The notes under the pieces are model-generated. The model did not search any database, had not been told where the DNA came from, and worked only from the letters and a program-made list of their open reading frames with translations. A stretch of DNA of 64,000 nucleotides from Salipaludibacillus neizhouensis (GTDB lineage Bacteria; Bacillota; Bacilli; Bacillales; Salisediminibacteriaceae): contig NZ_KZ614146.1 of the NCBI RefSeq assembly GCF_002886185.1, positions 1,968,930 through 2,032,929 of the forward strand, read 5' to 3'. Both the position numbers and the translations under genes were made by a program. Below, piece after piece: positions 1 to 64,000 of this stretch (within the stretch, counting starts at the first letter, position 1; each line of letters begins with the position of its first letter).

Positions 1-601
1 TCGGATGAGCGACAATAGCAACTCCACCAGCTTGATGAATAAGCTTTATCGCCTCGCTTGGTTCCATCTCTTTTTCTTTTACAACGTAACAAGGTTTTCC
101 GTAGCCTAAATATTTTTCAAAAACCTCTTGAACAGTTTGAGCATATCCTTTTTCGATAATTGCTTTTGCTAAATGGGGGCGGGAATAGGTTTCCCCTGTC
201 ACCTGCTTTTTTATATCTTCAATAGTGATAGAAATGCCATGATCTTGACATTTTTCCATCATCCTATCCATTCGTTCTCTTCTCATTTTACGATGAAAGG
301 ACAAAGTCTCCTGTAAGACTGTGGAATGAATATCAAATCCATATCCTAAAATATCCACGCTTTGTCCATTAATCCTCGTAGAAAGTTCAATGCCGTCTAT
401 GAACCTTGCACCTAATGATTCGGCAGTCTCTCTTGCAATTTCTAATCCAACCGTTGTATCATGGTCGGTCAGCGCCAGAAGCTCCAACTTTGCTTCTACG
501 CACTTTTTCATAAGAACTTCAGGGGAATAACCTCCATCTGAAGCAGTTGAATGCATATGAATATCTGCTTTATTTATATGAGCGCTATTTAAATAGGTCA
601 T
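1..601 (-). CDS. PHP-domain phosphoesterase (partial, N-terminal part)
   Basis: Only the N-terminal 200 residues lie in the window; the gene runs off the left edge. The protein opens with the metal-binding PHP signature: DIHMHSTASDGG near residue 14, LTDHDT near residue 44, and a later IVAHP. This is the layout of TrpH/YciV-type PHP phosphoesterases, metal-dependent enzymes of the histidinol-phosphatase superfamily, some of which are 5'-3' exonucleases or 5'-nucleotide phosphatases. The start codon is one base past the nadE stop, so the two are very likely co-transcribed. The family call is firm; the substrate cannot be told from this fragment. Confidence 0.8.
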   Translation of the reverse strand, partial: MTYLNSAHINKADIHMHSTASDGGYSPEVLMKKCVEAKLELLALTDHDTTVGLEIARETAESLGARFIDGIELSTRINGQSVDILGYGFDIHSTVLQETLSFHRKMRRERMDRMMEKCQDHGISITIEDIKKQVTGETYSRPHLAKAIIEKGYAQTVQEVFEKYLGYGKPCYVVKEKEMEPSEAIKLIHQAGGVAIVAHP

Positions 602-602
602 T

Positions 603-1433
603 TTATGATTGCCACCAGTGATCAAAAACGGTGACGGGCAGTTCTCTTTTATGCTCAGTCAATTTATATCTCCGCTCTAAATTTTGGGTTGATTTCTCAG
701 AAATATTCTTGCCTTCGAGATAATTATCAATTTCATCATACGTGATTCCTAAAGCTTGTTCGTCTGATAATAGTGGCTGGTCATCTTCAAGATCGGCTGT
801 AGGATCTTTTTCAGTTAACCTTGCCGGTGCTCCTAATTCGGTCAAAAGCATTTTACCTTGTCGCTTATTTAGTCCAAACAATGGGGCAATATCGCAAGCG
901 CCGTCTCCAAATTTCGTGAAAAATCCAGTTACTGCCTCGGCTGCATGATCTGTCCCAACTACGAGACATTTATAATGAGCGGCAATGTCATATTGTACTT
1001 TCATTCGTTCTCTTGCTTTTGTATTCCCCTTAACAAAATCCGTCATTTTGTCACTCGTTGCTTCGAGAAACTGTTGAAACGAAGCATCCACTGCTGGTTT
1101 AATATTTACCGTAATCTTGTTATAAGGTTGAATAAATTCCATTGCAGTTTGAGCATCATCTTCATCGGCTTGAACACCATGTGGCAGTCGAAGCGCATAA
1201 AAGGTGTATTCATCGGTTCCCTCTTCTTTATTAAGCTCTTCCATTGCCAATTGGATCAATTTACCTGCTAAAGATGAGTCTTGACCACCAGAAATTCCTA
1301 ATACATAGCCTTTCATACCCGATTTTTTTAAGTAAGCTTTTAAAAAATTGATTCTTGAAGTTAGTTCCTCACTTACATTAATCTCAGATTTAACTTTCAA
1401 TGATGCGATAATGTCTTGTTGTATTTCTAACAT
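603..1433 (-). CDS. nadE: NH3-dependent NAD+ synthetase
   Basis: This enzyme amidates nicotinic acid adenine dinucleotide to NAD+ with ATP and ammonia, the last step of NAD synthesis in the cytoplasm. The PP-loop GISGGQDSS is at residues 46-54, and the conserved GTDHAAEAVTGFFTKFGDG block follows near residue 160. The length (276 aa) is that of the ammonia-dependent class, with no glutaminase domain. An AAAGGGGAA ribosome binding site precedes the ATG. A PHP phosphoesterase gene follows directly. Confidence 0.95.
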   Translation of the reverse strand: MLEIQQDIIASLKVKSEINVSEELTSRINFLKAYLKKSGMKGYVLGISGGQDSSLAGKLIQLAMEELNKEEGTDEYTFYALRLPHGVQADEDDAQTAMEFIQPYNKITVNIKPAVDASFQQFLEATSDKMTDFVKGNTKARERMKVQYDIAAHYKCLVVGTDHAAEAVTGFFTKFGDGACDIAPLFGLNKRQGKMLLTELGAPARLTEKDPTADLEDDQPLLSDEQALGITYDEIDNYLEGKNISEKSTQNLERRYKLTEHKRELPVTVFDHWWQS

Positions 1434-1460
1434 TGTATCGTTCCCCTTTCTATAGTTATT

Positions 1461-1511
1461 AAGAAAAACGCAAAGCGTCTTTTATTAAATGCAACGTTAG
1501 CTTCCGCCGCC
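1461..1511. repeat. Dispersed intergenic repeat, short copy
   Basis: This stretch begins aagaaaaacgcaaagcgtc and ends in agcttccgccgcc. It matches the left part of longer copies at 16449-16640 and 35362-35523. Shorter versions of the hairpin head are at 5153-5172 and 7631-7655. The ACGC-AAA-GCGT hairpin followed by T residues may act as a weak terminator. Confidence 0.6.
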
Positions 1512-1516
1512 ATCTT

Positions 1517-1837
1517 TTAAGAAAAATGTGATCCTGTTAGTTTTTCTAATTGATTCAGTTTCCCATTTTTTCCTTCTAGTTCTAAAATACTTTTTTCTGT
1601 TTCTCCAATAAGATCAAAATGGGGGTAATCCTCTCGATTATGAATCCAGGCTTCCTTTAGACCATATTGTTTCCCCCATGCAACTAGTTTGTCCCAATCA
1701 GAACAAGCAGCCTTCGTAACTGTTTTGTGCTCAGGAAATCGTGAATCATACCAAAAATGAGTTAGAAAAGAAATTTCTCCCTCAGAAGCCTTCGCTTTCC
1801 ACTGAGCCAATTCTGTTTTCTTAATTCCAAACGCCAT
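1517..1837 (-). CDS. yneQ: YneQ-like conserved hypothetical protein
   Basis: A small soluble protein of 106 residues starting MAFGIKKTELAQWK. I place the start at this ATG because GGGGAACAAAG precedes it; an upstream alternative would add 13 unlikely residues. The sequence and its position beside tlp and yneP agree with B. subtilis YneQ, whose function is unknown. Conserved features are a W-rich centre (FWYDSRFP, AWGKQYGLKEAWIHNR) and a PHFDL segment. There are no membrane segments. The family call rests on memory of YneQ plus synteny. Confidence 0.7.
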   Translation of the reverse strand: MAFGIKKTELAQWKAKASEGEISFLTHFWYDSRFPEHKTVTKAACSDWDKLVAWGKQYGLKEAWIHNREDYPHFDLIGETEKSILELEGKNGKLNQLEKLTGSHFS

Positions 1838-2020
1838 CTTTGTTCCCCTTTCCCAATTCAATCTTACTACTACCATAAAGATGGAGACAAGAGATTGCTT
1901 CTAGTTTGAGAAGTAATATTACACACTTTCCCTCTTTTATCATTTTAACACACCGTTTTTTTATTCGAAAACTCCTGTTTAGGGTTTTATCGTTCCAGAT
2001 CCCTTTTTATCTTTGAACTA

Positions 2021-2065
2021 AAAAGGTGTGTTAAAAGACCATTACAGGACTTCAACACACCTTTT
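2021..2065 (-). terminator. Rho-independent terminator after tlp
   Basis: AAAAGGTGTGTT at 2021-2032 pairs with AACACACCTTTT at 2054-2065. On the minus strand the stem is followed by a T run, so it ends transcription coming from tlp. Confidence 0.75.
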
Positions 2066-2090
2066 CTAAAACTATTCTACGCTTTTTCTA

Positions 2091-2318
2091 TTATACCTCG
2101 CCACGGTTCCTTGCTTCTTTCTCATCACCAATTTCAGCTCTGAATCCCTCTATACTTTCTTCTCTTCGGTGATTTTTTTCGCGAATAGCTTGTTTTTCTT
2201 CATTAGGCATATCGTCATTATTAGCAGTTACTTCCGCTGCCCGATAATTTTCTTCGGTGTTTTCGACCATTTGCTCAAGTCTTTCCACGTTATTCTCACG
2301 GTTATCTTTCTTTGGCAT
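2091..2318 (-). CDS. tlp: Small acid-soluble spore protein Tlp
   Basis: A 75-aa, highly charged, Cys-free protein. It has the Tlp pattern NVERLEQMVENTEENYRAAE near the N-terminus, then REKNHRREESIEGFRAEI near the C-terminus. Tlp is a minor small acid-soluble protein made in the forespore; its name (thioredoxin-like) is historical and it has no redox motif. A GGAGG lies seven bases before the ATG and a terminator follows. Synteny with yneP and yneQ supports the call. Confidence 0.9.
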   Translation of the reverse strand: MPKKDNRENNVERLEQMVENTEENYRAAEVTANNDDMPNEEKQAIREKNHRREESIEGFRAEIGDEKEARNRGEV

Positions 2319-2372
2319 GACAACTCCTCCTTTTATATTCTTTCAAGGATAGTGTTGTCTCTTAGCCGAAAA

Positions 2373-2798
2373 TCATACTTCTGTTTTTTTATTGTTTTCA
2401 TAGGCCTCATGCCAATCTGGAAACCGTTTTTTTACGTTGATCGGTTTAAAAGTGTCAGCGTCTACACACACATGCTCACTTGTTCCAGTAAGACACAATA
2501 TCCCTTTCTGGTTAAAGATCTTGTATCCATAAGAAAATCGTACGCCAGTATAAGCTTCAATCCAAGTCTCAATCGTTACATTTTCACCATACTTTGCTGG
2601 TGCATGGTACTTCATTTCAAGACTTGTAACAGGAGAAAGAACCCCCATTTTTTCCATCATGGCATAGTTAAAACCTAAATCTTCAATTAGTTTTGTCCTG
2701 CCAATTTCACACCAAACTAAATAGTTAGCATGATAAACAACACCCATTTGATCTGTTTCTGCATACCTGACAGCTACTTCTGTATTGGCGATAAACAT
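2373..2798 (-). CDS. yneP: Acyl-CoA thioesterase, hotdog fold (YneP)
   Basis: A 141-aa hotdog-fold thioesterase of the 4-hydroxybenzoyl-CoA thioesterase/YbgC family. The N-terminal motif VRYAETDQMGVVYHANYL contains the catalytic Asp and conserved Tyr-His. The start is set at MFIANTEV because AGGAGG lies inside the end of the upstream AAA gene, seven bases before this ATG. The stop of that gene is at 2800, so the two are tightly, perhaps translationally, coupled. The substrate is unknown. Confidence 0.85.
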   Translation of the reverse strand: MFIANTEVAVRYAETDQMGVVYHANYLVWCEIGRTKLIEDLGFNYAMMEKMGVLSPVTSLEMKYHAPAKYGENVTIETWIEAYTGVRFSYGYKIFNQKGILCLTGTSEHVCVDADTFKPINVKKRFPDWHEAYENNKKTEV

Positions 2799-2799
2799 A

Positions 2800-5139
2800 T
2801 TACTGATCCTCCTGATTCGATATGATAGAAAAATCATTTTTCTTAAGCATCGTCAAACTATTTTGATTATCTTGTTCATTCACTACTCGATAAGCTTGTC
2901 TTTGAATCGCATGCTCAACGTAATCTTTCATCGACCGAGCATTTCCAGCAGGGGGATCAGCAAGATTAGCTTGGTAAATAAAATCCTCAACACCTTCTTC
3001 TAGTTCGTACCCATACTCATCTACATAAAACTGAACTATCTTGAGTAGTTCTTCCGCTGAGTAATTAGGAAAAACAATCGTCTTTTTAAAACGTGAGGAA
3101 AGTCCAGGGTTACTTTGCAACAATCTCTCCATCTGATCGGAATACCCCGCAAAAATAACAACAAGATTCTCCTCATGCTTCGTCATTTCTTCTACTAACG
3201 TATCGATTGCTTCAGCACCAAAGTCTTGTGCTCCTTTACTAAGTAATGAATACGCTTCGTCAATAAAGAGAACTCCCCCTAAAGCTTCCCGAATCTTCTT
3301 TTTTGTTTTTATCGCGGTTTGTCCAACAAACCCTGCTACAAGATCGCTTCGGCCAACCTGGACTACGTGTCCTCTTTTTAATAATTCTAATTCATAAAGT
3401 ATTTGACTGTAAATACTTGCCAGCGTCGTTTTACCTGTACCTGGTGGACCAGTGAAAATAGCGTGAAGTTGTATAGGAATCAAAGGTAATCCAATTTCTG
3501 CACGTTCTTTTTGCACTTTCACAAAAGAAGATAATTGCGTGACTTGTTCTTTTACATTTTGAAGACCTATCAAACGCTCTAACTTTTCTTCTCCTGATAT
3601 ATCGTGTTTTTTCTCTTTTTGTACTAGTAACGCAAAGGCTTCCTTATCAAGAATTGTAAAACTCTCTTTCGAATAGTTTTTTTCCTTCGCAATTTCTGCC
3701 CCTTGTTTAAAAATTGCACTTAGAATAATATCCTTTACCGTTCTAGCATTTCCGAAGCTCTCATCTACTTGCTCCTTTTTAAGACGATTCTCCAGTTCTG
3801 TCAAAGCATCCTCCGTTAAGGAGTAATCATTTTCTAGCGCCACTTGTTCACCAATTTCCAATAATTCATTCATCGAAAAATCAGGTAGATGAATATGGTT
3901 CGTTTCCGGGAACCTGCTGCGAAGTCCCGGGTTGCTCCATAGAAACGTCCTCATCTCTTCTGGATACCCAGCTAAAATAACCGCAAACTTGCCCGCATAA
4001 CTACCACTTGTCATCGCTGACACGATCGTATCGATAGCCGTTTGTCCATAGTCGTTGCCGCTTGCGCCATCCCTTTTTAAACTATAAGCCTCATCAATAA
4101 ATAAAATCCCACCTCGGGCTGATTCGATCACTTCCAGCGTTTTCTCTTCTGTCTGACCTACATAGCCGCCTACTAAAGAAGAACGGTCGACTTCCACCAC
4201 TTCTTCACGCGGAAGAGCCCCCAGTTGGTAATAGATCTTGGCTAAGAGACGTGCAATAGATGTTTTGCCTGTACCTGGATTACCGGTTAAAATCATATTT
4301 AAGCTCTGTCCATTTTCAAAATGATACCCTTCTTGTTCTCTAATCCTTTGATATTCAAGGAAATAATAGTAAGAATGTACCTTCTCTTTCACTTCTTCCA
4401 TACCTATCATCGCATTTAACTCATCTAATGGAGTACTATCAGAGTTCTCTTGCGATTCACGCCAACTTTCCCATAACCCGACATTGTACAGTAGTGTCGC
4501 TAAGTCTTCATCCATGATTCTCTTTTTTTCTTTAGAGGAATAAATTCCACTGACACTTTCTCTATATTCCTTAGCAGATAGCAACAAACGATCGATATCA
4601 TTTCCGATCTCATCAACTAGAATTATTCCATCTTCCAGTAGCTTTGCCTGTTCTTTATCCACACGATTGGTCAATGATTGCTGGAGCACTTCCTTTTTAG
4701 CAGTCAGTTCTTGTTGCCATGCTTTTCCTTGTTGAAGCATCAAGAGAAAAGTATCAACAGCTTTTTTCTTTCCTTGACTATGATCAGTCTCTCTTATTTT
4801 AGGAAAGTCTTCTTTAAACCAAGGCTCATTCATAGCAGTCAAACCAAGATAAATAACAATTTCAGCTATATAATCTGAATCAGGTGATTGTTGGACAGCA
4901 TCGCTTATCCAATGATCCACACGAGTGTCCCACTCTTTTTTTCTTTCATAGCGGGCCACAGCAATCATTGCTCTCCATTCACTCATTGCCTCCGTCGTAT
5001 AGGAAGCATCCTCATTATCCTCGATTTTTTTGAATAATCGAACTAGTTCACTTTCTTTTAGCTGATTAAAAGGTCTATTTTTCAGCTCAGTCATTTTTTG
5101 AATACTATCTTGACTAGCCTCTTTTTTCTGTTTCTCCAT
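2800..5139 (-). CDS. Double AAA+ ATPase of the SpoVK/CbxX-CfqX type
   Basis: A 779-aa protein with an N-terminal helical region (about 240 residues, no recognised domain) and two CbxX/CfqX-type AAA+ modules. Module 1 has Walker A GNPGTGKT at 286-293 and Walker B ILFIDEAYSL. Module 2 has Walker A GPPGTGKT near 565 and Walker B VLFIDEAYSL. Both carry SxFPxTN/SRFKKT-like sensor segments and C-terminal helical lids. B. subtilis SpoVK has a single module of about 320 aa, so this is a long relative rather than SpoVK itself. The family includes Rubisco activase CbbX and sporulation proteins; the client here is unknown. Confidence 0.8.
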   Translation of the reverse strand: MEKQKKEASQDSIQKMTELKNRPFNQLKESELVRLFKKIEDNEDASYTTEAMSEWRAMIAVARYERKKEWDTRVDHWISDAVQQSPDSDYIAEIVIYLGLTAMNEPWFKEDFPKIRETDHSQGKKKAVDTFLLMLQQGKAWQQELTAKKEVLQQSLTNRVDKEQAKLLEDGIILVDEIGNDIDRLLLSAKEYRESVSGIYSSKEKKRIMDEDLATLLYNVGLWESWRESQENSDSTPLDELNAMIGMEEVKEKVHSYYYFLEYQRIREQEGYHFENGQSLNMILTGNPGTGKTSIARLLAKIYYQLGALPREEVVEVDRSSLVGGYVGQTEEKTLEVIESARGGILFIDEAYSLKRDGASGNDYGQTAIDTIVSAMTSGSYAGKFAVILAGYPEEMRTFLWSNPGLRSRFPETNHIHLPDFSMNELLEIGEQVALENDYSLTEDALTELENRLKKEQVDESFGNARTVKDIILSAIFKQGAEIAKEKNYSKESFTILDKEAFALLVQKEKKHDISGEEKLERLIGLQNVKEQVTQLSSFVKVQKERAEIGLPLIPIQLHAIFTGPPGTGKTTLASIYSQILYELELLKRGHVVQVGRSDLVAGFVGQTAIKTKKKIREALGGVLFIDEAYSLLSKGAQDFGAEAIDTLVEEMTKHEENLVVIFAGYSDQMERLLQSNPGLSSRFKKTIVFPNYSAEELLKIVQFYVDEYGYELEEGVEDFIYQANLADPPAGNARSMKDYVEHAIQRQAYRVVNEQDNQNSLTMLKKNDFSIISNQEDQ

Positions 5140-5186
5140 TTACAACACCCCTTAAGAAAAACGCGTAGCTTGTTCTGTTTGATAAA

Positions 5187-6118
5187 TCACGCCTTCACTG
5201 CTTTTGATTCTTTTACTTTTGCACTTTTTCTTGTACCAATGGTTACTCCGGTTAAAACTAATAATGCACCAACCATATGGATAGGAAGGAATACCTCACC
5301 TAGGAAAACCACTGCAAGAATAATCGCTGATAATGGCATTAAATTTATGAAAATCGATGCTTTCGCAGCACCGATCATTTTGATTCCTTGGTAATACATA
5401 ATAAAACTAACTACAGACACTATGATACTCATATGTATGATTGAAGTCCACGTTAAAAACTCGCTTCACCTAGTGTTGAAAAAGACGAGTCAAACACCGC
5501 CAAAGGCAGCAACATGAGTGTACCTAATACAACAGCATAGGTTGTACTTGTGATGGAACTGAATCTTTGTAGCGCTACTTTTCCTAGAACACTGTAAAGT
5601 GCCCAACAAATCACTGCCAGTAACAGAATAAGATCTATTGGTGCGAATCCTTGAGCAATAATTTTCCCGACATTTCCTTCAGTGATAATGATAAACGCAC
5701 CTGAAATCGCGATCATCAAACCTGCAATATGTCTTCCCTTGATTTTTTCTTTTAAGAAGAGACCGGATAAAATAGTAATTAAAACCGGATTAGCAGCAAT
5801 AAACAAAGAGCTTTTCACAACAGGAGCATCTCTAGTAGCAATAAAAAAAGCAATGTTATATAAAGCAATTCCAGTAAGACCTAACAGCGCCATAAGGAAC
5901 CATTCAGAACCTTTTGGTCTCCTACCGCCTTTATCAAGAAATATCATAATTGGAATGAGAATAACAGCAGCAAAAAAGAATCGAAAAAATGCAACTACAA
6001 TTGGACTTAAATCTTGCGTTGCGAAGCTACCCGCTATAAAGGCACTCCCCCAGCTACTTGTTGCTAAAGCTAGCATGATGTATATGAGCCATGGTTTCTC
6101 TCTTAATAAATTACTCAC
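5187..6118 (-). pseudogene. DMT-family (EamA) transporter, frameshifted
   Basis: Two adjacent minus-strand frames together form one EamA/drug-metabolite transporter of about 300 aa and ten membrane segments. Residues 1-221 end at GEASF-stop. The rest (WTSIIHMSIIVSVVSF onward) continues in the next frame. Adding one base to the five-A run at 5455-5459 joins them as ASFLTWTSIIH. Either the gene is a recent single-base-deletion pseudogene, or a base was missed in sequencing. Substrate unknown; the family exports metabolites. Confidence 0.8.
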
Positions 6119-6179
6119 AGAATGAACTCCTTTAGGAAATGTATATTTTCAGTTTTGAACATTTATAAAGCCTTTGTTT

Positions 6180-6208
6180 TTCATACAGGGCAAGGTTTCG
6201 TGTATACT
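6180..6208 (+). promoter_or_regulatory. Candidate sigma-A promoter of the TVP38 gene
   Basis: TTCATA at 6180-6185 and TATACT at 6203-6208 are separated by 17 bases, about 35 bases before the ATG. The -10 is good and the -35 poor. Confidence 0.4.
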
Positions 6209-6243
6209 TAATCTACCTTAATTAATCTAAAGGAGTCATACAT

Positions 6244-6894
6244 ATGTATCGGAAAATTTCAGTCATTACCGGAACTTTTTTTCTAATTATCGTGCTCTTT
6301 CTATATCACGAATCTTTCCTTTATTGGATCCAAAATACGGAGCAAGACCATCTATTTCTTACTACTGTCATCGCGACATTTATGTCGTTCTTTCCAGTCA
6401 TTCCTTACCCCGTTGTAGGAGGTGTCATTGGTGCTGCTTACGGACCGACAATTGGCGCCTTAATCATTTGGGCAGGCTCTACTTTAGCTTCTTTCTTATT
6501 TTTCTCACTCATCAGGTACGGTGGCTTTCAAGCATTCGGCACAAAAGTACTGTTAAAATACGCTGCTACAAAGAAATTAACCCTTCTTTTTGAACAGAAT
6601 GCTTTTATGTCCGTTACGATTATGCGAATGATTCCAGTAATCCCTTCTATTATAATTAACGCTTATGCAGCTTTAAGCAGAGTCCCCTTCGTTCTGTATG
6701 CCATCGCTTCAGCTCTCGGGAAAATTCCATCAATGATGCTTTTTGCTATCGCAGGACATACAATAGTCACGAACCCTATAGATCTCTTTTATATGATAGC
6801 TGGTTATGGTGCCTTTCTCGCAATTATTTATCTATTCTATAAAACTTGGCTCGGAAAAGTTGAGAAATCAAAGACTGATCCTAACAGAGCTTAA
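6244..6894 (+). CDS. TVP38/TMEM64 (VTT-domain) membrane protein
   Basis: A 216-aa integral membrane protein with an N-terminal membrane segment, then the SNARE-associated/VTT domain. The signature is visible as PVIPYPVVGGVIGAAYGP followed by a Gly-rich re-entrant helix, and later RMIPVIPSIIINAYAALSRV. Related DedA/TVP38 proteins act in envelope homeostasis and lipid scrambling. The RBS is AAAGGAG before the ATG. The gene is monocistronic, between a minus-strand transporter pseudogene and a convergent VanZ gene. Confidence 0.85.
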   Translation: MYRKISVITGTFFLIIVLFLYHESFLYWIQNTEQDHLFLTTVIATFMSFFPVIPYPVVGGVIGAAYGPTIGALIIWAGSTLASFLFFSLIRYGGFQAFGTKVLLKYAATKKLTLLFEQNAFMSVTIMRMIPVIPSIIINAYAALSRVPFVLYAIASALGKIPSMMLFAIAGHTIVTNPIDLFYMIAGYGAFLAIIYLFYKTWLGKVEKSKTDPNRA

Positions 6895-6899
6895 ATCGG

Positions 6900-7397
6900 T
6901 CATCTTATATTATTTTTAAAGTTTAGTTTAATAATGACACCTACTCTGTAACAAGTGGCTCCTATAATTCCACCTAATGTGTTTAAAATGACGTCATCAA
7001 TATTAGCAACTCTGAACGTAAATAAAAATTGACTTACCTCTATAAAAATGGAAAGAAGCATAGCTAGAAAAATAGTAAGAAAAAAACTTGTTGCTTGTTT
7101 TGACTTTTTTATTCGGTGAATCACGAAAGGAAAAAGAAAACCAAAGGGAATAAATAACAACACATTCCCAACTAGTATTCGAAAAGGGGCTCCCCAATTA
7201 TCACTAAACACTGCAATACGATAAATACTGAGGAAAGGATCGAGATTATAGTTTCTTCCCCCAGGACCAGCAGGACCAAAGGAAGACCCGTAGTTCCAAG
7301 CAAAAAACGTAACATAAAACAATATTCCCATATATGATAGAAATGTAATAAGAATTAAAAAAGTAGGTGGACGGTTTTTATTTTTAACCGGAGCCAT
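6900..7397 (-). CDS. VanZ-like family membrane protein
   Basis: A 165-aa protein with four predicted membrane segments and the VanZ layout: an N-terminal membrane helix ending in F-A-W-N-Y, the NxxLFIPFGFLFP motif near residue 80, an FIEVSQ motif in the third helix, and IDDVILNTLGGIIG near the C-terminus. VanZ gives low-level teicoplanin resistance in enterococci; most relatives are uncharacterised. It converges with the TVP38 gene with almost no space between them. Confidence 0.85.
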   Translation of the reverse strand: MAPVKNKNRPPTFLILITFLSYMGILFYVTFFAWNYGSSFGPAGPGGRNYNLDPFLSIYRIAVFSDNWGAPFRILVGNVLLFIPFGFLFPFVIHRIKKSKQATSFFLTIFLAMLLSIFIEVSQFLFTFRVANIDDVILNTLGGIIGATCYRVGVIIKLNFKNNIR

Positions 7398-7699
7398 CGT
7401 ATGCCTCCTTTTACTGAAATTTAGTATGTGTGTATAATATCTATGATTGACTCTAAATTATAATTTCTCTTTTCTACGTAAATCCTATTTTCACGACATT
7501 GTTTCATTATCATATGAACGTTGTATGTTTGACAAGGGAAAACCTCTAAAAAAAACAAAGAGCCATCTTTAATTTTACATAGCGAAGAAAAAGAGAGACG
7601 TGTAGTAAATACTAATATGTAAAATATCATAAGAAAAACGCTTAGCGTATTATTTAAAATAAAAGCAGGTGCTTTCTTAACCATAATTTTCAAAAGCTC

Positions 7700-7860
7700 G
7701 AAGTAGTGAAGGCGGTTGCTCCTGCGGGATTAGCAACGATTGAAGACCCAGTAGGGCGATTTTTCTCCGAGGAGGCCGAAGCATTGCCCGCGGAAAGCGT
7801 CCGCCTAGAGCGAATTCCGACCTCTTTGTACGACGAAAAAACAATCATTTAATAAGTATT
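7700..7860. repeat. Intergenic repeat of the GAGGAGGC-GAAGC-ATTGCCCGCGG type
   Basis: About 150 bases without a gene. They contain gaaggcggttgctcctgcgg, then ccgaggaggccgaagcattg followed by cccgcggaaagcg. Part of this string recurs at 61940-61982 (ccgaggaggctaaggcattg followed by cccgcggcaagcg), and an inverted fragment is near 9229. I recognise it as a repeat seen between genes in several Bacillaceae genomes. No protein frame is credible across it. Confidence 0.55.
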
Positions 7861-7885
7861 TTGTGAATTATCTAACAAAAAAAAA

Positions 7886-7911
7886 GAAAGAAGCGAAATA
7901 TCGCTTCTTTC
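7886..7911 (-). terminator. Terminator after the SspN-like gene
   Basis: GAAAGAAGCGA at 7886-7896 pairs with TCGCTTCTTTC at 7901-7911 around a four-base loop. On the minus strand nine T follow the stem. Confidence 0.85.
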
Positions 7912-7949
7912 CTTATTTTATCTTTGAAATTGTCCTGTTTTAAACAACT

Positions 7950-8090
7950 TTACTTTCCTTTGTCAGGAACATAATCAGGGTTTTTAGAACCTTTTGTATT
8001 CATTTGTTTGCCTTTATTCGCGTCACTTTTTACAGATTGAGTCCCAGGAAATTCGGGTCTAAATTGTGCGCTAGTGTGTTTTTGCCCCAT
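7950..8090 (-). CDS. SspN-like small acid-soluble spore protein
   Basis: A 46-aa basic protein reading MGQKHTSAQFRPEFPGTQSV and containing ANKGKQMNTKGSKNPDYVP. The FxPxxxGTQ and NKGKQM elements match the SspN family of minor spore proteins. A GGGGGTGAG lies before the ATG and a strong terminator follows. In B. subtilis sspN lies beside tlp; here it is a few kilobases away on the same strand. Too short for certainty. Confidence 0.65.
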   Translation of the reverse strand: MGQKHTSAQFRPEFPGTQSVKSDANKGKQMNTKGSKNPDYVPDKGK

Positions 8091-8113
8091 TTTACTCACC
8101 CCCAAACTTAACG

Positions 8114-8248
8114 TTATATCCCTAGTTTATCAATATGACGCTGTTCAATTCGTCTTTCAATTTTTTCTATTTCCTGTTTATCTCTAAGCAACGTGTCTAA
8201 ATTTTCGTTAAACAAATCCTTGAACTTTAGTTTTTTTCTTCTGCTCAT
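8114..8248 (-). CDS. FbpB-type Fur-regulated small basic protein
   Basis: A 44-aa protein starting MSRRKKLKFKDLFNENLDTL, followed by EIEKIERRIEQRHIDKL. The pattern of a basic head, an F-x-x-L-x-x-x-N segment and an IExRIExRH tail matches the FbpB family. FbpB is thought to act with the small RNA FsrA in iron-sparing in Bacillus. GGAGG precedes the ATG by seven bases. I did not find a convincing Fur box by eye. Confidence 0.6.
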   Translation of the reverse strand: MSRRKKLKFKDLFNENLDTLLRDKQEIEKIERRIEQRHIDKLGI

Positions 8249-8333
8249 TTAAGTGCCTCCTTCAGGAAAAGCCTGCCTTTATCATTATCTGCCAAACTCT
8301 ACCAGAGATATACGCATAAATGTACCGGTACCT

Positions 8334-9035
8334 TTATTTTTCACTTAAATAAATATTTTTTTGCTCATCTACCGTCATAAGAAAGACATCCTTCACAGAT
8401 CCATAACCTCGGAGACTTAGTTGTTCATCCACCCATGAACGTGAAACTTTTTTCTTAATATTTCCATCCACATATCTTCCATCTAATACAATCACAGATG
8501 GATACCCTTTATCAACAGGTTCATTCCCGCTATCCCAAGGTGTTAAGGCCTCATGTTTCGTTTTCTTAATCACACTAATTTGACCATTCGATTCTAACAC
8601 AGCATAGTCTATTTCCGTTAAATCAATGGCACTGCTCAGTCTTAAATCCATCATTAATTGATCCACAGTCACTTTAGCTTTGGACATATTTTTATGAAGA
8701 ATTTTACTTTTTTCCATGAGGACAATAGGTTCATCTTCAATGATTCTGCGGAATCTAGGTAGTTTCAAAGCAATATAGGACAAAAATAAATGGATCCCCA
8801 CAATAAATGCGGCTGCACTCATTGGACCTGGTAAAGGAGCTTCACCATCCGCTAACGGTTCTCCAAGCACATCCCCTATAATTACCCCAAATAAAAAATC
8901 AATCGGATTCATCGTTGTCATGGAACGTTGCCCTAATACTTTAACTAGCAGAAACATATAGATGTATATTATCCCTGCTCTAATGATAAACCCTGATATA
9001 GGTAATCCTTCATCACCTAGCCAAAAATCAGGCAT
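8334..9035 (-). CDS. DUF421 membrane protein (YetF family)
   Basis: A 233-aa protein with three N-terminal membrane segments followed by a soluble DUF421 domain. Family hallmarks are RAGIIYIYMFLLVKVLGQRSM at the first and second helices, PIDFLFGVIIGDVLGEPL, and the soluble motif MDLRLSSAIDLTEIDYAVLESNGQIS. B. subtilis paralogues include YetF, YdfR and YkjA; some are found in the spore inner membrane. It is monocistronic. Confidence 0.9.
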   Translation of the reverse strand: MPDFWLGDEGLPISGFIIRAGIIYIYMFLLVKVLGQRSMTTMNPIDFLFGVIIGDVLGEPLADGEAPLPGPMSAAAFIVGIHLFLSYIALKLPRFRRIIEDEPIVLMEKSKILHKNMSKAKVTVDQLMMDLRLSSAIDLTEIDYAVLESNGQISVIKKTKHEALTPWDSGNEPVDKGYPSVIVLDGRYVDGNIKKKVSRSWVDEQLSLRGYGSVKDVFLMTVDEQKNIYLSEK

Positions 9036-9315
9036 AACAACCCACCTACTTTAATTATGTTCTCCATCTAGTATGATCAGTAATTTAGGGATATATGTAA
9101 AAGAAATAAAGGACAAAATGAAATGAGAATGAAATTAAATGAACAAAGGCTACAATCATCATTCCATTGAAAAAACTTATTTAGATGGTTTGTTTATCTA
9201 GAAAAGTATTTGGTAGAATGACCACTCGCTTTCCGTGAATGTCCGCGAGCCTATAGCAAAAAAAACGCTCCTAATAGAATAAAACTGCTGTAGCTTCGCT
9301 CATTACATTAAAAAA
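9036..9315. other. Gene-free stretch with a repeat fragment
   Basis: No credible gene. Around 9225-9255 it holds ccactcgctttccgtgaatg followed by tccgcgagc, an inverted and diverged piece of the repeat at 7700-7860. It lies between the DUF421 promoter side and the citB terminator. Confidence 0.4.
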
Positions 9316-9348
9316 GCACTGAAAAAGTAAAATCTACTTTTTCAGTGC
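9316..9348 (-). terminator. Terminator after citB, shared with a repeat at 61.9 kb
   Basis: GCACTGAAAAAGTA at 9316-9329 pairs perfectly with TACTTTTTCAGTGC at 9335-9348, and a T run follows on the minus strand. Nearly the same hairpin occurs at 61897-61934, far from any citB gene, so this terminator belongs to a dispersed repeat family. Confidence 0.85.
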
Positions 9349-9366
9349 CTAATAATGGATTAGCTC

Positions 9367-12090
9367 TTAAGTTGTTTGCATAGTGTTTCGAAGTACCATC
9401 GGTAAAATACCACCATGACGATAGTAGTCAATTTCAACTTCACTGTCAAAGCGAGCTAGTACATCAAAAGTTGTTTCTTTCCCTGTTTCGGGATCTTTTG
9501 CAACTACAGTAACATGCTCACGCGGTTGAATTTCATTTGTAATCTTCACATCAAAATGTTCCTTACCAGTTAATCCAAGAGATTCTGCACTGTCTCCAGC
9601 TTTGAATTGAAGTGGAAGAACACCCATTAGTACAAGATTACTACGGTGAATACGTTCAAAGCTTTCAGCAATTACCGTCTTAATTCCAAGTAATGTCGTT
9701 CCTTTTGCTGCCCAGTCACGAGAGCTTCCCATGCCGTAGTCTTTTCCAGCAAGAACGATTAATCCTGTATCCGTTTCTTTATACTTCATACACGCATCAT
9801 AAATCGCCATAACTTCCCCAGTTGGCCAGTAAGTAGTGAAACCACCTTCTGTTCCGGGAGCTAATTCGTTTTTAATACGGATATTTGCAAATGTACCACG
9901 CATCATTACTTCATGGTTACCACGACGTGAACCATAAGAGTTAAATTCAGCTGGTGACAATCCTTTTTCAATGAGATATTTTCCAGCAGGAGTATCTTTA
10001 CCGATTGCTCCAGCAGGTGAAATATGGTCTGTCGTCACAGAATCACCGAGTTTTGCAACAGCCTGCAAATCATTAAGCTCTGCTACATCCTCAGGATCTG
10101 GAGAAAGATTCTCGAAGAATGGAGGATTTTGAATGTACGTGGAATCTGGATCAAATTGATACAAATCTCCATCTGTTGTTTCAAGATTATTCCACTCTTC
10201 ATTATCATCAAACACTCGCTCGTATTCTTTCTTAAAGAGCTTTGGATCAACTGATTGATCAAGTGCTTTCTGAATTTCAGCATTGGACGGCCAAATATCT
10301 TTAAAGAATACATCATTTCCATCCTGGTCTTTACCAAGTGACTCTGTTTGAAGATCAATATCAACTGTTCCAGCTAATGCATAAGCAACAACTAGTGGTG
10401 GTGATGCTAGATAGTTAGCTTTTACAAGTGGATGGATACGTCCTTCAAAGTTACGGTTACCACTTAGTACAGAAGAAACAGTTAAATCACTGTCAGCAAT
10501 TGCTTTTTCGATCTCTTCTGGAAGCGGACCACTATTTCCAATACAGGTAGTACAGCCATACCCTACCGTGTTGAAACCAAGCTTATCAAGGAAAGGAGTT
10601 AAACCTGCATCATCTAAATAACCAGTAACAACCTTTGAACCTGGAGCTAAACTTGTTTTAACATAGTCCGGTACAGTTAATCCTTTTTCTACTGCATTTT
10701 TAGCCAACAAACCAGAACCTAACATAACATGCGGGTTAGATGTGTTTGTACAGCTAGTAATAGCTGCAATAGCTAATGAACCAGTTTTTAATGTTGATTT
10801 GTTCCCATTCGGATGGACTACATCAACTGTTTTTGAAATCTCATCTGGAGTTAATCCAAACCCATGGGGGCCTACAGGAGACGTCAATGCTTTGTTGAAT
10901 TCTTCTTTCATTGCAGAAAGAGGAATCAAATCCTGGGGACGCTTAGGACCAGCTAAGTTAGGCTCAACTGCTGATAGATTTATTTTTACAACCTCGGTGA
11001 ACTCAGGATCTCCTTGACCAGGCGTATAGAACATGCTGTTAGCTTTCGTATATGTTTCTACTAAATTAACAAGTTCTTCGCTTCGTCCAGTAAGACGCAT
11101 GTAGTTTAATGTTTCCTCATCTACCGGGAAGAATCCAACCGTAGCACCGTATTCAGGAGCCATGTTTGAGATCGTTGCGCGGTCTGCTAATGTCATTTCT
11201 GACAAGCCAGGACCAAAGAATTCTACAAATTTACCTACTACGTTTTGTGCACGTAAAGTTTGTGTCACTTTAAGCGCCAAATCCGTAGCTGTAGCTCCTT
11301 CAGGCATAGAACCTTCAAGCTTTACACCCACAACTTCCGGAACTGGGAAATAAGAAGGTTGCTGCAGCATACCAGCTTCTGCTTCGATACCACCAACACC
11401 CCAACCTAGTACACCTAGACCGTTAATCATTGTTGTATGGGAATCCGTACCAACTAATGAATCCGGATATGCAACTGTTTCACCATCGGCATTTTTAGCA
11501 TTTTGAACAACATTTGCTAAATACTCAAGGTTAACTTGGTGAACAATCCCTGTTGCTGGTGGGACCGCACGGTAGTTATCCAATGATTTTTGCGCCCAGT
11601 TTAAGAATTTATATCTTTCTTCATTACGTTTGAACTCTAGTTCCATATTTTTAAATAGAGAATCCGCTTTTCCAAAGTTATCTACTTGGACAGAGTGGTC
11701 AACAACTAAATCTACCGGAATAGCCGGATTAATTCGTGTCGGATCTCCACCAAAGTCTGCCATTGCTTTTCGCAAGGATGCTAAGTCAACTACAGCCGGG
11801 ACACCTGTGAAGTCCTGAAGAATTACTCGAGAAGGTTTAAATGGAACGTCAATCGCTTTCACTTTATCTGTTCCCCAATTCGCTAAATTCTCCACGTGTT
11901 CTTCTTTAATCACCCGACCATCGTGTTGTCTTAAAACAGACTCTAAAAGTACACGGATGGAGTACGGGAGGCTGGATACACTTCCAACACCAGCTTCTTC
12001 AATCGCTTTCAAATCATAGTAGTGATAGGTCTTTCCACTAGCTTCAAATGTTTTCTTTGAATTATACAATGCTTTGTTTTCATTTGACAT
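9367..12090 (-). CDS. citB: Aconitate hydratase
   Basis: A 907-aa aconitase A of the IRP-like type, interconverting citrate and isocitrate in the TCA cycle and, when iron is short, binding mRNA in some bacteria. The [4Fe-4S] ligands are visible in [12 protein letters not shown] and [14 protein letters not shown]. Substrate-site SRDWAAKG is near residue 775. An AAGGAGGGAATAC site precedes the ATG. B. subtilis has citB beside sspP and sspO, as here. No CcpC or CodY site could be assigned by eye in the 300 bases upstream. Confidence 0.97.
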
Positions 12091-12345
12091 ATGTATTCCC
12101 TCCTTCAGATACTATCATATAATACAATTTCATAATTGTCTAAAACCTTTTTTTGAGAGATTCTATTATTTTCACAAGTTTAATAATAACATTTTATTGG
12201 GTTTTTCGCACGTAAAAAGCTTTATTATTAGGAATCTTATCAAAAACTTATGTGCTATGTTTCATTTCTTTAAATGGTAGTTTTATATAAAAAGATTGTT
12301 CTTTGTTCGTAAAACATACTCAGTTCCGCCTGGGAGATATTTAAA

Positions 12346-12389
12346 AAGGCTTATCGATTACCCGTATCCAGGATTAGTCGATAAGCCTT
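12346..12389 (-). terminator. Terminator after the 83-aa gene
   Basis: AAGGCTTATCGA at 12346-12357 pairs with TCGATAAGCCTT at 12378-12389; on the minus strand the stem runs into TTTTT. Confidence 0.8.
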
Positions 12390-12396
12390 ATTACAT

Positions 12397-12648
12397 TTAA
12401 ATTAAATCACTTTTTCGTTGAGCCAATTCTTGGGAGTAACTATCCAATTGTCGCTTCTGATGTTCCGACGCAACGATATATGCTTTTTGAATTATTTGTT
12501 CTGCTTCATTCAGTTCTTCATGTGCTTCCTTTGACTGGTGCCCGTAGTCAGGTGATTCTTCATCTAATTGCTGAAATGCTTCTTCCAATTGGACATAAGC
12601 TTGCTGTGCTGCTTGAAATGCTTGTTGTTTATTCTTATTGTAAGGCAT
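12397..12648 (-). CDS. Small helical hypothetical protein
   Basis: An 83-aa protein beginning MPYNKNKQQAFQAAQQAYVQ, rich in Gln and Glu, Cys-free and probably two long helices. I chose this ATG because AAGGAGG lies 11 bases upstream; a start seven codons earlier would overlap that site. The pattern resembles the YtzC-like DUF2524 proteins of Bacillus, but I am not certain. Its own terminator follows, so it is a single-gene unit between sspP and citB. Confidence 0.6.
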   Translation of the reverse strand: MPYNKNKQQAFQAAQQAYVQLEEAFQQLDEESPDYGHQSKEAHEELNEAEQIIQKAYIVASEHQKRQLDSYSQELAQRKSDLI

Positions 12649-12763
12649 TTCCTCATCATCCTCCTTCATCTAGATAATCTTAGTATGGTATATGTGTCCA
12701 TGAGTATCCTAGTTGCTCTCTGGAAAAACTAAGAATAATCTTTTTAATGAAGGAGGGTAGTAA

Positions 12764-12907
12764 ATGGAAAAAAATACGTATAAATCTCAGCGTCGTGCAA
12801 ATCCGAAAAATAAAAATCAACCGACTACTCAGCCCGAACCTCTTCAAGGGTCCCATAAAACAAAGCAAAAAAATCATGTTTCTCAAACTCATGGCGGCCG
12901 TAACTAG
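12764..12907 (+). CDS. sspP: Small acid-soluble spore protein P
   Basis: A 47-aa basic protein. It begins MEKNTYKSQRRANPKNKN and carries QPEPLQGSHKTKQKNH, the SspP signature (B. subtilis SspP has QPEPLSGSKKVKNRNH). It is a minor SASP of the forespore core. GAAGGAGGG lies before the ATG and a hairpin with T residues follows. In B. subtilis sspP and sspO precede citB on one strand; here sspP is opposite to citB and no sspO is seen. Confidence 0.88.
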   Translation: MEKNTYKSQRRANPKNKNQPTTQPEPLQGSHKTKQKNHVSQTHGGRN

Positions 12908-12939
12908 GTTATAAAATGCCGGGTTTACTTCGATGAGCA

Positions 12940-12971
12940 GGGCATCCGCACAAACTAGTGGGTGTCCTTTT
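12940..12971 (+). terminator. Terminator after sspP
   Basis: GGGCATCC at 12940-12947 pairs with GGGTGTCC at 12960-12967 using G-U pairs, then TTTT. Confidence 0.55.
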
Positions 12972-12996
12972 CACTGGAAACCACTACAAACAAAAG

Positions 12997-14418
12997 TTAC
13001 AATTTTTTATCTAATGTAATGAGAACTTGTTCTATTATCGCTTCGTCAGCTGATGAGATCGTTCTGAAATCGAGAAACACTTGCCCATCTTTCATCCGTG
13101 AAATAATAGGTGTGCTCGCCTTTCTCAAAAGAATTTCACACTCATTTGCGCTGGTCTTCCGTTTTTTCACGAGCAGACCGTAGGAAGCAAGCTCTTCTAC
13201 CGGCATCGTTCCTCCTCCTACTTGTGAATGATCCTCCACACCGGTCAAGGAAATGTTCACCAGCTTGTCCTCCATCTGTTCGATAAATGAATGAACTTGC
13301 GTCGTTATTTCTACTTTTGATCTCAAAATATCTCTTAAAGCAGGAATGTGTTGCTGTTGTTCCGCTCCATACACATAATCAAACAGAGTGGCTTCCAATG
13401 CTGCAAGCGTCATTTTATCTACACGAAGAACTCTAGCCAAAGGATGTTTTTTTAGACGCGCAATATAGTCGGCTTTACCGGCGATGATTCCCGCTTGAGG
13501 ACCACCTAACAATTTATCACCGCTAAAAGAAATGATATCCGCTCCCTGCCTTAATGAGTCTCGTACAATTGGTTCTTCACCAATACCGTGTTCAGAAAAA
13601 GGAAAAAGAGAACCGCTCCCCAAATCTTCGTAAATAATAATATCATTGTCCTCATGTTTATCTCTGATTTGTCTTAATTCTTTTGTTGAGACTGATTTCG
13701 TAAATCCAACTGTTTTAAAATTACTCGTATGCACTTTCATAAACATTTTTGTTTGTTCATTTATCGCATCCTCATAATCATAAGGATGGGTTTTATTCGT
13801 TGTTCCTACTTCTCTAAGTGTTGCATCACTTTCTTCCATGATCGTAGAGATTCGAAAAGAACCGCCAATTTCCACGAGCTCTCCTCTAGAGACGACCGCT
13901 TCAAAACCTTTTACTAACGATCGTAAAACTAAATAAACTGCGGCTGCGTTGTTATTCACAACCATTGCAGCTTCTGCACCTGATGCTTTCACAAGCAATC
14001 CTTCAATAATGTCATGTCGAGATCCTCTTTTACCCGACTCTAATTCATATTCTAAATTAGAGTAATTGGTCGATGTCTCCACCACCTGCTGAATGGCTCG
14101 TTCACTTAGTCTGGCTCGACCTAAATTCGTATGTAATACGGTTCCAGTTGCATTAATAACTTTACGTAACCGATAGGGTTGGTAATTTTTTGCTTTATAA
14201 TGAAATTTATTTACCAAAATCTCTGTGAAAAACTCTCGTGACAGTTTTTCTGCCTCAAACTCCCCTGCTACTATTTCCTGCCTTAGATTTTCCAATTCTG
14301 ACTGAACCCATTCTTTCGCCAGTATTCCCGGCACTTTTTTTTGATTCATGATGTCTTTTAAAGAGGCAGAAGCTAATAATTCATGCACGGAAGGAAGGTC
14401 ACGCAGACTTACATTCAT
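12997..14418 (-). CDS. selA: L-seryl-tRNA(Sec) selenium transferase
   Basis: SelA converts Ser-tRNA-Sec to Sec-tRNA-Sec with selenophosphate, using PLP in a large ring oligomer. The 473-aa length is standard. Visible features are the N-terminal domain LPSVHELL, the Gly-rich NATGTVLHTNLGRARLS block, and the PLP-lysine segment ISFSGDKLLGGPQAGI near residue 300. selD, selB and selC lie within 5 kb, so the whole Sec pathway sits in one locus. It is the last gene of a minus-strand run with the Rdx selenoprotein and a small membrane peptide. Confidence 0.97.
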   Translation of the reverse strand: MNVSLRDLPSVHELLASASLKDIMNQKKVPGILAKEWVQSELENLRQEIVAGEFEAEKLSREFFTEILVNKFHYKAKNYQPYRLRKVINATGTVLHTNLGRARLSERAIQQVVETSTNYSNLEYELESGKRGSRHDIIEGLLVKASGAEAAMVVNNNAAAVYLVLRSLVKGFEAVVSRGELVEIGGSFRISTIMEESDATLREVGTTNKTHPYDYEDAINEQTKMFMKVHTSNFKTVGFTKSVSTKELRQIRDKHEDNDIIIYEDLGSGSLFPFSEHGIGEEPIVRDSLRQGADIISFSGDKLLGGPQAGIIAGKADYIARLKKHPLARVLRVDKMTLAALEATLFDYVYGAEQQQHIPALRDILRSKVEITTQVHSFIEQMEDKLVNISLTGVEDHSQVGGGTMPVEELASYGLLVKKRKTSANECEILLRKASTPIISRMKDGQVFLDFRTISSADEAIIEQVLITLDKKL

Positions 14419-14459
14419 CTTTTCACCGCACTTTCATAAATTTTCCATTAATATATTTT

Positions 14460-14711
14460 CGCACTCCTGGTTAAGCTATTGTTGAAGAAGGTTATTAACT
14501 TTCTTCGCAAGAGTGAAAGACGGTTACGGGATTCGTTCAAATGTATATGTTCCTTGAGGGGTGGTTCGCTTGAACAACGTTTAAGAAAACAATCAGCAAG
14601 GCATGTCATCAAACGAAAAATGAGGTGTTTACGAAAGATACACATCGATTTGGCCCCACACGACTTACTATTCACTCGACGAAAAAGGTGGTCTTTATTG
14701 ACCACCTTTTT
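14460..14711 (+). ncRNA. Possible small RNA or leader ending in a strong hairpin
   Basis: A 250-base stretch with no convincing protein frame. It ends in a near-perfect hairpin at 14682-14711 (AAAAAGGTGGTC pairing with GACCACCTTTTT) with seven T on the plus strand. An internal GTTCAA/TTGAAC pairing lies at about 14536-14579. No plus-strand gene follows, so a free-standing plus-strand RNA is one reading. The other is that it is simply the selA leader plus a bidirectional terminator for the minus-strand peptide gene. I do not recognise an RNA family. Confidence 0.25.
14682..14711. terminator. Bidirectional terminator hairpin
   Basis: A 12-bp stem with loop TTTATT. Seven T follow on the plus strand and five on the minus strand. 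Confidence 0.75.
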
Positions 14712-14729
14712 TTATTTTCCCCCAAAAAA

Positions 14730-14864
14730 TCATTCACCAGTCTCGAATTTTTCTCTTTCTCGCAGTATTTCCTGCTTTTCCAAACAATCTTTGAGTAATC
14801 CAGCTGCATAAAAAGCAAGTCCAATTCCTAAAAAAATATATATTCCATTACATAAGGCATTCAA
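14730..14864 (-). CDS. 44-aa single-pass membrane peptide in the selenium locus
   Basis: The frame starts at a TTG with AAAGGGTG 9-10 bases upstream. It encodes MNALCNGIYIFLGIGLAFYA, then AGLLKDCLEKQEILRERE, that is one N-terminal membrane helix and a charged cytoplasmic tail. It lies between selA and the Rdx selenoprotein gene, all on the minus strand, and is followed by a strong hairpin. I recognise no family. Two Cys residues are present, one on each side of the membrane helix. Confidence 0.5.
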   Translation of the reverse strand: MNALCNGIYIFLGIGLAFYAAGLLKDCLEKQEILREREKFETGE

Positions 14865-14955
14865 GAAAAACACCCTTTCATTTTTAATTTTACAATAGAC
14901 GCTATTAACGCTCCTATACCCGGACCTTCTAATACTAATCTTTTCACCTAGAAAA

Positions 14956-14994
14956 GCTGTTCGAGAATTCGTTTGATACGATTTCCCAAACAGC
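14956..14994 (-). terminator. Terminator after the Rdx selenoprotein gene
   Basis: Twelve base pairs form between gctgttcgagaa at 14956-14967 and ttcccaaacagc at 14983-14994, and TTTTC follows on the minus strand. Confidence 0.7.
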
Positions 14995-15007
14995 CATTAC
15001 CTTCCCT

Positions 15008-15256
15008 TTATGAATTATTTTTTAAAGTTGTCATCTCATGAATAATTTCTTTATGTTGCGGAAATTCTCCTGTGTCCCATTTCGAATATATTTTCTTTCC
15101 ATTGACAGTGACTTCAAAAGCACCACCAGAGCTTGGTATTAATTCCATTGATTCAATGTCTGAACGAAGGCTTCCAAAGGCATCTTCTGCGAAACTCGCA
15201 GCCTTAGGGGCATAATTTCACTGCATGCAAAATTCAATTTTAACTTTTAAACCCAT
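15008..15256 (-). CDS. Rdx/SelW-like selenoprotein with in-frame TGA (Sec)
   Basis: Read with TGA as Sec at codon 13 (15218-15220), the frame gives 82 residues starting MGLKVKIEFCMQ-Sec-NYAPKAA. This is the thioredoxin-like Rdx family CxxU motif (E-x-C-x-x-U/C-x-Y-x-P), seen in SelW, SelT and SelH relatives. The rest fits: a central SSGGAFEVTVNG strand pair and IYSKWDTGEFPQ, the Rdx C-terminal signature. An AAAGGAGCGATG site precedes the start. A hairpin suited to SECIS function lies just after the TGA. The protein is presumably a small redox enzyme or selenium-linked chaperone; partners are unknown. Confidence 0.88.
15187..15201 (-). promoter_or_regulatory. Bacterial SECIS hairpin of the Rdx gene
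   Basis: On the minus strand CTGCGA-GTT-TCGCAG forms a six-pair stem with a G at the first loop position. It begins about 16 bases after the TGA, within the spacing known for bacterial SECIS elements bound by SelB. Confidence 0.7.
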
Positions 15257-15337
15257 TTTACATCGCTCCTTTATCTTCATTTATAGGTTTATTGTAGCAA
15301 AAGTTTCCCAAGCATGCCATCGGGTAGGTTTGATCAT

Positions 15338-15367
15338 TTGAATGATATTACCGATACTGTTTATAAT
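15338..15367 (+). promoter_or_regulatory. Candidate sigma-A promoter of selD
   Basis: TTGAAT at 15338-15343 and TATAAT at 15362-15367 are 18 bases apart, about 28 bases before the selD start. Confidence 0.55.
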
Positions 15368-15394
15368 GGATAGACAAGGAGGTGTCACCCTAAC

Positions 15395-16450
15395 ATGACA
15401 AAAGATATTACAAGTATACGATTAACATCAATGACTAAAAAAGCTGGTTGAGGATGTAAAATTGGTCCTGATGACCTGGCGCAAGTATTGCGTCACTTAC
15501 CCTCTTCAAAAGAAGACGCCAATCTTCTAGTTGGACTCGACACATCTGATGATGGCGGTGTCTATAAATTAACAGATGAAATTGCACTCGTTCAAACGGT
15601 CGATTATTTTACACCGATTGTTGATGATCCATACATGTTTGGACAAATTGGGGCCGCAAACGCATTAAGTGATGTTTATGCAATGGGCGGAGAACCTAAA
15701 ACAGTTCTGAATATTGTTGGTTTTCCAATTAAAAAACTCCCTCATGAAGTATTAGCTGCTATCCTTAAAGGTGGAGCGGATAAAGTAAAAGAAGCTGGAG
15801 CTGTTATTGCTGGTGGTCATACAATTGATGATGATGAACCTAAATTTGGCTTAAGTTGTACAGGAGTTGTCCATCCAGACCGCATTTTTAAAAATGTAGG
15901 AGCTCAGCCCGGTGATCAGTTAGTTTTAACAAAACCAATTGGAATCGGCGTACTAACGACAGCCATTAAAAGGGATAAAGCTTCCGATGAAGAAGCAGAA
16001 GCTGCGACGAAAACAATGGCAACATTAAACAAAACGGCAGCTGAAACCCTAAAAAATTATTCTCCTCACGCTGTGACGGATGTCACGGGCTTTGGATTAC
16101 TTGGTCACGGATACGAAATGGCCAGTGGGAGTAAGGTTAGTTTCAACATTGATTATCAAAGCGTCCCCGTTCTTGATGGTGCAAAAACACATGCAGAAGC
16201 AGGCGTCGTTCCTGGTGGGACAATCGACAACCATACTTGGTTAAAGGATAACATCGAATACGATAAAGCACTCAAAGATTATGACCAGTTGATTTTGTGT
16301 GACTCGATCACTTCTGGCGGACTCTTAGTTAGCTTATCTAAAGATGAAGCAAGTAAATATGTGGAAGAAATGAAAGAGAAATCCTCTCATGGCGCTTATA
16401 TCATTGGAGAAGTCACGGAAAGAAAAGAGAAAGACATATACGTGAAATAA
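15395..16450 (+). CDS. selD: Selenophosphate synthetase, itself a selenoprotein (Sec19)
   Basis: SelD makes selenophosphate from selenide and ATP for Sec and 2-selenouridine synthesis. The true start is the ATG at 15395, preceded by AAGGAGGTG. The frame then contains TGA at 15449-15451, giving KKAG-Sec-GCKIGPDDL. This is the catalytic loop that in E. coli SelD holds Cys17 and Lys20, so Sec replaces the catalytic Cys. A start after the TGA (15488) would lose the active site. Total length is 351 aa, normal for SelD. Other motifs include LVGLDTSDDGGVYKL, DVYAMGG, AGGHTIDDDEPKFGL and TGFGLLGH. A hairpin (15464-15476) follows the TGA. The stop codon is directly abutted by a dispersed repeat whose head is a terminator-like hairpin. 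Confidence 0.96.
15464..15476 (+). promoter_or_regulatory. Candidate SECIS hairpin of selD
   Basis: GGTC-CTGAT-GACC begins 13 bases after the in-frame TGA. It is short (four pairs), but U-G and outer pairings may extend it. Confidence 0.5.
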
Positions 16451-16640
16451 GAAAAACGGCATAGCCGTTTTTGTTAAATACAGCGTCAGCTTCCGCCGCC
16501 CCCGAGTAGCACCTACGTAGTGTGTGTAGGTGCTACTCGAAAGGATGTGGGTTTCCCTTGATACGTGCGGTGTGAAGGTAGCTGCTAATTTTATAAATTC
16601 TTACCTCGTAAGAAAAACGGCATAGCCGTCTTTTGTAATT
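16449..16640. repeat. Dispersed intergenic repeat, long copy
   Basis: It starts at the selD stop with aagaaaaacggcatagccgt, then TTTTTG, a terminator-like hairpin. It then contains a perfect 14-bp stem, CGAGTAGCACCTAC at 16503-16516 with GTAGGTGCTACTCG at 16526-16539, and ends in another copy of the aagaaaaacggcatagccg head near 16610. The body (about 165 bases) is homologous to 35362-35523. No protein frame. Confidence 0.85.
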
Positions 16641-16650
16641 TCTTTCAAGA

Positions 16651-16693
16651 AAAAGAGTGTCTACTAAGCCAAAATGGCTTTAGACACTCTTTT
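16651..16693 (-). terminator. Terminator after selB
   Basis: AAAAGAGTGTCTA at 16651-16663 pairs with TAGACACTCTTTT at 16681-16693; a T run follows on the minus strand. Confidence 0.85.
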
Positions 16694-16699
16694 CATGTT

Positions 16700-18595
16700 T
16701 TATTCAAGCTCCCTGACCCAAACACGCTCCTGACCATCTCTCTTCGTATAGCCTAGCTCGTCTATTTTTTCCATGATTGGAACAAGGTATTTACGACTTA
16801 AACCAAGTGAACTCTTTGCGTCCTGAAGCGTGAATCTGTTCTCAGTATCTTTCTTTAACGTTGTCATGACTTTATCCAATACTTGAGAAGACACGAGATG
16901 TTTCTCATCTAAATGGATACAAACGCCCGATCTGATAAAATAATGTTTTAATTCTTCGATAAGAATTTCTGGTATACCTGCTTGCTCAACTATGTGAGAG
17001 AAAGTTTCGACCTCTATACCTTGTTGAAAAATGGTTGTCTCGACTTGTTCCATTCTCTTTTTCCACTGCGAAGGATAATGAGGGCGAAACGTTGGAATCA
17101 AAACGAATGATCCTTTCTTTTCCAAATCATCCCCTTTAATCGCCCTCTGAATAATCGCCGCCGCAACTTCTTTTCCATAAAATGAAAAATCTTGTTTTAC
17201 TTGTGCCAGATCTTTACCTTCCCGAAGCGGATTATGATCATGAAAGGATTGAAGATCTTCTTTTATTAACGCCATTGCCTCGTCATAGGTAGCAGATAAT
17301 AGAAAGAAATTATCTAGGAACAGTATTGTTTCATCAGCTGTCAGCTTTTGATTCAAAGCATAGAACTCATCTTGTTCAATCGCTAATTCATTTAAAACTT
17401 CCTTTTCAGTCATTCCTTTGTTTTGCTTCAATACATCAATAAACCGTTCTTCAGGAGTCCCTTCTTTTTTTCGGGACAACTTCTCGATCGTAGCCTCACC
17501 AAACTTATATTTTTCACCGGAAGCATCTATCACACTTCCTCCACCAATCGTCTCAGCAGGGCTTGGTCTTCTAAGGATAAAGCGGTCCCCCCGTTTCGTA
17601 ACAACGGGGTTATCTAACCTTAACTGGCATAGAACATCTTTTCCTTCTGTTAGTTCATTACGATCAAAAAAGACTATCTTTCCATATACTTCTGCTGTTC
17701 CAACATGCATTTTCACATACCCGCGCTGCTTCAATGGATACTGAAGTTGCTTAACCGTATCTAATGAAACATCGATCGTGTCCGTTGTTGTATAGTGCTG
17801 CGTCGAAACTAGGACATCCCCTCGTTGAATGTCCTGTTTCGATACGCCACCAAGGTTTATTGCCACACGCTGACCGGCACTTCCCTCTTTTTGCGGCTCA
17901 TGATGAACTTGTAATTGCCTGGCCCTAACCTTTTGTTTTTGGGGAAGAAGTTCTAGAATATCCGCTTCCTTAACCCTTCCTTCATAAACTGTCCCTCGAA
18001 CAACTGTTCCTTGTCCATGAACGGTAAAGACTTGATCAATAGGAAGTCGAAAAGCTCCTTTAACATCCTTAACAGGAATATCGGCCAAACGCTCTGTAAT
18101 TTTTTGTTTTAGTTCAGGGATACCTTTTTCAGAAACACTATCCACAAAAAGAAATTCCGTTCCTTCTAGAAATGTACCTTCAATTTGATCATTTATATCC
18201 GCTTCGATGAACTCCTTCATGTCCTCTTCGACTTGATCCATTTTTGTGACCACAATTAAGCCCTGATGGATGCCCAGTAACTGAAGAATATCTAAATGTT
18301 CCACCGTTTGAGGCATTACGCCTTCATCGGCAGCTACGACAAGAAGAACTAAATCAATCCCTGCCACACCTGCAATCATTTGCCGGATAAATTTCTCGTG
18401 TCCCGGAACATCGATAATCGATACTTGTGATTTAGCGTCCAGCTCCAGTCGGGCATACCCTAATTCAATCGAAATAGCCCTTTCTTTTTCTTCTTTCAAG
18501 CGGTCAGTTTCTATATTGGTGAGTGCTTTTGTTAATGTCGTTTTTCCATGATCGATATGTCCAGCCATTCCAATCGTTTGAAAACGTTTAGGCAT
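16700..18595 (-). CDS. selB: Selenocysteine-specific elongation factor
   Basis: SelB delivers Sec-tRNA-Sec to ribosomes paused at UGA by binding the SECIS hairpin. The GTPase domain has AGHIDHGKTTL (G1), DVPGHEKF (G3) and TKMD (G4). Two beta-barrel domains follow, and the C-terminal half holds the winged-helix repeats that bind SECIS RNA (the last ends TLKKDTENRFTLQDAKSSLG onward). I start at MPKRFQTIG because GGAGGG lies seven bases before it; a start 22 codons earlier lacks family support. Length 631 aa, as expected. Confidence 0.96.
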   Translation of the reverse strand: MPKRFQTIGMAGHIDHGKTTLTKALTNIETDRLKEEKERAISIELGYARLELDAKSQVSIIDVPGHEKFIRQMIAGVAGIDLVLLVVAADEGVMPQTVEHLDILQLLGIHQGLIVVTKMDQVEEDMKEFIEADINDQIEGTFLEGTEFLFVDSVSEKGIPELKQKITERLADIPVKDVKGAFRLPIDQVFTVHGQGTVVRGTVYEGRVKEADILELLPQKQKVRARQLQVHHEPQKEGSAGQRVAINLGGVSKQDIQRGDVLVSTQHYTTTDTIDVSLDTVKQLQYPLKQRGYVKMHVGTAEVYGKIVFFDRNELTEGKDVLCQLRLDNPVVTKRGDRFILRRPSPAETIGGGSVIDASGEKYKFGEATIEKLSRKKEGTPEERFIDVLKQNKGMTEKEVLNELAIEQDEFYALNQKLTADETILFLDNFFLLSATYDEAMALIKEDLQSFHDHNPLREGKDLAQVKQDFSFYGKEVAAAIIQRAIKGDDLEKKGSFVLIPTFRPHYPSQWKKRMEQVETTIFQQGIEVETFSHIVEQAGIPEILIEELKHYFIRSGVCIHLDEKHLVSSQVLDKVMTTLKKDTENRFTLQDAKSSLGLSRKYLVPIMEKIDELGYTKRDGQERVWVRELE

Positions 18596-18796
18596 GGTTT
18601 TCCCTCCATTGCTTTTAAAGGATCTCTCCTTCATTATCGTACCATAGCGACCAGATTTCACGAAGCGATCAATCCTTAATCCGCATAGGAATTTTAAATT
18701 TCACCGAGAAAAAATGAAAATACTGTAACTGCATTCAAAGTGGTTGATTATTATCTCACAATAGCCTATTATTACTTTTGGAGGCAAGCTCATTCT

Positions 18797-18825
18797 TTGT
18801 AAAACACTGTCTTTTATGCGATAAT
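18797..18825 (+). promoter_or_regulatory. Candidate promoter of tRNA-Sec
   Basis: TTGTAA at 18797-18802 and GATAAT at 18820-18825 with 17-base spacing; the expected start is about six bases before the tRNA 5' end. Confidence 0.5.
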
Positions 18826-18838
18826 TAATGAACTAAAT

Positions 18839-18935
18839 GGGGCCGGTTGTGTAACTGGTGTTTGCCGAAGTCTTCAAAACTTTATGGGAGGCGCGTGCCG
18901 TCTCCGGTGGGTTCGATTCCCACACGGTCCCGCCA
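18839..18935 (+). tRNA. selC: tRNA-Sec (anticodon TCA)
   Basis: A 97-base tRNA with the anticodon loop CTTCAAA (TCA), the extra-long variable arm typical of tRNA-Sec (GGGAGGCGCGTGCCGTCTCC), T arm GTGGG-TTCGATT-CCCAC and encoded CCA. The acceptor stem pairs GGGGCCG with CGGTCCC, with one G-U; the eighth pair is a mismatch. It lies beside selB. The 3' part from the anticodon stem onward is duplicated 12.3 kb downstream, marking island integration that left this copy whole. Confidence 0.95.
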
Positions 18936-18936
18936 A
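18867..18936 (+). repeat. attL, tRNA-Sec 3' portion
   Basis: Identical over 70 bases to 31197-31266. The identity starts in the anticodon stem, where tyrosine integrases commonly exchange strands. Between attL and the integrase, 18955-19060 holds several gatgattt/ggtgattt strings. A similar gcggtgattt sits just inside attR; these may be arm-type integrase sites. Confidence 0.9.
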
Positions 18937-19118
18937 ATTACATACTCTCGCAAGGGTTTGCGATGATTTGTCCGATGATTTAAACGATGATACCCCCGTA
19001 AGATTTTACGGTGATTTGAACGAGACTCTCGGGGAGAATTTACCGAGACTTCGAGGGTGAAATCTTTAAAATTTAGTTTATTACGTCTTCTATATTCGAA
19101 AATAGGAGGCTTTTTATT

Positions 19119-20129
19119 ATGTCTAAAACCGGAAAAATCACGAATAACCGTAAACCTAAAACAGGAAAACGCACTTACGCCAAACGACATTTCAATCGAA
19201 ACGCTTTAACCGAGGAACCGTTGTCAAAATTGTATGACCGCTTCATGCTCGAAAAAAGAACTCAGGGATTAACTCGAATTACTCTTCAAGGCTACGACAT
19301 TCATTACGGATATTTCATCTCATTCATAGAGGATAAATACGGAATGAAAGACCTGGCGTATCACGAAATTGTTTCGAGTATCTTCGTAGAATACGTCCAT
19401 TACCTTACGAGCGAACGTGGGTTAAAAGCAATCTCCGCGAATGTACGTATTAGAACATTACGAGCATTTTTACGATGGTGCTATGAGGAAGAATATATCG
19501 ATGAACCCATTCATACGAAATTCAAACCGTTAAAAGTTCCAGAAAAACAAGTCGAAGCATTAACTGCCGATGAAGTAAGGAAAGTATTCTCGGTAATTGA
19601 TAAGGATACTTTCGTAGGGTTTCGCGATTATGTGATGCTCACGCTTATTCTTGATAGCTTACCGCGTGTAACGGAGCTGTGTTCGATTACAAAGGAGAAT
19701 GTACGCTTAGACGAGAAAGAAATATTACTTGAAGCGGAAGACACGAAAGGTAAAAAAGACCGCGTCTTGCCTATTTCAAATCATTCTCGCAAGCTATTAG
19801 AAGAATACTTACTCGAGGTTTCTGACTTTAACGAGGATTATTTGTTCGTCACCTATGATGGACGACCGCTTAATGAGGGAACCTTCCGCAAAAATTTATC
19901 GGAATACGGAAAGCTTAGTGGCGTTAAAGGTAAACGAATAAGTCCGCACACCTTCCGACATACAGGCGCATTAATGTATATTATGAACGGTGGCGATCCG
20001 TTTAGTCTGCAAAAACTACTCGGTCATCGCGATATTTCCATGACTCGAATTTACGTGAATATGCTCGATGACCGTGTGAAGTTGCAACATGACAAATACT
20101 CGCCATTACAGACGTTTTTTAAACGATAA
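19119..20129 (+). CDS. int: Tyrosine integrase of the selC island
   Basis: A 336-aa site-specific recombinase. It has a basic N-terminus, a SAM-like core-binding domain (about residues 30-130) and the catalytic domain. The catalytic set is visible: Arg in LPRVTELCSI, Lys near TKGKKDRVLP, HTFRH, LLGHRD and the nucleophile Tyr in RIYVNML. GGAGG precedes the ATG by eight bases. Its position next to attL in a tRNA gene makes it the island integrase. Confidence 0.95.
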   Translation: MSKTGKITNNRKPKTGKRTYAKRHFNRNALTEEPLSKLYDRFMLEKRTQGLTRITLQGYDIHYGYFISFIEDKYGMKDLAYHEIVSSIFVEYVHYLTSERGLKAISANVRIRTLRAFLRWCYEEEYIDEPIHTKFKPLKVPEKQVEALTADEVRKVFSVIDKDTFVGFRDYVMLTLILDSLPRVTELCSITKENVRLDEKEILLEAEDTKGKKDRVLPISNHSRKLLEEYLLEVSDFNEDYLFVTYDGRPLNEGTFRKNLSEYGKLSGVKGKRISPHTFRHTGALMYIMNGGDPFSLQKLLGHRDISMTRIYVNMLDDRVKLQHDKYSPLQTFFKR

Positions 20130-20316
20130 CATTAATTGAAGAAATATTCAGAATTATATTATATAATAATTACACTATTAATAGGATGAGCCGTGGATGG
20201 TACGTCTTAAATATTCAATTTATCCTGAATAATAGGATGACGACATTATATCGGAGGAAGTATCTAGTAACGTACGCTAGATTAAACTCACTCTCATCTA
20301 AAGGGTGTAACCGGTA

Positions 20317-20409
20317 ATGAGTATACAGATTACATTTCAGTGTTCTGTCTCATTTAAAGCGTTTAGAGCAGTTATTGCGCTTTTGTGGGTCGTGTCGCGT
20401 TTATATTAA
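20317..20409 (+). CDS. Possible 30-aa hydrophobic peptide
   Basis: ATG preceded by AAAGGGTG encodes MSIQITFQCSVSFKAFRAVI, then a hydrophobic Trp-containing end. A terminator follows at once. It could be a small toxin or leader peptide, or chance. No family is recognised. Confidence 0.25.
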   Translation: MSIQITFQCSVSFKAFRAVIALLWVVSRLY

Positions 20410-20421
20410 GCGAAGAAGATG

Positions 20422-20443
20422 GACGTCGAAAGGCGTCTTTTTT
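20422..20443 (+). terminator. Terminator downstream of the integrase
   Basis: GACGTC-GAAA-GGCGTC with one G-U pair, then TTTTTT. Confidence 0.75.
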
Positions 20444-20473
20444 CTGTATTGATAGTCCTAAGCGGTCGAGTAG

Positions 20474-21625
20474 CTATTCATCTTTAAAATAATCATAATC
20501 TATAGCTTTTACCACAAATGTATGATTAATATCTACCCCAACACTATGATTAATCATTAACTTTGATAGCTCTATACCATCTATAAGAATAATTTTCTTC
20601 GCATCTAGTCGTTCAGCGTATTTCCTAGCATTCTGTGTAAAGTAAGAGGTTGTAATAAAAACGCCCTTTCTCGCACCTTTTCCGTCTAGAGCACCAGAAA
20701 AACTTTGAACAACGTCACGTCCAACGGAATTATTAGCAGCATAACTTTTAGCTTGCACATAAATATTATCTAGACCTAATTTATCCTCTTTAATTACTCC
20801 GTCCAAACCCTCATCATTTGTTCTTTGTGTAACTTCTCCATCTCCATACCCCATGACAGTTAATAGTTCTACCACTATATCCTCAAATTTCATCCAATGA
20901 ACACTTCTTAATTGCTTCAATAAATTGTCAGCTAGTTCATTTTTTAATTCATCTAAATTTTCTTTAACAATTGTTAGAGGATCGACTACTTTTTCTAACT
21001 CCCCAACTTCTTCATCAATCTCACCTTTACTCTCATTAAGTAATTCGAGACCATCACTTGTTATCTGGTAAGTCAGTTTATTGACTTCTTCAATATAATT
21101 TTCTTTTTTTAAGCTGTATCTAACACTACGTACTTTAGAAAGAAATATAATATCTGAATTATTTTCGTATTTCATTAGTCGTTGTATTTCAGTTAGTTTA
21201 AAAAAGTCCACTAACTTTTCAGTGATTTCACTTGCCGAGTATGGTTCTCCATCTTTTATCAACTCTAAATAGGGAATCATCATTTCTCCAACAGAAGGAA
21301 TAGTTCCTTTTACATTTTCATCATAATCTTTATAAGCCCGATCTATCTTGTGTTTTTCAATTATACGCTGTTCTTCTTGTTCGTTTTTAGGCATTCCTTC
21401 TTTATTTAGTAACAGTTTAATTTCTGAAGTAGTTAAACCCGCTTCATTAATTTTCTTTAAAAACTTCATTATTCTTAACGACTCCATCGTGTACATAACT
21501 TTATTTCTATTTACTTCAGAAGGTATGTAATCTTTAAAGTGTTTAACCCACCGTCTACCATTGGATTCAGACCAACCAACTAATTCTGACATTTTAGTTT
21601 TTGATATTAATTTATTATTCTCCAT
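20474..21625 (-). CDS. Mrr-type restriction endonuclease with MerR-like N-terminal domain
   Basis: A 383-aa protein in three parts. Residues 1-80 look like a MerR-type DNA-binding head (SKTKMSELVGWSESNGRRWV, then an LRIMKFLKKINEAGLTTSEI helix pair). Residues about 105-200 match the Mrr_N winged-helix domain. The C-terminal 170 residues are an Mrr_cat PD-(D/E)xK nuclease: MKFEDIVVELLTVMGYGDGE, then DEGLDGVIKEDKLG and IYVQAKSYAANNSVG (D...Q-x-K core), and GVFITTSYFT. Mrr enzymes cut modified foreign DNA (type IV restriction). The MerR-like head is not usual. It is probably a defence gene of the island. Confidence 0.8.
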   Translation of the reverse strand: MENNKLISKTKMSELVGWSESNGRRWVKHFKDYIPSEVNRNKVMYTMESLRIMKFLKKINEAGLTTSEIKLLLNKEGMPKNEQEEQRIIEKHKIDRAYKDYDENVKGTIPSVGEMMIPYLELIKDGEPYSASEITEKLVDFFKLTEIQRLMKYENNSDIIFLSKVRSVRYSLKKENYIEEVNKLTYQITSDGLELLNESKGEIDEEVGELEKVVDPLTIVKENLDELKNELADNLLKQLRSVHWMKFEDIVVELLTVMGYGDGEVTQRTNDEGLDGVIKEDKLGLDNIYVQAKSYAANNSVGRDVVQSFSGALDGKGARKGVFITTSYFTQNARKYAERLDAKKIILIDGIELSKLMINHSVGVDINHTFVVKAIDYDYFKDE

Positions 21626-21769
21626 TTGATTCCTCCCTAATTACTCAACTACCTGTTTAGCAAAGTAACCTAAAAAAACAACTTAATTTTTAATATATTC
21701 TGTTTATTACTTTAACATAAAATGCCAACTAAAAAGACTTTAATGGTATTCGCTTTTTAAAAAATTGCC

Positions 21770-21895
21770 ACAAATCTCGGTGCATCAGTCGTTGGATTCA
21801 TTCAAAATAACCGCCCCCCCTCCGCACATATAGTCGAACGTGAAAAAACGAACGAAATCTACTCGAAATAGATATTCGCTCGTCTTTTGTTGATC
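21770..21895. repeat. Island repeat, copy A
   Basis: It shares gcatcagtcgttggattcat, aataaccgcc-Cn-tccgcacatatagtc and a following terminator-like GAACGA...TCGCTCGTCTTTT with copy B at 22851-22965. Most positions match over about 110 bases. It lies upstream of the Mrr gene. Confidence 0.75.
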
Positions 21896-22070
21896 GAACG
21901 GGCTATCGGATAATCAACTTTAAAATATCGGTGGTTATAGTACCTATTACGGCACCTTCTCGATAATCATCTCGTTGCGTCGCTATCGCCTTCCCTCTTG
22001 CTCTCTCTCTTCTACAATCATACCTCCAGATAATACATAAGCTTTACAATCACGAGACAGTACAAAAAGA

Positions 22071-22115
22071 CTAAACGACCTTAGTCCTGTGGAATACAAG
22101 GCTAAAGCCGTTTAG
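22071..22115 (-). terminator. Terminator after the secreted-protein gene
   Basis: CTAAACGACCTTAG at 22071-22084 pairs (two mismatches) with CTAAAGCCGTTTAG at 22102-22115; TCTTTTTG follows on the minus strand. Confidence 0.65.
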
Positions 22116-22180
22116 CATAGTTTTATTATTTCCACTATCTACTTGACAGGGAGCAGTTCAGACTTCGAATCAGCATGTTT

Positions 22181-22693
22181 TTAATCTATGAAAATAGTCA
22201 CTTGTTCTCCATTTTGATAAAATTCATAATTCATATCTACTCCATACATTTTTGGAATAGGATCAAAATTAAAAATGAAGTTTTGAGCAAATGATCTAGC
22301 TAACGTGTAATTACCATTAGAGTCAAATGTCCAATCATAATCACCCTCTAGAAAGAATTGGAGTACAACTTCCCCATTAACTTCATCAAGTTTAAAATCA
22401 GTAATATTTAATTCTTCTCCAGTCTCATAATCAATAGTATTACTACTTCGATCTATTCTGGTTGTAACTTCCTTAAGTAAAGCTTCTTTAACTTCTCCCT
22501 CGAGTACTTCATTTTCCGAATTAGATCCACTAATATTCTGAATTGCATCTTCGAGTTGAGCTATTTTTTCTGTATGTTCCTGAACTAGATGAGCTAACCC
22601 ATTTTTACCTTGTGCAAATACATTCGGATTAACTAACACAAATGCGAATACAAAAGTAAACAATACAATTAATAGTTTTGTTTTTTTCTCCAT
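22181..22693 (-). CDS. Secreted hypothetical protein
   Basis: 170 residues starting MEKKTKLLIVLFTFVFAFVL, a clear signal peptide ending near VFAQG. A predicted coiled coil (HLVQEHTEKIAQLEDAIQNI) and a beta-rich C-terminal region follow. GGAGGAGATAGG precedes the ATG, which decides this start over one 21 codons upstream. No lipobox is seen, so it is probably released or wall-associated. It has no recognised family. Two copies of a 110-base repeat flank it, suggesting it was added as a unit. Confidence 0.7.
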   Translation of the reverse strand: MEKKTKLLIVLFTFVFAFVLVNPNVFAQGKNGLAHLVQEHTEKIAQLEDAIQNISGSNSENEVLEGEVKEALLKEVTTRIDRSSNTIDYETGEELNITDFKLDEVNGEVVLQFFLEGDYDWTFDSNGNYTLARSFAQNFIFNFDPIPKMYGVDMNYEFYQNGEQVTIFID

Positions 22694-22850
22694 CCTATCT
22701 CCTCCAATTTTATTCACTCTAAATATCCTACCTAAATATTCTACATTTGTAAACATTTTCTCTTTTAATCTATTAAGTATATTTAGTATCTGATATATAA
22801 CTTCAATCTTCTATCAACATAAAAAGCATTCAGTGTAAAGTAGGAGGTTG

Positions 22851-22965
22851 TTCAAATCTCTATGCATCAGTCGTCGGATTTATTCGACAATAACCGCCCC
22901 CTCCGCAGATATAGTCAAACGTAAAAAAGTGAACGAAAACAATATATAGAAAAAAACGTTCGTCT
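22851..22965. repeat. Island repeat, copy B
   Basis: Homologous to 21770-21895. It overlaps the probable terminator of the downstream recombinase gene (GAACG...CGTTCGTCTTTT). Confidence 0.75.
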
Positions 22966-23014
22966 TTTACTGACGTTTAAATCCATCGATTTGCATTCGT
23001 TCTTACCTTCGTCA

Positions 23015-23611
23015 TTAAATCCGAAAGTCTTTCAAACTCGCTGCGATTTCATCCTCACGTATTCCAATGTATCGTTTAGTGGTTGCTTGATCGGAGTGAT
23101 TGAATATTTCCATGAGCGTCGCTACGTCTTTGTTTAGTCGGTAGTAGTGATATCCGAATGTCTTACGCAATGTATGAGTACCAATATCATTACGTCCTAT
23201 TAAATCGGATGCTTTCGTCAAAATCCTATATGCTTGAGTAGTTGTAATCGGCTTTTCTCCACTTCGAGAAGGAAACAAATAACCTTCGTTTGGCTCATCT
23301 TCTAGGTAATCCGCTATATCACCCATGATTGCGCCTAGTTCCACCGTTCTAACCTTCTTAGTCTTTCCTTCGCTGATTTTCATTTTCGATTTCCCTTTGA
23401 CGTCCTCTATTCGAAGTTGAACGATGTCGCCTATTCTGAGTCCTGTGTTTACTCCGATATTAAATAGTAATAGATTACGATTAGAGAAGTCGCCCCTTGC
23501 CGTCTTACCAGCCACCTTTAATGCATCTCTAAATTCCGAAATCTCTTCCGAACTTCTTAAAGGCTGTACATCTATAATCGATCCTTTTCTATCTTTGGTT
23601 TTATTCGCCAT
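23015..23611 (-). CDS. Small tyrosine recombinase (catalytic domain only)
   Basis: A 198-aa protein with nearly only the catalytic domain of tyrosine recombinases. The Arg is in NTGLRIGDIVQL, the Lys in GKTKKVRTVE, then GTHTLRKTFGYH, FNHSDQATTKRYIG with His and the Tyr nucleophile. The core-binding domain is reduced to about 30 residues. Such short recombinases are common on Bacillus phages and plasmids, where they may resolve multimers. A distinct full-length integrase is at the island's left end, so this one likely has another job. Confidence 0.85.
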   Translation of the reverse strand: MANKTKDRKGSIIDVQPLRSSEEISEFRDALKVAGKTARGDFSNRNLLLFNIGVNTGLRIGDIVQLRIEDVKGKSKMKISEGKTKKVRTVELGAIMGDIADYLEDEPNEGYLFPSRSGEKPITTTQAYRILTKASDLIGRNDIGTHTLRKTFGYHYYRLNKDVATLMEIFNHSDQATTKRYIGIREDEIAASLKDFRI

Positions 23612-24423
23612 CTAGTACCATTCCCTTCGACTGATATTATCGCATTTAACACGTATGCTTTACTCATTATATCGATAATACCATACGTTAAAAAAAGGAG
23701 TCAATTACAAAACACTGTTATAAAAGTATTTAACTAGTACGCTTTTAAGTAATAGCATACATTAACGCAATCACTATTCGAAGTCAAAACGATCATTTCT
23801 TACGAAGTATCCGCCAGGTTCATATAAGAACGAACGATGTACCGCGACATAAATACTCCTGGCGGTTATGACACGTACTCTACCGCTTATACAAGGCTGT
23901 AGTATCGACATTAATGCAAATAATGCAACTCTGTATAAAAAAGCGATTACTAGCGTTTAAACGTCTCTGAGAGAGCGATTCTAATGCAATTAACTTTCGA
24001 TAGACGTACTGTCATGCGCTCATATCCATATAATGACGATCTCGGCTTTATCATCCGTATATCTCGGTATTTATCACTTATGAGCGTTGTTTTAATAGGA
24101 ACTATACGGACTAATTTTCGTAAATATGGAACGATAACGTAAAGAGGATAACGAAGTATAATAGTTTAGGATACTATGGCACGACTTTAACGTTTATATA
24201 TGGCTGTACCGCAACGTTTAAGTTGATCGATAACTATATGTACTATAACGGTAGATAGCGCTGCAACAATGCTTCCCGGAGGTAAGCGTTAATGTTCGGA
24301 TTTAGTCGTAGTGAGGGCGTATGTTCCTAACCCTCGGTTTTTATAAGGCTGTCTGTCGTGAATAGTTCGCTCAGCGCAGGACATATGCGTTATAATAAAG
24401 TGGTAAATAATGGAGGCGTTTTT
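23612..24423. other. 800-base non-coding region of the island
   Basis: No gene is visible on either strand. It contains an 8-bp inverted repeat, CCGCCAGG near 23811 and CCTGGCGG near 23859, about 45 bases apart. Three strings of the form tat-aaggctgt (near 23901, 24207 and 24345) each end a short AT-rich block; a fourth is at 28239. It could be a regulatory or origin region. No function can be assigned. Confidence 0.4.
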
Positions 24424-24756
24424 GTGGATAATATAGGAAAAATGTTAGCAGAAATAAGAGAAAATAAAGGAATTTCACAACGAGAACTCGCTAGGAGAAT
24501 GGATATAGATCACGCCTATATAAGTAGGATAGAAAAAGGGGTAATCAATCCAAACATCAAATATCTGCAAAAGATTGAGAAGGTATTACAAGTTGGAATC
24601 AACTTAACAATACAAAACGAAAAAGAAATATTGGAAAATATAGAATTAACAAACTATGACCATATAAATGAATATAATTTAACTGTAGATGGTAAGAGGC
24701 TTTCCCAAAAAGAGATAAAACTTATCGTGAATCTTATCCGCTCATTAAGAGAATAA
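24424..24756 (+). CDS. XRE-family transcriptional regulator 1
   Basis: 110 residues starting at GTG 24424, chosen because GGAGGC lies six bases upstream. The N-terminal helix-turn-helix is clear: GKMLAEIRENKGISQRELAR, then RMDIDHAYISRIEKGVINPN. The C-terminal tail has LSQKEIKLIVNLIRSL, also seen in similar form in the next regulator (LNEKEIAWIKYY). It probably controls island genes; the start is set in a region without other genes. Confidence 0.85.
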   Translation: MDNIGKMLAEIRENKGISQRELARRMDIDHAYISRIEKGVINPNIKYLQKIEKVLQVGINLTIQNEKEILENIELTNYDHINEYNLTVDGKRLSQKEIKLIVNLIRSLRE

Positions 24757-24840
24757 AATTAAATAACGGTTACAACTCTAATTGAAATACGCACATACTG
24801 ATAGAAAATCAACGAGTCCCAGATATATTGGTTTCTAAAG

Positions 24841-24912
24841 ATGTTACATGATGAAAGCTTGAATTTTCTAGTTTCTTCTATACTAGTACCTGGTCATAAT
24901 TTCATGTAACAT
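24841..24912. promoter_or_regulatory. Pair of inverted operator-like sites
   Basis: ATGTTACATGA at 24841-24851 and its exact reverse complement TCATGTAACAT at 24902-24912 lie between the two XRE genes, 50 bases before the second. Each site is itself close to a palindrome (CATGTTACATG). This is typical of repressor operators. Confidence 0.55.
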
Positions 24913-24962
24913 GATCGAAACTATGAATTACAAAAGCTAAAATCTGTCAGGAGGTGTTGACC

Positions 24963-25298
24963 ATGCAAAAGGAAATAGGTTTTAAAATAAAGACACTTCG
25001 TCTAGAAAATAAGATGACACAGGAAGAATTAGGTAAGAGGTTAGGTGTATCAGATGCTTATATAAGTCACATGGAAAGTGGTAGACGCAAAATAAGTATC
25101 GATTTTTTAGAAGTAATCGCAGATATATTAGAGGTGACATTACCATATTTTTTCACAGATAAATTAACTGAGTTTCATTTAAATGAAAAGGAAATAGCTT
25201 GGATTAAATATTACAAAGTGTTGGAAAAAGAAGGCTTCACCATAGACGACATAAGACTTTGGGTTGAAATAGCAAAAAGCGTAAAAAAGAATATTTGA
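24963..25298 (+). CDS. XRE-family transcriptional regulator 2
   Basis: 111 residues starting MQKEIGFKIKTLRLENKMTQ at the ATG that follows AGGAGGTG by six bases. The HTH reads EELGKRLGVSDAYISHMESG, followed by a short C-terminal helix region with LNEKEIAWIKYYKVL. Likely an autoregulator acting on the paired inverted sites just upstream. Confidence 0.88.
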   Translation: MQKEIGFKIKTLRLENKMTQEELGKRLGVSDAYISHMESGRRKISIDFLEVIADILEVTLPYFFTDKLTEFHLNEKEIAWIKYYKVLEKEGFTIDDIRLWVEIAKSVKKNI

Positions 25299-25346
25299 AC
25301 AATTTTGCGTTATAATAGTAAATGAGAATTGGGAAGGACGAAGATG

Positions 25347-25469
25347 TTACTTATTTGCAGTAAGTAGCCTTAGCTTTCGTTCAAATCCTTTCACCCCTCG
25401 GCGCTGCAGATATTCTGAAATCGTCATAACTTGTCCCGAATACTCACAAGAAATAGTATCGTTATTCAT
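25347..25469 (-). CDS. 40-aa hypothetical protein
   Basis: Its ATG overlaps the TGA of the upstream 78-aa gene (ATGA), so the two are probably translationally coupled. It reads MNNDTISCEYSGQVMTISEY, then LQRRGVKGFERKLRLL. No family recognised. Confidence 0.55.
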   Translation of the reverse strand: MNNDTISCEYSGQVMTISEYLQRRGVKGFERKLRLLTANK

Positions 25470-25702
25470 ATGGTAACCTCCCCCATTTTTCGACTCTCGT
25501 ACTTCGCTTTTCTTTCTGCAAAATCAGACTCATTCTCGAAATGATGATCGAGGAAATATTCGGATATCTCGCCCCACTTCATCTGATACATATTTGTCTT
25601 TACAATATTGCTCGAAAGTAGCAAGGCTGGTTCTCGATGCTTCCCCTCTTTTAAATGTGCGTCTTTTGCCACTATTTCAAAATTATTAAACTGCTCTGTC
25701 AT
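25466..25702 (-). CDS. 78-aa hypothetical protein
   Basis: Starts MTEQFNNFEIVAKDAHLKEG. It is soluble and acidic with a Trp-containing middle (MYQMKWGEISEYFLDHHFEN). An AAAAAGGGGATT site precedes the ATG. Coupled to the 40-aa gene through an ATGA overlap. No family recognised; it is typical of small phage-like accessory genes. Confidence 0.6.
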   Translation of the reverse strand: MTEQFNNFEIVAKDAHLKEGKHREPALLLSSNIVKTNMYQMKWGEISEYFLDHHFENESDFAERKAKYESRKMGEVTI

Positions 25703-25924
25703 AAGTCTAATCCCCTTTTTAATCTGTTTTTTTCATGGTGAAGTTTATTGATGCCTAGTTCAAACTAGATTTGCTTTTAAATAACAGCTCATTGAATTTA
25801 GATAATTGTTCAGAATTTTTATTTTTCGTACAATTCAAATCTCCTAGTTTTGATAAAAAATTCCACAACTAATTAGCCCAATTTCGAAGCGGCGTTGTAT
25901 GTCGCAGTATTCAGTTATCCAAAT

Positions 25925-27139
25925 TTAGATTTTATTTTCCGACCAATCTTTTAGTAGTCCTCGCATACGTGACGAAGGCAGATATAATTTTATGGATTCT
26001 CCGTTACGGATGCGTGATCGATATACCCACTGTAGTAAATCAGCTACCGCTAGTAAGTCTTGATTCACAGATACACCGTTATCTTCGAAAAACGAGCGTT
26101 CTATTGGATTCATATAACGATTGAATACGTAAGCAAGTGCCCATCTGTCTTGGTATTCGTTTGTTGCTCTGGCATTACATTGCAAGAATGATTTCCCATA
26201 CCCTTTCCCAGCTAATCCTTTTCTGACTAATTCGTGTTCACCTTTTACTGTCGTCCACAAAATTTCCGCTACTTTTGCATTCAACTTATTGCGGAAGTAG
26301 TTATAAATATTGTTTCGAACTTCTTCCTCTTTCTCAGCGGACATTCTTTTTAAAAAGGTTGCACTAAATGCGTTAGTTGCTCCGCCTATGTCATTCAATT
26401 TCCCTTCGTATACATTCATTAATTCGTATAATTCTTTTCGACTTTCCTTTGTCTTATCATATTCGATCAATTCATACTTTCCATCGTGATATTCAACAGC
26501 ATGATACTCGTATTGAAAACCATATAAGTCGAAATAGTATCGCTGTATTTGTGCATCGAATAAGTAGGTTAGGATGTATACGTCGTCAAATAATCGAAAT
26601 ACTTGCGGAGGAAATGCCCATATTAGGAATCTTCCGCGATGATAGAAGAGGTTACCTGCTCTCGCTAACATCATTACGCTAGAATACGCAGCTTGTGCAT
26701 CGTAATCCTCACATGTCCATATAACACGATTGTTTTCTACTTCGATATGTCCTAGTCTTATCAAGTCGGTTATGTCACGGTTTGTAACAGGCGCCTTTTC
26801 GATCACGTCCATGACTTCATCGAGAATTAACGTATATCCGCTGTCTGTTAACAATTCTATTAATTCATCGTCTGCGGTCTGAAAAAGTGAGTGCGTTGAT
26901 ACGATGTCTTTACCATCTACAATCATTTCTTTCAAACTTCGCATTTTGCTACCGTCCTTATTACTATTGTTCGGCGCATAGAACGTTCGATCTGTATTCT
27001 CTAGAATTCGTTCAACTTCCGCAAGATATGGCGTTATATAAATGAATTTCTCTAGCGGATTAGCTTCGTTCATATGTTGAATTGCATACTGCGTTTTTCC
27101 CGTTCCCATAAGAGAATCTATTACTTTAACTTTCGTCAT
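25925..27139 (-). CDS. Helicase-like ATPase, probable replication protein of the island
   Basis: A 404-aa protein with Walker A DSLMGTGKTQ at residues 8-17 and a Walker B/DExx-like LILDEVMDV near residue 123, after DIVSTHSLF. These are the features of a superfamily 2 helicase N-terminal domain (origin-of-replication-binding/DEAD type). The C-terminal 200 residues contain KGYGKSFLQCNARATNEYQD and end LPSSRMRGLL. Iteron-like repeats lie 50-100 bases before its start, consistent with a replication initiator or helicase. The role is inferred. Confidence 0.65.
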   Translation of the reverse strand: MTKVKVIDSLMGTGKTQYAIQHMNEANPLEKFIYITPYLAEVERILENTDRTFYAPNNSNKDGSKMRSLKEMIVDGKDIVSTHSLFQTADDELIELLTDSGYTLILDEVMDVIEKAPVTNRDITDLIRLGHIEVENNRVIWTCEDYDAQAAYSSVMMLARAGNLFYHRGRFLIWAFPPQVFRLFDDVYILTYLFDAQIQRYYFDLYGFQYEYHAVEYHDGKYELIEYDKTKESRKELYELMNVYEGKLNDIGGATNAFSATFLKRMSAEKEEEVRNNIYNYFRNKLNAKVAEILWTTVKGEHELVRKGLAGKGYGKSFLQCNARATNEYQDRWALAYVFNRYMNPIERSFFEDNGVSVNQDLLAVADLLQWVYRSRIRNGESIKLYLPSSRMRGLLKDWSENKI

Positions 27140-27192
27140 ACTAATCGCCCTTCCAATCGTGATTCGTATTTACACGTTTTTTTTACTACTAC

Positions 27193-27234
27193 TAATATTG
27201 ATCTAATATTGGATTAACTATCGAAGTAATATTG
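27193..27234. repeat. Three iteron-like TAATATTG repeats
   Basis: TAATATTG occurs at 27193-27200, 27204-27211 and 27227-27234. Offsets are 11 and 23 bases, nearly whole helical turns. They lie just upstream of the helicase gene, in AT-rich DNA. Confidence 0.55.
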
Positions 27235-28303
27235 AATTAATTAATAACGAAATGCAAAAACGAGCGTAGCGAGTTATTTGCACGAGCTATAGCGAGTGAA
27301 TCACTTGAACTTTCTAGCGATCACATACGATGTATCAATATATAAGTGATTAAGTTCAAACCCTTTGCTGGTCTGCAAAGATCGCATCCAGCGGCTAATA
27401 ATAATAAGTTCTTTTAATACGTATTTAATGGCGATTTTTCTAGCACGTTTATTACCCGTTCTTTAAGGGAGAACGCTTGAAACCGTTGGTATCAAAGGGT
27501 TTATTTTCGTATTTAGCACCTTTACTTGCTAGAATCGTTTGTAGTAGTTATTTCGCACGATATATTAGCTACATTTTAAACGATTTAATAAGCCTAATAT
27601 CTGCTACTCGTACTTATACGCCTGTATAGAAAAGCAAGTTTATTCGTATACGCTCGTACTCTAACGAAATCCGGTTTCGATCTCTTTCTTACATATGCGG
27701 AAAATCCTTGTGGTCACGCGTTATTCCATTCATTTCGTCCCCCTCCTTTCTTATCTACGACCGGCGTTATTTCCTCGTAGACTTCCCATACATACGTTTA
27801 TTTTTTTATCCATACTTCGCTACTTCGCTGTAGGAAAATTTCCGTCACACGTACCCCAGATGTTTTAATCGTGTTTTCGTTCGATCGTTTCTCCCTTCAC
27901 ATGTAACTACCCGGCCGACCTCGTTTTGTCACACTTTTTACGAAAATAGTTTAAAGTTTTTTTCGCAGCTTTACGTATGTTACGTAACACGCCAGTCCGA
28001 AACATGATATTTGCACGCTGATAACACGATTACAAAGCGTTTAGATAACGCCAAAAAAAGCCTACCCATTGATTGAGTAAACTATTAGTGAGATATCGTA
28101 CTTCCTAGCGATACACATTCTCTTCTATATGAGTACATCACACGTCGAACATTATCGCAATCCGTTCTCTTTATATACATCCTCTCTAACTCAATCGCTT
28201 ATGAGACATCTTACAAGTGGTAAAACCGTGTTTCTAAAGGCTGTCCAACTGGTGCAGTTGTATAAAGCTGAGGATAGTAGATAATGTCGGCTATCCCATT
28301 CGA
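27235..28303. other. 1.1-kb non-coding region beside the helicase
   Basis: No gene of normal size. It contains the hairpin CTTTGC-TGGTCT-GCAAAG at 27363-27380, repeated cgagcgtagcgag/cgagctatagcgag strings near 27262-27298, and a complementary pair built from AATCACTT and TTGAACTT near 27300 and 27345. A 14-codon frame at 27689-27733 (minus) has an unusually strong site, AAAGGAGGGGGACGAA. It may be the island's origin of replication. Confidence 0.4.
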
Positions 28304-28651
28304 TTATTCGCCTTCTATGGACAGTTCTGACTTCGCATGATCTACAAACCCAGCCATTACAGTATCTAACGTTTCAATATGTTCTATAAGCGATCTCAGT
28401 TCGGAAATGACTCCTTCTTTGTTTACAAATCGGCGTACAAACGCATTTTCATTCTCGAATACAATGCCTAATTTGTGCGACTTATCCAGCGTAAAATTAC
28501 ATAGTGCGGATTGCCTTTCGTTTTCAATAGTTTTAGGCGGATTAAAGTCATTGTCTTGCGATGATAAATTAAATGTATCGTCACCTTTCAATATTTCGGA
28601 CAAATCAAGTCGCTTAGCGAACGTCTCTAAGTAAGCTTGATATTCGTTCAT
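28304..28651 (-). CDS. 115-aa hypothetical protein
   Basis: Begins MNEYQAYLETFAKRLDLSEI and ends in a helical, acidic region (SELRSLIEHIETLDTVMAGF). An AAGGGAG site lies eight bases before the ATG. Soluble, no Cys cluster, no membrane segment. No family recognised. Confidence 0.6.
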   Translation of the reverse strand: MNEYQAYLETFAKRLDLSEILKGDDTFNLSSQDNDFNPPKTIENERQSALCNFTLDKSHKLGIVFENENAFVRRFVNKEGVISELRSLIEHIETLDTVMAGFVDHAKSELSIEGE

Positions 28652-28800
28652 GTGATCGACTCCCTTTTCTTATGATTTCGGCTCGTTATAATAACGATAC
28701 GTTCGCCCTTTCCACTATTAACCCGAGATCTATAAAATATACTATCGCTGTAACACGACTAACAAACGTATGGAGAACGAAAAAAGAGCCTGTCCAATGT

Positions 28801-28923
28801 ATGAACAAGCTCGATGAGAACGTATTGATTTCGATGATTCTTGTTTTATCTGCGTTAATCCTCGTATCTCTTTCGGTTGTCGGACTCCCTGGCGTGATAA
28901 ATCAGGAGATTACGGTTATGTAG
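28801..28923 (+). CDS. Possible 40-aa membrane peptide
   Basis: MNKLDENVLISMILVLSALI continues into LVSLSVVGLPGVINQ: one strong membrane helix after a charged head. The ribosome binding site is weak (AAAAGAG). The frame extends upstream to 28672 but those residues look non-coding. Confidence 0.35.
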   Translation: MNKLDENVLISMILVLSALILVSLSVVGLPGVINQEITVM

Positions 28924-29182
28924 CGCCAGAGGAATATTCAGTAAGAAGTAATATATGACGGTATAATGCTTTATAAATTACTATTCTAGGAAGTTCGAAT
29001 TTGCTCGTCTTACTTTACTAACTTATTTTAATTTCTAAATAACTAACGTTCTCTTTTTTCCTATCATCTACTTTACCTACGCATAGTGTCGAATTTTGAA
29101 TAACGAATTTTATGGTTTTACTATATACGGTTTGCTAGAATTATTTTACAGGAGAAAGTTACAAGGAAAGGGTGTTGAATAA

Positions 29183-29728
29183 ATGAAGAATAAGAAATTT
29201 CTTTATATTTTATTGTTTTTCTCTAGTTTTATTGTTTTGGCTAGTATAGCAAGTGCTAATGAATCTCCAAAAACCATACCTATTGAAAAAGTAGGAGAAG
29301 ACGGAGAAAGTTACACAAAGTATGTATCTCATGAAGCTGTAAACATTCTTATTTATGACGAGATTAATGTGGTAGTACACGAAATTTTAGGGCTAGAAAA
29401 CCTTCAAATTAAAGGTAACTCGATTTCCCATGATGAAGGCACACATATTGGTATAAATCCTAGACATATAATTGTACCAGTAACAAATGAATTAAGAGTA
29501 GGCGATGAAATCCCCCAAAGTTTAATTGATAACTATGATCCATCAAAGTATATTGTCTATACAGAAGAAGAACTAACTGAAATAGTAAAAACTATGGAAA
29601 TTAAGTTAGCCGAATACGAAACAAAAATAATAGAATTAGAAAAAACAATTGGTTCTATTGAAGAATTACAAAATAGAGTAGATAATTTAGAAGAAAAACT
29701 TCCACAAACTAGAAGACCAACTAACTAA
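29183..29728 (+). CDS. Secreted protein with C-terminal coiled coil
   Basis: 181 residues. MKNKKFLYILLFFSSFIVLA is a signal peptide cleaved near ASANE. A beta-rich middle follows, and the last 60 residues form a heptad coiled coil (EIKLAEYETKIIELEKTIGS, then LQNRVDNLEEKL). A GAAAGGGTGTTG site precedes the ATG and a terminator follows. Domain order is the reverse of the other island-borne secreted protein at 22181, which has its coiled coil first. No family recognised. Confidence 0.75.
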   Translation: MKNKKFLYILLFFSSFIVLASIASANESPKTIPIEKVGEDGESYTKYVSHEAVNILIYDEINVVVHEILGLENLQIKGNSISHDEGTHIGINPRHIIVPVTNELRVGDEIPQSLIDNYDPSKYIVYTEEELTEIVKTMEIKLAEYETKIIELEKTIGSIEELQNRVDNLEEKLPQTRRPTN

Positions 29729-29745
29729 ATTAAATAACAAGATTC

Positions 29746-29783
29746 AAAAAGCCTTTCTTAGCTTAATGTTAAGGTGGCTTTTT
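29746..29783 (+). terminator. Terminator after the coiled-coil protein gene
   Basis: AAAAAGCC at 29746-29753 pairs with GGCTTTTT at 29776-29783, with partial pairing inside, and more T follow. Confidence 0.65.
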
Positions 29784-29840
29784 TTTTATTTTTTTCTCGT
29801 AATCAATTCCTTCCCAATTCGCCGAACCACACTCTTTACG

Positions 29841-30008
29841 TCACATAATATGACTCTCTGTAAACCGTAGCACCTTCCAGCCATGACCCTTCAAATATGC
29901 GTCTTTTTGTCTGTCGTTCGTTTTATCTTTTGGCGCAGTATGATTTGCTTTACCGTCTGTTTCAATCGTCAATAGACTCGCAATACGTTTCTCAATACAC
30001 AGTTGTCA
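29841..30008 (-). pseudogene. Relic of a DUF559-type nuclease
   Basis: The minus-strand frame reads EKRIASLLTIETDGKANHTA, then PKDKTNDRQKDAYLKGHGWK and VLRFTESHIM-stop. It matches the C-terminal half of the intact nuclease at 30641-31069 (LAIETDGKANHTSPKDKARD...HGWRVLRFTG). An in-frame stop cuts it upstream and no start is present. It is a broken second copy, in opposite orientation, on the other side of the HEPN gene. Confidence 0.8.
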
Positions 30009-30070
30009 TTCCCTATTAAATAATATTATTTAAACTCTAAAAACTTTCTTTCGATGTATCTCTAAGGCCT

Positions 30071-30475
30071 TTAGTGATGGTGACAAAGGATGTTGCGCTT
30101 AGGAAAGAACCTTAAATTCTGCTTTTGAGCATTGAGTTTAACTTTGACTACGTGACAAAATTTTAACAGTAAATTGTATTCGTCAGAGGAGATGACCTTC
30201 ATATGGGCGATGTCATTACGAATTGGCTTCGAACTGAGAAGAAAAGTAAGTTCATCGTATTCAAAGTAGTTTCTAAATAGAGGGTGTTTTTCGTAAAGAT
30301 TGAGGACTTCGCGGAACAACATATCGTCTAGTGGCTTTTTAAATTTGAGATATTCTTCCCACCTCCAACCGTGTTTCCTAAAAAGCGTTGAATGAACGTG
30401 ATACTTTAACTGCGTTTCAATTTCGTATAACATTCGATATGCCGACGTCATATAATCAACATCTAATTCGTGCAT
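30071..30475 (-). CDS. HEPN-domain protein (probable RNase or its relative)
   Basis: A 134-aa all-helical protein. The signature RNDIAH (R-x4-H) in KPIRNDIAHMKVISSDEYN, near residue 96, is the HEPN active-site motif. The N-terminal half (MLYEIETQLKYHV, then FRKHGWRWEEYLKF) recalls Swt1/Abi-type HEPN proteins. HEPN RNases act in abortive infection and toxin-antitoxin systems. It is divergent from a nuclease gene at 30641 at the far end of the island, a common place for defence cargo. A degraded piece of a relative lies at 44541-44640. The class is inferred from motif and fold pattern. Confidence 0.65.
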   Translation of the reverse strand: MHELDVDYMTSAYRMLYEIETQLKYHVHSTLFRKHGWRWEEYLKFKKPLDDMLFREVLNLYEKHPLFRNYFEYDELTFLLSSKPIRNDIAHMKVISSDEYNLLLKFCHVVKVKLNAQKQNLRFFPKRNILCHHH

Positions 30476-30640
30476 GAGCGTGGCTCCTTGCGAGGTTAGT
30501 GTGATAGTACGAGGTAATTCTAAAAAAAATTATAGCCTAGAATAATCTGAAAAGATATACATTTATACATACTTTTACGAAAAATAACTGAATTGTTTAA
30601 CTTTTCTTTAATACGACGATGATAATTCTGAGGTGAGCAT

Positions 30641-31069
30641 ATGGAAACATTCGTCTTGGTGTTTACCGCTTTGTTAGTACTGGCGGTATATGTAACGTAT
30701 AAAGAAATGAAGACATTCGATCGCACTTCCCTTCCAACTTTCGATAGTGAATGGAGTAAAACCGAGAGTCCCATTCAAAGGCGCTTACTTAAAGCGTTAA
30801 GAAATAACGGCTATTCTCCATTAACTGAAGTAACAGTCGGTAAACGTAAATTACGTATAGATATCGCTTTTCCTTTTCAGAAGTTGGCGATTGAAACGGA
30901 CGGCAAGGCGAACCACACTTCGCCAAAAGATAAAGCGAGAGACCGTCGTAAGGATAAGTATCTACAAGAACACGGTTGGCGAGTGCTACGCTTTACAGGA
31001 ACTAGAATTCATCGGGATATGAAAGGAATTTTACGAAGGATAGAATCGGAGCTTCAAAAAGAAAGCTAA
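30641..31069 (+). CDS. Membrane-anchored DUF559-type (Vsr-like) nuclease
   Basis: 142 residues. METFVLVFTALLVLAVYVTY is one N-terminal membrane helix. The rest is a PD-(D/E)xK fold of the DUF559/very-short-patch-repair type: ESPIQRRLLKALRNNGYSPL, KLRIDIAFP (Asp), LAIETDGKANHT (Glu), then DRRKDKYLQEHGWRVLRFTG. These proteins are rarely membrane-anchored. The neighbour is a divergent HEPN gene 165 bases away, and a broken copy of the nuclease lies beyond that. Likely island defence; cleavage target unknown. Confidence 0.8.
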   Translation: METFVLVFTALLVLAVYVTYKEMKTFDRTSLPTFDSEWSKTESPIQRRLLKALRNNGYSPLTEVTVGKRKLRIDIAFPFQKLAIETDGKANHTSPKDKARDRRKDKYLQEHGWRVLRFTGTRIHRDMKGILRRIESELQKES

Positions 31070-31196
31070 CGTGCTATAATACGATATAATAGAAGACGTA
31101 ATACTATCGGACTCAAAACGAAACCTTTGGGGGATTCCTCGAAAAATACTTAAGGAACGTTGATTTTGCGGTGATTTATCGGAGATTCTCCGTAGA

Positions 31197-31266
31197 GAAG
31201 TCTTCAAAACTTTATGGGAGGCGCGTGCCGTCTCCGGTGGGTTCGATTCCCACACGGTCCCGCCAA
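31197..31266 (+). repeat. attR, duplicated tRNA-Sec 3' portion
   Basis: The 70-bp exact match to 18867-18936. It contains the anticodon, variable and T arms and CCA but no 5' half, so it is not a functional tRNA. Confidence 0.92.
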
Positions 31267-31486
31267 TATTCTTCTACATATACCAACTTCTACATACAAC
31301 CTTCTGCCTTATATATATGGCTGTTGTCTCTATCTCCCACCGAATTACTTCTTCCCACGACAAATCAGAATAAATTTTGTAATATCAATGACTTTCTAAC
31401 CCTAAAAGGAATATAATATAACAAGGTCCGATTGGTTCTCTTTTGGAACAATCTAGATTCTAAGATAATTTTTGGAGGCTTCTTTA

Positions 31487-31978
31487 ATGAAAATGAAAAT
31501 GTCCGACTTACCAGGTGTAGGCAAAAAAATGTCTTTCCTTACATCCGAAGAGCAAATGTTAGTGCTAATCTCTCATCACTCAGGTAAAAGAGAATTACAT
31601 CTATTTGATGATGAAGATGATGATGAGCCTTGTTTTACCGTGAAACTAAACGCCTATGAAACAAAGGAAATTGGCGCCCAACTATTAGGAGCCATGAACC
31701 AACACGTTGATGCAGATACAATGAAAACATTCAATAAACACCTTGTTATGGAATGGTCAGAACTGAAAGATCATTCATTCCTGATTGGTAAAACATTAAT
31801 TGACTCGAGAATAAGAGAAGAAACCGGAGCTTCTGTAATGGCTATTATGCGCGCTGATGATATGATTGTTAGCCCTGATCCTTCCGAAGTATTAAGAGCC
31901 GGGGATACTTTGATGGCAGCGGGGAAAAGTGATCAAATCAAAGAATTTGAGCTATACGTAACAAGAAAAGGTAACTGA
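31487..31978 (+). CDS. khtT: Regulatory subunit of a K+/H+ antiporter (KhtT-like)
   Basis: 163 residues from MKMKMSDLPGVGKKM. The start follows GGAGG by eight bases. The N-terminal KhtT-type domain is followed by a TrkA-C domain (LIGKTLIDSRIREETGASVM, then DMIVSPDPSEVLRAGDTLMA). In B. subtilis KhtT gates KhtU, which exports K+ or NH4+ in response to methylglyoxal and alkaline stress. Its TGA overlaps the ATG of the antiporter gene (TGATG), so both are made together. Confidence 0.9.
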   Translation: MKMKMSDLPGVGKKMSFLTSEEQMLVLISHHSGKRELHLFDDEDDDEPCFTVKLNAYETKEIGAQLLGAMNQHVDADTMKTFNKHLVMEWSELKDHSFLIGKTLIDSRIREETGASVMAIMRADDMIVSPDPSEVLRAGDTLMAAGKSDQIKEFELYVTRKGN

Positions 31979-33147
31979 TGAATGGGATAGAGTTGCCGAT
32001 AGTCCTAACTGCAGGTATTGTCCTATTACTCTTGTTTTGTGTAGGTTTTATTGGCATTAAAATAAAAATCCCCGGGGTTATATTATATATTTTATTAGGG
32101 ATTGTTATAGGAGGTCTGTTCACGGACAATCACCTCCTGTACATAGCCGGTGAAATAGGCATTATACTCTTGTTTTTCATGTTAGGCATGGAGTTTCCAG
32201 TCAAACGATTAATACAAGTAGCCAAAAAAATTGCCCCAGCAGGGTTTCTCGATGTACTTTTAAGTCTAGGTGTCACCACCGCAATTTGTTTGTTGTTCGG
32301 GCTGGACTGGATAACTGCATTCTTAATTGGCGGTATAGCATATGCAACAAGCTCCTCTATTACAGCTAAAATGCTCGAGAGTTCCAAACGAATGGCAAAC
32401 CCTGAATCTGAATACATGTTAGGAATACTTATTTTTGAAGATTTAGTCGCGCCTATTGTTGTTGCTATTCTTGTAGGTTTAACCGCAGGTGACGGAGTAA
32501 CCGGATTAGATTTTAGTATCATCGTTTTAAAAATTGTTCTCTTAACAGTGTTTGCGGTTCTATTAGGTACGAAAGTATTCTCAAAACTTAATAGATTTTG
32601 CGATAAATATGTTACCGAAGATGTGTTTATTTTATTTATAGTCGGGATTGCTCTTTCCTATGGAGGCCTTGCATTATACCTTGATTTATCCGAAGTACTT
32701 GGAGCATTTTTAGCGGGTATTATCTTAGCAGAAACAAAACGGACAGAACCGATAGATCAATTATTGTTGCCGATAAGAGATTTATTACTTCCACTATTTT
32801 TCTTGTACTTTGGGACCTCCATCGTATTTGGAGAAATCCCAATGCTTCCGCTGTTAATCATTGTATTTGTTTGGTCTATTATTGCAAAAATTATCATCGG
32901 GATTGTTGGCGGGAAATGGTTCGGATTATCCAAGAAGGTTTCTTTAAGAGCCGGATTATCCATGACATCACGAGGAGAATTCTCTGTTATCATTGCCAGC
33001 TTAGCCACTGCACCGATAGCATTGTTTAGTAGTATTTTTATATTAGCATCAGCTACGGTAGGTATTGTTTTATTCGTGTATGCGCCTAAAATTACGAATA
33101 AAATCTATCCTAAAAAGATAAAAGTAAAAGAGACTGCAGCTACTTAA
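31978..33147 (+). CDS. khtU: K+/H+ antiporter, CPA2 family (KhtU-like)
   Basis: A 389-aa integral membrane protein with about 12 membrane segments. CPA2 hallmarks are GIKIKIPGVILYILLGIVIG, LLFFMLGMEFP, AYATSSSITAKMLE and LIFEDLVAPIVVA. It lacks a C-terminal RCK domain, which is supplied in trans by KhtT. The long terminator after it works in both directions. Confidence 0.92.
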   Translation: MNGIELPIVLTAGIVLLLLFCVGFIGIKIKIPGVILYILLGIVIGGLFTDNHLLYIAGEIGIILLFFMLGMEFPVKRLIQVAKKIAPAGFLDVLLSLGVTTAICLLFGLDWITAFLIGGIAYATSSSITAKMLESSKRMANPESEYMLGILIFEDLVAPIVVAILVGLTAGDGVTGLDFSIIVLKIVLLTVFAVLLGTKVFSKLNRFCDKYVTEDVFILFIVGIALSYGGLALYLDLSEVLGAFLAGIILAETKRTEPIDQLLLPIRDLLLPLFFLYFGTSIVFGEIPMLPLLIIVFVWSIIAKIIIGIVGGKWFGLSKKVSLRAGLSMTSRGEFSVIIASLATAPIALFSSIFILASATVGIVLFVYAPKITNKIYPKKIKVKETAAT

Positions 33148-33152
33148 GTTAT

Positions 33153-33197
33153 AAATAAACGTTAGAAAGTGCTTTGAGCACTTTCTAACGTTTATTT
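33153..33197. terminator. Bidirectional terminator between khtU and dac
   Basis: A 20-bp perfect stem: AAATAAACGTTAGAAAGTGC (33153-33172) with its complement at 33178-33197, around TTTGA. T-rich sequence flanks both sides. Confidence 0.9.
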
Positions 33198-34696
33198 TAT
33201 TCTTCCCTGCTTCTTGAAAACTCTGCTAATCGAACAACTATTTTATCCTCTACTTCTTTTGGAACATCACCAATGAAGTTATTTATAATGATCGAAAAAA
33301 TTAATTCTTCATCGTCTTTGGTCATAACATATCCAGATAACGAAGTTTTCGAGGTTATAGTACCAGTTTTAGCATGTACCTTTCCCGCTGCCGCTGTTCC
33401 TTCCATCCTATTCTCTAGCGTTCCACCTACCATACGATCATCTGCCGCTGCAATAGGAAGCGATTGATAGTAAATATCAAACCATTCTTCCTTTTTCACA
33501 TGTTGTAAAAGCTGTGTCATCTCTTTCACAGGGATTTTATTTAAATGAGACATCCCTGAACCATCTCGAAGTTGAATGACATCGGTATTTAATCCCGCGT
33601 CTAATAAATACTCTTCGATCACTTCTAGTCCAGCGTCCCAACTACCTTCTCCCTTTACTTCCTGTCCCATGGTTTTTGTTAAAACTTCAGCAATTGAATT
33701 ATTGCTAAGTTTCATAAATGAATCAAACATTTCTTCTAACGTCATTGATTTTCGAACAGCTAATTCCCGAGCATCCTCAGGCGTTTCCCCTAGCCCTGAA
33801 TTCCCTTTAACCTCAACTCCATGATCTTTTAATGCTTCATGAAATAAAGTTAGTACAAGCTCTGTTGGCTCCCAGATTGCAACCCCATTACGCCAGGTCT
33901 CTCCATCTGCTGGTATGATCCCCTTTAGGAAAATATCATTGTTTCCATGTTCTCTACCCCAATCAATATTTCTGCTTTCATCCTCCTTAACGGTCTCCAC
34001 TTCATTTAAAACTGTAATGTAATCTGTATCAGGGAACACCATTGCTTCCGTTCTATCACCGACATGTCCACCCGGAATAACTTCAACAATCACAGAGCCT
34101 GCATTATAATCTTTATCAGGCGATATGGTTAATGCAGAAACTTGTGCAGCAGTTACACTTCGTTGGTTGCACCAAGACATATCCAACGATAAGCGCATAT
34201 CATCGAAGAACGTGTCGTCAGCAATAAGATCTCCTTGAATAACTTTAATTCCAGATTCAGCTATTTCTTCAGCTAGCTTCTCATAGTCTTTCGGTAACAT
34301 CGTTGGATCTCCTTTTCCTTTAAGGAAAAGATTGCCCTTGAGCACTTCGCCAATTTGCTTTCCATCTGTGTAAACTCCAGTCGTAAAAGTATAATCTCGT
34401 CCAAGAGTGTCCAAAGCTGCAGCACCGGTTAAAAGCTTCTGGCCCGATGCGGGTACCACACTAGTTTTTTCGTGATAAGTAAACAGTACATCTTCTGTTT
34501 CAGAGGATTGTACATGAACCGCTGGAAGTGCACTGTCAAGTTCTTCTGATTGAACTATGGCAAACAAATCAATGTTTAGCTGCTGTTCCGCCAATAAATT
34601 GGAGTCATCAGCTGTCACCAACATTTGATACACTCCAAAAAGCGTAAACACAACCAATGTAAACGTGAAAACAGATACCTTTTTTTTCGAGAAAAT
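33197..34696 (-). CDS. D-alanyl-D-alanine carboxypeptidase/endopeptidase (PBP4, S13)
   Basis: A class-C penicillin-binding protein that trims peptidoglycan outside the membrane. SxxK is in VPASGQKLLT, SxN in KLSNNSIAEVL and KTG in HAKTGTITSKTSLSG. The best start is an ATT at 34694-34696: AAAGGAGAG lies nine bases upstream, and it yields a proper signal anchor, FSKKKVSVFTFTLVVFTLFG. The next start, a TTG at 34657, would lose the positive head and has no ribosome binding site. Total 499 aa with the ATT start. B. subtilis DacC is the nearest familiar relative. Confidence 0.88.
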   Translation of the reverse strand: MFSKKKVSVFTFTLVVFTLFGVYQMLVTADDSNLLAEQQLNIDLFAIVQSEELDSALPAVHVQSSETEDVLFTYHEKTSVVPASGQKLLTGAAALDTLGRDYTFTTGVYTDGKQIGEVLKGNLFLKGKGDPTMLPKDYEKLAEEIAESGIKVIQGDLIADDTFFDDMRLSLDMSWCNQRSVTAAQVSALTISPDKDYNAGSVIVEVIPGGHVGDRTEAMVFPDTDYITVLNEVETVKEDESRNIDWGREHGNNDIFLKGIIPADGETWRNGVAIWEPTELVLTLFHEALKDHGVEVKGNSGLGETPEDARELAVRKSMTLEEMFDSFMKLSNNSIAEVLTKTMGQEVKGEGSWDAGLEVIEEYLLDAGLNTDVIQLRDGSGMSHLNKIPVKEMTQLLQHVKKEEWFDIYYQSLPIAAADDRMVGGTLENRMEGTAAAGKVHAKTGTITSKTSLSGYVMTKDDEELIFSIIINNFIGDVPKEVEDKIVVRLAEFSRSREE

Positions 34697-34931
34697 AAAA
34701 CGTCTCTCCTTTCTAAACCACTGACAATATAAATATACATGCTTATGAATATCTTTTATTATCTAGTTAAACGTGTGTGTTTATGTAAACATTGGGTCTA
34801 TATGGTATATTCAATATCCATTGTTAGGTTTGCTTTAAAAAGATCTTTTTCATGATTTTAATGTATTTCTCTTTTCAGAGTGGTTTAAATATCGTAAAAT
34901 AACTAGGAGAGAAGAAAAGAGGTGTGACCCG

Positions 34932-35363
34932 ATGGTCGGAGATTTATATATGTGGTTTATTTTTCTATGGTCTGTTGTTGTTTTTGTCTTAGTTGCAATA
35001 GGCGGTTATTTTATGTTTCGAAAATTCCTGAAAAAGTTGCCGAAAGAAGACGGAAAATCAATCCTCGATTGGCAGGGTTATTATATAGACGAAACACTTC
35101 ATCTATGGACAGATGATAAAAAGAAACTATTAAATGAACTTGTAGAACCCGTACCAGAATTATTTCGGGATATTGCGAAAGGCAAAATCGCCGGAAAAAT
35201 TGGCGAATATGCTTTAGAAGAAAATGCAGATAAAATGACAGAAGAACTCATCATTAAAGGGTATATCGCAGCTACCCCTAAGAGAGATCATAAGTTTTTA
35301 AGAAAAAAACTGAAAGAAAAAAAGATCGATGCAAGTCCCTATGAACCATATTTTAATCAATAA
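34932..35363 (+). CDS. yneK: YneK-like DUF2621 protein
   Basis: A 143-aa protein with one N-terminal membrane helix (FIFLWSVVVFVLVAIGGYFM). The soluble tail contains DWQGYYIDETLHLWTDDKKK and IAGKIGEYALEENADKMTEE, the DUF2621 signature. GAGGTG precedes the ATG. Synteny with ccdC (YneJ) agrees with B. subtilis. Function unknown. The stop codon abuts a dispersed repeat that may end transcription. Confidence 0.82.
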   Translation: MVGDLYMWFIFLWSVVVFVLVAIGGYFMFRKFLKKLPKEDGKSILDWQGYYIDETLHLWTDDKKKLLNELVEPVPELFRDIAKGKIAGKIGEYALEENADKMTEELIIKGYIAATPKRDHKFLRKKLKEKKIDASPYEPYFNQ

Positions 35364-35523
35364 GAAAAACGCAAAGCGTCTTTTATTAAATACAGCGTGA
35401 TCTTTAAAGCCACCCCGAGTAGCACCTACGTAGTGCGTGTAGGTGCTACTCGAAAGGAGGCGAACTTCCCTTGATGCGTGTGGCGTAAAGATAGCTGTCA
35501 ACTTATAAATTCTTACCTTGTAA
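35362..35523. repeat. Dispersed intergenic repeat, long copy
   Basis: Homologous to 16449-16612 over its whole length. It contains the same 14-bp perfect stem (CGAGTAGCACCTAC at 35416-35429 with GTAGGTGCTACTCG at 35439-35452) and the tail tataaattcttacctTgtaa. As at selD, it starts exactly at the stop codon of the preceding gene. Confidence 0.85.
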
Positions 35524-35526
35524 AAA

Positions 35527-35570
35527 AAAACCAGCATCCTGATAGTGCCGCTATCAAGGTGTTGGGTTTT
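35527..35570 (-). terminator. Terminator after ccdC
   Basis: An imperfect long stem, aaaaccagcatcctgatag with ctatcaaggtgttgggtttt, partly inside the ccdC 3' end. Nine T follow on the minus strand. Confidence 0.75.
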
Positions 35571-36078
35571 CTGTTTGAACGTGCCAAGTATTTTGTTTCT
35601 TCGAAGATCTTTGATCATCTAGTTGTTGTTTTACTTCCTTGTATTTATAATACATCGCTATTCGCCATGGTAAAATCATACCAAAAGCTAATACGAAAAA
35701 CATTCCTGCTAAAACTTCAAATTCAAAGTGAATCCCGAAAATTAATTTAAATAAAACACGAATAACTAACAAACCCGTTAAAATAAATGGAAAAAGCTTT
35801 GAACGTTTCATAAAAACATCATTTTCACGGATCTCAAAGGCAGAAGTTTTAATCAGTATAACTGAAAATAATACTCCAACTGAAAAAGCTTCGATTATTT
35901 CTAATGAAGTAATTTCTCGCACTGGCGGGTACACAAACATTAAGAAACCAGTAGACATTGCAACAGGTGGAATAAGGATTTTTCTCACCGATGCAGGCCG
36001 CTTCATTGCTTTCATACGAATAAACATAGCAAAAATAGCCATAAATACAGCTAATATTGAAAAGATGATCCCGTACAT
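35554..36078 (-). CDS. ccdC: CcdC-like membrane protein (YneJ)
   Basis: A 174-aa protein with five or so membrane segments, starting MYGIIFSILAVFMAIFAMFI. Its CcdC signature is RPASVRKILIPPVAMSTGFL, then FVYPPVREI. The start follows GGAGG by seven bases. In B. subtilis ccdC lies with ccdA and ccdB between yneF and yneK; here ccdA and ccdB are absent from this stretch. The role is linked to cytochrome c biogenesis by name, but ccdC itself is dispensable there. Confidence 0.85.
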   Translation of the reverse strand: MYGIIFSILAVFMAIFAMFIRMKAMKRPASVRKILIPPVAMSTGFLMFVYPPVREITSLEIIEAFSVGVLFSVILIKTSAFEIRENDVFMKRSKLFPFILTGLLVIRVLFKLIFGIHFEFEVLAGMFFVLAFGMILPWRIAMYYKYKEVKQQLDDQRSSKKQNTWHVQTENPTP

Positions 36079-36333
36079 GTCGTTTCCTCCTAAAGCCAAT
36101 CTAACGCCAAACTATTATACCATAGTTATCCGTCAAAATCGCACGCCCTTCTGGAGAGTTGAAATCAGAATAGAAGAATATGTAGGAGATTACTGATTAA
36201 TCTTTAGGTCCAAAACTATTACTACCATATACTAACGGAAGCATCACAAGCTGGCAGATAAAGGTTCCATCAAGGGAGCGGAAGAGCAGAAAAAATCCCT
36301 TCCTGCAGAATTCTTCTAATGAGAGAAAAGAAC

Positions 36334-36355
36334 TTTTTAAACGATCGTTTAAAAA
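36334..36355. other. Perfect 22-base palindrome
   Basis: TTTTTAAACGATCGTTTAAAAA lies five bases before the copZ terminator stem. It could be an operator or part of a double terminator. Confidence 0.4.
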
Positions 36356-36359
36356 TAAA

Positions 36360-36393
36360 AAAAGTGCTAAGAACCGCAGTTCTTAACACTTTT
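36360..36393 (-). terminator. Terminator of the copper operon
   Basis: AAAAGTGCTAAGAAC pairs with GTTCTTAACACTTTT (one mismatch) around CGCA; T-rich sequence follows on the minus strand. Confidence 0.85.
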
Positions 36394-36416
36394 CTGAAGG
36401 GTTTATTAAAGAATAC

Positions 36417-36626
36417 CTAAATAACATCGTACCCTTGTTCTTCAATTTCTTCTTTCATTTTCGCGACTGTCACCGCACCTTCTTCATAATCAACAGTAAC
36501 GTTATTGTCAGCTAGATTTACATCCGCATTGGAAACACCTTCCAAGTTTTTCAATGCTCCTTCGACAGATGATTTACAATGGTTACATGTCATACCTTTT
36601 ACAAGAATAACTTCTTTCTTCATCAT
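36417..36626 (-). CDS. copZ: Copper chaperone
   Basis: A 69-aa HMA-domain protein with the Cu(I) site GMTCNHCKSSVE. It hands copper to CopA. The start is the first of two ATG codons after AAAGGAGAG. It is the last gene of a csoR-copA-copZ unit. Confidence 0.95.
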   Translation of the reverse strand: MMKKEVILVKGMTCNHCKSSVEGALKNLEGVSNADVNLADNNVTVDYEEGAVTVAKMKEEIEEQGYDVI

Positions 36627-36651
36627 CAATTCTCTCCTTTATTTTAAAATT

Positions 36652-39039
36652 TTATTCAACCTTCACTCTTTTCAGGCGAAGGGAATTCGAAACAACAGAA
36701 ACAGAACTAAACGCCATAGCAGCTCCAGCAACCCATGGTGCCAGCAATCCTAAAGCAGCAATAGGAATTCCAATGGAGTTATAAACAAACGCCCAAAACA
36801 GGTTCTGTTTAATATTTCTCATTGTTAAGTGACTTAAGCGAATGGCCTGCGGTATCGAGCGCAAGTCTCCTCGCATCAACGTGATATCCGCTGCTTCCAT
36901 AGCCACGTCAGTACCAGTACCAATTGCCATACCAATATCTGCCGTTGCAAGTGCTGGGGCATCATTGATCCCGTCCCCTACCATGATCACTTTCTTCCCT
37001 TCGTCTTGTAGCTGTTTCACTCTCTCTGCTTTTTGTTCTGGCAAAACTTCGGCAAAGACAGAATCAATCCCAACAGATGCAGCGATAGCTTTAGCCGTTC
37101 TTTCATTATCGCCTGTAATCATAATAACTTCGTAGCCCTGGCTTTTCAACTCCGACACTGCTTGTTGCGATGTCTCTTTGACCTGGTCTGCCACTGCGAT
37201 TGCGCCCATCAACGTCGAATCAACAGCTAGAAGCATAACCGTCTTTCCTTCTTGTTCCAAAGCTGTAATTCTAGCTTCGGTATCCCCAAGAGAAATATTG
37301 TTGTCCATCATAAGTTTTCGTGTGCCAACGTATACCTGACTATCAGCTAATTTTCCTGTTAGTCCATAACCTGGGATCGCTACAAAACCCGCAATTGTTG
37401 AAAACGGAAGCTGGCTTTCTTTCGCCTTGTTTACGACCGCTAAACCAAGCGGGTGCTCAGAGTAACTTTCAATAGAAGCAGCAATTTGTAGAATTTTATC
37501 CTCTGATTCCGTTGAAAACGCTAGTAAGTCCGTCACTTCTGGAGACCCTTTCGTAATTGTTCCAGTCTTATCTAATACAATTGTGTCGGTATGATGGGCC
37601 CTTTCTAAATGTTCCCCGCCTTTATAAAGGATTCCATTCTCCGCACCTTTACCAGTACCGACCATGATTGATGTTGGTGTAGCTAAGCCTAGAGCACAAG
37701 GACATGCAATAACCAATACTGCGGTAAAGTTTATCAGTGCCACCTGGAACGAAGCACCAGCAAAGAAATACCAGCCGATAAAGGACAGAATTGCAATCAA
37801 AAGTGCAGTAGGAACAAAATAGCCAGAAATAATATCGGCCATGCGTTGAATTGGAGCTTTGGAGCCTTGGGCGTCTTCCACTACTTTCACAATTTGAGCA
37901 AGCGTTGAATCTTTGCCGACTTTTGTGGCGTGGAAAGTAATAGAGCCTTGTTTATTGATTGTTGCCCCAATAACCTCATCGCCAACAGTTTTATCGGTTG
38001 GAATACTTTCACCTGTTAACATCGATTCATCAACAGAGGATTGACCCTCATGAACAATACCATCTACAGGTATTTTCTCACCGGGTCGAACTTTCACTAA
38101 GTCTCCCGATTGAACATCCTCTATAGCAATCAGACTTTCTTCCCCGTTTCGAATCACTGTTGCTTTTTTTGCCTGAAGTCCCATTAATGTTTTAATTGCC
38201 TCAGACGTACTACCTTTGGCTTTAGCTTCTAGTAACTTCCCTAGTAAAATTAAGGTGATAATGATCGCACTAGTTTCAAAAAACAGATTCACCTCACCCA
38301 GCATGACGAGATAAACAGAATAAAAGTAAGCAGCCGAAGTTCCCATTGCGACTAATACGTCCATATTGGCACTGCCACCTCTTAAAGACTTATACGCCCC
38401 TTTGTAAAACTGAAGTCCAGCATAGAATTGTACCGGTGTCGCAAGTGCCCATTGTAAGTACCCATTCATCAACCAATGAGGGAGTAACATCGCATTGGAG
38501 AAATGGTCGATCATCGTAATAAATAAAGGAATCGAGAAAACCAATGCGAATAAAAACAAAAATTGTTGTTTTTTCACTAGTTTATCTTTCTTATTTTTTT
38601 TACCATCCTCATTTTCACGATGGCGTTTGGCACTGTAACCAACTTTCTCGATTCGTTTTATGATAGTTTCTTCATCAATGAGCCCGGGAGTGTATCTCAC
38701 TTTCCCTCTTTCCATTGTAAGGTTCACGGTTGCCTCTTTTACACCATCTAATTTACCAATTACTTTTTCAATTCGAGCTGAGCAGGCTGCACATGTCATC
38801 CCTTCGATAGAAAGATCCAAACTTTCATCTTCTACGTGATAGCCTAGTTTTTCAATTTTTTCAACAGCTTGCTGAGGAGAGAATAATGCTTCATCGAACT
38901 CTAACGTCGCTTTTTCCATCGTTAAATTAACAGTAGCGTTTACCCCTTCTTGTTTATTTAAGACTTTTTCAATTCGAGAAGAACAAGCCGCACATGTCAT
39001 TCCTTGAATAGGTAATTGTATTTTTTTCGTCATATTCAT
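36652..39039 (-). CDS. copA: Copper-exporting P1B-type ATPase
   Basis: A 795-aa pump expelling Cu(I). Two N-terminal HMA domains ([13 protein letters not shown] near 14, [13 protein letters not shown] near 82) precede eight membrane segments. The metal-site CPC is in [13 protein letters not shown], the phosphorylated Asp in [11 protein letters not shown], and [10 protein letters not shown] closes the hinge. Co-transcribed with csoR upstream and copZ downstream, with small gaps. Confidence 0.97.
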
Positions 39040-39055
39040 TCCCTCTCCTATCTCA

Positions 39056-39379
39056 TTACGACTTAGAAAACTGTTGAATAACTTTCATCAATTCATCAAT
39101 CGATTCTTCGCCATCACCAAGTTGGATCGCATTTGTCACACATCCTCTAGTATGATCCTCTAGTAATTTATATCCTACTTTTTTCAAGGCAGCATTTATA
39201 GCAGAAACTTGAACAAGAATATCTACACAATAACGGTCCTCGTCTATCATTTTTTGAATCCCTCGTACTTGCCCTTCCACTCGTTTCAACCTTTGCAGCA
39301 ATTGTTTCTTTTCAGCTTCTGATCGCATATTTACTGGTTCTTTGTCCGACGTGAGTGGAATCGTTAATCTATCATCCAA
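39056..39379 (-). CDS. csoR: Copper-sensing repressor
   Basis: A helical-bundle repressor released from DNA by Cu(I). Its Cys-His-Cys ligands are visible in [17 protein letters not shown] and the latter Cys. [20 protein letters not shown] is the family signature. The start is uncertain: TTG at 39379 has AGAGGTG six bases upstream; a GTG at 39388 or an internal ATG (MRSEAEKKQ) are alternatives. C-rich inverted motifs in its upstream region are probable operators. Confidence 0.92.
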
Positions 39380-39413
39380 AGCGAGCACCTCTATTCGTGT
39401 TATTTCTATACAT

Positions 39414-39485
39414 ATACCATACCCCCGGTGAGTATTAATGTCAATAATTACGAATCGTTTTTAAGTAGGGGTATCATCACCCTAT
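39414..39485. promoter_or_regulatory. Candidate CsoR operators
   Basis: ATACCATACCCCCGGTGAGT at 39414-39433 and TAGGGGTATCATCACCCTA at 39466-39484 show the TACCCC/GGGGTA half-sites of CsoR operators. A third half, GTGGGGGTATA, is at 39557-39567. Confidence 0.6.
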
Positions 39486-39625
39486 ATTTTATATAGAGTT
39501 TTCAATAAATATACTAAAAAATAATAAAAGATTACAGTATATAAACTGTAATCTAAGTGGGGGTATATAATAATCGATTTATCTTCTACTAAGCACTCTA
39601 ATTCATCTAGTTTACCATAAAATAA

Positions 39626-40693
39626 TTATGTAACCATAAGATGATTCACTTCTTCTTCCACTGTATCCATAATCTCTTCTTCTGATAAATCATGAAGTAA
39701 AAGCTCTCGTTTTACAAAATCAGATTCATTTGTTGCACGTTTATGGCCATACTTTTTATCGTAATACTCCGTGAGCAAAAGTTTAGAAAGTTGTTTAAAA
39801 TCTTCTTGCTTTAATAGTTCATCCATTTCTTTCTGAAATACTGTTGGTAAACCTTTTCTAATAATTGCGCTCGCATGTTTAAACTCTTCTACATACTCAT
39901 GAGGTTGATAATCTTCTAACAATCGATCAACTCTTCTATCAAGGCCATCATGAATTTCAATGTAATGACCATTTTCTTTTGTTTCCATAATAAAATCAGG
40001 TAATACGATACGACCGATTCGTTTACTTTCAGCTTCTAGTATCATGGTTTTACCTGGAGAAATTTTTGAGAGTTCCTTCGCCAGTAAAAATTCAAACTGC
40101 TTTTGACTACGAAACGTTTTTCCTATTTGTCCAAACACAGACCCACGATGATTAGCTAAACCCTCTAAATCAATGACTGGATACCCTCTTTGTTTTAGTT
40201 CCTCAAGCCACTTTGTTTTCCCGGTACCAGTGTTCCCTTCTAGGACAATCGTTTTCCAATTCATCTGGGATAAGCTCTCTAATCGCTCCTGTACATGCTT
40301 TCTAATCGATCGAACTCCTCCTTCCAACTGGAGAACAGGAATGTCCATCGCATGCATGACAGAAACAAATGATGCACTTCTCATTCCTCCACGCGCGCAT
40401 GCAACCACAGCCGTTTTCGGCGCATATTTTTCATTAAACTTCATCCATTTAGCATAAAACTCCGGTAATTTCTTCGAGTAAATATTAACGCCTATTTCTT
40501 TTGCTTTCTCAGGACTTTCCTGCTTATAAAGAGTGCCGATTTGGGCTCGTTCATCATTAGTAAAAAGCGGGACATTTATACTTCCGGGTTCATGAAACTC
40601 TTCAAACTCTGCGGGTGATCGAACGTCAATTAAATAATGCGGATGTTCTAACAGCTCACGATACTGGATAGATGGTAATATACGTTCAGACAT
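39626..40693 (-). CDS. mnmH: tRNA 2-selenouridine synthase (SelU)
   Basis: A 355-aa enzyme that replaces sulfur by selenium at the wobble 2-thiouridine of some tRNAs, using selenophosphate from SelD. It has an N-terminal rhodanese domain with active-site loop VACARGGMRSAS near residue 98 and a P-loop domain, LEGNTGTGKTKW near 151. Length and layout are those of MnmH. With selD 24 kb away, it gives the cell a second use of selenophosphate. Synteny: next to copper genes, not to the sel locus. Confidence 0.93.
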   Translation of the reverse strand: MSERILPSIQYRELLEHPHYLIDVRSPAEFEEFHEPGSINVPLFTNDERAQIGTLYKQESPEKAKEIGVNIYSKKLPEFYAKWMKFNEKYAPKTAVVACARGGMRSASFVSVMHAMDIPVLQLEGGVRSIRKHVQERLESLSQMNWKTIVLEGNTGTGKTKWLEELKQRGYPVIDLEGLANHRGSVFGQIGKTFRSQKQFEFLLAKELSKISPGKTMILEAESKRIGRIVLPDFIMETKENGHYIEIHDGLDRRVDRLLEDYQPHEYVEEFKHASAIIRKGLPTVFQKEMDELLKQEDFKQLSKLLLTEYYDKKYGHKRATNESDFVKRELLLHDLSEEEIMDTVEEEVNHLMVT

Positions 40694-40757
40694 ACTTTAT
40701 CTCACCTTTTTCTATAGTAATTTGACCTTTTCATGTTGCTTCCCTACATATGAAAAA

Positions 40758-40833
40758 ACACCCCATCACGGAGTGTCCATTCTTATTTTTGATTCTGCAT
40801 TGCTTTCATCATTTGATTAATCTTCTTCTGTGA
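40758..40833 (-). repeat. Left copy of the yneF 3' end (att site)
   Basis: 76 bases identical to 45753-45828. On the minus strand the copy holds only the last codons of yneF plus the hairpin GGACACTCC...GGGGTGT. Confidence 0.85.
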
Positions 40834-40990
40834 AATATAGGACTTTTAACCTATAAACTTTATCCTAACGTTGATTCAATAGGGTTGTCCTAATCCAAAA
40901 AAACCACTTTTCCGTTGAGGAAAGTTTACCATAATGGATATGAGTTGTCTACTAAAGCATTAGGATAATGTATGATTGTTGGTTAATCCG

Positions 40991-41317
40991 TCACATATTA
41001 GTGCAAAATATCAGAACTTGGGTTGGACTAATTATTCTTCTCCGTTCAATTTCCACATTAAGTTCAGAGGCTATCTCATTACCACTCAAGAAGGTGAAAG
41101 ACAGTAGACTACCTTTAGGTACTATCTCTGTTATGTTTTGATTCGGATTATTAGTAAAAGAGTATACAACAATTCTTTTCTCTTCAACACCACCAAGGGC
41201 TAATGTTACTTTTACTTTAGACAAAGGTACTTCTTCTACTAGCTGAGACCTTAATTGTTCAGAGACCACTACAGCCAATAGAAAGTGGGATCGGTTGGTA
41301 TATAAGGGCTCATCCAT
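40991..41317 (-). CDS. Hypothetical protein, partly overlapping the divergent gene
   Basis: 108 residues starting MDEPLYTNRSHFLLAVVVSE, with alternating beta-type hydrophobics (KVKVTLALGG, RIVVYSF) and an ELNVEIERRRI tail. GTAGGGG lies before the ATG. It overlaps the start of the plus-strand 180-codon gene by 23 bases, so one of the two starts is probably wrong. No family recognised; it may be a fragment. Confidence 0.35.
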   Translation of the reverse strand: MDEPLYTNRSHFLLAVVVSEQLRSQLVEEVPLSKVKVTLALGGVEEKRIVVYSFTNNPNQNITEIVPKGSLLSFTFLSGNEIASELNVEIERRRIISPTQVLIFCTNM

Positions 41318-41330
41318 CCAATACCCCTAC

Positions 41331-41837
41331 ATGCCTGAAGAAGGCATGCTCGAGGAATGGGAGCTGAAAATCCATCAGTCCTCTCACGCACGTTATTTCG
41401 AGGACTTCTTAAAATATGTAGAATACAATCGATCGATGGTGGAAATCATTCGAGCTAAAGTTGTCGAAACAGCTCAACAATATATCGCCGAAGCTTATGA
41501 AGAAGACAGTGAAGAGCGGGCACAGGAAAAAGAATCAATCGAAGCATGGTCTAATACACCTGAACGCCAGCTACAGGAAAAATGGACAACAGAGCAGGTC
41601 GTAGAGGCTTCTTCCCCGATCATTGATCACCAGCCGGAGGTCGAGTTAAAGCAGAAGTTGGATCATATGGAAGTAAAGGCTCTCTTATCTGATTTCAGTG
41701 AGAACCTGCACATCGCTAAGGTAAACGGGAAATATGTGATATTGATTGAAGGAGAAGCATTTTCTTTTGATAAAAGTGCCTCGCTAGTGGAGTTTTTTCC
41801 TACAAAACCTTCAGCCCCAAAGCTACCCATAAACTAA
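41331..41837 (+). CDS. Acidic hypothetical protein beside an ATP-grasp gene
   Basis: 168 residues from MPEEGMLEEWELKIHQSSHA (a TTG at 41295 would add 12). The middle is strongly acidic: AEAYEEDSEERAQEKESIEA. That segment matches EENSEER-VQEEESIDA-like residues of the small peptide gene at 42748. The C-terminus, NLHIAKVNGKYVILIEGEAF, looks like a folded beta module. It converges with the ATP-grasp gene and their ends overlap by four bases. No known family. The ribosome binding site is weak, so the start is uncertain. Confidence 0.5.
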   Translation: MPEEGMLEEWELKIHQSSHARYFEDFLKYVEYNRSMVEIIRAKVVETAQQYIAEAYEEDSEERAQEKESIEAWSNTPERQLQEKWTTEQVVEASSPIIDHQPEVELKQKLDHMEVKALLSDFSENLHIAKVNGKYVILIEGEAFSFDKSASLVEFFPTKPSAPKLPIN

Positions 41838-42610
41838 ATTATTTTTTTATTTTCTCGACGGATATTCTTAATTCTCCGATACATTGTTTTATCATTTAAT
41901 TTATAGAAACTCTTTATACCGGGACATAAATTCCCCTCGATAATCCATACGTGACCCTCTCTATCTATCCCAACATCCAAACCCATGATTGTTTGTTTTT
42001 TCCAATAGGAAGCAAGTTCTTTTGTTGCAATCAATACGACTCGTTCTATTTCCTTCATTATTTCTTTTCTATTCCTTGCTATATCATCATTTGCTTTTCT
42101 TAAAGCAGAAGTTACTGGAAGGATTATTCCCCCACCTGATCTATCGTTGGTTACCATAAAACCTTTTCCAGCCACCTTTGATACCATCCCTGTTACATGC
42201 CACTCACTCGACTCCTTTCGCTTTTGTACAATCACTCGGATGTCAAAGGGTTTGTTTTCATAGGTTGCAAGGTCAATGTATCGTTGAACAATATACGTTC
42301 GTTGAAGAATATGTTTTCGTTTGCTAATAAACTTTTCAATATAAGCTAGCGTTTCTTTCTCACTGGTGTAAATATTTTTTTTATTTTTTAAATGAATTTC
42401 ATATCGGGATTGACCTAAACGAGAGACCTTTAAAATATTCCTTCCTCTTCTTCCTATTACTGGCTTCAAGACGACTTTATTGCATTTTCTTAAATAGCTC
42501 CACAGTATTTCAGGTGTGAATTTAGCCGTTTCCGGTAAATGGGGTTGTACCTTTGTATTTTTAATCATAATCTTGTGCTTTTTCCATTTGCTTCCTCCAG
42601 TGTATCTCAA
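41834..42610 (-). CDS. YheC/YheD-type ATP-grasp protein, short class
   Basis: 258 residues from a TTG that follows AAGGAGG by seven bases. ATP-grasp features: KVVLKPVIGRRGRNI (ATP-binding Lys and Gly loop), RTYIVQRYIDL, KPFDIRVIVQK (R-x-D-x-R), MGLDVGIDREGHVWIIEGNL (metal-binding D and E-x-N). The N-terminal extension of B. subtilis YheC/YheD is missing. It lies 11 kb from the main array of eight such genes, inside the yneF element. Substrate unknown; YheC/YheD are spore-coat associated in B. subtilis. Confidence 0.85.
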   Translation of the reverse strand: MRYTGGSKWKKHKIMIKNTKVQPHLPETAKFTPEILWSYLRKCNKVVLKPVIGRRGRNILKVSRLGQSRYEIHLKNKKNIYTSEKETLAYIEKFISKRKHILQRTYIVQRYIDLATYENKPFDIRVIVQKRKESSEWHVTGMVSKVAGKGFMVTNDRSGGGIILPVTSALRKANDDIARNRKEIMKEIERVVLIATKELASYWKKQTIMGLDVGIDREGHVWIIEGNLCPGIKSFYKLNDKTMYRRIKNIRRENKKII

Positions 42611-42747
42611 AGTTCTTCCTCCTTATTCATATAATAGTTCCAATCCCTCATATAACTTTGTCTTGCTTTAAAAGCCTTAAGGTACAGTCTGAATCTTACA
42701 GCACCCATTGTTTTAATAATATATGTAAAGAGAGAAGAGGTGGTGTA

Positions 42748-42846
42748 ATGAAGGTAACCACATATTACAAATTTAACGAAAATATAGATAAAGAAAACAG
42801 CGAGGAACGAGTTCAAGAAGAAGAGTCGATCGATGCCCCTCCCTGA
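42748..42846 (+). CDS. Small acidic peptide sharing a motif with the 41331 protein
   Basis: ATG preceded by AGAGGTGGTG encodes 32 residues, MKVTTYYKFNENIDKENSEE then RVQEEESIDAPP. The ENSEERVQEEESIDA part corresponds to EDSEERAQEKESIEA in the acidic protein at 41331. It is divergent from the ATP-grasp gene. Either a precursor-like peptide or a fragment from partial duplication. Confidence 0.45.
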   Translation: MKVTTYYKFNENIDKENSEERVQEEESIDAPP

Positions 42847-43113
42847 GGGTGTGGGGTTATGAATCGATGTAGGAGGATGAGGGGTGTCAAATGTATTCTA
42901 AATCTCTCTATATTCCTCTGAAATTTAGCCTTTTCCCAATCGTAAGTGCTGTTTTTTAATGATAATTGTTTACAATGCGGCTTAAAAATTTTATAATCAA
43001 TCTATGGACAAGCTACTTAAGTGTAGGACATGGCTATTTAAACATAGCTATTGCTCAATGAAGTCGTTAAATGTTTAACATCTTTATTCTAAGTTAATCA
43101 TAAAATAAAAAAT

Positions 43114-43142
43114 GAGCCGAGATGTTGGTAGCATCTCGACTC
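43114..43142 (-). terminator. Terminator of the toxin gene
   Basis: GAGCCGAGATG at 43114-43124 pairs (one mismatch) with CATCTCGACTC at 43132-43142; ATTTTTT follows on the minus strand. Confidence 0.7.
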
Positions 43143-43221
43143 TCACAAATGTCATTCGGCAAGATAGCGGCCAGTCGGCATTGTAAATAAGTTAAACTTT
43201 TGCTTTTGGACGCAGGGTGGG

Positions 43222-43317
43222 TTACTTTTTCGCCAAATTTATTAACAAAACTACAAAAGTAAGTAATGCAATAAGAAAAATTCCAGCAGTAAAAAGTAAT
43301 TGTAACTCCATATCCAT
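43222..43317 (-). CDS. Putative holin-like type I toxin
   Basis: 31 residues, MDMELQLLFTAGIFLIALLT then FVVLLINLAKK: one membrane helix with a Lys-Lys end, as in the putative holin-like toxins of Bacillus type I toxin-antitoxin loci. CGGAGGTG lies just before the two possible ATG codons (43317 and 43311; the second has better spacing). The antitoxin would be an antisense RNA; I cannot place it with certainty. Confidence 0.6.
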   Translation of the reverse strand: MDMELQLLFTAGIFLIALLTFVVLLINLAKK

Positions 43318-43789
43318 CACCTCCGAAATACCGAAGGATTTACCGCCCCCCTGCTCACAACATTTGATATATCCTTATATTACCATCTTGAAACGAATCG
43401 GTCTATTTAAGTTTAAAATTCATCATTATTCGGAAATCCCCCCCCACACAAAAAACCAATGAACACTGCGCTATAAAATGTTTATTTCGAACTTCAATAA
43501 CCCATTTGCGTTACAGAAGAAACAGCAGTAAATAAGTTAATAGAGTCTTGATTGTTTTGTTATCGATATGAATAATAAATGTAAATTTCAAACTCTTTCA
43601 CTCCCTTCTTATTGACGGTTTGGCAATAAATTTAACCCCCCTTTTTTTCGATTCCCGTATAATATAGGAGAGACCAGGTAAATTTTAAATTTAACCGTAA
43701 TAATTATGAATAGTTGTAAAAGAGAGCAAAATACCCTCCACGACCAGTGCAGTTATAATTAATACTAATGGAGTTTTAAGAGTGCCGCA

Positions 43790-44015
43790 GAGTCCGTTGG
43801 GGAGGTTTTAATTAAGTTTTAATTGTACACAAGTCATCAACATCATAAAACTTCACCAACGGACTCTTAGAGTGCTATAAATTTATTTGAGAGTTGAACA
43901 ATCATATTTTAAATTTATAACCACAAACGGAGAGAGTGCCCAGTTATATACACCCCAATTTTGTGGTTGTATATCATGGAATGCCCATCTATACACACTC
44001 TGTGTTTGATGGGTA
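43790..44015. ncRNA. Three consecutive stable stem-loops, possible structured RNA or origin
   Basis: Stem 1: 21 bases at 43790-43810 (GAGTCCGTTGGGGAGGTTTTA) pair with 43846-43866 with one mismatch and one G-U. Stem 2: ATATACA at 43946-43952 with TGTATAT at 43968-43974 plus inner pairs. Stem 3: TGCCCATC at 43982-43989 with GATGGGTA at 44008-44015, and an inner ACACA-CTC-TGTGT. There is no reading frame across them. Possible meanings are a folded RNA or a single-strand or double-strand replication origin. No T run marks an end. Confidence 0.5.
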
Positions 44016-44170
44016 CTTTACGTTGCTTTGCAATAGCTCTTCGAGATCAATTTAAGTTCTAAAGACACCAAAGAAACCCTTTAATAGCAACGCATTTTTT
44101 AAAAAAAGTCTATCAATTTTAATGATACAAAATGAAGGCTTAGTATCATCGTTAAAAAGGAGGGATTAAG

Positions 44171-44284
44171 GTGGCTAATAAACCGTCAAGAAAATCAATA
44201 AAAATGATGTATCAAATGTTTTACGATAAATCATTGCCCAGGTGATTAGCTAAGAAGAAGAAAGAGGATAAGAAAAAAGATTAA
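44171..44284 (+). pseudogene. Small basic gene interrupted by TGA
   Basis: A GTG preceded by AAGGAGGG (seven bases) opens MANKPSRKSIKMMYQMFYDK-SLPR, then TGA at 44243. The same frame continues LAKKKKEDKKKD-stop. A TGG-to-TGA change would explain it. The genome uses Sec, but no redox motif supports Sec here. Confidence 0.35.
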
Positions 44285-44540
44285 CATAACGTTTCTTATG
44301 GTTGATTTGTATATGTACCAACGACAAAAAGAGTATCAGTTGAATTGATACCCTAAAAAGACTGTTTTGTTCTCCTGGTAAGGACATTTTGAAGGGCTAC
44401 GAAAAACTTTACCCTTAGATAATAGATTAGTCTATATACTCCCAAAAATCCCTTATAAAAAAATTAATCTATAATTCTATATATATCTTATAGTGGTAAA
44501 TGGTTTCTTCATATGTTTTCGGGGGGGGGGGTTCTTGATA

Positions 44541-44640
44541 TAAGGTGAGGATTTCACGGTACAGTATTATCTCTAATGGTTTTTTCAGGGATATAAATTC
44601 TTCCCATCTCCATCCGTGTCTATTAAATTAGGTTGAATGA
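44541..44640 (-). pseudogene. Relic of a HEPN gene related to 30071-30475
   Basis: The minus strand reads VHST, then FNRHGWRWEEFISLKKPLEI and LYREILTLY. It matches HSTLFRKHGWRWEEYLKFKK...MLFREVLNLY of the island HEPN protein. A stop lies within (TAA after VHST in-frame region), and both ends are missing. It shows that the same cargo once entered at a second site. Confidence 0.75.
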
Positions 44641-44655
44641 ACATTGCCACCCCCA

Positions 44656-45575
44656 TTAAGTGGGTGGTTTATTTCTCATATTCATTAACGGGCTACTTGA
44701 ATTGGTTTTTTTAGACAATTGCTCATCGCTTATGGAACTTAAATATCTTTGCGTGATACTAACATCTGAATGCCCTAACAAGCGACTCAGTGAGTATAAA
44801 TCGATGTTACTCCCTGTGAGCGATTGTACCGCAAAAAAGTGTCTAAAGCAGTGTGCCGAGCATCGCTTTCCTTCTATCCCTAGCCTGCTTCCTTAACAAT
44901 GTCAAATAAACCAACATTTGACAATTATGTTCCTTTATAGGAAAGAAAATAATGAGAAGTTGTATCTTTGTCTTTAAAATATTCCTTCTTTGCTCGTTCA
45001 TACTTAATCAGTGTTCGTTTCAATATTGGACTAATATAAGCCAATCGTTCCTTGTTTCCTTTTCCGTACACTAGAATATCTGTATCTCGAACGTTTTCGG
45101 ATTGTAACCATCGTATTTCAGACGATCGGAGTCCACAATCGCTTAGTAACATGATGATTGTTTTGTTTCTAACCTCTATATATCCGTTGTACGTAAAAGC
45201 GTTTACCATCCCTTCTACGTCTTCTGCTGTGAAAGGATTCAAGACAACTTTCGGTACTTTAGGTAAGTCCACTCTTTTCGCCACATTTGTCTTTAGATAT
45301 TCTTCTCTTTCACACCAACTAAAGAATGCCTTAATTATTTTAAACATAGATACGATACTTTGAGGTTGCAGTTGCAATGCCTGTTCCTGCTTATACCTCA
45401 TATATGACCTTAAAACACCTATAGTAACCTCTTCCAATTCTACAATCTGCTTCTGTTCTGTTAAGAATTTTAAAAACTTGTTGTACTCTGACCATTTATT
45501 AAGCATGGTCTTCTTTGTGTACCCTCTCATCTTACACACGTAATAATACTCTTCCAACACATCTACTAATAACAA
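44656..45575 (-). pseudogene. XerC/D-like tyrosine integrase, frameshifted
   Basis: The N-terminal 216 codons (MLLVDVLEEYYYVCKMRGYT..., catalytic Arg in CGLRSSEIRW, KGNKERLAY) end at SYKGT-stop at 44925. The C-terminal part continues in another frame: EGKRCSAHCFRHFFAVQSLT, then SRLLGHSDVSITQRYLSS, carrying the His-x-x-Arg, His and Tyr. At least one frameshift and one stop separate them near 44880-44925. It is the presumed, now dead, integrase of the yneF element, next to its right repeat. Confidence 0.85.
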
Positions 45576-45579
45576 TAAA

Positions 45580-45630
45580 AAAAACCACCTTTCTCGGATT
45601 AATCTTTCAACGAGAAAAGAGGTTTTTTGG
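45580..45630. terminator. Hairpin upstream of the integrase pseudogene
   Basis: AAAAACCACCTTTCTCG pairs imperfectly with CGAGAAAAGAGGTTTTTT; T runs on both sides. Confidence 0.5.
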
Positions 45631-45752
45631 TTTTAGTATTCAGAAGTAGAACCGATAAAATAAACTGCAGAGGAAAGATTCATAAGAGAGACAACGTTTA
45701 GATGAAAGATTAATCACCAAATTTTCTTCCAAATCGCTGTAACCCTTGCGGC

Positions 45753-45828
45753 ACACCCCATCACGGAGTGTCCATTCTTATTTTTGATTCTGCATTGCTT
45801 TCATCATTTGATTAATCTTCTTCTGTGA
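45753..45828 (-). repeat. Right copy of the yneF 3' end (att site)
   Basis: The native end of yneF with its terminator, identical to 40758-40833. Confidence 0.85.
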
Positions 45829-45987
45829 TGGGTTTTGCCCCATTTGCATCATCATCACTCGAAGCATTTTTTCGTTAATTGGCGGATTTTTCTTCATGTA
45901 ATTCATCATGTACTGTCTAGCAAGAAAGAATCCTAGTGCGACCCCTGCTAACAGAGCGATGACACCGATTAAAATATTTACCCACAT
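45778..45987 (-). CDS. yneF: UPF0154 small membrane protein YneF
   Basis: 69 residues with one N-terminal membrane helix ([20 protein letters not shown]) and a Met/Lys-rich tail ([20 protein letters not shown]). This is the UPF0154 pattern. GAAGGAGGG precedes the start. Function unknown. Its 3' end has served as an integration site. Confidence 0.93.
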
Positions 45988-46110
45988 CGGCGTTGACCCT
46001 CCTTCATTCTTTCAAGTTATTGTTTCGACCTTTTTCTCTCTCAACCCTGTTTATTATACATGAACAGTTATGATTTTGAAAGGGAATTCCCTAAAACAAG
46101 TCAACACTTT

Positions 46111-46560
46111 TTAATATTCTATCGCCATATCTAGTGGTCGTATTGGTTTTAACCAGCCATACCTTTTAGATTGGACGCTGATTGCTAAGAAATAGGGTCT
46201 AAAATTACGTAGCACTTCAAAAAACATTGTCTCTGCGTCCAAACTTCCATCTGCGTATAAAATAATTTTATTTTTGGATAAGATTAATCTTGCGTAACTT
46301 TTATACTTATCAAGCTGTAAAATATGCTTTTCAAAGGAATAGTGGTAGTCATCTTCTTTACCTAATGCTTCAAAAAGAAATGTATCTAATTCATCAATGT
46401 GATAGTCATTTTTTATATAATTTATTTGTAAGTCAGTAATTGTCTTTAATATCCCTTTGGCATAATAGTTTTCAACAAATAGATGAAAAAGTTTTTTTTC
46501 CATACCGTTGTACATATATGCTACCTCTTCATTTACTAAAATGATATCATACCTTCTCAT
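46111..46560 (-). CDS. sirA: Sporulation inhibitor of replication SirA
   Basis: 149 residues from MRRYDIILVNEEVAYMYNGM; I prefer this ATG, nine bases after GGAGG, to one two codons earlier. SirA binds domain I of DnaA to stop new rounds of replication when cells enter sporulation. The family pattern ends SKRYGWLKPIRPLDMAIEY. It lies between tkt and yneF as in B. subtilis (yneE). Confidence 0.9.
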   Translation of the reverse strand: MRRYDIILVNEEVAYMYNGMEKKLFHLFVENYYAKGILKTITDLQINYIKNDYHIDELDTFLFEALGKEDDYHYSFEKHILQLDKYKSYARLILSKNKIILYADGSLDAETMFFEVLRNFRPYFLAISVQSKRYGWLKPIRPLDMAIEY

Positions 46561-46667
46561 AGACATTCTCCTCCTAAAGCTTGTACCTACCTTAATTATA
46601 GAAGAACTACCCTAAAGGATTTGTCAGAATGTGTTAGGAAAGCTGACTAATTTTGTCATATAAAAAA

Positions 46668-46705
46668 GATGTCTCAAAAGGTCATAACAGACCTTTTGAA
46701 ACATC
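46668..46705 (-). terminator. Terminator after tkt
   Basis: GATGTCTCAAAAGGTC pairs with GACCTTTTGAAACATC around ATAACA, one mismatch; TTTTTT follows on the minus strand. Confidence 0.88.
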
Positions 46706-46717
46706 CCATTCTAACAA

Positions 46718-48715
46718 TTATTTTTCTAGTAACTGCTTGAATTTCAAAACAACATTTTCTGATGTAAAGCCATACTCCTGTAAAATTTTATCTCCAGGCG
46801 CTGAAGCTCCAAAACCATCAATTGCCAATATAGAACCATGATCTCCCGTGTAACGATCCCAGCCCATAGATACTGCCATTTCAATTCCTAAACGATTTTT
46901 AAGATTTGAAGGAAGTACAGACTCTTTATATTCTAGTGTTTGTTCTTCAAAACGATCCCAGCTTGGCATACTAACTACGGAAACGTGAATTCCTTCTTTT
47001 TCTAACGCGTGTTGTGCTTCAACCGCTAGAGAAACCTCTGAACCGGTTGCCAGTAGTAAACCGTCTGTCTTACCATTCGATTCAGAAACAACATAGGCAC
47101 CTTTTTTCACGCCTTCATATGCTTTCTCTTTCGTCGAAGCAAGTGTAGGTAAACCTTGACGAGTAAGCACTAAAGCTGTTGGTTGGTCAGAACTTTCCAA
47201 TGCAATTCTCCATGCTGCAGCAGTTTCATTACCATCAGCCGGACGAATAACAGAAATACCCGGAATAGCTCTAATAGCAGCTAACTGCTCAACAGGCTCA
47301 TGAGTAGGACCGTCTTCCCCTACTGCAACACTGTCATGCGTAAACACAAACGTTGTAGGGATTTTCATTAGTGAAGACAATCTTAACGCTGGACGTAAGT
47401 AATCCGAGAAAACAAAGAATGTTGCGCAATAAGGCTTTAAACCACCGTGCAATGCAATACCGTTTGCTGCAGCGGCCATCGCAAACTCACGAACACCGAA
47501 CCAAATATTTCGACCGGAGTAGTTATCACGAGAAAAAGCATCTTCTCCGTTCATCATTGTTTTTGTAGAAGAAGCTAAATCTGCTGAACCACCAAACAAA
47601 CTCGGTACAGAGTTTGCCAAAGCGTTAATTACTTCTCCACTGTGCGCACGGGTAGCTGCCTTGTCTCCTTCTTCATATACAGGAATATCTTTATCCCATC
47701 CTTCAGGTAACTCGCCTTTAATAGCAGTAGCTAGTTGGTTAGCGAGCTCAGGATGAGCTTTTTTGTATTCTTCAAATTGCTCATTCCAAGCGTCTTCTTT
47801 CTTTTGACCTTCTTCTTCGAGCTTCTTGTAGTGCTCTCTCACTTCATTTGGAACATGGAAATCTTCTTCAAAAGTCCATTTATACGATTCCTTTGCTAAT
47901 TTGACTTCATCTTTCCCAAGTGGTGCACCATGAGATGCTGATTTACCACTTTTGTTCGGAGAGCCAAAACCAATCATTGTTTTTACTTCGATTAATGTAG
48001 GACGCTCATCTGACTTAGCGCTTTCAATTGCCGCACTAATTGCTTTAAGGTCGTTACCATCTTCAACACGAATTACTTGCCATCCGTATGCTTTATATCG
48101 GTCTTCGACACTTTCAGAGAAAGATTCATGTAAATCACCATCTAAGGAAATATCATTTGAATCATACATAACGATAAGTTTTCCTAATTTCAGGTGACCT
48201 GCTAATGAAGACGCTTCAGCAGAAACACCCTCCATTAAATCTCCATCTCCGCAAATGCTGTATGTATAATGGTCAACAACATTAAACTGGTCTTTATTAT
48301 AAGTTGCAGCTAAGTGCTTTTCAGCCATAGCAAAACCAACTGACATAGCAAAACCTTGACCTAAAGGACCTGTTGTAGCTTCTACTCCTGGAGTATGTCC
48401 AAATTCGGGATGCCCTGGAGTTTTACTTCCCCACTGTCTGAATCCTTTTAAATCATCTATAGAAACGTCATAGCCATGGAGATGGAGTAAGCTATATAGA
48501 AGCATAGATCCGTGACCCGCAGATAAAATAAAACGATCACGATTAAACCAATCTGGATTTTTTGGATTATGATTCATGTACTTACTGAACAATTCATAAG
48601 CCATTGGTGCCGCACCCATAGGCATTCCCGGGTGACCTGAATTCGCTTTTTCAATACTGTCAATTGATAGTGTTCGGATCGTGCTAATAGATAAATTCTC
48701 GATGCTTGTAGCCAT
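46718..48715 (-). CDS. tkt: Transketolase
   Basis: A 665-aa TPP enzyme of the pentose phosphate pathway. TPP-binding [20 protein letters not shown] is near residue 155, the HGxxx[10 protein letters not shown] block is near 65, and [18 protein letters not shown] near 465. An AAGAGG site precedes the ATG. The length and its place next to sirA and ynzC match B. subtilis. Confidence 0.97.
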
Positions 48716-49028
48716 TCTTGATCAGCCTCTTTTCATAAAAATTTTATCAAATATACTTTTATCATATACTTTATAGAGAGGTTAGACAACCATATTTAGC
48801 ATGTTAGTTAAAAATATAACACATTTACAAAAAACTAATTTCATTTAAAACATCTGATAATGAATACATTCTGTAATTTACAGAGTGTATTGCGGCTATG
48901 ATATATATTAGCCTAATTCTATTAAGAACAGAGTGGAACTCGAGTCCGATAAATGCGCATGCTTTCCTTCCTCGGTTTTTCGATTAAAATAACAATAATA
49001 CTTATAGGTGAAGAATATTCAAATAAAA
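48716..49028. other. Gene-free stretch upstream of tkt
   Basis: AT-rich, no credible gene. It presumably contains the tkt promoter; I could not choose one. A TTTACAGAGTGTATTGCGGC string near 48873 has no partner. Confidence 0.3.
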
Positions 49029-49075
49029 AAAGTAATCAGTTTCCCAAATAACAATAATGGAAAATGGATTACTTT
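49029..49075 (-). terminator. Terminator after ynzC
   Basis: AAAGTAATC and GTTTCC pair with GGAAAA and GATTACTTT in a long imperfect stem; seven T follow on the minus strand. Confidence 0.75.
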
Positions 49076-49108
49076 ATATAAACAAATCAAAAGATATTTC
49101 AAGAGAAA

Positions 49109-49342
49109 TTAGTGTAAAGAATCATTCTCTTTTTCCTTTTTTAATTTAGCGGGTGTTACATCCGTACCCTCTTCGTCAACAACTTTCACCGATTTTAATT
49201 GGTTTTTAAATGACTTGCGAACATTTTTCAAATATTCATTCCTTAATTCTTTTTGCTCTTTTTGTTCTTTTAATGATAATCCTTCACTTTTTGCTTTCCT
49301 TGCTAAAATGTTTATTCTATCAAGTTTTTCTTTATGAATCAT
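49109..49342 (-). CDS. ynzC: DUF896 protein YnzC
   Basis: 77 residues: a helical hairpin LDRINILARKAKSEGLSLKE, then EQKELRNEYLKNVRKSFKNQ and a charged tail. It is the DUF896 signature. In B. subtilis ynzC is in the SOS-induced yneA operon. GAGGGATTC precedes the start. Confidence 0.93.
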   Translation of the reverse strand: MIHKEKLDRINILARKAKSEGLSLKEQKEQKELRNEYLKNVRKSFKNQLKSVKVVDEEGTDVTPAKLKKEKENDSLH

Positions 49343-49413
49343 CTGAATCCCTCCGTTTGTTGATAGGCATATTTCATTTTAAAGCAATGAAATAAAGGAT
49401 TCAAGTTTACTGC

Positions 49414-50381
<968 letters not shown>

Positions 50382-50401
50382 TGCTCATCACCTCATAGTA
50401 A

Positions 50402-50486
50402 GAATGTTTGTTCCCTTTTACTATAACTAGAACATTTGTTCGTGTCAAGCGCATAAGTAGAACGAGTGTTTGCGAAACTAATGTTC
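50402..50486. promoter_or_regulatory. Four LexA (SOS) boxes between yneA and lexA
   Basis: GAACATTTGTTC at 50430-50441 is a perfect GAAC-N4-GTTC box. GAATGTTTGTTC at 50402-50413, GAACGAGTGTTT at 50460-50471 and AAACTAATGTTC at 50475-50486 each differ by one base. The arrangement matches dual control of lexA and yneA in Bacillus. Confidence 0.88.
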
Positions 50487-50582
50487 TCATGGTATAATGT
50501 TCCTGTAAATGTTTCTTAATACTAGATTGCTATGATATACAACTATTAAATAGAACAAAATACATATAACGAGGTGTGAAAT

Positions 50583-51206
50583 ATGACAAAGCTCTCTTCT
50601 AGACAGCAAGCTATTTTTGATTTTATTAGATCAGAAGTTAAAGATCGTGGATATCCCCCTTCGGTGAGAGAAATCGGAGAAGCAGTGGGCTTAGCATCTA
50701 GTTCAACTGTGCATGGTCATCTATCAAGACTAGAGAAAAAAGGCTACATCCGCCGTGATCCAACTAAACCGCGCGCTATTGAAGTTTTGGGATTACATGA
50801 TGATTCCTCTCAAGTAAATCACACGGCATCCATACAAATTCCTGTAATTGGTAAGGTTACTGCAGGACAACCGATCACTGCGATTGAAAATGTGGAAGAA
50901 TACTTACCATTGCCAGCAAGCTTCGTTCAGGATGAACAGTCCTTTATTCTTGAAATATCTGGGGATTCTATGATAGAGGCTGGTATATTTGATGGCGATT
51001 ATGTCGTAGTTAGACAACAAAGTCATGCAAATAATGGAGAAATCGTGGTCGCTATGACAGAAGATGATGAAGCGACTGTGAAACGATTCTTTAAAGAAGA
51101 CAATTACTTTCGACTCCAACCTGAAAATTCTACATTAGACCCAATCATTTTAGATAATGTTACTATTCTTGGCAAGGTCATCGGCGTTTTCAGAACACTT
51201 CAATAG
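50583..51206 (+). CDS. lexA: LexA repressor
   Basis: 207 residues. The N-terminal winged helix ([20 protein letters not shown], then [20 protein letters not shown]) binds SOS boxes. The C-terminal S24 domain has the Ala-Gly self-cleavage site in [10 protein letters not shown], the catalytic Ser in [11 protein letters not shown] and Lys in ATVKRFF. GAGGTG precedes the ATG. Confidence 0.97.
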
Positions 51207-51221
51207 AATACAGGGAGAAGA

Positions 51222-51348
51222 GATCAGGTGAAACTACTTGGTCTTTTTTATCGTTTTGCGAGAGTAGACTTCTCTTCAATCGTGTGAAGGGGAAAACCCA
51301 ACGATAAGGGGAAGATGACTGTCGGTTAGGCGTTAGCCTAAGTTTTTT
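51222..51348 (+). terminator. Terminators after lexA
   Basis: A first imperfect hairpin at about 51222-51250 ends in TTTTTT. A second, TTAGGC-GTTA-GCCTAA at 51326-51341, is followed by GTTTTTT. The 420 bases from lexA to the next relic hold no gene; gcacctacacacagaccata near 51574 faintly recalls the stem of the 16449/35362 repeat. Confidence 0.6.
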
Positions 51349-51628
51349 GGTATCTGATATGATCAATCATAGTTAAGTACAATACTGATATCATTGTGAA
51401 ATTAGATAGTAATAATCATTCAGTGTTCTTGATGTATTATCACCTTATATTGGTAGTCAAATACCGAAGAAAAGTAATAACTTCCGAAACTTAGGCGTAT
51501 TCGTTTTGCCAAATCAAGACAAGTCGAGAATGAAAAGGAAAACATCTTTTCAACTCTCCTTTCATTTAAAGGAGCACCTACACACAGACCATAGGTGCTG
51601 CTTTGTCTGTCCAGTTTCTACGTCGGTG

Positions 51629-52253
51629 TTAAAAGCGCAAGCACTTTTGTTCCTTACGTTCGAATTTTTCCAAAGTACGAGTAAATAACCACATCATCAT
51701 ATATGACAAAACGCTACCAGAGAAAAATAGAATAACTACTGGAAAAGCCAATGACATATATGCTCCCTTCCATAAAATGAGAAGAAACAAAAACGCGATG
51801 TGAATTCGTCCAACAACAAACAATGATGTCTTCTGAAGAATTTCTCGTCCGTTCCCTTCAAAATGAATTGATTCAGGAATAACTGAAACTATTAACAAAT
51901 AAACGAGCACCACCAGGATAAAAGCGATAACAATAAAAATAGGAATTTCCGCCCCTAAGGCAACCATGACCCGATAATTCCCATAAAGAACGATACCAGC
52001 TAGAGCAGTCATCCATCCGTACATATTCGCTTTCATAACGCGCCCTTTAAAACTCGTCCAAAACGTCTTCACAACTGGAATTTCTTGATCCCCTTGAACC
52101 CATTTCCTTGAGACCGAGAACATCGCGACCGTCGCAGGAAATAATCCGATTAGCCAAGACCAAGAACGGTGAAAGAAAGCCACAATATATTTAACAATGC
52201 AAATGTGAAATGATTTTTAAAAATTGATCTAGCTTTTCCATCATATTGTTCAT
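51629..52253 (-). pseudogene. YesL-type (DUF624) membrane protein, frameshifted
   Basis: Three reading frames together give a DUF624 protein. The start is MNNMMEKLDQFLK, the next frame NHFTFALLNILWLSFTVLGL, and the main part WLIGLFPATVAMFSVSRKWV onward. Two indels near 52170 and 52220 break it. In Bacillus, YesL-type genes sit with polysaccharide-uptake ABC transporters, as the next relic confirms. Confidence 0.75.
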
Positions 52254-52257
52254 CCTT

Positions 52258-52921
52258 CTATCCATGGTTCTTGATTCCTGGTTCATTAACCTTTTCCCCC
52301 CCCATATGTATCCAGCGATAAAGAATCGTTGAAAAAACAAGAACAAGATAATAATTGCGCAGAATCCCTTCGTTATAAATATATCCTACGGCAGTTAGCC
52401 CTATATTACCGGGAGAACTCGTTTCCCAGAAAACAAAACTTTCTTCAAACATTCGGAACCCGTTAATGATTGAGATCGTTGTCAAGAAAATGACCACTGG
52501 TTTGATAGCTGGAAACGTCACATTTTTGAACTTTTGCCAAACATTAGCGCCGTCAATATCAGCCGCTTCATATAAGTCATTATTCACATTTTGTAGTGCA
52601 GCTAGAAAAGAGATGATATTAACCCCCCATCCACCTCCAAGATGCAAGTGTAACCATCAAAAACATCCCTGAACCTACTCCGTACCGCCATTCAATCGGC
52701 GATAAACCGATAAAGGATAGGACCTGGTTTGCAAGTGCTCCATCAGAATCGCCTAATATCATCCGGAAAATTGTATCTGTCACAATGACGGAGGTTAGTG
52801 CCGGGATAAAAATTGCTGCCCGGATAAGGGTTGAATCTTTCATCAATTTATGATTCAAGAATATCGCAAAAATCATAGGTAGTGTCGTTAAAATCAAGAT
52901 TGATTGTCTACTATGATCCAT
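52258..52921 (-). pseudogene. Sugar ABC transporter permease relic
   Basis: Two frames of one MalF/LplB-type permease, joined near 52630 where WRWMGG meets NIISFLAALQNVN. The EAA loop that contacts the ATPase is visible as YEAADIDGANVWQKFKNVTF followed by PAIKP. The N-terminal membrane helices are missing, so the gene was already truncated before the frameshift. Neighbouring binding protein and second permease are absent. Confidence 0.8.
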
Positions 52922-53474
52922 GTTTTTAATCTCCTTTCAATATTACTTTCTATATTGCACTTGGAAAATGATCTACAAGCCAAAAATCTATGCTGAACAA
53001 GAAAAACTAGAACCTCTACGGAACTAGGGTTAATTCTATTAAAATCTGTACTTATTCGTAATATCAACGATTTCATAATTAGTATCTCTTATCAGCAATT
53101 CCTATTACCCAACCTTAGATGTAGCATTACTTTCTTACGTCCCCTTCCCTTTAACACTTACCCTACAAGAAGTTCGAAAATAATTTTTGAAATAAAGCGA
53201 CTAAACACTGGCCTGTTCCCCTGACAGGGTTCCAGTCACTCCAACTACAACATACAAAAGAGATGTTAGGAATCTTGGTATATACCTATAATTCTATGAG
53301 ACTTCTCTCACTAAATATCATAAAAAGGCATAATTCCTGATCTATTAGTCCATCCGAAACTTCCTTCTTATTCATAGATTAATAAAAAGGGGGTCTGGTT
53401 TTAAATATCAAGCCGAAACCTATAAAAGACGGTGAGGAGCTATATTTTGAGCTCTCAAAAAGGGGGATGAAGTA
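52922..53474. other. Gene-free stretch before the ATP-grasp array
   Basis: 550 AT-rich bases between the decayed permease and the first ATP-grasp gene. I see no gene or clear repeat; it probably contains the array's first promoter. A short GAGCT-GAGCTC inverted repeat lies near 53436-53456. Confidence 0.3.
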
Positions 53475-54203
53475 ATGACGAAAATAAAAGGTAGGAATAA
53501 GTGGAAAATGTATCAAGCTATGAGAAAAAATAAAAAACTTGCCCCTTACCTTGTCTACACAAAGCAATGGAACAAGAAAAACTTTAATGGAATGTTATCT
53601 AAATACAATGCTATTGTTGTGAAGCCTAATAACGGTTTAAAAGCTAGAAGTATTTATTTTATTTCGAAAAAGAACAGTGGATTTAAAGTGCAAATATACG
53701 AGCGAAAATATTTTTTTTCAACCAGTGAAAATGTTTATGATTTTATGAAAAAGAGAACACAACGTGTTTCATATATTATCCAAAATCACATTGATATGGA
53801 AAAAATAAACGACAGGCCATTTGATATCAGAGTAATCATTCAAAGGAGATCAATAGCTTATCCATGGACTGTCACTGCGTATAAAGTTAGGGTTGCCGGG
53901 GCGGGAAAAATGGTCACTAACGCTAGTAAAGGTGGGAGAATTTTAACTTTTAAAGATGCGATGCAAAAATGTGATATTCCGAACCAAGTACAAGGTCACT
54001 TATTAGAGCGCCTTAAATACGTTTCTATCATAGCATCATTAACCCTAAGTAAGTATTACCCTTACAAGCGTCTTTTCGGTATCGATATAGGAATTAAAAA
54101 AGATGGTTCTCTTCATATATTTGAAATCAATCGCCAACCGCTATTAAGAGGTTTTTCGAAATACCAACAAAGAAAAATTAGAAGATTTAAACATCCAAAG
54201 TAA
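53475..54203 (+). CDS. YheC/YheD-type ATP-grasp protein, short class (1)
   Basis: 242 residues, starting MTKIKGRNKWKMYQAMRKNK after GGGGGATGAAG. ATP-grasp residues: AIVVKPNNGLKARSIYF, YIIQNHIDM, RPFDIRVIIQR and LFGIDIGIKKDGSLHIFEIN. In place of the usual Gly-Gln-Gly in the Gly loop it has Leu-Lys-Ala-Arg, unlike its paralogues, so ATP handling may differ. Only the ATP-grasp core is present. It is followed after 35 bases by a second short-class gene. Presumed to form amide bonds on an unknown spore-related substrate. Confidence 0.85.
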   Translation: MTKIKGRNKWKMYQAMRKNKKLAPYLVYTKQWNKKNFNGMLSKYNAIVVKPNNGLKARSIYFISKKNSGFKVQIYERKYFFSTSENVYDFMKKRTQRVSYIIQNHIDMEKINDRPFDIRVIIQRRSIAYPWTVTAYKVRVAGAGKMVTNASKGGRILTFKDAMQKCDIPNQVQGHLLERLKYVSIIASLTLSKYYPYKRLFGIDIGIKKDGSLHIFEINRQPLLRGFSKYQQRKIRRFKHPK

Positions 54204-54238
54204 TGAACAATTAAAAATCCTTCTGGAGGTGTATTGCA

Positions 54239-54988
54239 GTGACAGTGAGACTAACAGGTAGAAACAAATATAAAATGTATTTAGCATTAAAGAAAAATAA
54301 AAACCTGCTACGACATCTTCCTGATACTAAGATGTGGAGTAAAGTTAATTTTTATAATATGTTAGAAAAATATAAGTCCATCGTAGTAAAACCAAACAAT
54401 GGACAGCAAGGTCAAAGAATATATTTTGTGAAAGCAATTAAATCAAGATACGAACTATATATTAATAAAAAACGAAAGGTATTTAAGAAAAAGAAAGACC
54501 TTTATAACTACATTAGAATTGCTACACTTAAAAGAAGATTTATTATTCAACGAGAAGTGGATCTTGCTAAAATTGAAGGAAAACGTTTTGATTTTAGAAT
54601 TATCGTTCAAAGGAAAACGAGAATGCTTCCTTGGGTTGTCAATGGAGTCTTAGTAAGGAAAGCAGGAAAAGGGTATAAAGTAACCAATAGGCGCCGACAT
54701 GGAATAGTCTTGTCGCTAGAAGATGCACTAAAGAGCATGAATGTAACAAACGAAAGGAAAGAATTTAAGGTAAAAGAAATTCAAAAGATTTCCCACATGG
54801 CAGCAGAAACATTAGGACGCTCTTTTCCTAATCAAAGGATCTTTGGCGTAGACATAGGCATGAAAGAAGACGGTTCTCTTTATATTTTTGAATTGAACCG
54901 CTGGCCTCTGCTACATGGGTTCCGATTACTAAAAGACAAAAGTTATATTAGAAAAATTATGACTTACAAATCGAGAAGGAAGGGGTGA
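54239..54988 (+). CDS. YheC/YheD-type ATP-grasp protein, short class (2)
   Basis: 249 residues from a GTG seven bases after GGAGGTG. Starts MTVRLTGRNKYKMYLALKKN. ATP-grasp residues: SIVVKPNNGQQGQRIYFV, FIIQREVDLAK, KRFDFRIIVQR, IFGVDIGMKEDGSLYIFELN. It is very close to the short gene at 59687 (for example KYKS-VVVKPNNG-QGQ-IYFV and the last 60 residues), clearly a duplicate in inverse orientation. Co-transcribed with the gene before it. Confidence 0.88.
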   Translation: MTVRLTGRNKYKMYLALKKNKNLLRHLPDTKMWSKVNFYNMLEKYKSIVVKPNNGQQGQRIYFVKAIKSRYELYINKKRKVFKKKKDLYNYIRIATLKRRFIIQREVDLAKIEGKRFDFRIIVQRKTRMLPWVVNGVLVRKAGKGYKVTNRRRHGIVLSLEDALKSMNVTNERKEFKVKEIQKISHMAAETLGRSFPNQRIFGVDIGMKEDGSLYIFELNRWPLLHGFRLLKDKSYIRKIMTYKSRRKG

Positions 54989-55155
54989 TTAGCCCCTTGA
55001 CCACACACCCTTAAGAATTAAGTCTTTTAACTTTTAAATAATTAATTAATCGAATCTTACCGACAGATCAGTATGGAACATAAATTCCTTTCCAGAAAAA
55101 CTGTTTCAGAAATTAACTTCATTAAGTTTGTCACTAGTTCAATGTTTCTTAAACA

Positions 55156-55225
55156 GTTTTTTCTTCTTAAAGTACCAAACCTCATGTTCAATGAAAAATG
55201 CTTACTGTCGATTCGACTGCTGTTA
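55156..55225 (-). pseudogene. Relic of the 361-codon ATP-grasp class
   Basis: The minus strand reads SRIDSKH and, one frame away, FIEHEVWYFKKKKL. This equals the last residues of the 58572 protein (GRIDSKHHRVPFEHVVWYYK). Only the 3' end is left, next to the 454-codon gene, showing that this copy of the cluster once contained that class too. Confidence 0.7.
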
Positions 55226-55284
55226 AGTTAGCTTAGCTAAGCATGCAAATGGTTTATCTACATCAGTTACTTGGCGTGGTTTAA

Positions 55285-56649
55285 TTACGTTGCCTTCACG
55301 AACCAAAATCCATGTGTTGATACAGAATTCCCCAGTTTTCTTGGTCTTTTGTATTTTATTTTTTTCTTCTGTATTAATTTATTCCTTTTAACGTTCTTTC
55401 GCAACTCCCATTCGCTCTGACTGTTATGAAGGGCTTCTTTCACATGCTGGTTGCTCTCTTCACTTACGATAGCTTCCTCGGGCTTGTTGCTTTCTTCACT
55501 CACAACAGCTTCCACAGATTGGTTACTTTCTCCTTCCCATCCTGTTTCTTCAAGTTTATCTTTAGCATATAGGAGTATATTGACCATGGTTTGTTTTACA
55601 GTATTTTCACCATAAGCTTTTAATAGTGACACTTTTGCACTCTGGGAATTACATTCAATAAACTTGATTTCTAGATCTTTTGTCAAGCCAAAATCAATTC
55701 CAATCTCCCCAAATTCCCCATACTTAAATTCAGTCTCAGTATAGATTTTATATAAAAAGGTTTCGATCCTTTGTTGCATTCTTAATTTTTCTTTGGGAGA
55801 AAGGTTTATCCAATCAAATAATTCACCCACTGGGAAGGCATGGGAATGAATAGTAATCGGAGAGTTTTCTTGGCTCACTCTTGCACTAATACCACTAATT
55901 TCAATTCCCTTTTTTTTGTTTCTTTGTAATTCGGCTCGTAAATCTATCCGTCTATTATTCACTTCCAATAAGTCTATAGCTTCTTGAATCATAAACTTTT
56001 TCCCTTTGTAAAATTTGTCTATGAAAGGTATCATTTCATCTAATTTTTCATAACTCTTAGAATGAATTTCGTCTTGGATATAATCGAAATGCTTACATAG
56101 ATATTTATCGCCGGGAAGATGTTCTACCCTCACCACATTTTGCCCTTTTCTACCTGTGACACCCTTTAGGTAGATTGTTTGATGCTTTTTCATCATATCA
56201 AATAAATCTTCAGGACCTTCATATAAAATTGTATCTAACAAAAAAGACTTTAATGGTTTAAGGGTACCGAAATAGTTATAAATATCCCAATTTCCCAACG
56301 ATGAAGGATTTAAGCACACCGTTTTCTTTTCATTACATTGTTCGATAAAGGTAAGATATTTGTTCCTATATTTTTTAGATGCTCCACCACGACGATAAAG
56401 AACATCAGGATAGGGAAAAGTGTCTTTTTCCCATAAATTATTTGTAAAATCAAAATAGTACCCTGTAATTAATTGTTTTTGGATATCTACTGTATTGATG
56501 GAGAAAAAAAACATATTAAAATTAACATATTCATTGGCTTCCGACAATTTTTCCAACCGATAATGAGGATTATTATTAGTAATGCCTTTCCAGGCTCTAT
56601 TTGACACCAACACCCCGAGATTACCAGTTAACTTTTTCTGTTCAGTCAA
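55285..56649 (-). CDS. YheC/YheD-type ATP-grasp protein, class B with repeat tail
   Basis: 454 residues from a TTG that follows GAAAGGGTG. An N-terminal domain (about 150 residues, NLGVLVSNRAWKGITNNNPH) is followed by the ATP-grasp core: IYLKGVTGRKGQNVVRVE, FMIQEAIDLLEVNNRRIDLR, GEIGIDFGLTKDLEIKFIEC. After residue 370 comes a tail with three EESN-type repeats (SNQSVEAVVSEESNKPEEAI, then VSEESNQHVKEA) and a strongly basic end. The close paralogue at 60477 lacks this tail. Presumed peptide-type ligase; substrate unknown. Confidence 0.87.
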   Translation of the reverse strand: MTEQKKLTGNLGVLVSNRAWKGITNNNPHYRLEKLSEANEYVNFNMFFFSINTVDIQKQLITGYYFDFTNNLWEKDTFPYPDVLYRRGGASKKYRNKYLTFIEQCNEKKTVCLNPSSLGNWDIYNYFGTLKPLKSFLLDTILYEGPEDLFDMMKKHQTIYLKGVTGRKGQNVVRVEHLPGDKYLCKHFDYIQDEIHSKSYEKLDEMIPFIDKFYKGKKFMIQEAIDLLEVNNRRIDLRAELQRNKKKGIEISGISARVSQENSPITIHSHAFPVGELFDWINLSPKEKLRMQQRIETFLYKIYTETEFKYGEFGEIGIDFGLTKDLEIKFIECNSQSAKVSLLKAYGENTVKQTMVNILLYAKDKLEETGWEGESNQSVEAVVSEESNKPEEAIVSEESNQHVKEALHNSQSEWELRKNVKRNKLIQKKKIKYKRPRKLGNSVSTHGFWFVKAT

Positions 56650-57043
56650 GTTTCTTCACCCTTTCTTCTGTAACTTGCTCATGCATAGCATATTAATAAA
56701 TAGCAAAAAGGTGAGTAAATCACGGCTTATAAGACTTAGAGTCACACCCAAATTCATTATCAATAAAAAAGCCTTCTTATATTACTCAGAAAAAAGTCAA
56801 ATCTATACCCTCCTTGATAGCTGCTTTGATGGTTCTTGATAAAAGACACGTCCCATACGATAAAGAAATAGTAAACACAGACCAAAATCTACCTGGATAG
56901 TTATTTATTCTTCTGCCATAGCATACTCTTCAATGAAGTGTTGTTAATACTCCTTCTTATAACAGAAGCCGAGAATGGTAAAAAGGTCCTTTATCAGCTC
57001 ATTATATTGTAATACCCAACGTTAATTGGAAGGAGGCTTACCC

Positions 57044-58372
57044 TTGTATATCGAATGGATAACAACAAATGAGGTCAACGAAATTTATTTGCCAGAGGAT
57101 CTTAAAAGAGAAATAATCACTTCGTCAAAAACAATTACTTTTCATTTCGGTTCATGGAATAAGGAATTGTATTTACATTTTATAAAAGAAATACCTAATG
57201 ACACCATTGGCCTTTCTGAAAACCTAAGAAAGGATGTTTTCATTCCCGAGGAACTGATCTATGATATAAATATGACAGAAAAAAGTCTTAGTCTAGGTCC
57301 AGTAGTTCTATACTTAGTATCTAACAGACTAATAAAACGTTTGGATAAATTAAAAGAGCGTATAGAAAATTTTGTCCCCTTAAATGGTTTAATTATAATT
57401 AGCAGTAGTTTAGGTATTAACACGGAAAAAGAAACAATCGAAGGGTATTATTTTCAACCTAAAACAGAAACAATCAACTCAAAATTGATGAAAGAAACCT
57501 TTTCATACCCAGGCGCCATATTTAAAAGAGCTCTCCTTTCACCGAGCATAGATACACATTTATATGAAAAGATGGGTGGACGAATATTTAATTCTAAATT
57601 TTTTAATAAATGGGAAATGTGGCAGTGGTTAACTTCTAACGATTTTTTAAAAAATAATCTTCCCCACACAAAAGAATTAAAAAGCTTAGAAGAGGTTAAT
57701 GACATGTTGGACGTATATCATTCGATTTATTTAAAGCCTAAAAAAGGATCTAATGGGAAAGGAATTATTCAGATTGAAAAAAATGATTTTTTATTTCATA
57801 TAACTAATGATAAATGTATTTCAACAAGGGGTGAAAGCTTAGAGAACCATCCTTTAATTAAAAGTGTTTTCGAAAGGGAAAATCAGTATATAATTCAGCA
57901 AGGAATTCCTGTCAAGCATCATTCAAGACATGTTGATTTCCGTATTTACATGCAAAAGGATGAGACAATGCGGTGGAAGTGTTCTGGGTTCATTGGTAGA
58001 TTTGCTATACCGGGAAGCATAACTACCAATTTACAAAATATTGATGATATACTTCCAGGCCAAGAGGCTTTGAGGCTAATCTTTGAATTAGAAAAAGAAG
58101 AAGTAAGGTTAGTTGAGCAAAAAATTATTACTATTTGCACAGAAGCGTGCCAACTACTTGACCAACATGGTTGTTACGGGGACATTGCTATTGATTGTAT
58201 AGTAGATAATGATTTACATGTCTGGATATTAGAAATGAACAAAAGGTATGGATATAGAAGTTTTTATTTCCTTGAAGATCGTAAATTATTCAGTAAAATA
58301 ATACGTAACCCATTTCTTTATGCTAGTGCCCTAGCTGGTTTTAGTGGCGCAAGGGAACGACAAAAATTGTAA
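57044..58372 (+). CDS. YheC/YheD-type ATP-grasp protein, class C (1)
   Basis: 442 residues. I start at the TTG 57044 because GGAGG is seven bases upstream and the residues (MYIEWITTNEVNEIYLPEDL) align with the paralogue at 62240. The N-terminal domain (FHFGSWNKELYLHF, then LSENLRKDVFIPEELIYDIN) resembles that of B. subtilis YheC/YheD. ATP-grasp residues: IYLKPKKGSNGKGIIQIE, YIIQQGIPVKHHSRHVDFRI, GDIAIDCIVDNDLHVWILEM. This is the canonical full-length class. A GC-rich terminator follows. Confidence 0.88.
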   Translation: MYIEWITTNEVNEIYLPEDLKREIITSSKTITFHFGSWNKELYLHFIKEIPNDTIGLSENLRKDVFIPEELIYDINMTEKSLSLGPVVLYLVSNRLIKRLDKLKERIENFVPLNGLIIISSSLGINTEKETIEGYYFQPKTETINSKLMKETFSYPGAIFKRALLSPSIDTHLYEKMGGRIFNSKFFNKWEMWQWLTSNDFLKNNLPHTKELKSLEEVNDMLDVYHSIYLKPKKGSNGKGIIQIEKNDFLFHITNDKCISTRGESLENHPLIKSVFERENQYIIQQGIPVKHHSRHVDFRIYMQKDETMRWKCSGFIGRFAIPGSITTNLQNIDDILPGQEALRLIFELEKEEVRLVEQKIITICTEACQLLDQHGCYGDIAIDCIVDNDLHVWILEMNKRYGYRSFYFLEDRKLFSKIIRNPFLYASALAGFSGARERQKL

Positions 58373-58480
58373 AAATAAGAGAATAAAGGCAAGGTCATTG
58401 TGATAAGCTCTTAGTCTCATCAACTATTCATACTAAAACCTAGTCTACTATCGATCTTTAAAGTTGGTTCATGGCAAATA

Positions 58481-58514
58481 ACCCCCATTCCACTTATTAT
58501 GGTGATTTGGGGGT
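58481..58514 (+). terminator. Terminator after the class C gene
   Basis: ACCCCCA pairs with TGGGGGT, with an inner CCAC/GGTG pair; TATTTTA follows. Confidence 0.7.
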
Positions 58515-58571
58515 ATTTTAGGATTGAATTTCAGGACGAACTCCTATTGGTATTCTCCAAGCTCTGTTCTG

Positions 58572-59618
58572 TTACAACTTTTTTCTTTTGTAGTACCAAA
58601 CAACATGTTCAAAAGGGACCCGGTGATGCTTGCTGTCAATTCTGCCTCTGTAGGGTTTAAAATTCGCTTCCAGAAGCCAAATTTTCTCTTGTTTGTCTAT
58701 TGCGATATCCAGACCTAAATCAATTACTTGTGGGTATTTTAATTCCAGCGCTTTAGCTATTTTTATACATGATCGTTTGATTTCTTCCTTCTTTTTTTGA
58801 TGAATTAAAGGTGTTAATCTGAATTTGAGGAGTCCGCCCTGATCACGGTTCGTAACATTCAAACACTTATCAGCCACTCTGGCGTACATACCGATTACCT
58901 TCCATGCGCCTGACTTAGTTTTTTGCGGCGATACTCTAAAATCAAACTTTTTCCCCTTATATTCTTTGCTTTCAACTCCTTGTTGGACGATAAACCGTTT
59001 TGGAGATGAAAATGTAGAAGAATAATAGGTGTACAGCTCATTTTTTGGTATCTTTTTGATTGTTTCTTTTGTCTTCAAAATGTGTGTCATAGTATATCCA
59101 GTGTTTGTTTTTTCTAGGACATAAATATTGTTTCCCTTGCAGCTTCGTTTTGGTTTAATGTAGATTTTATTAAACCGGTCTATCATCCCAACCATTTTTA
59201 AAAATGATAAGGTTCCTGTCTCCGGTAATAATGAAGTAATTTCATCGATCGATGCCAGATATTCATGAATTTTATATTTGCTTCTGTCTTTATTTTTTAT
59301 GACATTAAAGAATATGATGTCATGATTTTTAGTAAGGTATTCAATTTTCCGGATCAATCCCTCTCCTTTTAGAAATGATGTGCTCCGATATAAGTTCACT
59401 TTCGGAATGGCGGTTTCTCTCCTTAGTAGCTCATCATTTTCATGTGAGTATACCATTGCTTTTACGGTCTTGTTTATTTGAGAAATACTCTTCATGCTGT
59501 AAAAACATATATCCACTTTATTTTTTTGGGCATGGTCTTTATAAAATTGCACGATAGAATCCGGTTTTTTAGAAATTGTATTTTTAAATATTCTAGATGG
59601 CAAAATAATACCAATCAT
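58572..59618 (-). CDS. YheC/YheD-type ATP-grasp protein, class D
   Basis: 348 residues from the ATG (MIGIILPSRIFKNTISKKPD) that follows AAAGGAG by eight bases; an earlier start would add 13 residues without support. ATP-grasp residues: IYIKPKRSCKGNNIYVLE, FIVQQGVESKEYKGKKFDFR, DLGLDIAIDKQEKIWLLEAN. The N-terminal domain differs from classes B and C. A relic of a second copy is at 55156. First of two tightly packed minus-strand genes with 59687. Confidence 0.87.
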   Translation of the reverse strand: MIGIILPSRIFKNTISKKPDSIVQFYKDHAQKNKVDICFYSMKSISQINKTVKAMVYSHENDELLRRETAIPKVNLYRSTSFLKGEGLIRKIEYLTKNHDIIFFNVIKNKDRSKYKIHEYLASIDEITSLLPETGTLSFLKMVGMIDRFNKIYIKPKRSCKGNNIYVLEKTNTGYTMTHILKTKETIKKIPKNELYTYYSSTFSSPKRFIVQQGVESKEYKGKKFDFRVSPQKTKSGAWKVIGMYARVADKCLNVTNRDQGGLLKFRLTPLIHQKKKEEIKRSCIKIAKALELKYPQVIDLGLDIAIDKQEKIWLLEANFKPYRGRIDSKHHRVPFEHVVWYYKRKKL

Positions 59619-59686
59619 AACAATTGCTCCTTTTTTTGATGGTGTCGACAAAGACATAGGATCATAAACGGTGCAAATTACTTGAA

Positions 59687-60430
59687 TTATTTTTTACGTT
59701 TTAAAGCCATAATTCGATTGATCTGCGTTTTATCTTCTAGGCTTCGAAATCCTCCTAATAGCGGCCAGCGATTTAGTTCAAAAATATAAAGAGAACCGTT
59801 CTGATTCATCCCAATATCAACGCCAAAGATCGTTTGATTAGGAAAAGAGCATCCTAATGTTTCTGCTGCCACTAGCGAAATCTTCTTAACTAGTTTCACC
59901 TTGGAGGCTTTCGTTTCGTCTGTTACATTCATGCTCTTTAGTGCATCTTCTAGCGATAAAACTATTCCATGGTGTCGTCGATTTGTTACCTTGTAACCTT
60001 TTCCTCCTTTTCTAGCAAGAATACCAGTTACCTCCCAGGGAAGTTCATTCGTTTCCCTTTGAACGATAATTCTAAAGTCAAAACGCCTTTCGCCTATTTT
60101 GGCAAGATTCACTTCTTGTTGAATAATAAACTCCCTCTTGATTGCTGCTTTTTCTATATATTTAAAAACATCTAGATGATTTTCAAATACCTTCCGTTTT
60201 TTATTGATATAAACGGCGTAGTTTAATTCAGTTTTGTCCACAAAGTATATACTTTGCCCCTGTTTTCCGTTATTTGGTTTAACGACAACTGATTTATACT
60301 TACTTAACATCCTTAAAAAGTTTTCATAGCTCCACATCATTGTATCAGGAAGATATCGTTGCAACTGTCTATTTTTCTTCATTACCAAGTACATTTCATA
60401 TTTATTTCTACCTCTTAATAGCACTGCCAT
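59687..60430 (-). CDS. YheC/YheD-type ATP-grasp protein, short class (3)
   Basis: 247 residues, starting MAVLLRGRNKYEMYLVMKKN after GGGGTG. ATP-grasp residues: SVVVKPNNGKQGQSIYFV, FIIQQEVNLAK, RRFDFRIIVQR, IFGVDIGMNQNGSLYIFELN. It is a duplicate of 54239-54988, and the two lie in opposite orientation. It sits between class D and class B genes on one strand, with short gaps, suggesting one transcript. Confidence 0.88.
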   Translation of the reverse strand: MAVLLRGRNKYEMYLVMKKNRQLQRYLPDTMMWSYENFLRMLSKYKSVVVKPNNGKQGQSIYFVDKTELNYAVYINKKRKVFENHLDVFKYIEKAAIKREFIIQQEVNLAKIGERRFDFRIIVQRETNELPWEVTGILARKGGKGYKVTNRRHHGIVLSLEDALKSMNVTDETKASKVKLVKKISLVAAETLGCSFPNQTIFGVDIGMNQNGSLYIFELNRWPLLGGFRSLEDKTQINRIMALKRKK

Positions 60431-60476
60431 TTCGCTTCACCCCTTTCTTCTCATCCCCCTCCAATTCACCTTCAAA

Positions 60477-61649
60477 TTAAATATTTACAACACCATCTTC
60501 TTTTCTCACTAAAGTGAGTTTTCCCTTCCTTTCTACCCCTGCTTTTTCTGCAAGTAGATATTTTGCATATAAGACTATATTTAACATCGCTTTATTTAAC
60601 GTATTCTTACCGTGAGCTTTCAATAGTGAAACTTTTGCACTCTGGGAATTACATTCAATAAACTTGATTTGAAAGTCTTTTGTCAGGGCAAAATCTATTC
60701 CAATTTCTACAAATTGCCCATATTTATCTTCGGTCTTTTTATAAACCGTGTATAAAAAGTTTTCTATCTGCTGCTTCATTTTAAATTTTTCTTCTGAAGA
60801 AAGCTTTTTCAAATCAAACAACTCATCCAATGGAAAGGCATTGGCATGAATCGTGATCGGAGAATCCTTTTTGCTCTTCCTTGCACTAACACCGCTAATC
60901 TCTATTTCCCCTATTTTGTTTCTTTGTAATTCGGCTCGTAAATCTACCCGTCTATGATTCACTTCTAACAGGTCGATAGCTTCTTGAACCATAAATTTTT
61001 TACCTTTGTAAAATTTATCAATGAAAGGTACTATTTGATCTAGTTTTTTATACCGTAATAAGTGAACTTTTCGTTTGGTATGATCGTAATATTTACATTG
61101 ATATTGATTGTCAGGAAGACGTTCTACACGCACCACATTTTGTCCTTTTCTACCTGTGACACCCTTTAAGTAGATGGTTTTATGCTTTTTCATCATGTAA
61201 AATAAATCTTCTGGATCCTCATATAAAATTGTTTGTAACAAGTACGGTTTTAAAGGTTTAACACTACTAAAATAGTTGTAAATATCCCAATTTCCTAACG
61301 AAGAAGGGTTTAAGAATAACGTTTTCTTTTTGTTGCACTGACGGACAAAGGTACGATAACTTTTTCTTTCTTTTTTACACACTCCGCCACGTCGGTAAAT
61401 AGTAGCTGGATAGGAAAAAATAGCAGTTTTCCATGAATTATCTGTGAAATCAAAATAATACCCTTTAATCAATTTTTTTTTCTTATCAACTGTATTGACG
61501 GTGAAAAAAAACAAATTTAAATTAGCATTTGCATTGGCTTTCGCCAATTGTTTTAATCGGTAGTGAGGTTTGTTTTTACACAAGGCTCTCCAAGCTCTAT
61601 TTGATACCAAGACTCCGAGATGACCAGTTAAATATTTTTGTACGTTCAA
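60477..61649 (-). CDS. YheC/YheD-type ATP-grasp protein, class B (2)
   Basis: 390 residues from a TTG after AAAGGGTG. It is the near relative of 55285-56649, sharing LSNLGVLVSNRAW-like N-terminus (GHLGVLVSNRAWRALCKNKP) and the ATP-grasp core: IYLKGVTGRKGQNVVRVE, FMVQEAIDLLEVNHRRVDLR, VEIGIDFALTKDFQIKFIEC. It lacks the repeat tail. Long gap (590 bases) to the upstream class C gene contains repeats. Confidence 0.88.
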   Translation of the reverse strand: MNVQKYLTGHLGVLVSNRAWRALCKNKPHYRLKQLAKANANANLNLFFFTVNTVDKKKKLIKGYYFDFTDNSWKTAIFSYPATIYRRGGVCKKERKSYRTFVRQCNKKKTLFLNPSSLGNWDIYNYFSSVKPLKPYLLQTILYEDPEDLFYMMKKHKTIYLKGVTGRKGQNVVRVERLPDNQYQCKYYDHTKRKVHLLRYKKLDQIVPFIDKFYKGKKFMVQEAIDLLEVNHRRVDLRAELQRNKIGEIEISGVSARKSKKDSPITIHANAFPLDELFDLKKLSSEEKFKMKQQIENFLYTVYKKTEDKYGQFVEIGIDFALTKDFQIKFIECNSQSAKVSLLKAHGKNTLNKAMLNIVLYAKYLLAEKAGVERKGKLTLVRKEDGVVNI

Positions 61650-61896
61650 TATTCTTCACCCTTTCTTCTGTAACATGCTTATCCATGTTCATTCATAGCA
61701 TATTAAGAAATTGTCTGTAAGTAACGGCTATGTGACATGGTGTTCCACCCAAATATTTTGTTAATATAAACTTTCGAATAACAGAGCATACTGTTTCATG
61801 TCCCTTCATCTATCAAATGAAAAGTTAGTAAATATCGGATGAAGATCGTAGGTCCACGTAAAAACATCCTTAAAAATCGAAGCTGACTCAAAAGAA

Positions 61897-61985
61897 GGGC
61901 ACTGAAAAAGTAAAAATCGACTTTTTCAGTGCCCTTAGTGATTTCCCCGAGGAGGCTAAGGCATTGCCCGCGGCAAGCGAATAAA
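61897..61985. repeat. Copy of the citB-terminator hairpin and GC-rich repeat
   Basis: GGGCACTGAAAAAGT (61897-61911) pairs perfectly with ACTTTTTCAGTGCCC (61920-61934), as at 9316-9348. It is followed by ccgaggaggctaaggcattg and cccgcggcaagcg, as at 7765-7795. Both repeats occur together here. Confidence 0.75.
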
Positions 61986-62040
61986 TTTTCAAAATCGATC
62001 CGATAACACATTGTATGTATGTCTTCTATTTAAACAAGAA

Positions 62041-62081
62041 AACAGCCTGCTATTTTCAATTTGAGAAAATAACAGGCTGTT
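62041..62081 (-). terminator. Terminator after the class C (2) gene
   Basis: AACAGCCTG and TATTTTC pair with GAAAATA and CAGGCTGTT; TTTTC follows on the minus strand. It lies 160 bases after the gene's stop. Confidence 0.75.
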
Positions 62082-62239
62082 CAATTTAACTATCGGACTT
62101 TTTCACTGGCCTCCTCAAAAGTCAGCTTCTTTTTGAATAAAGTATGGCAATGGTTTCGTTCGCTCCGCGCTCGCTATGAGAAAACCGCTCATTGCGAGCT
62201 TTAAAATGGAGCAATGTTGCTCATTGCTTTTACGGTGTC

Positions 62240-63637
62240 TCAAAAGGTTTTTTCGACTTTTTCAGACATCCTCGAACGAGAAATGTGAGAACCTTTACTT
62301 TTGCCTTTTTTTCTTCTTCGCTTCTTCCTCTTTGGAGGGAACCCAGCTATACTCATGGCATACAGAAAGGGTGTACTCTTAACTTTAGGTGCTAACTTTG
62401 GGTCTTCTACTGGATATACTTGCCTAAGATTCATCTCTAGGATCCAAACATGCAGGTTTTTGTCTACGACAAAATCGATGGCAATATCTCCGTAACTACC
62501 TTTCTTGTCGATCGTTTTACAAGCACGAGTACAGATATCAATTATTTGTTTTTCTAGGGAGGAAGCACCTATCCTCCCTAGTTTGAAAATTCGTCGAAAG
62601 GCTTTACGACCTGTTAGCCAATAATCCAAGTTTCGTATATTAGTTATAATGCTCCCAGGATTAGAAATCCGGGCGGTGATACCTGAGGATTTCCAATGTT
62701 TGAATTTATTCTTTTGCATGTAGATACGAAAATCTATATTCCTTGATTGATGCTTAGTCGGCACGCCCTGTTGAACAAGATATGGTTTTGATCCGTTGAT
62801 CCGCTTTTGAAGAATAGAGTGGTCCTCTAAATTTGTAACACTCGTTTTATTCTTTTTATCATTTGTGATGTGGATAATAGATCTATCACGCTCTAATTGC
62901 ATAATTCCTCTACCTTCTGAACCTTTGATTGGTTTTAAATAAACGGAAGAATAAGTTCCAAGCATTTCCTTAACTTGTTCAATCGAGTTTACCTTTTTTG
63001 TGTAAGGAATGTATTTTTTTAAAGTTGAATCTGGGGACAACCATTCCCACATTTCCCACTTATTGAAAAAGTATGAATTAAATATGCTACCCTTGGTCAA
63101 CTTGTAGAGATGCTCATTTGCTGTTTTGGCTAGCGGTACTCTTTTATAAACAGCACCAGGAGAGGAAAAGGTTGCTTTTTTCCACTTTGAGTCCCCATTC
63201 GGCATTTGTGGTTGGAAATAGTACCCTTCAATCTTCTGTTTTTTGGTATTGATTCCCTCTTCAGCACAAATACAAATCATTCCTCTTACTTGAACATATT
63301 CTTCGATCCGTTTTTGTAATTTATTTAGTCTTTTGCTCAGTCGCTCATTCGTGTTGGCTGCAATCCATAATATCATTGGTCCTACTTGCAATGTTTTTTT
63401 TGTTATTCTGAACTCATAAGAAAGATCATCAGGAATGAAAAGTTCATTTTTAAGATTTTCAGATAGACCAATAGTGTCATCTGAAAGGTCTTTATCAAAT
63501 CGGACAGTCATCTTTCTACTCCAAGAACCAAAATGAAAATCAATCATCCCTGAGGAAATTTTTCCCTCACTTCGAAAGCTCACTGGCAAATGGATATCCC
63601 CATTTTTTTTTATACGTATATACTTTATTTTAAGCAT
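62240..63637 (-). CDS. YheC/YheD-type ATP-grasp protein, class C (2)
   Basis: 465 residues from an ATG after GGGAGGCG. The N-terminal domain (FHFGSWSRKMTVRF, then LSENLKNELFIPDDLSYEFR) equals that of 57044-58372. ATP-grasp residues: VYLKPIKGSEGRGIMQLE, YLVQQGVPTKHQSRNIDFRI, GDIAIDFVVDKNLHVWILEM. The C-terminus ends in a very basic tail (PPKRKKRRRKKGKSKG), absent from the other copy; such tails may bind spore-coat acidic proteins or nucleic acid. Confidence 0.88.
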   Translation of the reverse strand: MLKIKYIRIKKNGDIHLPVSFRSEGKISSGMIDFHFGSWSRKMTVRFDKDLSDDTIGLSENLKNELFIPDDLSYEFRITKKTLQVGPMILWIAANTNERLSKRLNKLQKRIEEYVQVRGMICICAEEGINTKKQKIEGYYFQPQMPNGDSKWKKATFSSPGAVYKRVPLAKTANEHLYKLTKGSIFNSYFFNKWEMWEWLSPDSTLKKYIPYTKKVNSIEQVKEMLGTYSSVYLKPIKGSEGRGIMQLERDRSIIHITNDKKNKTSVTNLEDHSILQKRINGSKPYLVQQGVPTKHQSRNIDFRIYMQKNKFKHWKSSGITARISNPGSIITNIRNLDYWLTGRKAFRRIFKLGRIGASSLEKQIIDICTRACKTIDKKGSYGDIAIDFVVDKNLHVWILEMNLRQVYPVEDPKLAPKVKSTPFLYAMSIAGFPPKRKKRRRKKGKSKGSHISRSRMSEKVEKTF

Positions 63638-63960
63638 CTAGGCGCCTCCCACCTTCTATTTTTTAATATTATATGAACATACAGAAAGATCGGAGTGGAC
63701 GAAATAAAACTAAAGTATTTAATTGAGTAATTAAAATCAGAAGTTAACAAATTATATTAGCAGTAGCATATATGTGTTTAGAAGATCTAACTCGGTGGGT
63801 AACAAGATAACCCTTTACGTAACTTCCCCTTAGATGCAGCGAAAACGCACATATTTTATTAATAGCCTAATAATCAATTCTACTAGTCAAAACACCAAGC
63901 ACAACATTTAATAATACATAGGATAACGTACAAGAATAATTCTTAAGGGAGGAATAAAAA
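63638..63960. other. Gene-free stretch at the right edge
   Basis: AT-rich, no gene or repeat that I can support; it should hold divergent promoters for the class C gene and the last gene. Confidence 0.3.
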
Positions 63961-64000
63961 TGGGCGTAGCTAATTTAAGTCTAGTTAGTGTAGAGATTAC
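63961..64000 (+). CDS. Start of an unidentified gene (partial)
   Basis: An ATG with TAAGGGAGGAAT before it opens MGVANLSLVSVEIT and runs off the window. Too short to identify. Confidence 0.45.

Follow-up and report, generated by a model that had tools for sequence, protein, structure and literature searches.

The eight neighboring YheCD-family genes near the end of a 64,000-nucleotide stretch of Salipaludibacillus neizhouensis DNA (the window) probably encode sporulation-expressed, ATP-dependent amide ligases that would act on acidic proteins or peptides of the spore surface, at their carboxylate groups. We infer their activity, expression, substrate, product, and location alike. The best reading of the product is an ATP-dependent tailing or branching of such proteins or peptides, in which tailing may proceed residue by residue. 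At the level of sequence, conserved residues, purifying selection, upstream -10 elements, and co-occurrence with spoIVA all point to active sporulation amide ligases. The genes and associated features are listed below, under labels (D, B, S, C, D', B', S', and S'') that were coined in this analysis.

62240-63637, minus strand: D, a D-type YheCD protein of 465 amino acids with a beta-rich N-terminal domain followed by the ATP-grasp domain; heads the D-B-S-C set (PF14398 E 1.6e-60; its D clade has 6 rows and support 99)
60477-61649, minus strand: B, a B-type YheCD protein of 390 amino acids (PF14398 E 1e-55; its B clade has 8 rows and support 100)
59687-60430, minus strand: S, an S-type YheCD protein of 247 amino acids, the ATP-grasp domain alone without an N-terminal domain (PF14398 E 4.2e-51; its S clade has 7 rows and support 99)
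58572-59657, minus strand: C, a C-type YheCD protein of 361 amino acids that closes the D-B-S-C set (PF14398 E 9.7e-50; its C clade has 6 rows and support 100)
57026-58372, plus strand: D', a D-type YheCD protein of 448 amino acids (PF14398 E 3.8e-63)
55285-56649, minus strand: B', a duplicate of B that arose within its own lineage, with 454 amino acids and a long repetitive tail (B/B' pair support 95)
54239-54988, plus strand: S', a duplicate of S that arose within its own lineage, with 249 amino acids (S/S' pair support 97)
53475-54203, plus strand: S'', a divergent S-type YheCD protein of 242 amino acids (PF14398 E 1.5e-48)
41834-42610, minus strand: a ninth YheCD gene inside the window, 258 amino acids
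63667-63675, minus strand: sporulation-type -10 element CATATAATA, which starts 38 nt upstream of D and was seen in an alignment of ortholog upstream regions
63960-64000, plus strand: start of an 82-amino-acid protein (no Lys or Arg, 14 Asp plus Glu), cut by the window end

The earlier note on this DNA had described eight YheCD open reading frames in four architectures (short, B, C, and D) with little else between them, and this description held. All eight frames were present, and all eight proteins matched PF14398 (ATPgrasp_YheCD) with E values of 8.8e-48 to 3.8e-63 and scores of 163 to 214 bits, above the cut-off of 26.8. The genes cover 84.5% of 53475-63637. YheCD genes were not confined to those bounds: a ninth lies elsewhere in the window, and the array continues past the window end. 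A second copy of the ninth gene, 95% identical to it, is found at another site of the genome, where a Mur ligase gene lies 290 bp away. Genome-wide, there were 17 PF14398 matches, two of which were pieces of one gene and one of which had an internal stop. The comparison with Bacillus subtilis, said to have only a few members, proved to be an unfair baseline. Twelve genomes, spread over ten further genera, were selected for a high-scoring YheCD locus; the chosen locus held four tandem YheCD genes in 11 of them and three in one.

To place the genes within the family, we used a tree of 113 domains kept out of 120 YheCD-cluster open reading frames, with incomplete frames left out. On this tree, the eight genes are not copies of one gene; D, B, S, and C each fall in a clade of their own. 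D-B-S-C occurred in identical order in six genomes and lies on the minus strand in the window. At E<=1e-60, C-type matches were found in relatives G002, G003, G005, G007, and G019, and in none else of the 39 other relatives. D' was not a copy of D, as it grouped with the D-type proteins of G001, G004, G006, and G028 (support 93). In Bacillus sp. FJAT-44742, D-B-S-C was followed by a gene most like D' (54% to D' versus 45% to D). S'' was sister to the S clade (support 92). The four separate types agree with the earlier suggestion of several distinct ligases. The reading of the array as a single eight-step pathway was dropped because conservation was limited to D-B-S-C, the other four genes being duplicates or of other origin.

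The dN/dS values of D, B, S, and C were 0.13 to 0.27 (two control genes gave 0.15 and 0.03), and those of the duplicate pairs were 0.35 for B/B' and 0.28 for S/S'. All of these values indicate purifying selection. These values bear on the idea that the array arose by neutral local amplification and is decaying. The duplicates B' and S' would fit that idea, as would a degraded YheCD gene, a split Mur ligase gene, and a transposase-like gene found near one another just outside the window. The earlier note had regarded a count of one or two members in close relatives, combined with a lack of sporulation expression, as a sign of neutrality, and three of seven congeners indeed had only two YheCD matches. 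The full dN/dS range of 0.13 to 0.35, together with the retention of four separate types in a single order across six genomes, disfavors neutral amplification, which we consider highly improbable.

An alignment of 22 YheCD proteins was used to examine the catalytic residues. T213, K235, Q289, D302, R304, D388, E401, and N403 (D numbering) were invariant, so that the ATP-grasp Lys, the acidic metal ligands, and the ExN motif were retained in all 22 proteins and no loss of catalytic residues was seen. The motifs that the earlier note had assigned to all eight array proteins were only partly borne out: ExN was present in 8/8, but R-x-D-x-R was present in 4/8 and G-x-D-x-x-x-D in 1/8. The ATP loop reads KG in B and B' and KP in the remaining array proteins, and the loop of S'' lacks the second glycine (KPNNGLKARS versus KPNNGKQGQS in S). 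If the proteins were chiefly structural, with the ATP-grasp fold serving as a coat scaffold, we might expect properties such as those of B. subtilis YheD, which encircles the spore and self-interacts strongly and which was described as still having no assigned function in a 2021 account (PMC7911427); the mostly basic charge of the YheCD proteins of the genus would also suit a scaffold. Nevertheless, we gave this explanation little credence, since the catalytic residues were invariant in 22/22 proteins and YheCD domains are repeatedly fused to a Mur ligase whose P-loop is kept.

Sequence-profile and fold matches both support a relationship to residue-adding enzymes that work on the carboxylates of peptides or proteins. 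The solved relatives of the 22-protein YheCD profile were TTL, TTLL7, and Pby1, with E values of 8e-6 to 2.5e-4. The AlphaFold model of S (pLDDT 90) matched ATP-grasp enzymes from E 6.4e-9, including Pby1, PurK, ArgX, Ddl, TTL, and RimK. Scores against the RimK and MptN NCBIfam models were 14 to 30 bits, where they matched at all, versus cut-offs of 143 to 350. The model of D was of moderate confidence (pLDDT 74.5), and its fold matches included PsnB, PruB, and other ATP-grasp ligases of RiPP pathways at low TM-scores (~0.3 to 0.4 by query). These D matches raise the alternative that the enzymes are graspetide-like and cross-link side chains inside coat peptides through omega-amide or ester bonds, with no residue added, and acidic small proteins do adjoin some YheCD genes. 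It seems quite unlikely, given the low TM-scores and moderate D model, the match of the S fold to residue-adding ligases, the fact that no recurrent core motif was recognized among those small proteins, and YheCD-Mur fusions that indicate intermolecular ligation.

For the preferred reading, in which the ligases modify acidic spore-surface material, the charge of the proteins is of interest. YheCD proteins in Salipaludibacillus loci had a median charge of +6.2 per 100 amino acids (n=52) versus -2.1 (n=148) in the comparison set, a basic character that would fit acidic substrates; D' was an exception (-4). Acidic small open reading frames were not significantly enriched near YheCD genes (14/50 versus 9/44, p 0.27). 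Two candidate partners were rejected. The small ASI proteins, found beside D-B-S-C in four congeners, were set aside as a substrate of the array because a search of the window's genome for one of them, ASI2, gave no match. The 82-amino-acid protein at the window end is followed by a 508-amino-acid YheCD protein, and a similar pair is repeated on another contig, C2; the pairing of an 82- or 79-amino-acid protein with YheCD was seen in this genome only, and a weak homolog in G003 had no YheCD gene nearby.

The link to the spore was already published for yheC/yheD in terms of expression, location, and SpoIVA dependence, and it was supported here. By 2004, the B. subtilis genes yheC and yheD had been connected with sporulation as sigma-E genes whose expression is raised by SpoIIID (PMC517825), and deposition of YheD is SpoIVA dependent (PMC7911427). 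YheCD was present in 282 of 382 spoIVA-positive genomes versus 5 of 15 spoIVA-negative genomes (p 0.0015, a statistic that ignores kinship). The remaining 100 of the 382 had no YheCD match; therefore, spore formation is possible without YheCD. CotZ genes were neighbors of YheCD genes in genomes of other families.

Sporulation-type -10 elements provided a further line of evidence. The element upstream of D, CATATAATA, is one that we take to be sigma-K/sigma-E like. The pattern CATANNNTR, a consensus match only and one chosen after it was sighted in the ortholog upstream alignment, occurred 16 to 100 bp upstream of 42/122 YheCD leader genes versus 69/582 others, and of 23/61 versus 47/481 when one gene per 45%-identity group was counted (p 1e-7). 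It also preceded 6/24 Mur leader genes. Six patterns were tried in all: three CATA forms were enriched before YheCD genes, and GATANNNTA and TATAAT were not. TATAAT showed the opposite trend (3/61 YheCD leaders versus 74/481 others, one per 45%-identity group), and CTAANNNTA was found before 6/122 YheCD leaders versus 14/582 others (p 0.11). A two-box sigma-E/sigma-K scan detected two sigma-E-like sites, before S' and before D', and no site before D.

Past the window end, the run continues with another YheCD gene and genes for a MurF-like ligase that lacks the UDP-binding domain, a D-Ala-D-Ala ligase, an acylphosphatase, and a NeuB-type sugar cluster. The Mur ligase has only the middle and C-terminal Pfam domains, with no N-terminal Mur domain; it scored 246.3 bits against TIGR01143 (MurF; cut-off 288.6), matching from profile position 75, and 56.7 bits against TIGR02068 (CphA equivalog; cut-off 850). 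The D-Ala-D-Ala ligase scored 534.7 bits against NF002525 (cut-off 457). It is 47% identical to the product of the genome's other ddl, which lies just before a 461-amino-acid MurF-type frame.

The sugar cluster (Epimerase_2, NeuB, and DegT) starts ~0.5 kb after the last YheCD gene, and sugar genes, named by reading and not by Pfam, adjoin the array of G026. In addition, 4/8 array proteins reached the cut-off of 31.4 for the sugar-transfer-associated family ATPgrasp_ST, at 32.0 to 32.6 bits. The targets of amidation might be sugar acids in a polysaccharide of the spore surface, such as nonulosonic-acid carboxylates, instead of proteins. We regard this as unlikely because the solved relatives at the profile level are TTL-type protein ligases and because no sugar-synthesis genes were seen, judging from the first residues of the open reading frames, in the 20 kb around D-B-S-C in G002, G003, G005, and G007.

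Among 397 genomes of the order, 29 close matches to the Mur ligase were found; YheCD was present in the region read for 26, and 3 had none. One close relative, 60% identical and located in G009, had no YheCD in its 16-kb region. In 16/29 matches, YheCD and Mur shared one open reading frame, and both domain orders occurred (Pfam domains were confirmed on four proteins). In the window's genome, the two genes are separate. A scan of genome contigs gave 11 loci, with one Mycoplasmataceae match of 25 residues discarded as spurious, and the Mur ligase had no match on plasmids at 1e-50. The fused Mur ligase retains its P-loop, and the profile of the fusion matched MurF (5.8e-44) and cyanophycin synthase (1.9e-8) in the PDB. 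CotZ-like genes lay in 9/23 regions, and an Asp/Glu racemase gene lay immediately upstream of both Mur-YheCD fusions. A search of open-licence literature found no account of YheCD-Mur pairing; Iyer et al. 2009, which reportedly made an enzymatic prediction for the YheCD family, might contain an earlier description.

These findings suggest a mechanism. Like TTL, RimK, and ArgX, each ligase would use ATP to form an acyl phosphate and then join an amino group to it. D-B-S-C, four distinct ligases encoded together, would be the functional core, and B', S', S'', and D' would supply variants. The MurF-like ligase and the second Ddl might add a D-Ala-D-Ala-type branch, following a two-ligase logic like that of cyanophycin synthetase. 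A broader and more tentative proposal, which we consider possible but doubtful, is that many spore formers of the order make a hitherto undescribed non-ribosomal spore-surface polyamide, with YheCD building the chain, D-B-S-C as the chain-building part, and the MurF-like ligase, whether a separate protein or joined to YheCD in one order or the other, adding side groups. The side group would be D-Ala-D-Ala, via the second Ddl, in the window's lineage; D-Glu or D-Asp is possible in others because of the racemase gene upstream of both fusions. Five relatives (G002, G003, G005, G007, and G019) had D-B-S-C without a YheCD-linked Mur ligase and at most one MurF-level match each at E<=1e-40; therefore, the polymer model stays conjectural for the window genes.

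Should the family prove to be ligases that add tails or branches to acidic material of the coat, a dedicated set of enzymes would modify the spore coat, and each YheCD-Mur fusion would offer a single enzyme with which to hunt for the substrate. D-Ala-D-Ala in a coat polymer, if true, would be a new setting for this group and might affect how spores adhere and how they resist salt or alkali; the genera with the expanded D-B-S-C array are presumably salt- and alkali-loving.

Compared with known systems, the window array belongs to the same Pfam family (PF14398) as YheC and YheD of B. subtilis and shares their sporulation link, but D-B-S-C is a different set that includes the short type S and the B type. 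In a FastTree analysis without B. subtilis rows, the window genes were not recovered as orthologs of the tandem YheCD set of other genera: all 47 tandem-set rows and four of the G026 cluster formed a group (support 72) that contained no row from the genus of the window. The TTL and TTLL polyglutamylases are the best solved relatives of the 22-protein profile (E 8e-6 and weaker), but they are eukaryotic, their substrates are unrelated, and the similarity is remote. RimK, MptN, and LysX/ArgX have the fold in common with YheCD proteins, which fall below their cut-offs and form their own Pfam family. The housekeeping ddl-murF pair has a parallel in the Mur-Ddl pair beyond the window end, but the Mur ligase of the latter has two Pfam domains only and sits among YheCD genes. 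In the cyanophycin synthetase CphA1, an ATP-grasp module extends the backbone and a Mur-ligase module attaches the side chain (PMC9427784). The YheCD-Mur fusions of relatives share this ATP-grasp and Mur pairing and differ in having YheCD as the ATP-grasp module, a MurF-like Mur module, both domain orders, and CotZ-like neighbors.

All eight ORFs at 53475-63637 scored well above the cut-off for PF14398, the YheCD family of ATP-grasp proteins, which bore out the earlier note's claim of eight neighboring YheCD genes. The eight ORFs occupied 84.5% of this interval. A ninth YheCD gene was located elsewhere in the window (41834-42610), and the 5.51-Mb genome contained 17 PF14398 matches; two of these were fragments of a single gene, and another had an internal stop. 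The gene succession on the minus strand of the array was D, B, S, and C, which are our labels for four architectures:

62240-63637, minus strand: D
60477-61649, minus strand: B
59687-60430, minus strand: S
58572-59657, minus strand: C

Elsewhere in the window, ARAGORN called a selenocysteine tRNA at 18839-18935, which may be spurious.

The D-B-S-C order was kept in six genomes: the window's, G002, G003, G019, G005, and Bacillus sp. FJAT-44742. Each gene of the FJAT-44742 set had the same-type window gene as its best match (59-71% identity), and the set was followed by a gene nearer to D' (the array's other D-type gene) than to D. All four types were present in G007 in a rearranged order, and C-type genes (E ≤ 1e-60) were found in 6 of 40 relatives, counting the window's genome. 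In a quick maximum likelihood tree of 113 YheCD domains with SH-aLRT support, the types formed clades of 6 (D, support 99), 8 (B, 100), 7 (S, 99), and 6 rows (C, 100). Array genes B' and S' were duplicates that arose inside the window's lineage (support 95 and 97), S'' was a diverged S (92), and D' clustered with the D-types of G001, G004, G006, and G028 (93) and not with D. In loci L025 to L028, two small conserved proteins that contain the stretch "SIALEE" adjoined D-B-S-C, as did a third conserved gene; a Pfam search of the three proteins from L025 yielded no match.

Other genera presented a different arrangement. We fetched the top-scoring YheCD locus of 12 genomes from ten other genera, chosen for having such a locus and hence not a census, and found four tandem YheCD genes in 11 genomes and three in one. 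These 47 rows and four from G026 formed one part of a 160-row FastTree (support 72) from which the window's genus was absent. The eight genomes of this genus carried 17, 2, 12, 11, 2, 8, 2, and 11 PF14398 matches, and their top scores (E 3e-61 to 6e-69) fell under those of the tandem set. Because of this tree placement and these lower scores, the genus seems to lack the usual tandem set and to have D-B-S-C or other YheCD genes in its place. We infer that D-B-S-C may have replaced the tandem set; G019 carried both. Two YheCD domains were seen in single ORFs of 835-908 aa in L045 (G016), L037 (G009), and L044 (G015). In addition, a stretch of about 40 kb in G026 (contig C26, ~107843-146010; L032-L034), larger than the window's array, held many YheCD genes, several Mur ligases, sugar genes, and a Pfam-confirmed CotZ gene.

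Residues T213, K235, Q289, D302, R304, D388, E401, and N403 were invariant across 22 aligned YheCD proteins. The dN/dS values for G003 versus G002 were 0.13 (D), 0.24 (B), 0.16 (S), and 0.27 (C), with 0.15 and 0.03 for two control genes; the duplicates gave 0.35 (B/B') and 0.28 (S/S'). The S model (pLDDT 90) matched the folds of Pby1, PurK, ArgX, Ddl, TTL, and RimK, and the weaker D model (pLDDT 74.5) matched Ddl, PsnB, and glutathione synthetase with low TM-scores. Sequence-profile matches among solved structures were TTL, TTLL7, and Pby1 (E 8e-6 to 2.5e-4), followed by TTLL6 at 0.003 and weaker, and glutathione synthetase at a nonsignificant 0.09.

The YheCD family and its spore link are already known. 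In a set of 397 genomes from the order, PF14398 was present in 282 of 382 with spoIVA versus 5 of 15 without it (p 0.0015, uncorrected for kinship); each of the latter five had a single match, which was weak in three. Among 40 relatives, the figures were 27 of 34 versus 2 of 6 (p 0.04). The motif CATANNNTR, picked for counting after its sighting in an alignment of upstream regions, was present at 16-100 bp upstream in 42 of 122 YheCD leader genes versus 69 of 582 other genes. After reduction to a single gene for each 45%-identity group, the counts were 23 of 61 versus 47 of 481 (p 1e-7), and TATAAT was scarcer upstream of YheCD (3/61 versus 74/481). CATANNNTR resembles the -10 element of sigma-K and is close to that of sigma-E. 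The sequence CATATAATA was located at -38 of D. According to PMC517825, yheC and yheD belong to the sigma-E genes, and SpoIIID raises their expression; according to PMC7911427, YheD needs SpoIVA, forms circles first and then a shell, self-interacts, and has an unknown function.

Several further genes were located past the window end, downstream of the array:

82-aa protein lacking both Lys and Arg
508-aa YheCD that carries an HHH_3 domain at its C terminus
degraded YheCD
439-aa Mur ligase, middle and C domains only
D-Ala-D-Ala ligase (Ddl), score above cut-off
split second Mur ligase
acylphosphatase
further YheCD
Epimerase_2/NeuB/DegT cluster

The degraded YheCD and the split Mur ligase were just outside the window; therefore, decay occurs near the array. 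The genome's second ddl directly preceded a MurF-type frame, and Mur, Ddl, acylphosphatase, and YheCD were likewise grouped in G010 and G023. There were two side observations. Elsewhere in the window's genome, outside the window (G000:C1:538718-539497), part of a 716-aa open frame was Ddl-like (30% identity, E 9.6e-26). Past the window end, a 518-aa protein adjoining the sugar genes (L019:10055-11611) had C-terminal tandem Lys/Arg-rich repeats of ~15 residues each and no match in a Pfam search.

We searched 397 genomes with the 439-aa Mur ligase (E ≤ 1e-65) and read 13-20 kb around each match. The 29 matches were spread over 23 genomes, with three in the window's own. YheCD was in the region for 26 of the 29, at ≤1.5 kb where measured, and in the same ORF for 16 of those (14 YheCD-Mur and 2 Mur-YheCD, the order being read from coordinates for three). 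Both domains were confirmed by Pfam on the four fusions submitted. Rough arithmetic, which assumed at most several dozen YheCD genes in about 4-5 Mb, suggests that chance would place YheCD in such a region well below one quarter of the time. One of the three matches without YheCD was a fusion of Mur with a LAL-type ATP-grasp, and the LAL_C2 score of the latter was below the Pfam cut-off. Outside this sample, a Mur of G023 (72% identical) was YheCD-linked and one of G009 (60%) was unlinked.

Among 23 fetched regions, 19 had a LAL-type ATP-grasp gene and 9 had a CotZ-like gene (one of each Pfam-confirmed, in L068). Both Mur-YheCD fusions had an Asp/Glu racemase gene (Pfam-confirmed in L065) immediately upstream; genes resembling it were also found in G010 and L077. 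Priestia megaterium QM B1551 had a YheC/YheD gene next to one for a LAL-type ATP-grasp on pBM600 and again on pBM300, where they were ~4.5 kb from a collagen-like gene. Exosporium-less strains lack pBM500 and pBM600, according to PMC4674009; the YheCD gene would be at most a candidate cause of this phenotype.

As for substrates, the 82-aa protein and ASI1, a small protein with an acidic tail that adjoins D-B-S-C in congeners, are candidates and only leads. Proteins of 79-82 aa without Lys/Arg were encoded upstream of YheCD on the same strand at L018:12890-13138 and L023:10415-10654. Their YheCD partners (508 and 531 aa) were mutually related, and the pairing occurred twice in the window's genome; a weak G003 homologue of the 82-aa protein was unpaired with YheCD. 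YheCD charge per 100 aa had a genus median of +6.2 (n = 52) versus -2.1 (n = 148), with D' as an exception, and this positive charge would fit acidic substrates.

D-B-S-C was without a Mur partner in five relatives, which counts against a Mur step being necessary. Our searches of open-licence papers, screened mostly by their listings, turned up no account of the D-B-S-C set or of YheCD-Mur fusions. As described in PMC9427784, the ATP-grasp site of CphA1 extends a backbone and its Mur site attaches side chains. Because YheCD-Mur fusions match this pairing, YheCD may be an acyl-phosphate ligase that acts on peptide carboxylates, and Mur would be its optional branching partner. The fusions have the same ATP-grasp and Mur pairing as CphA1, with modules from other branches.
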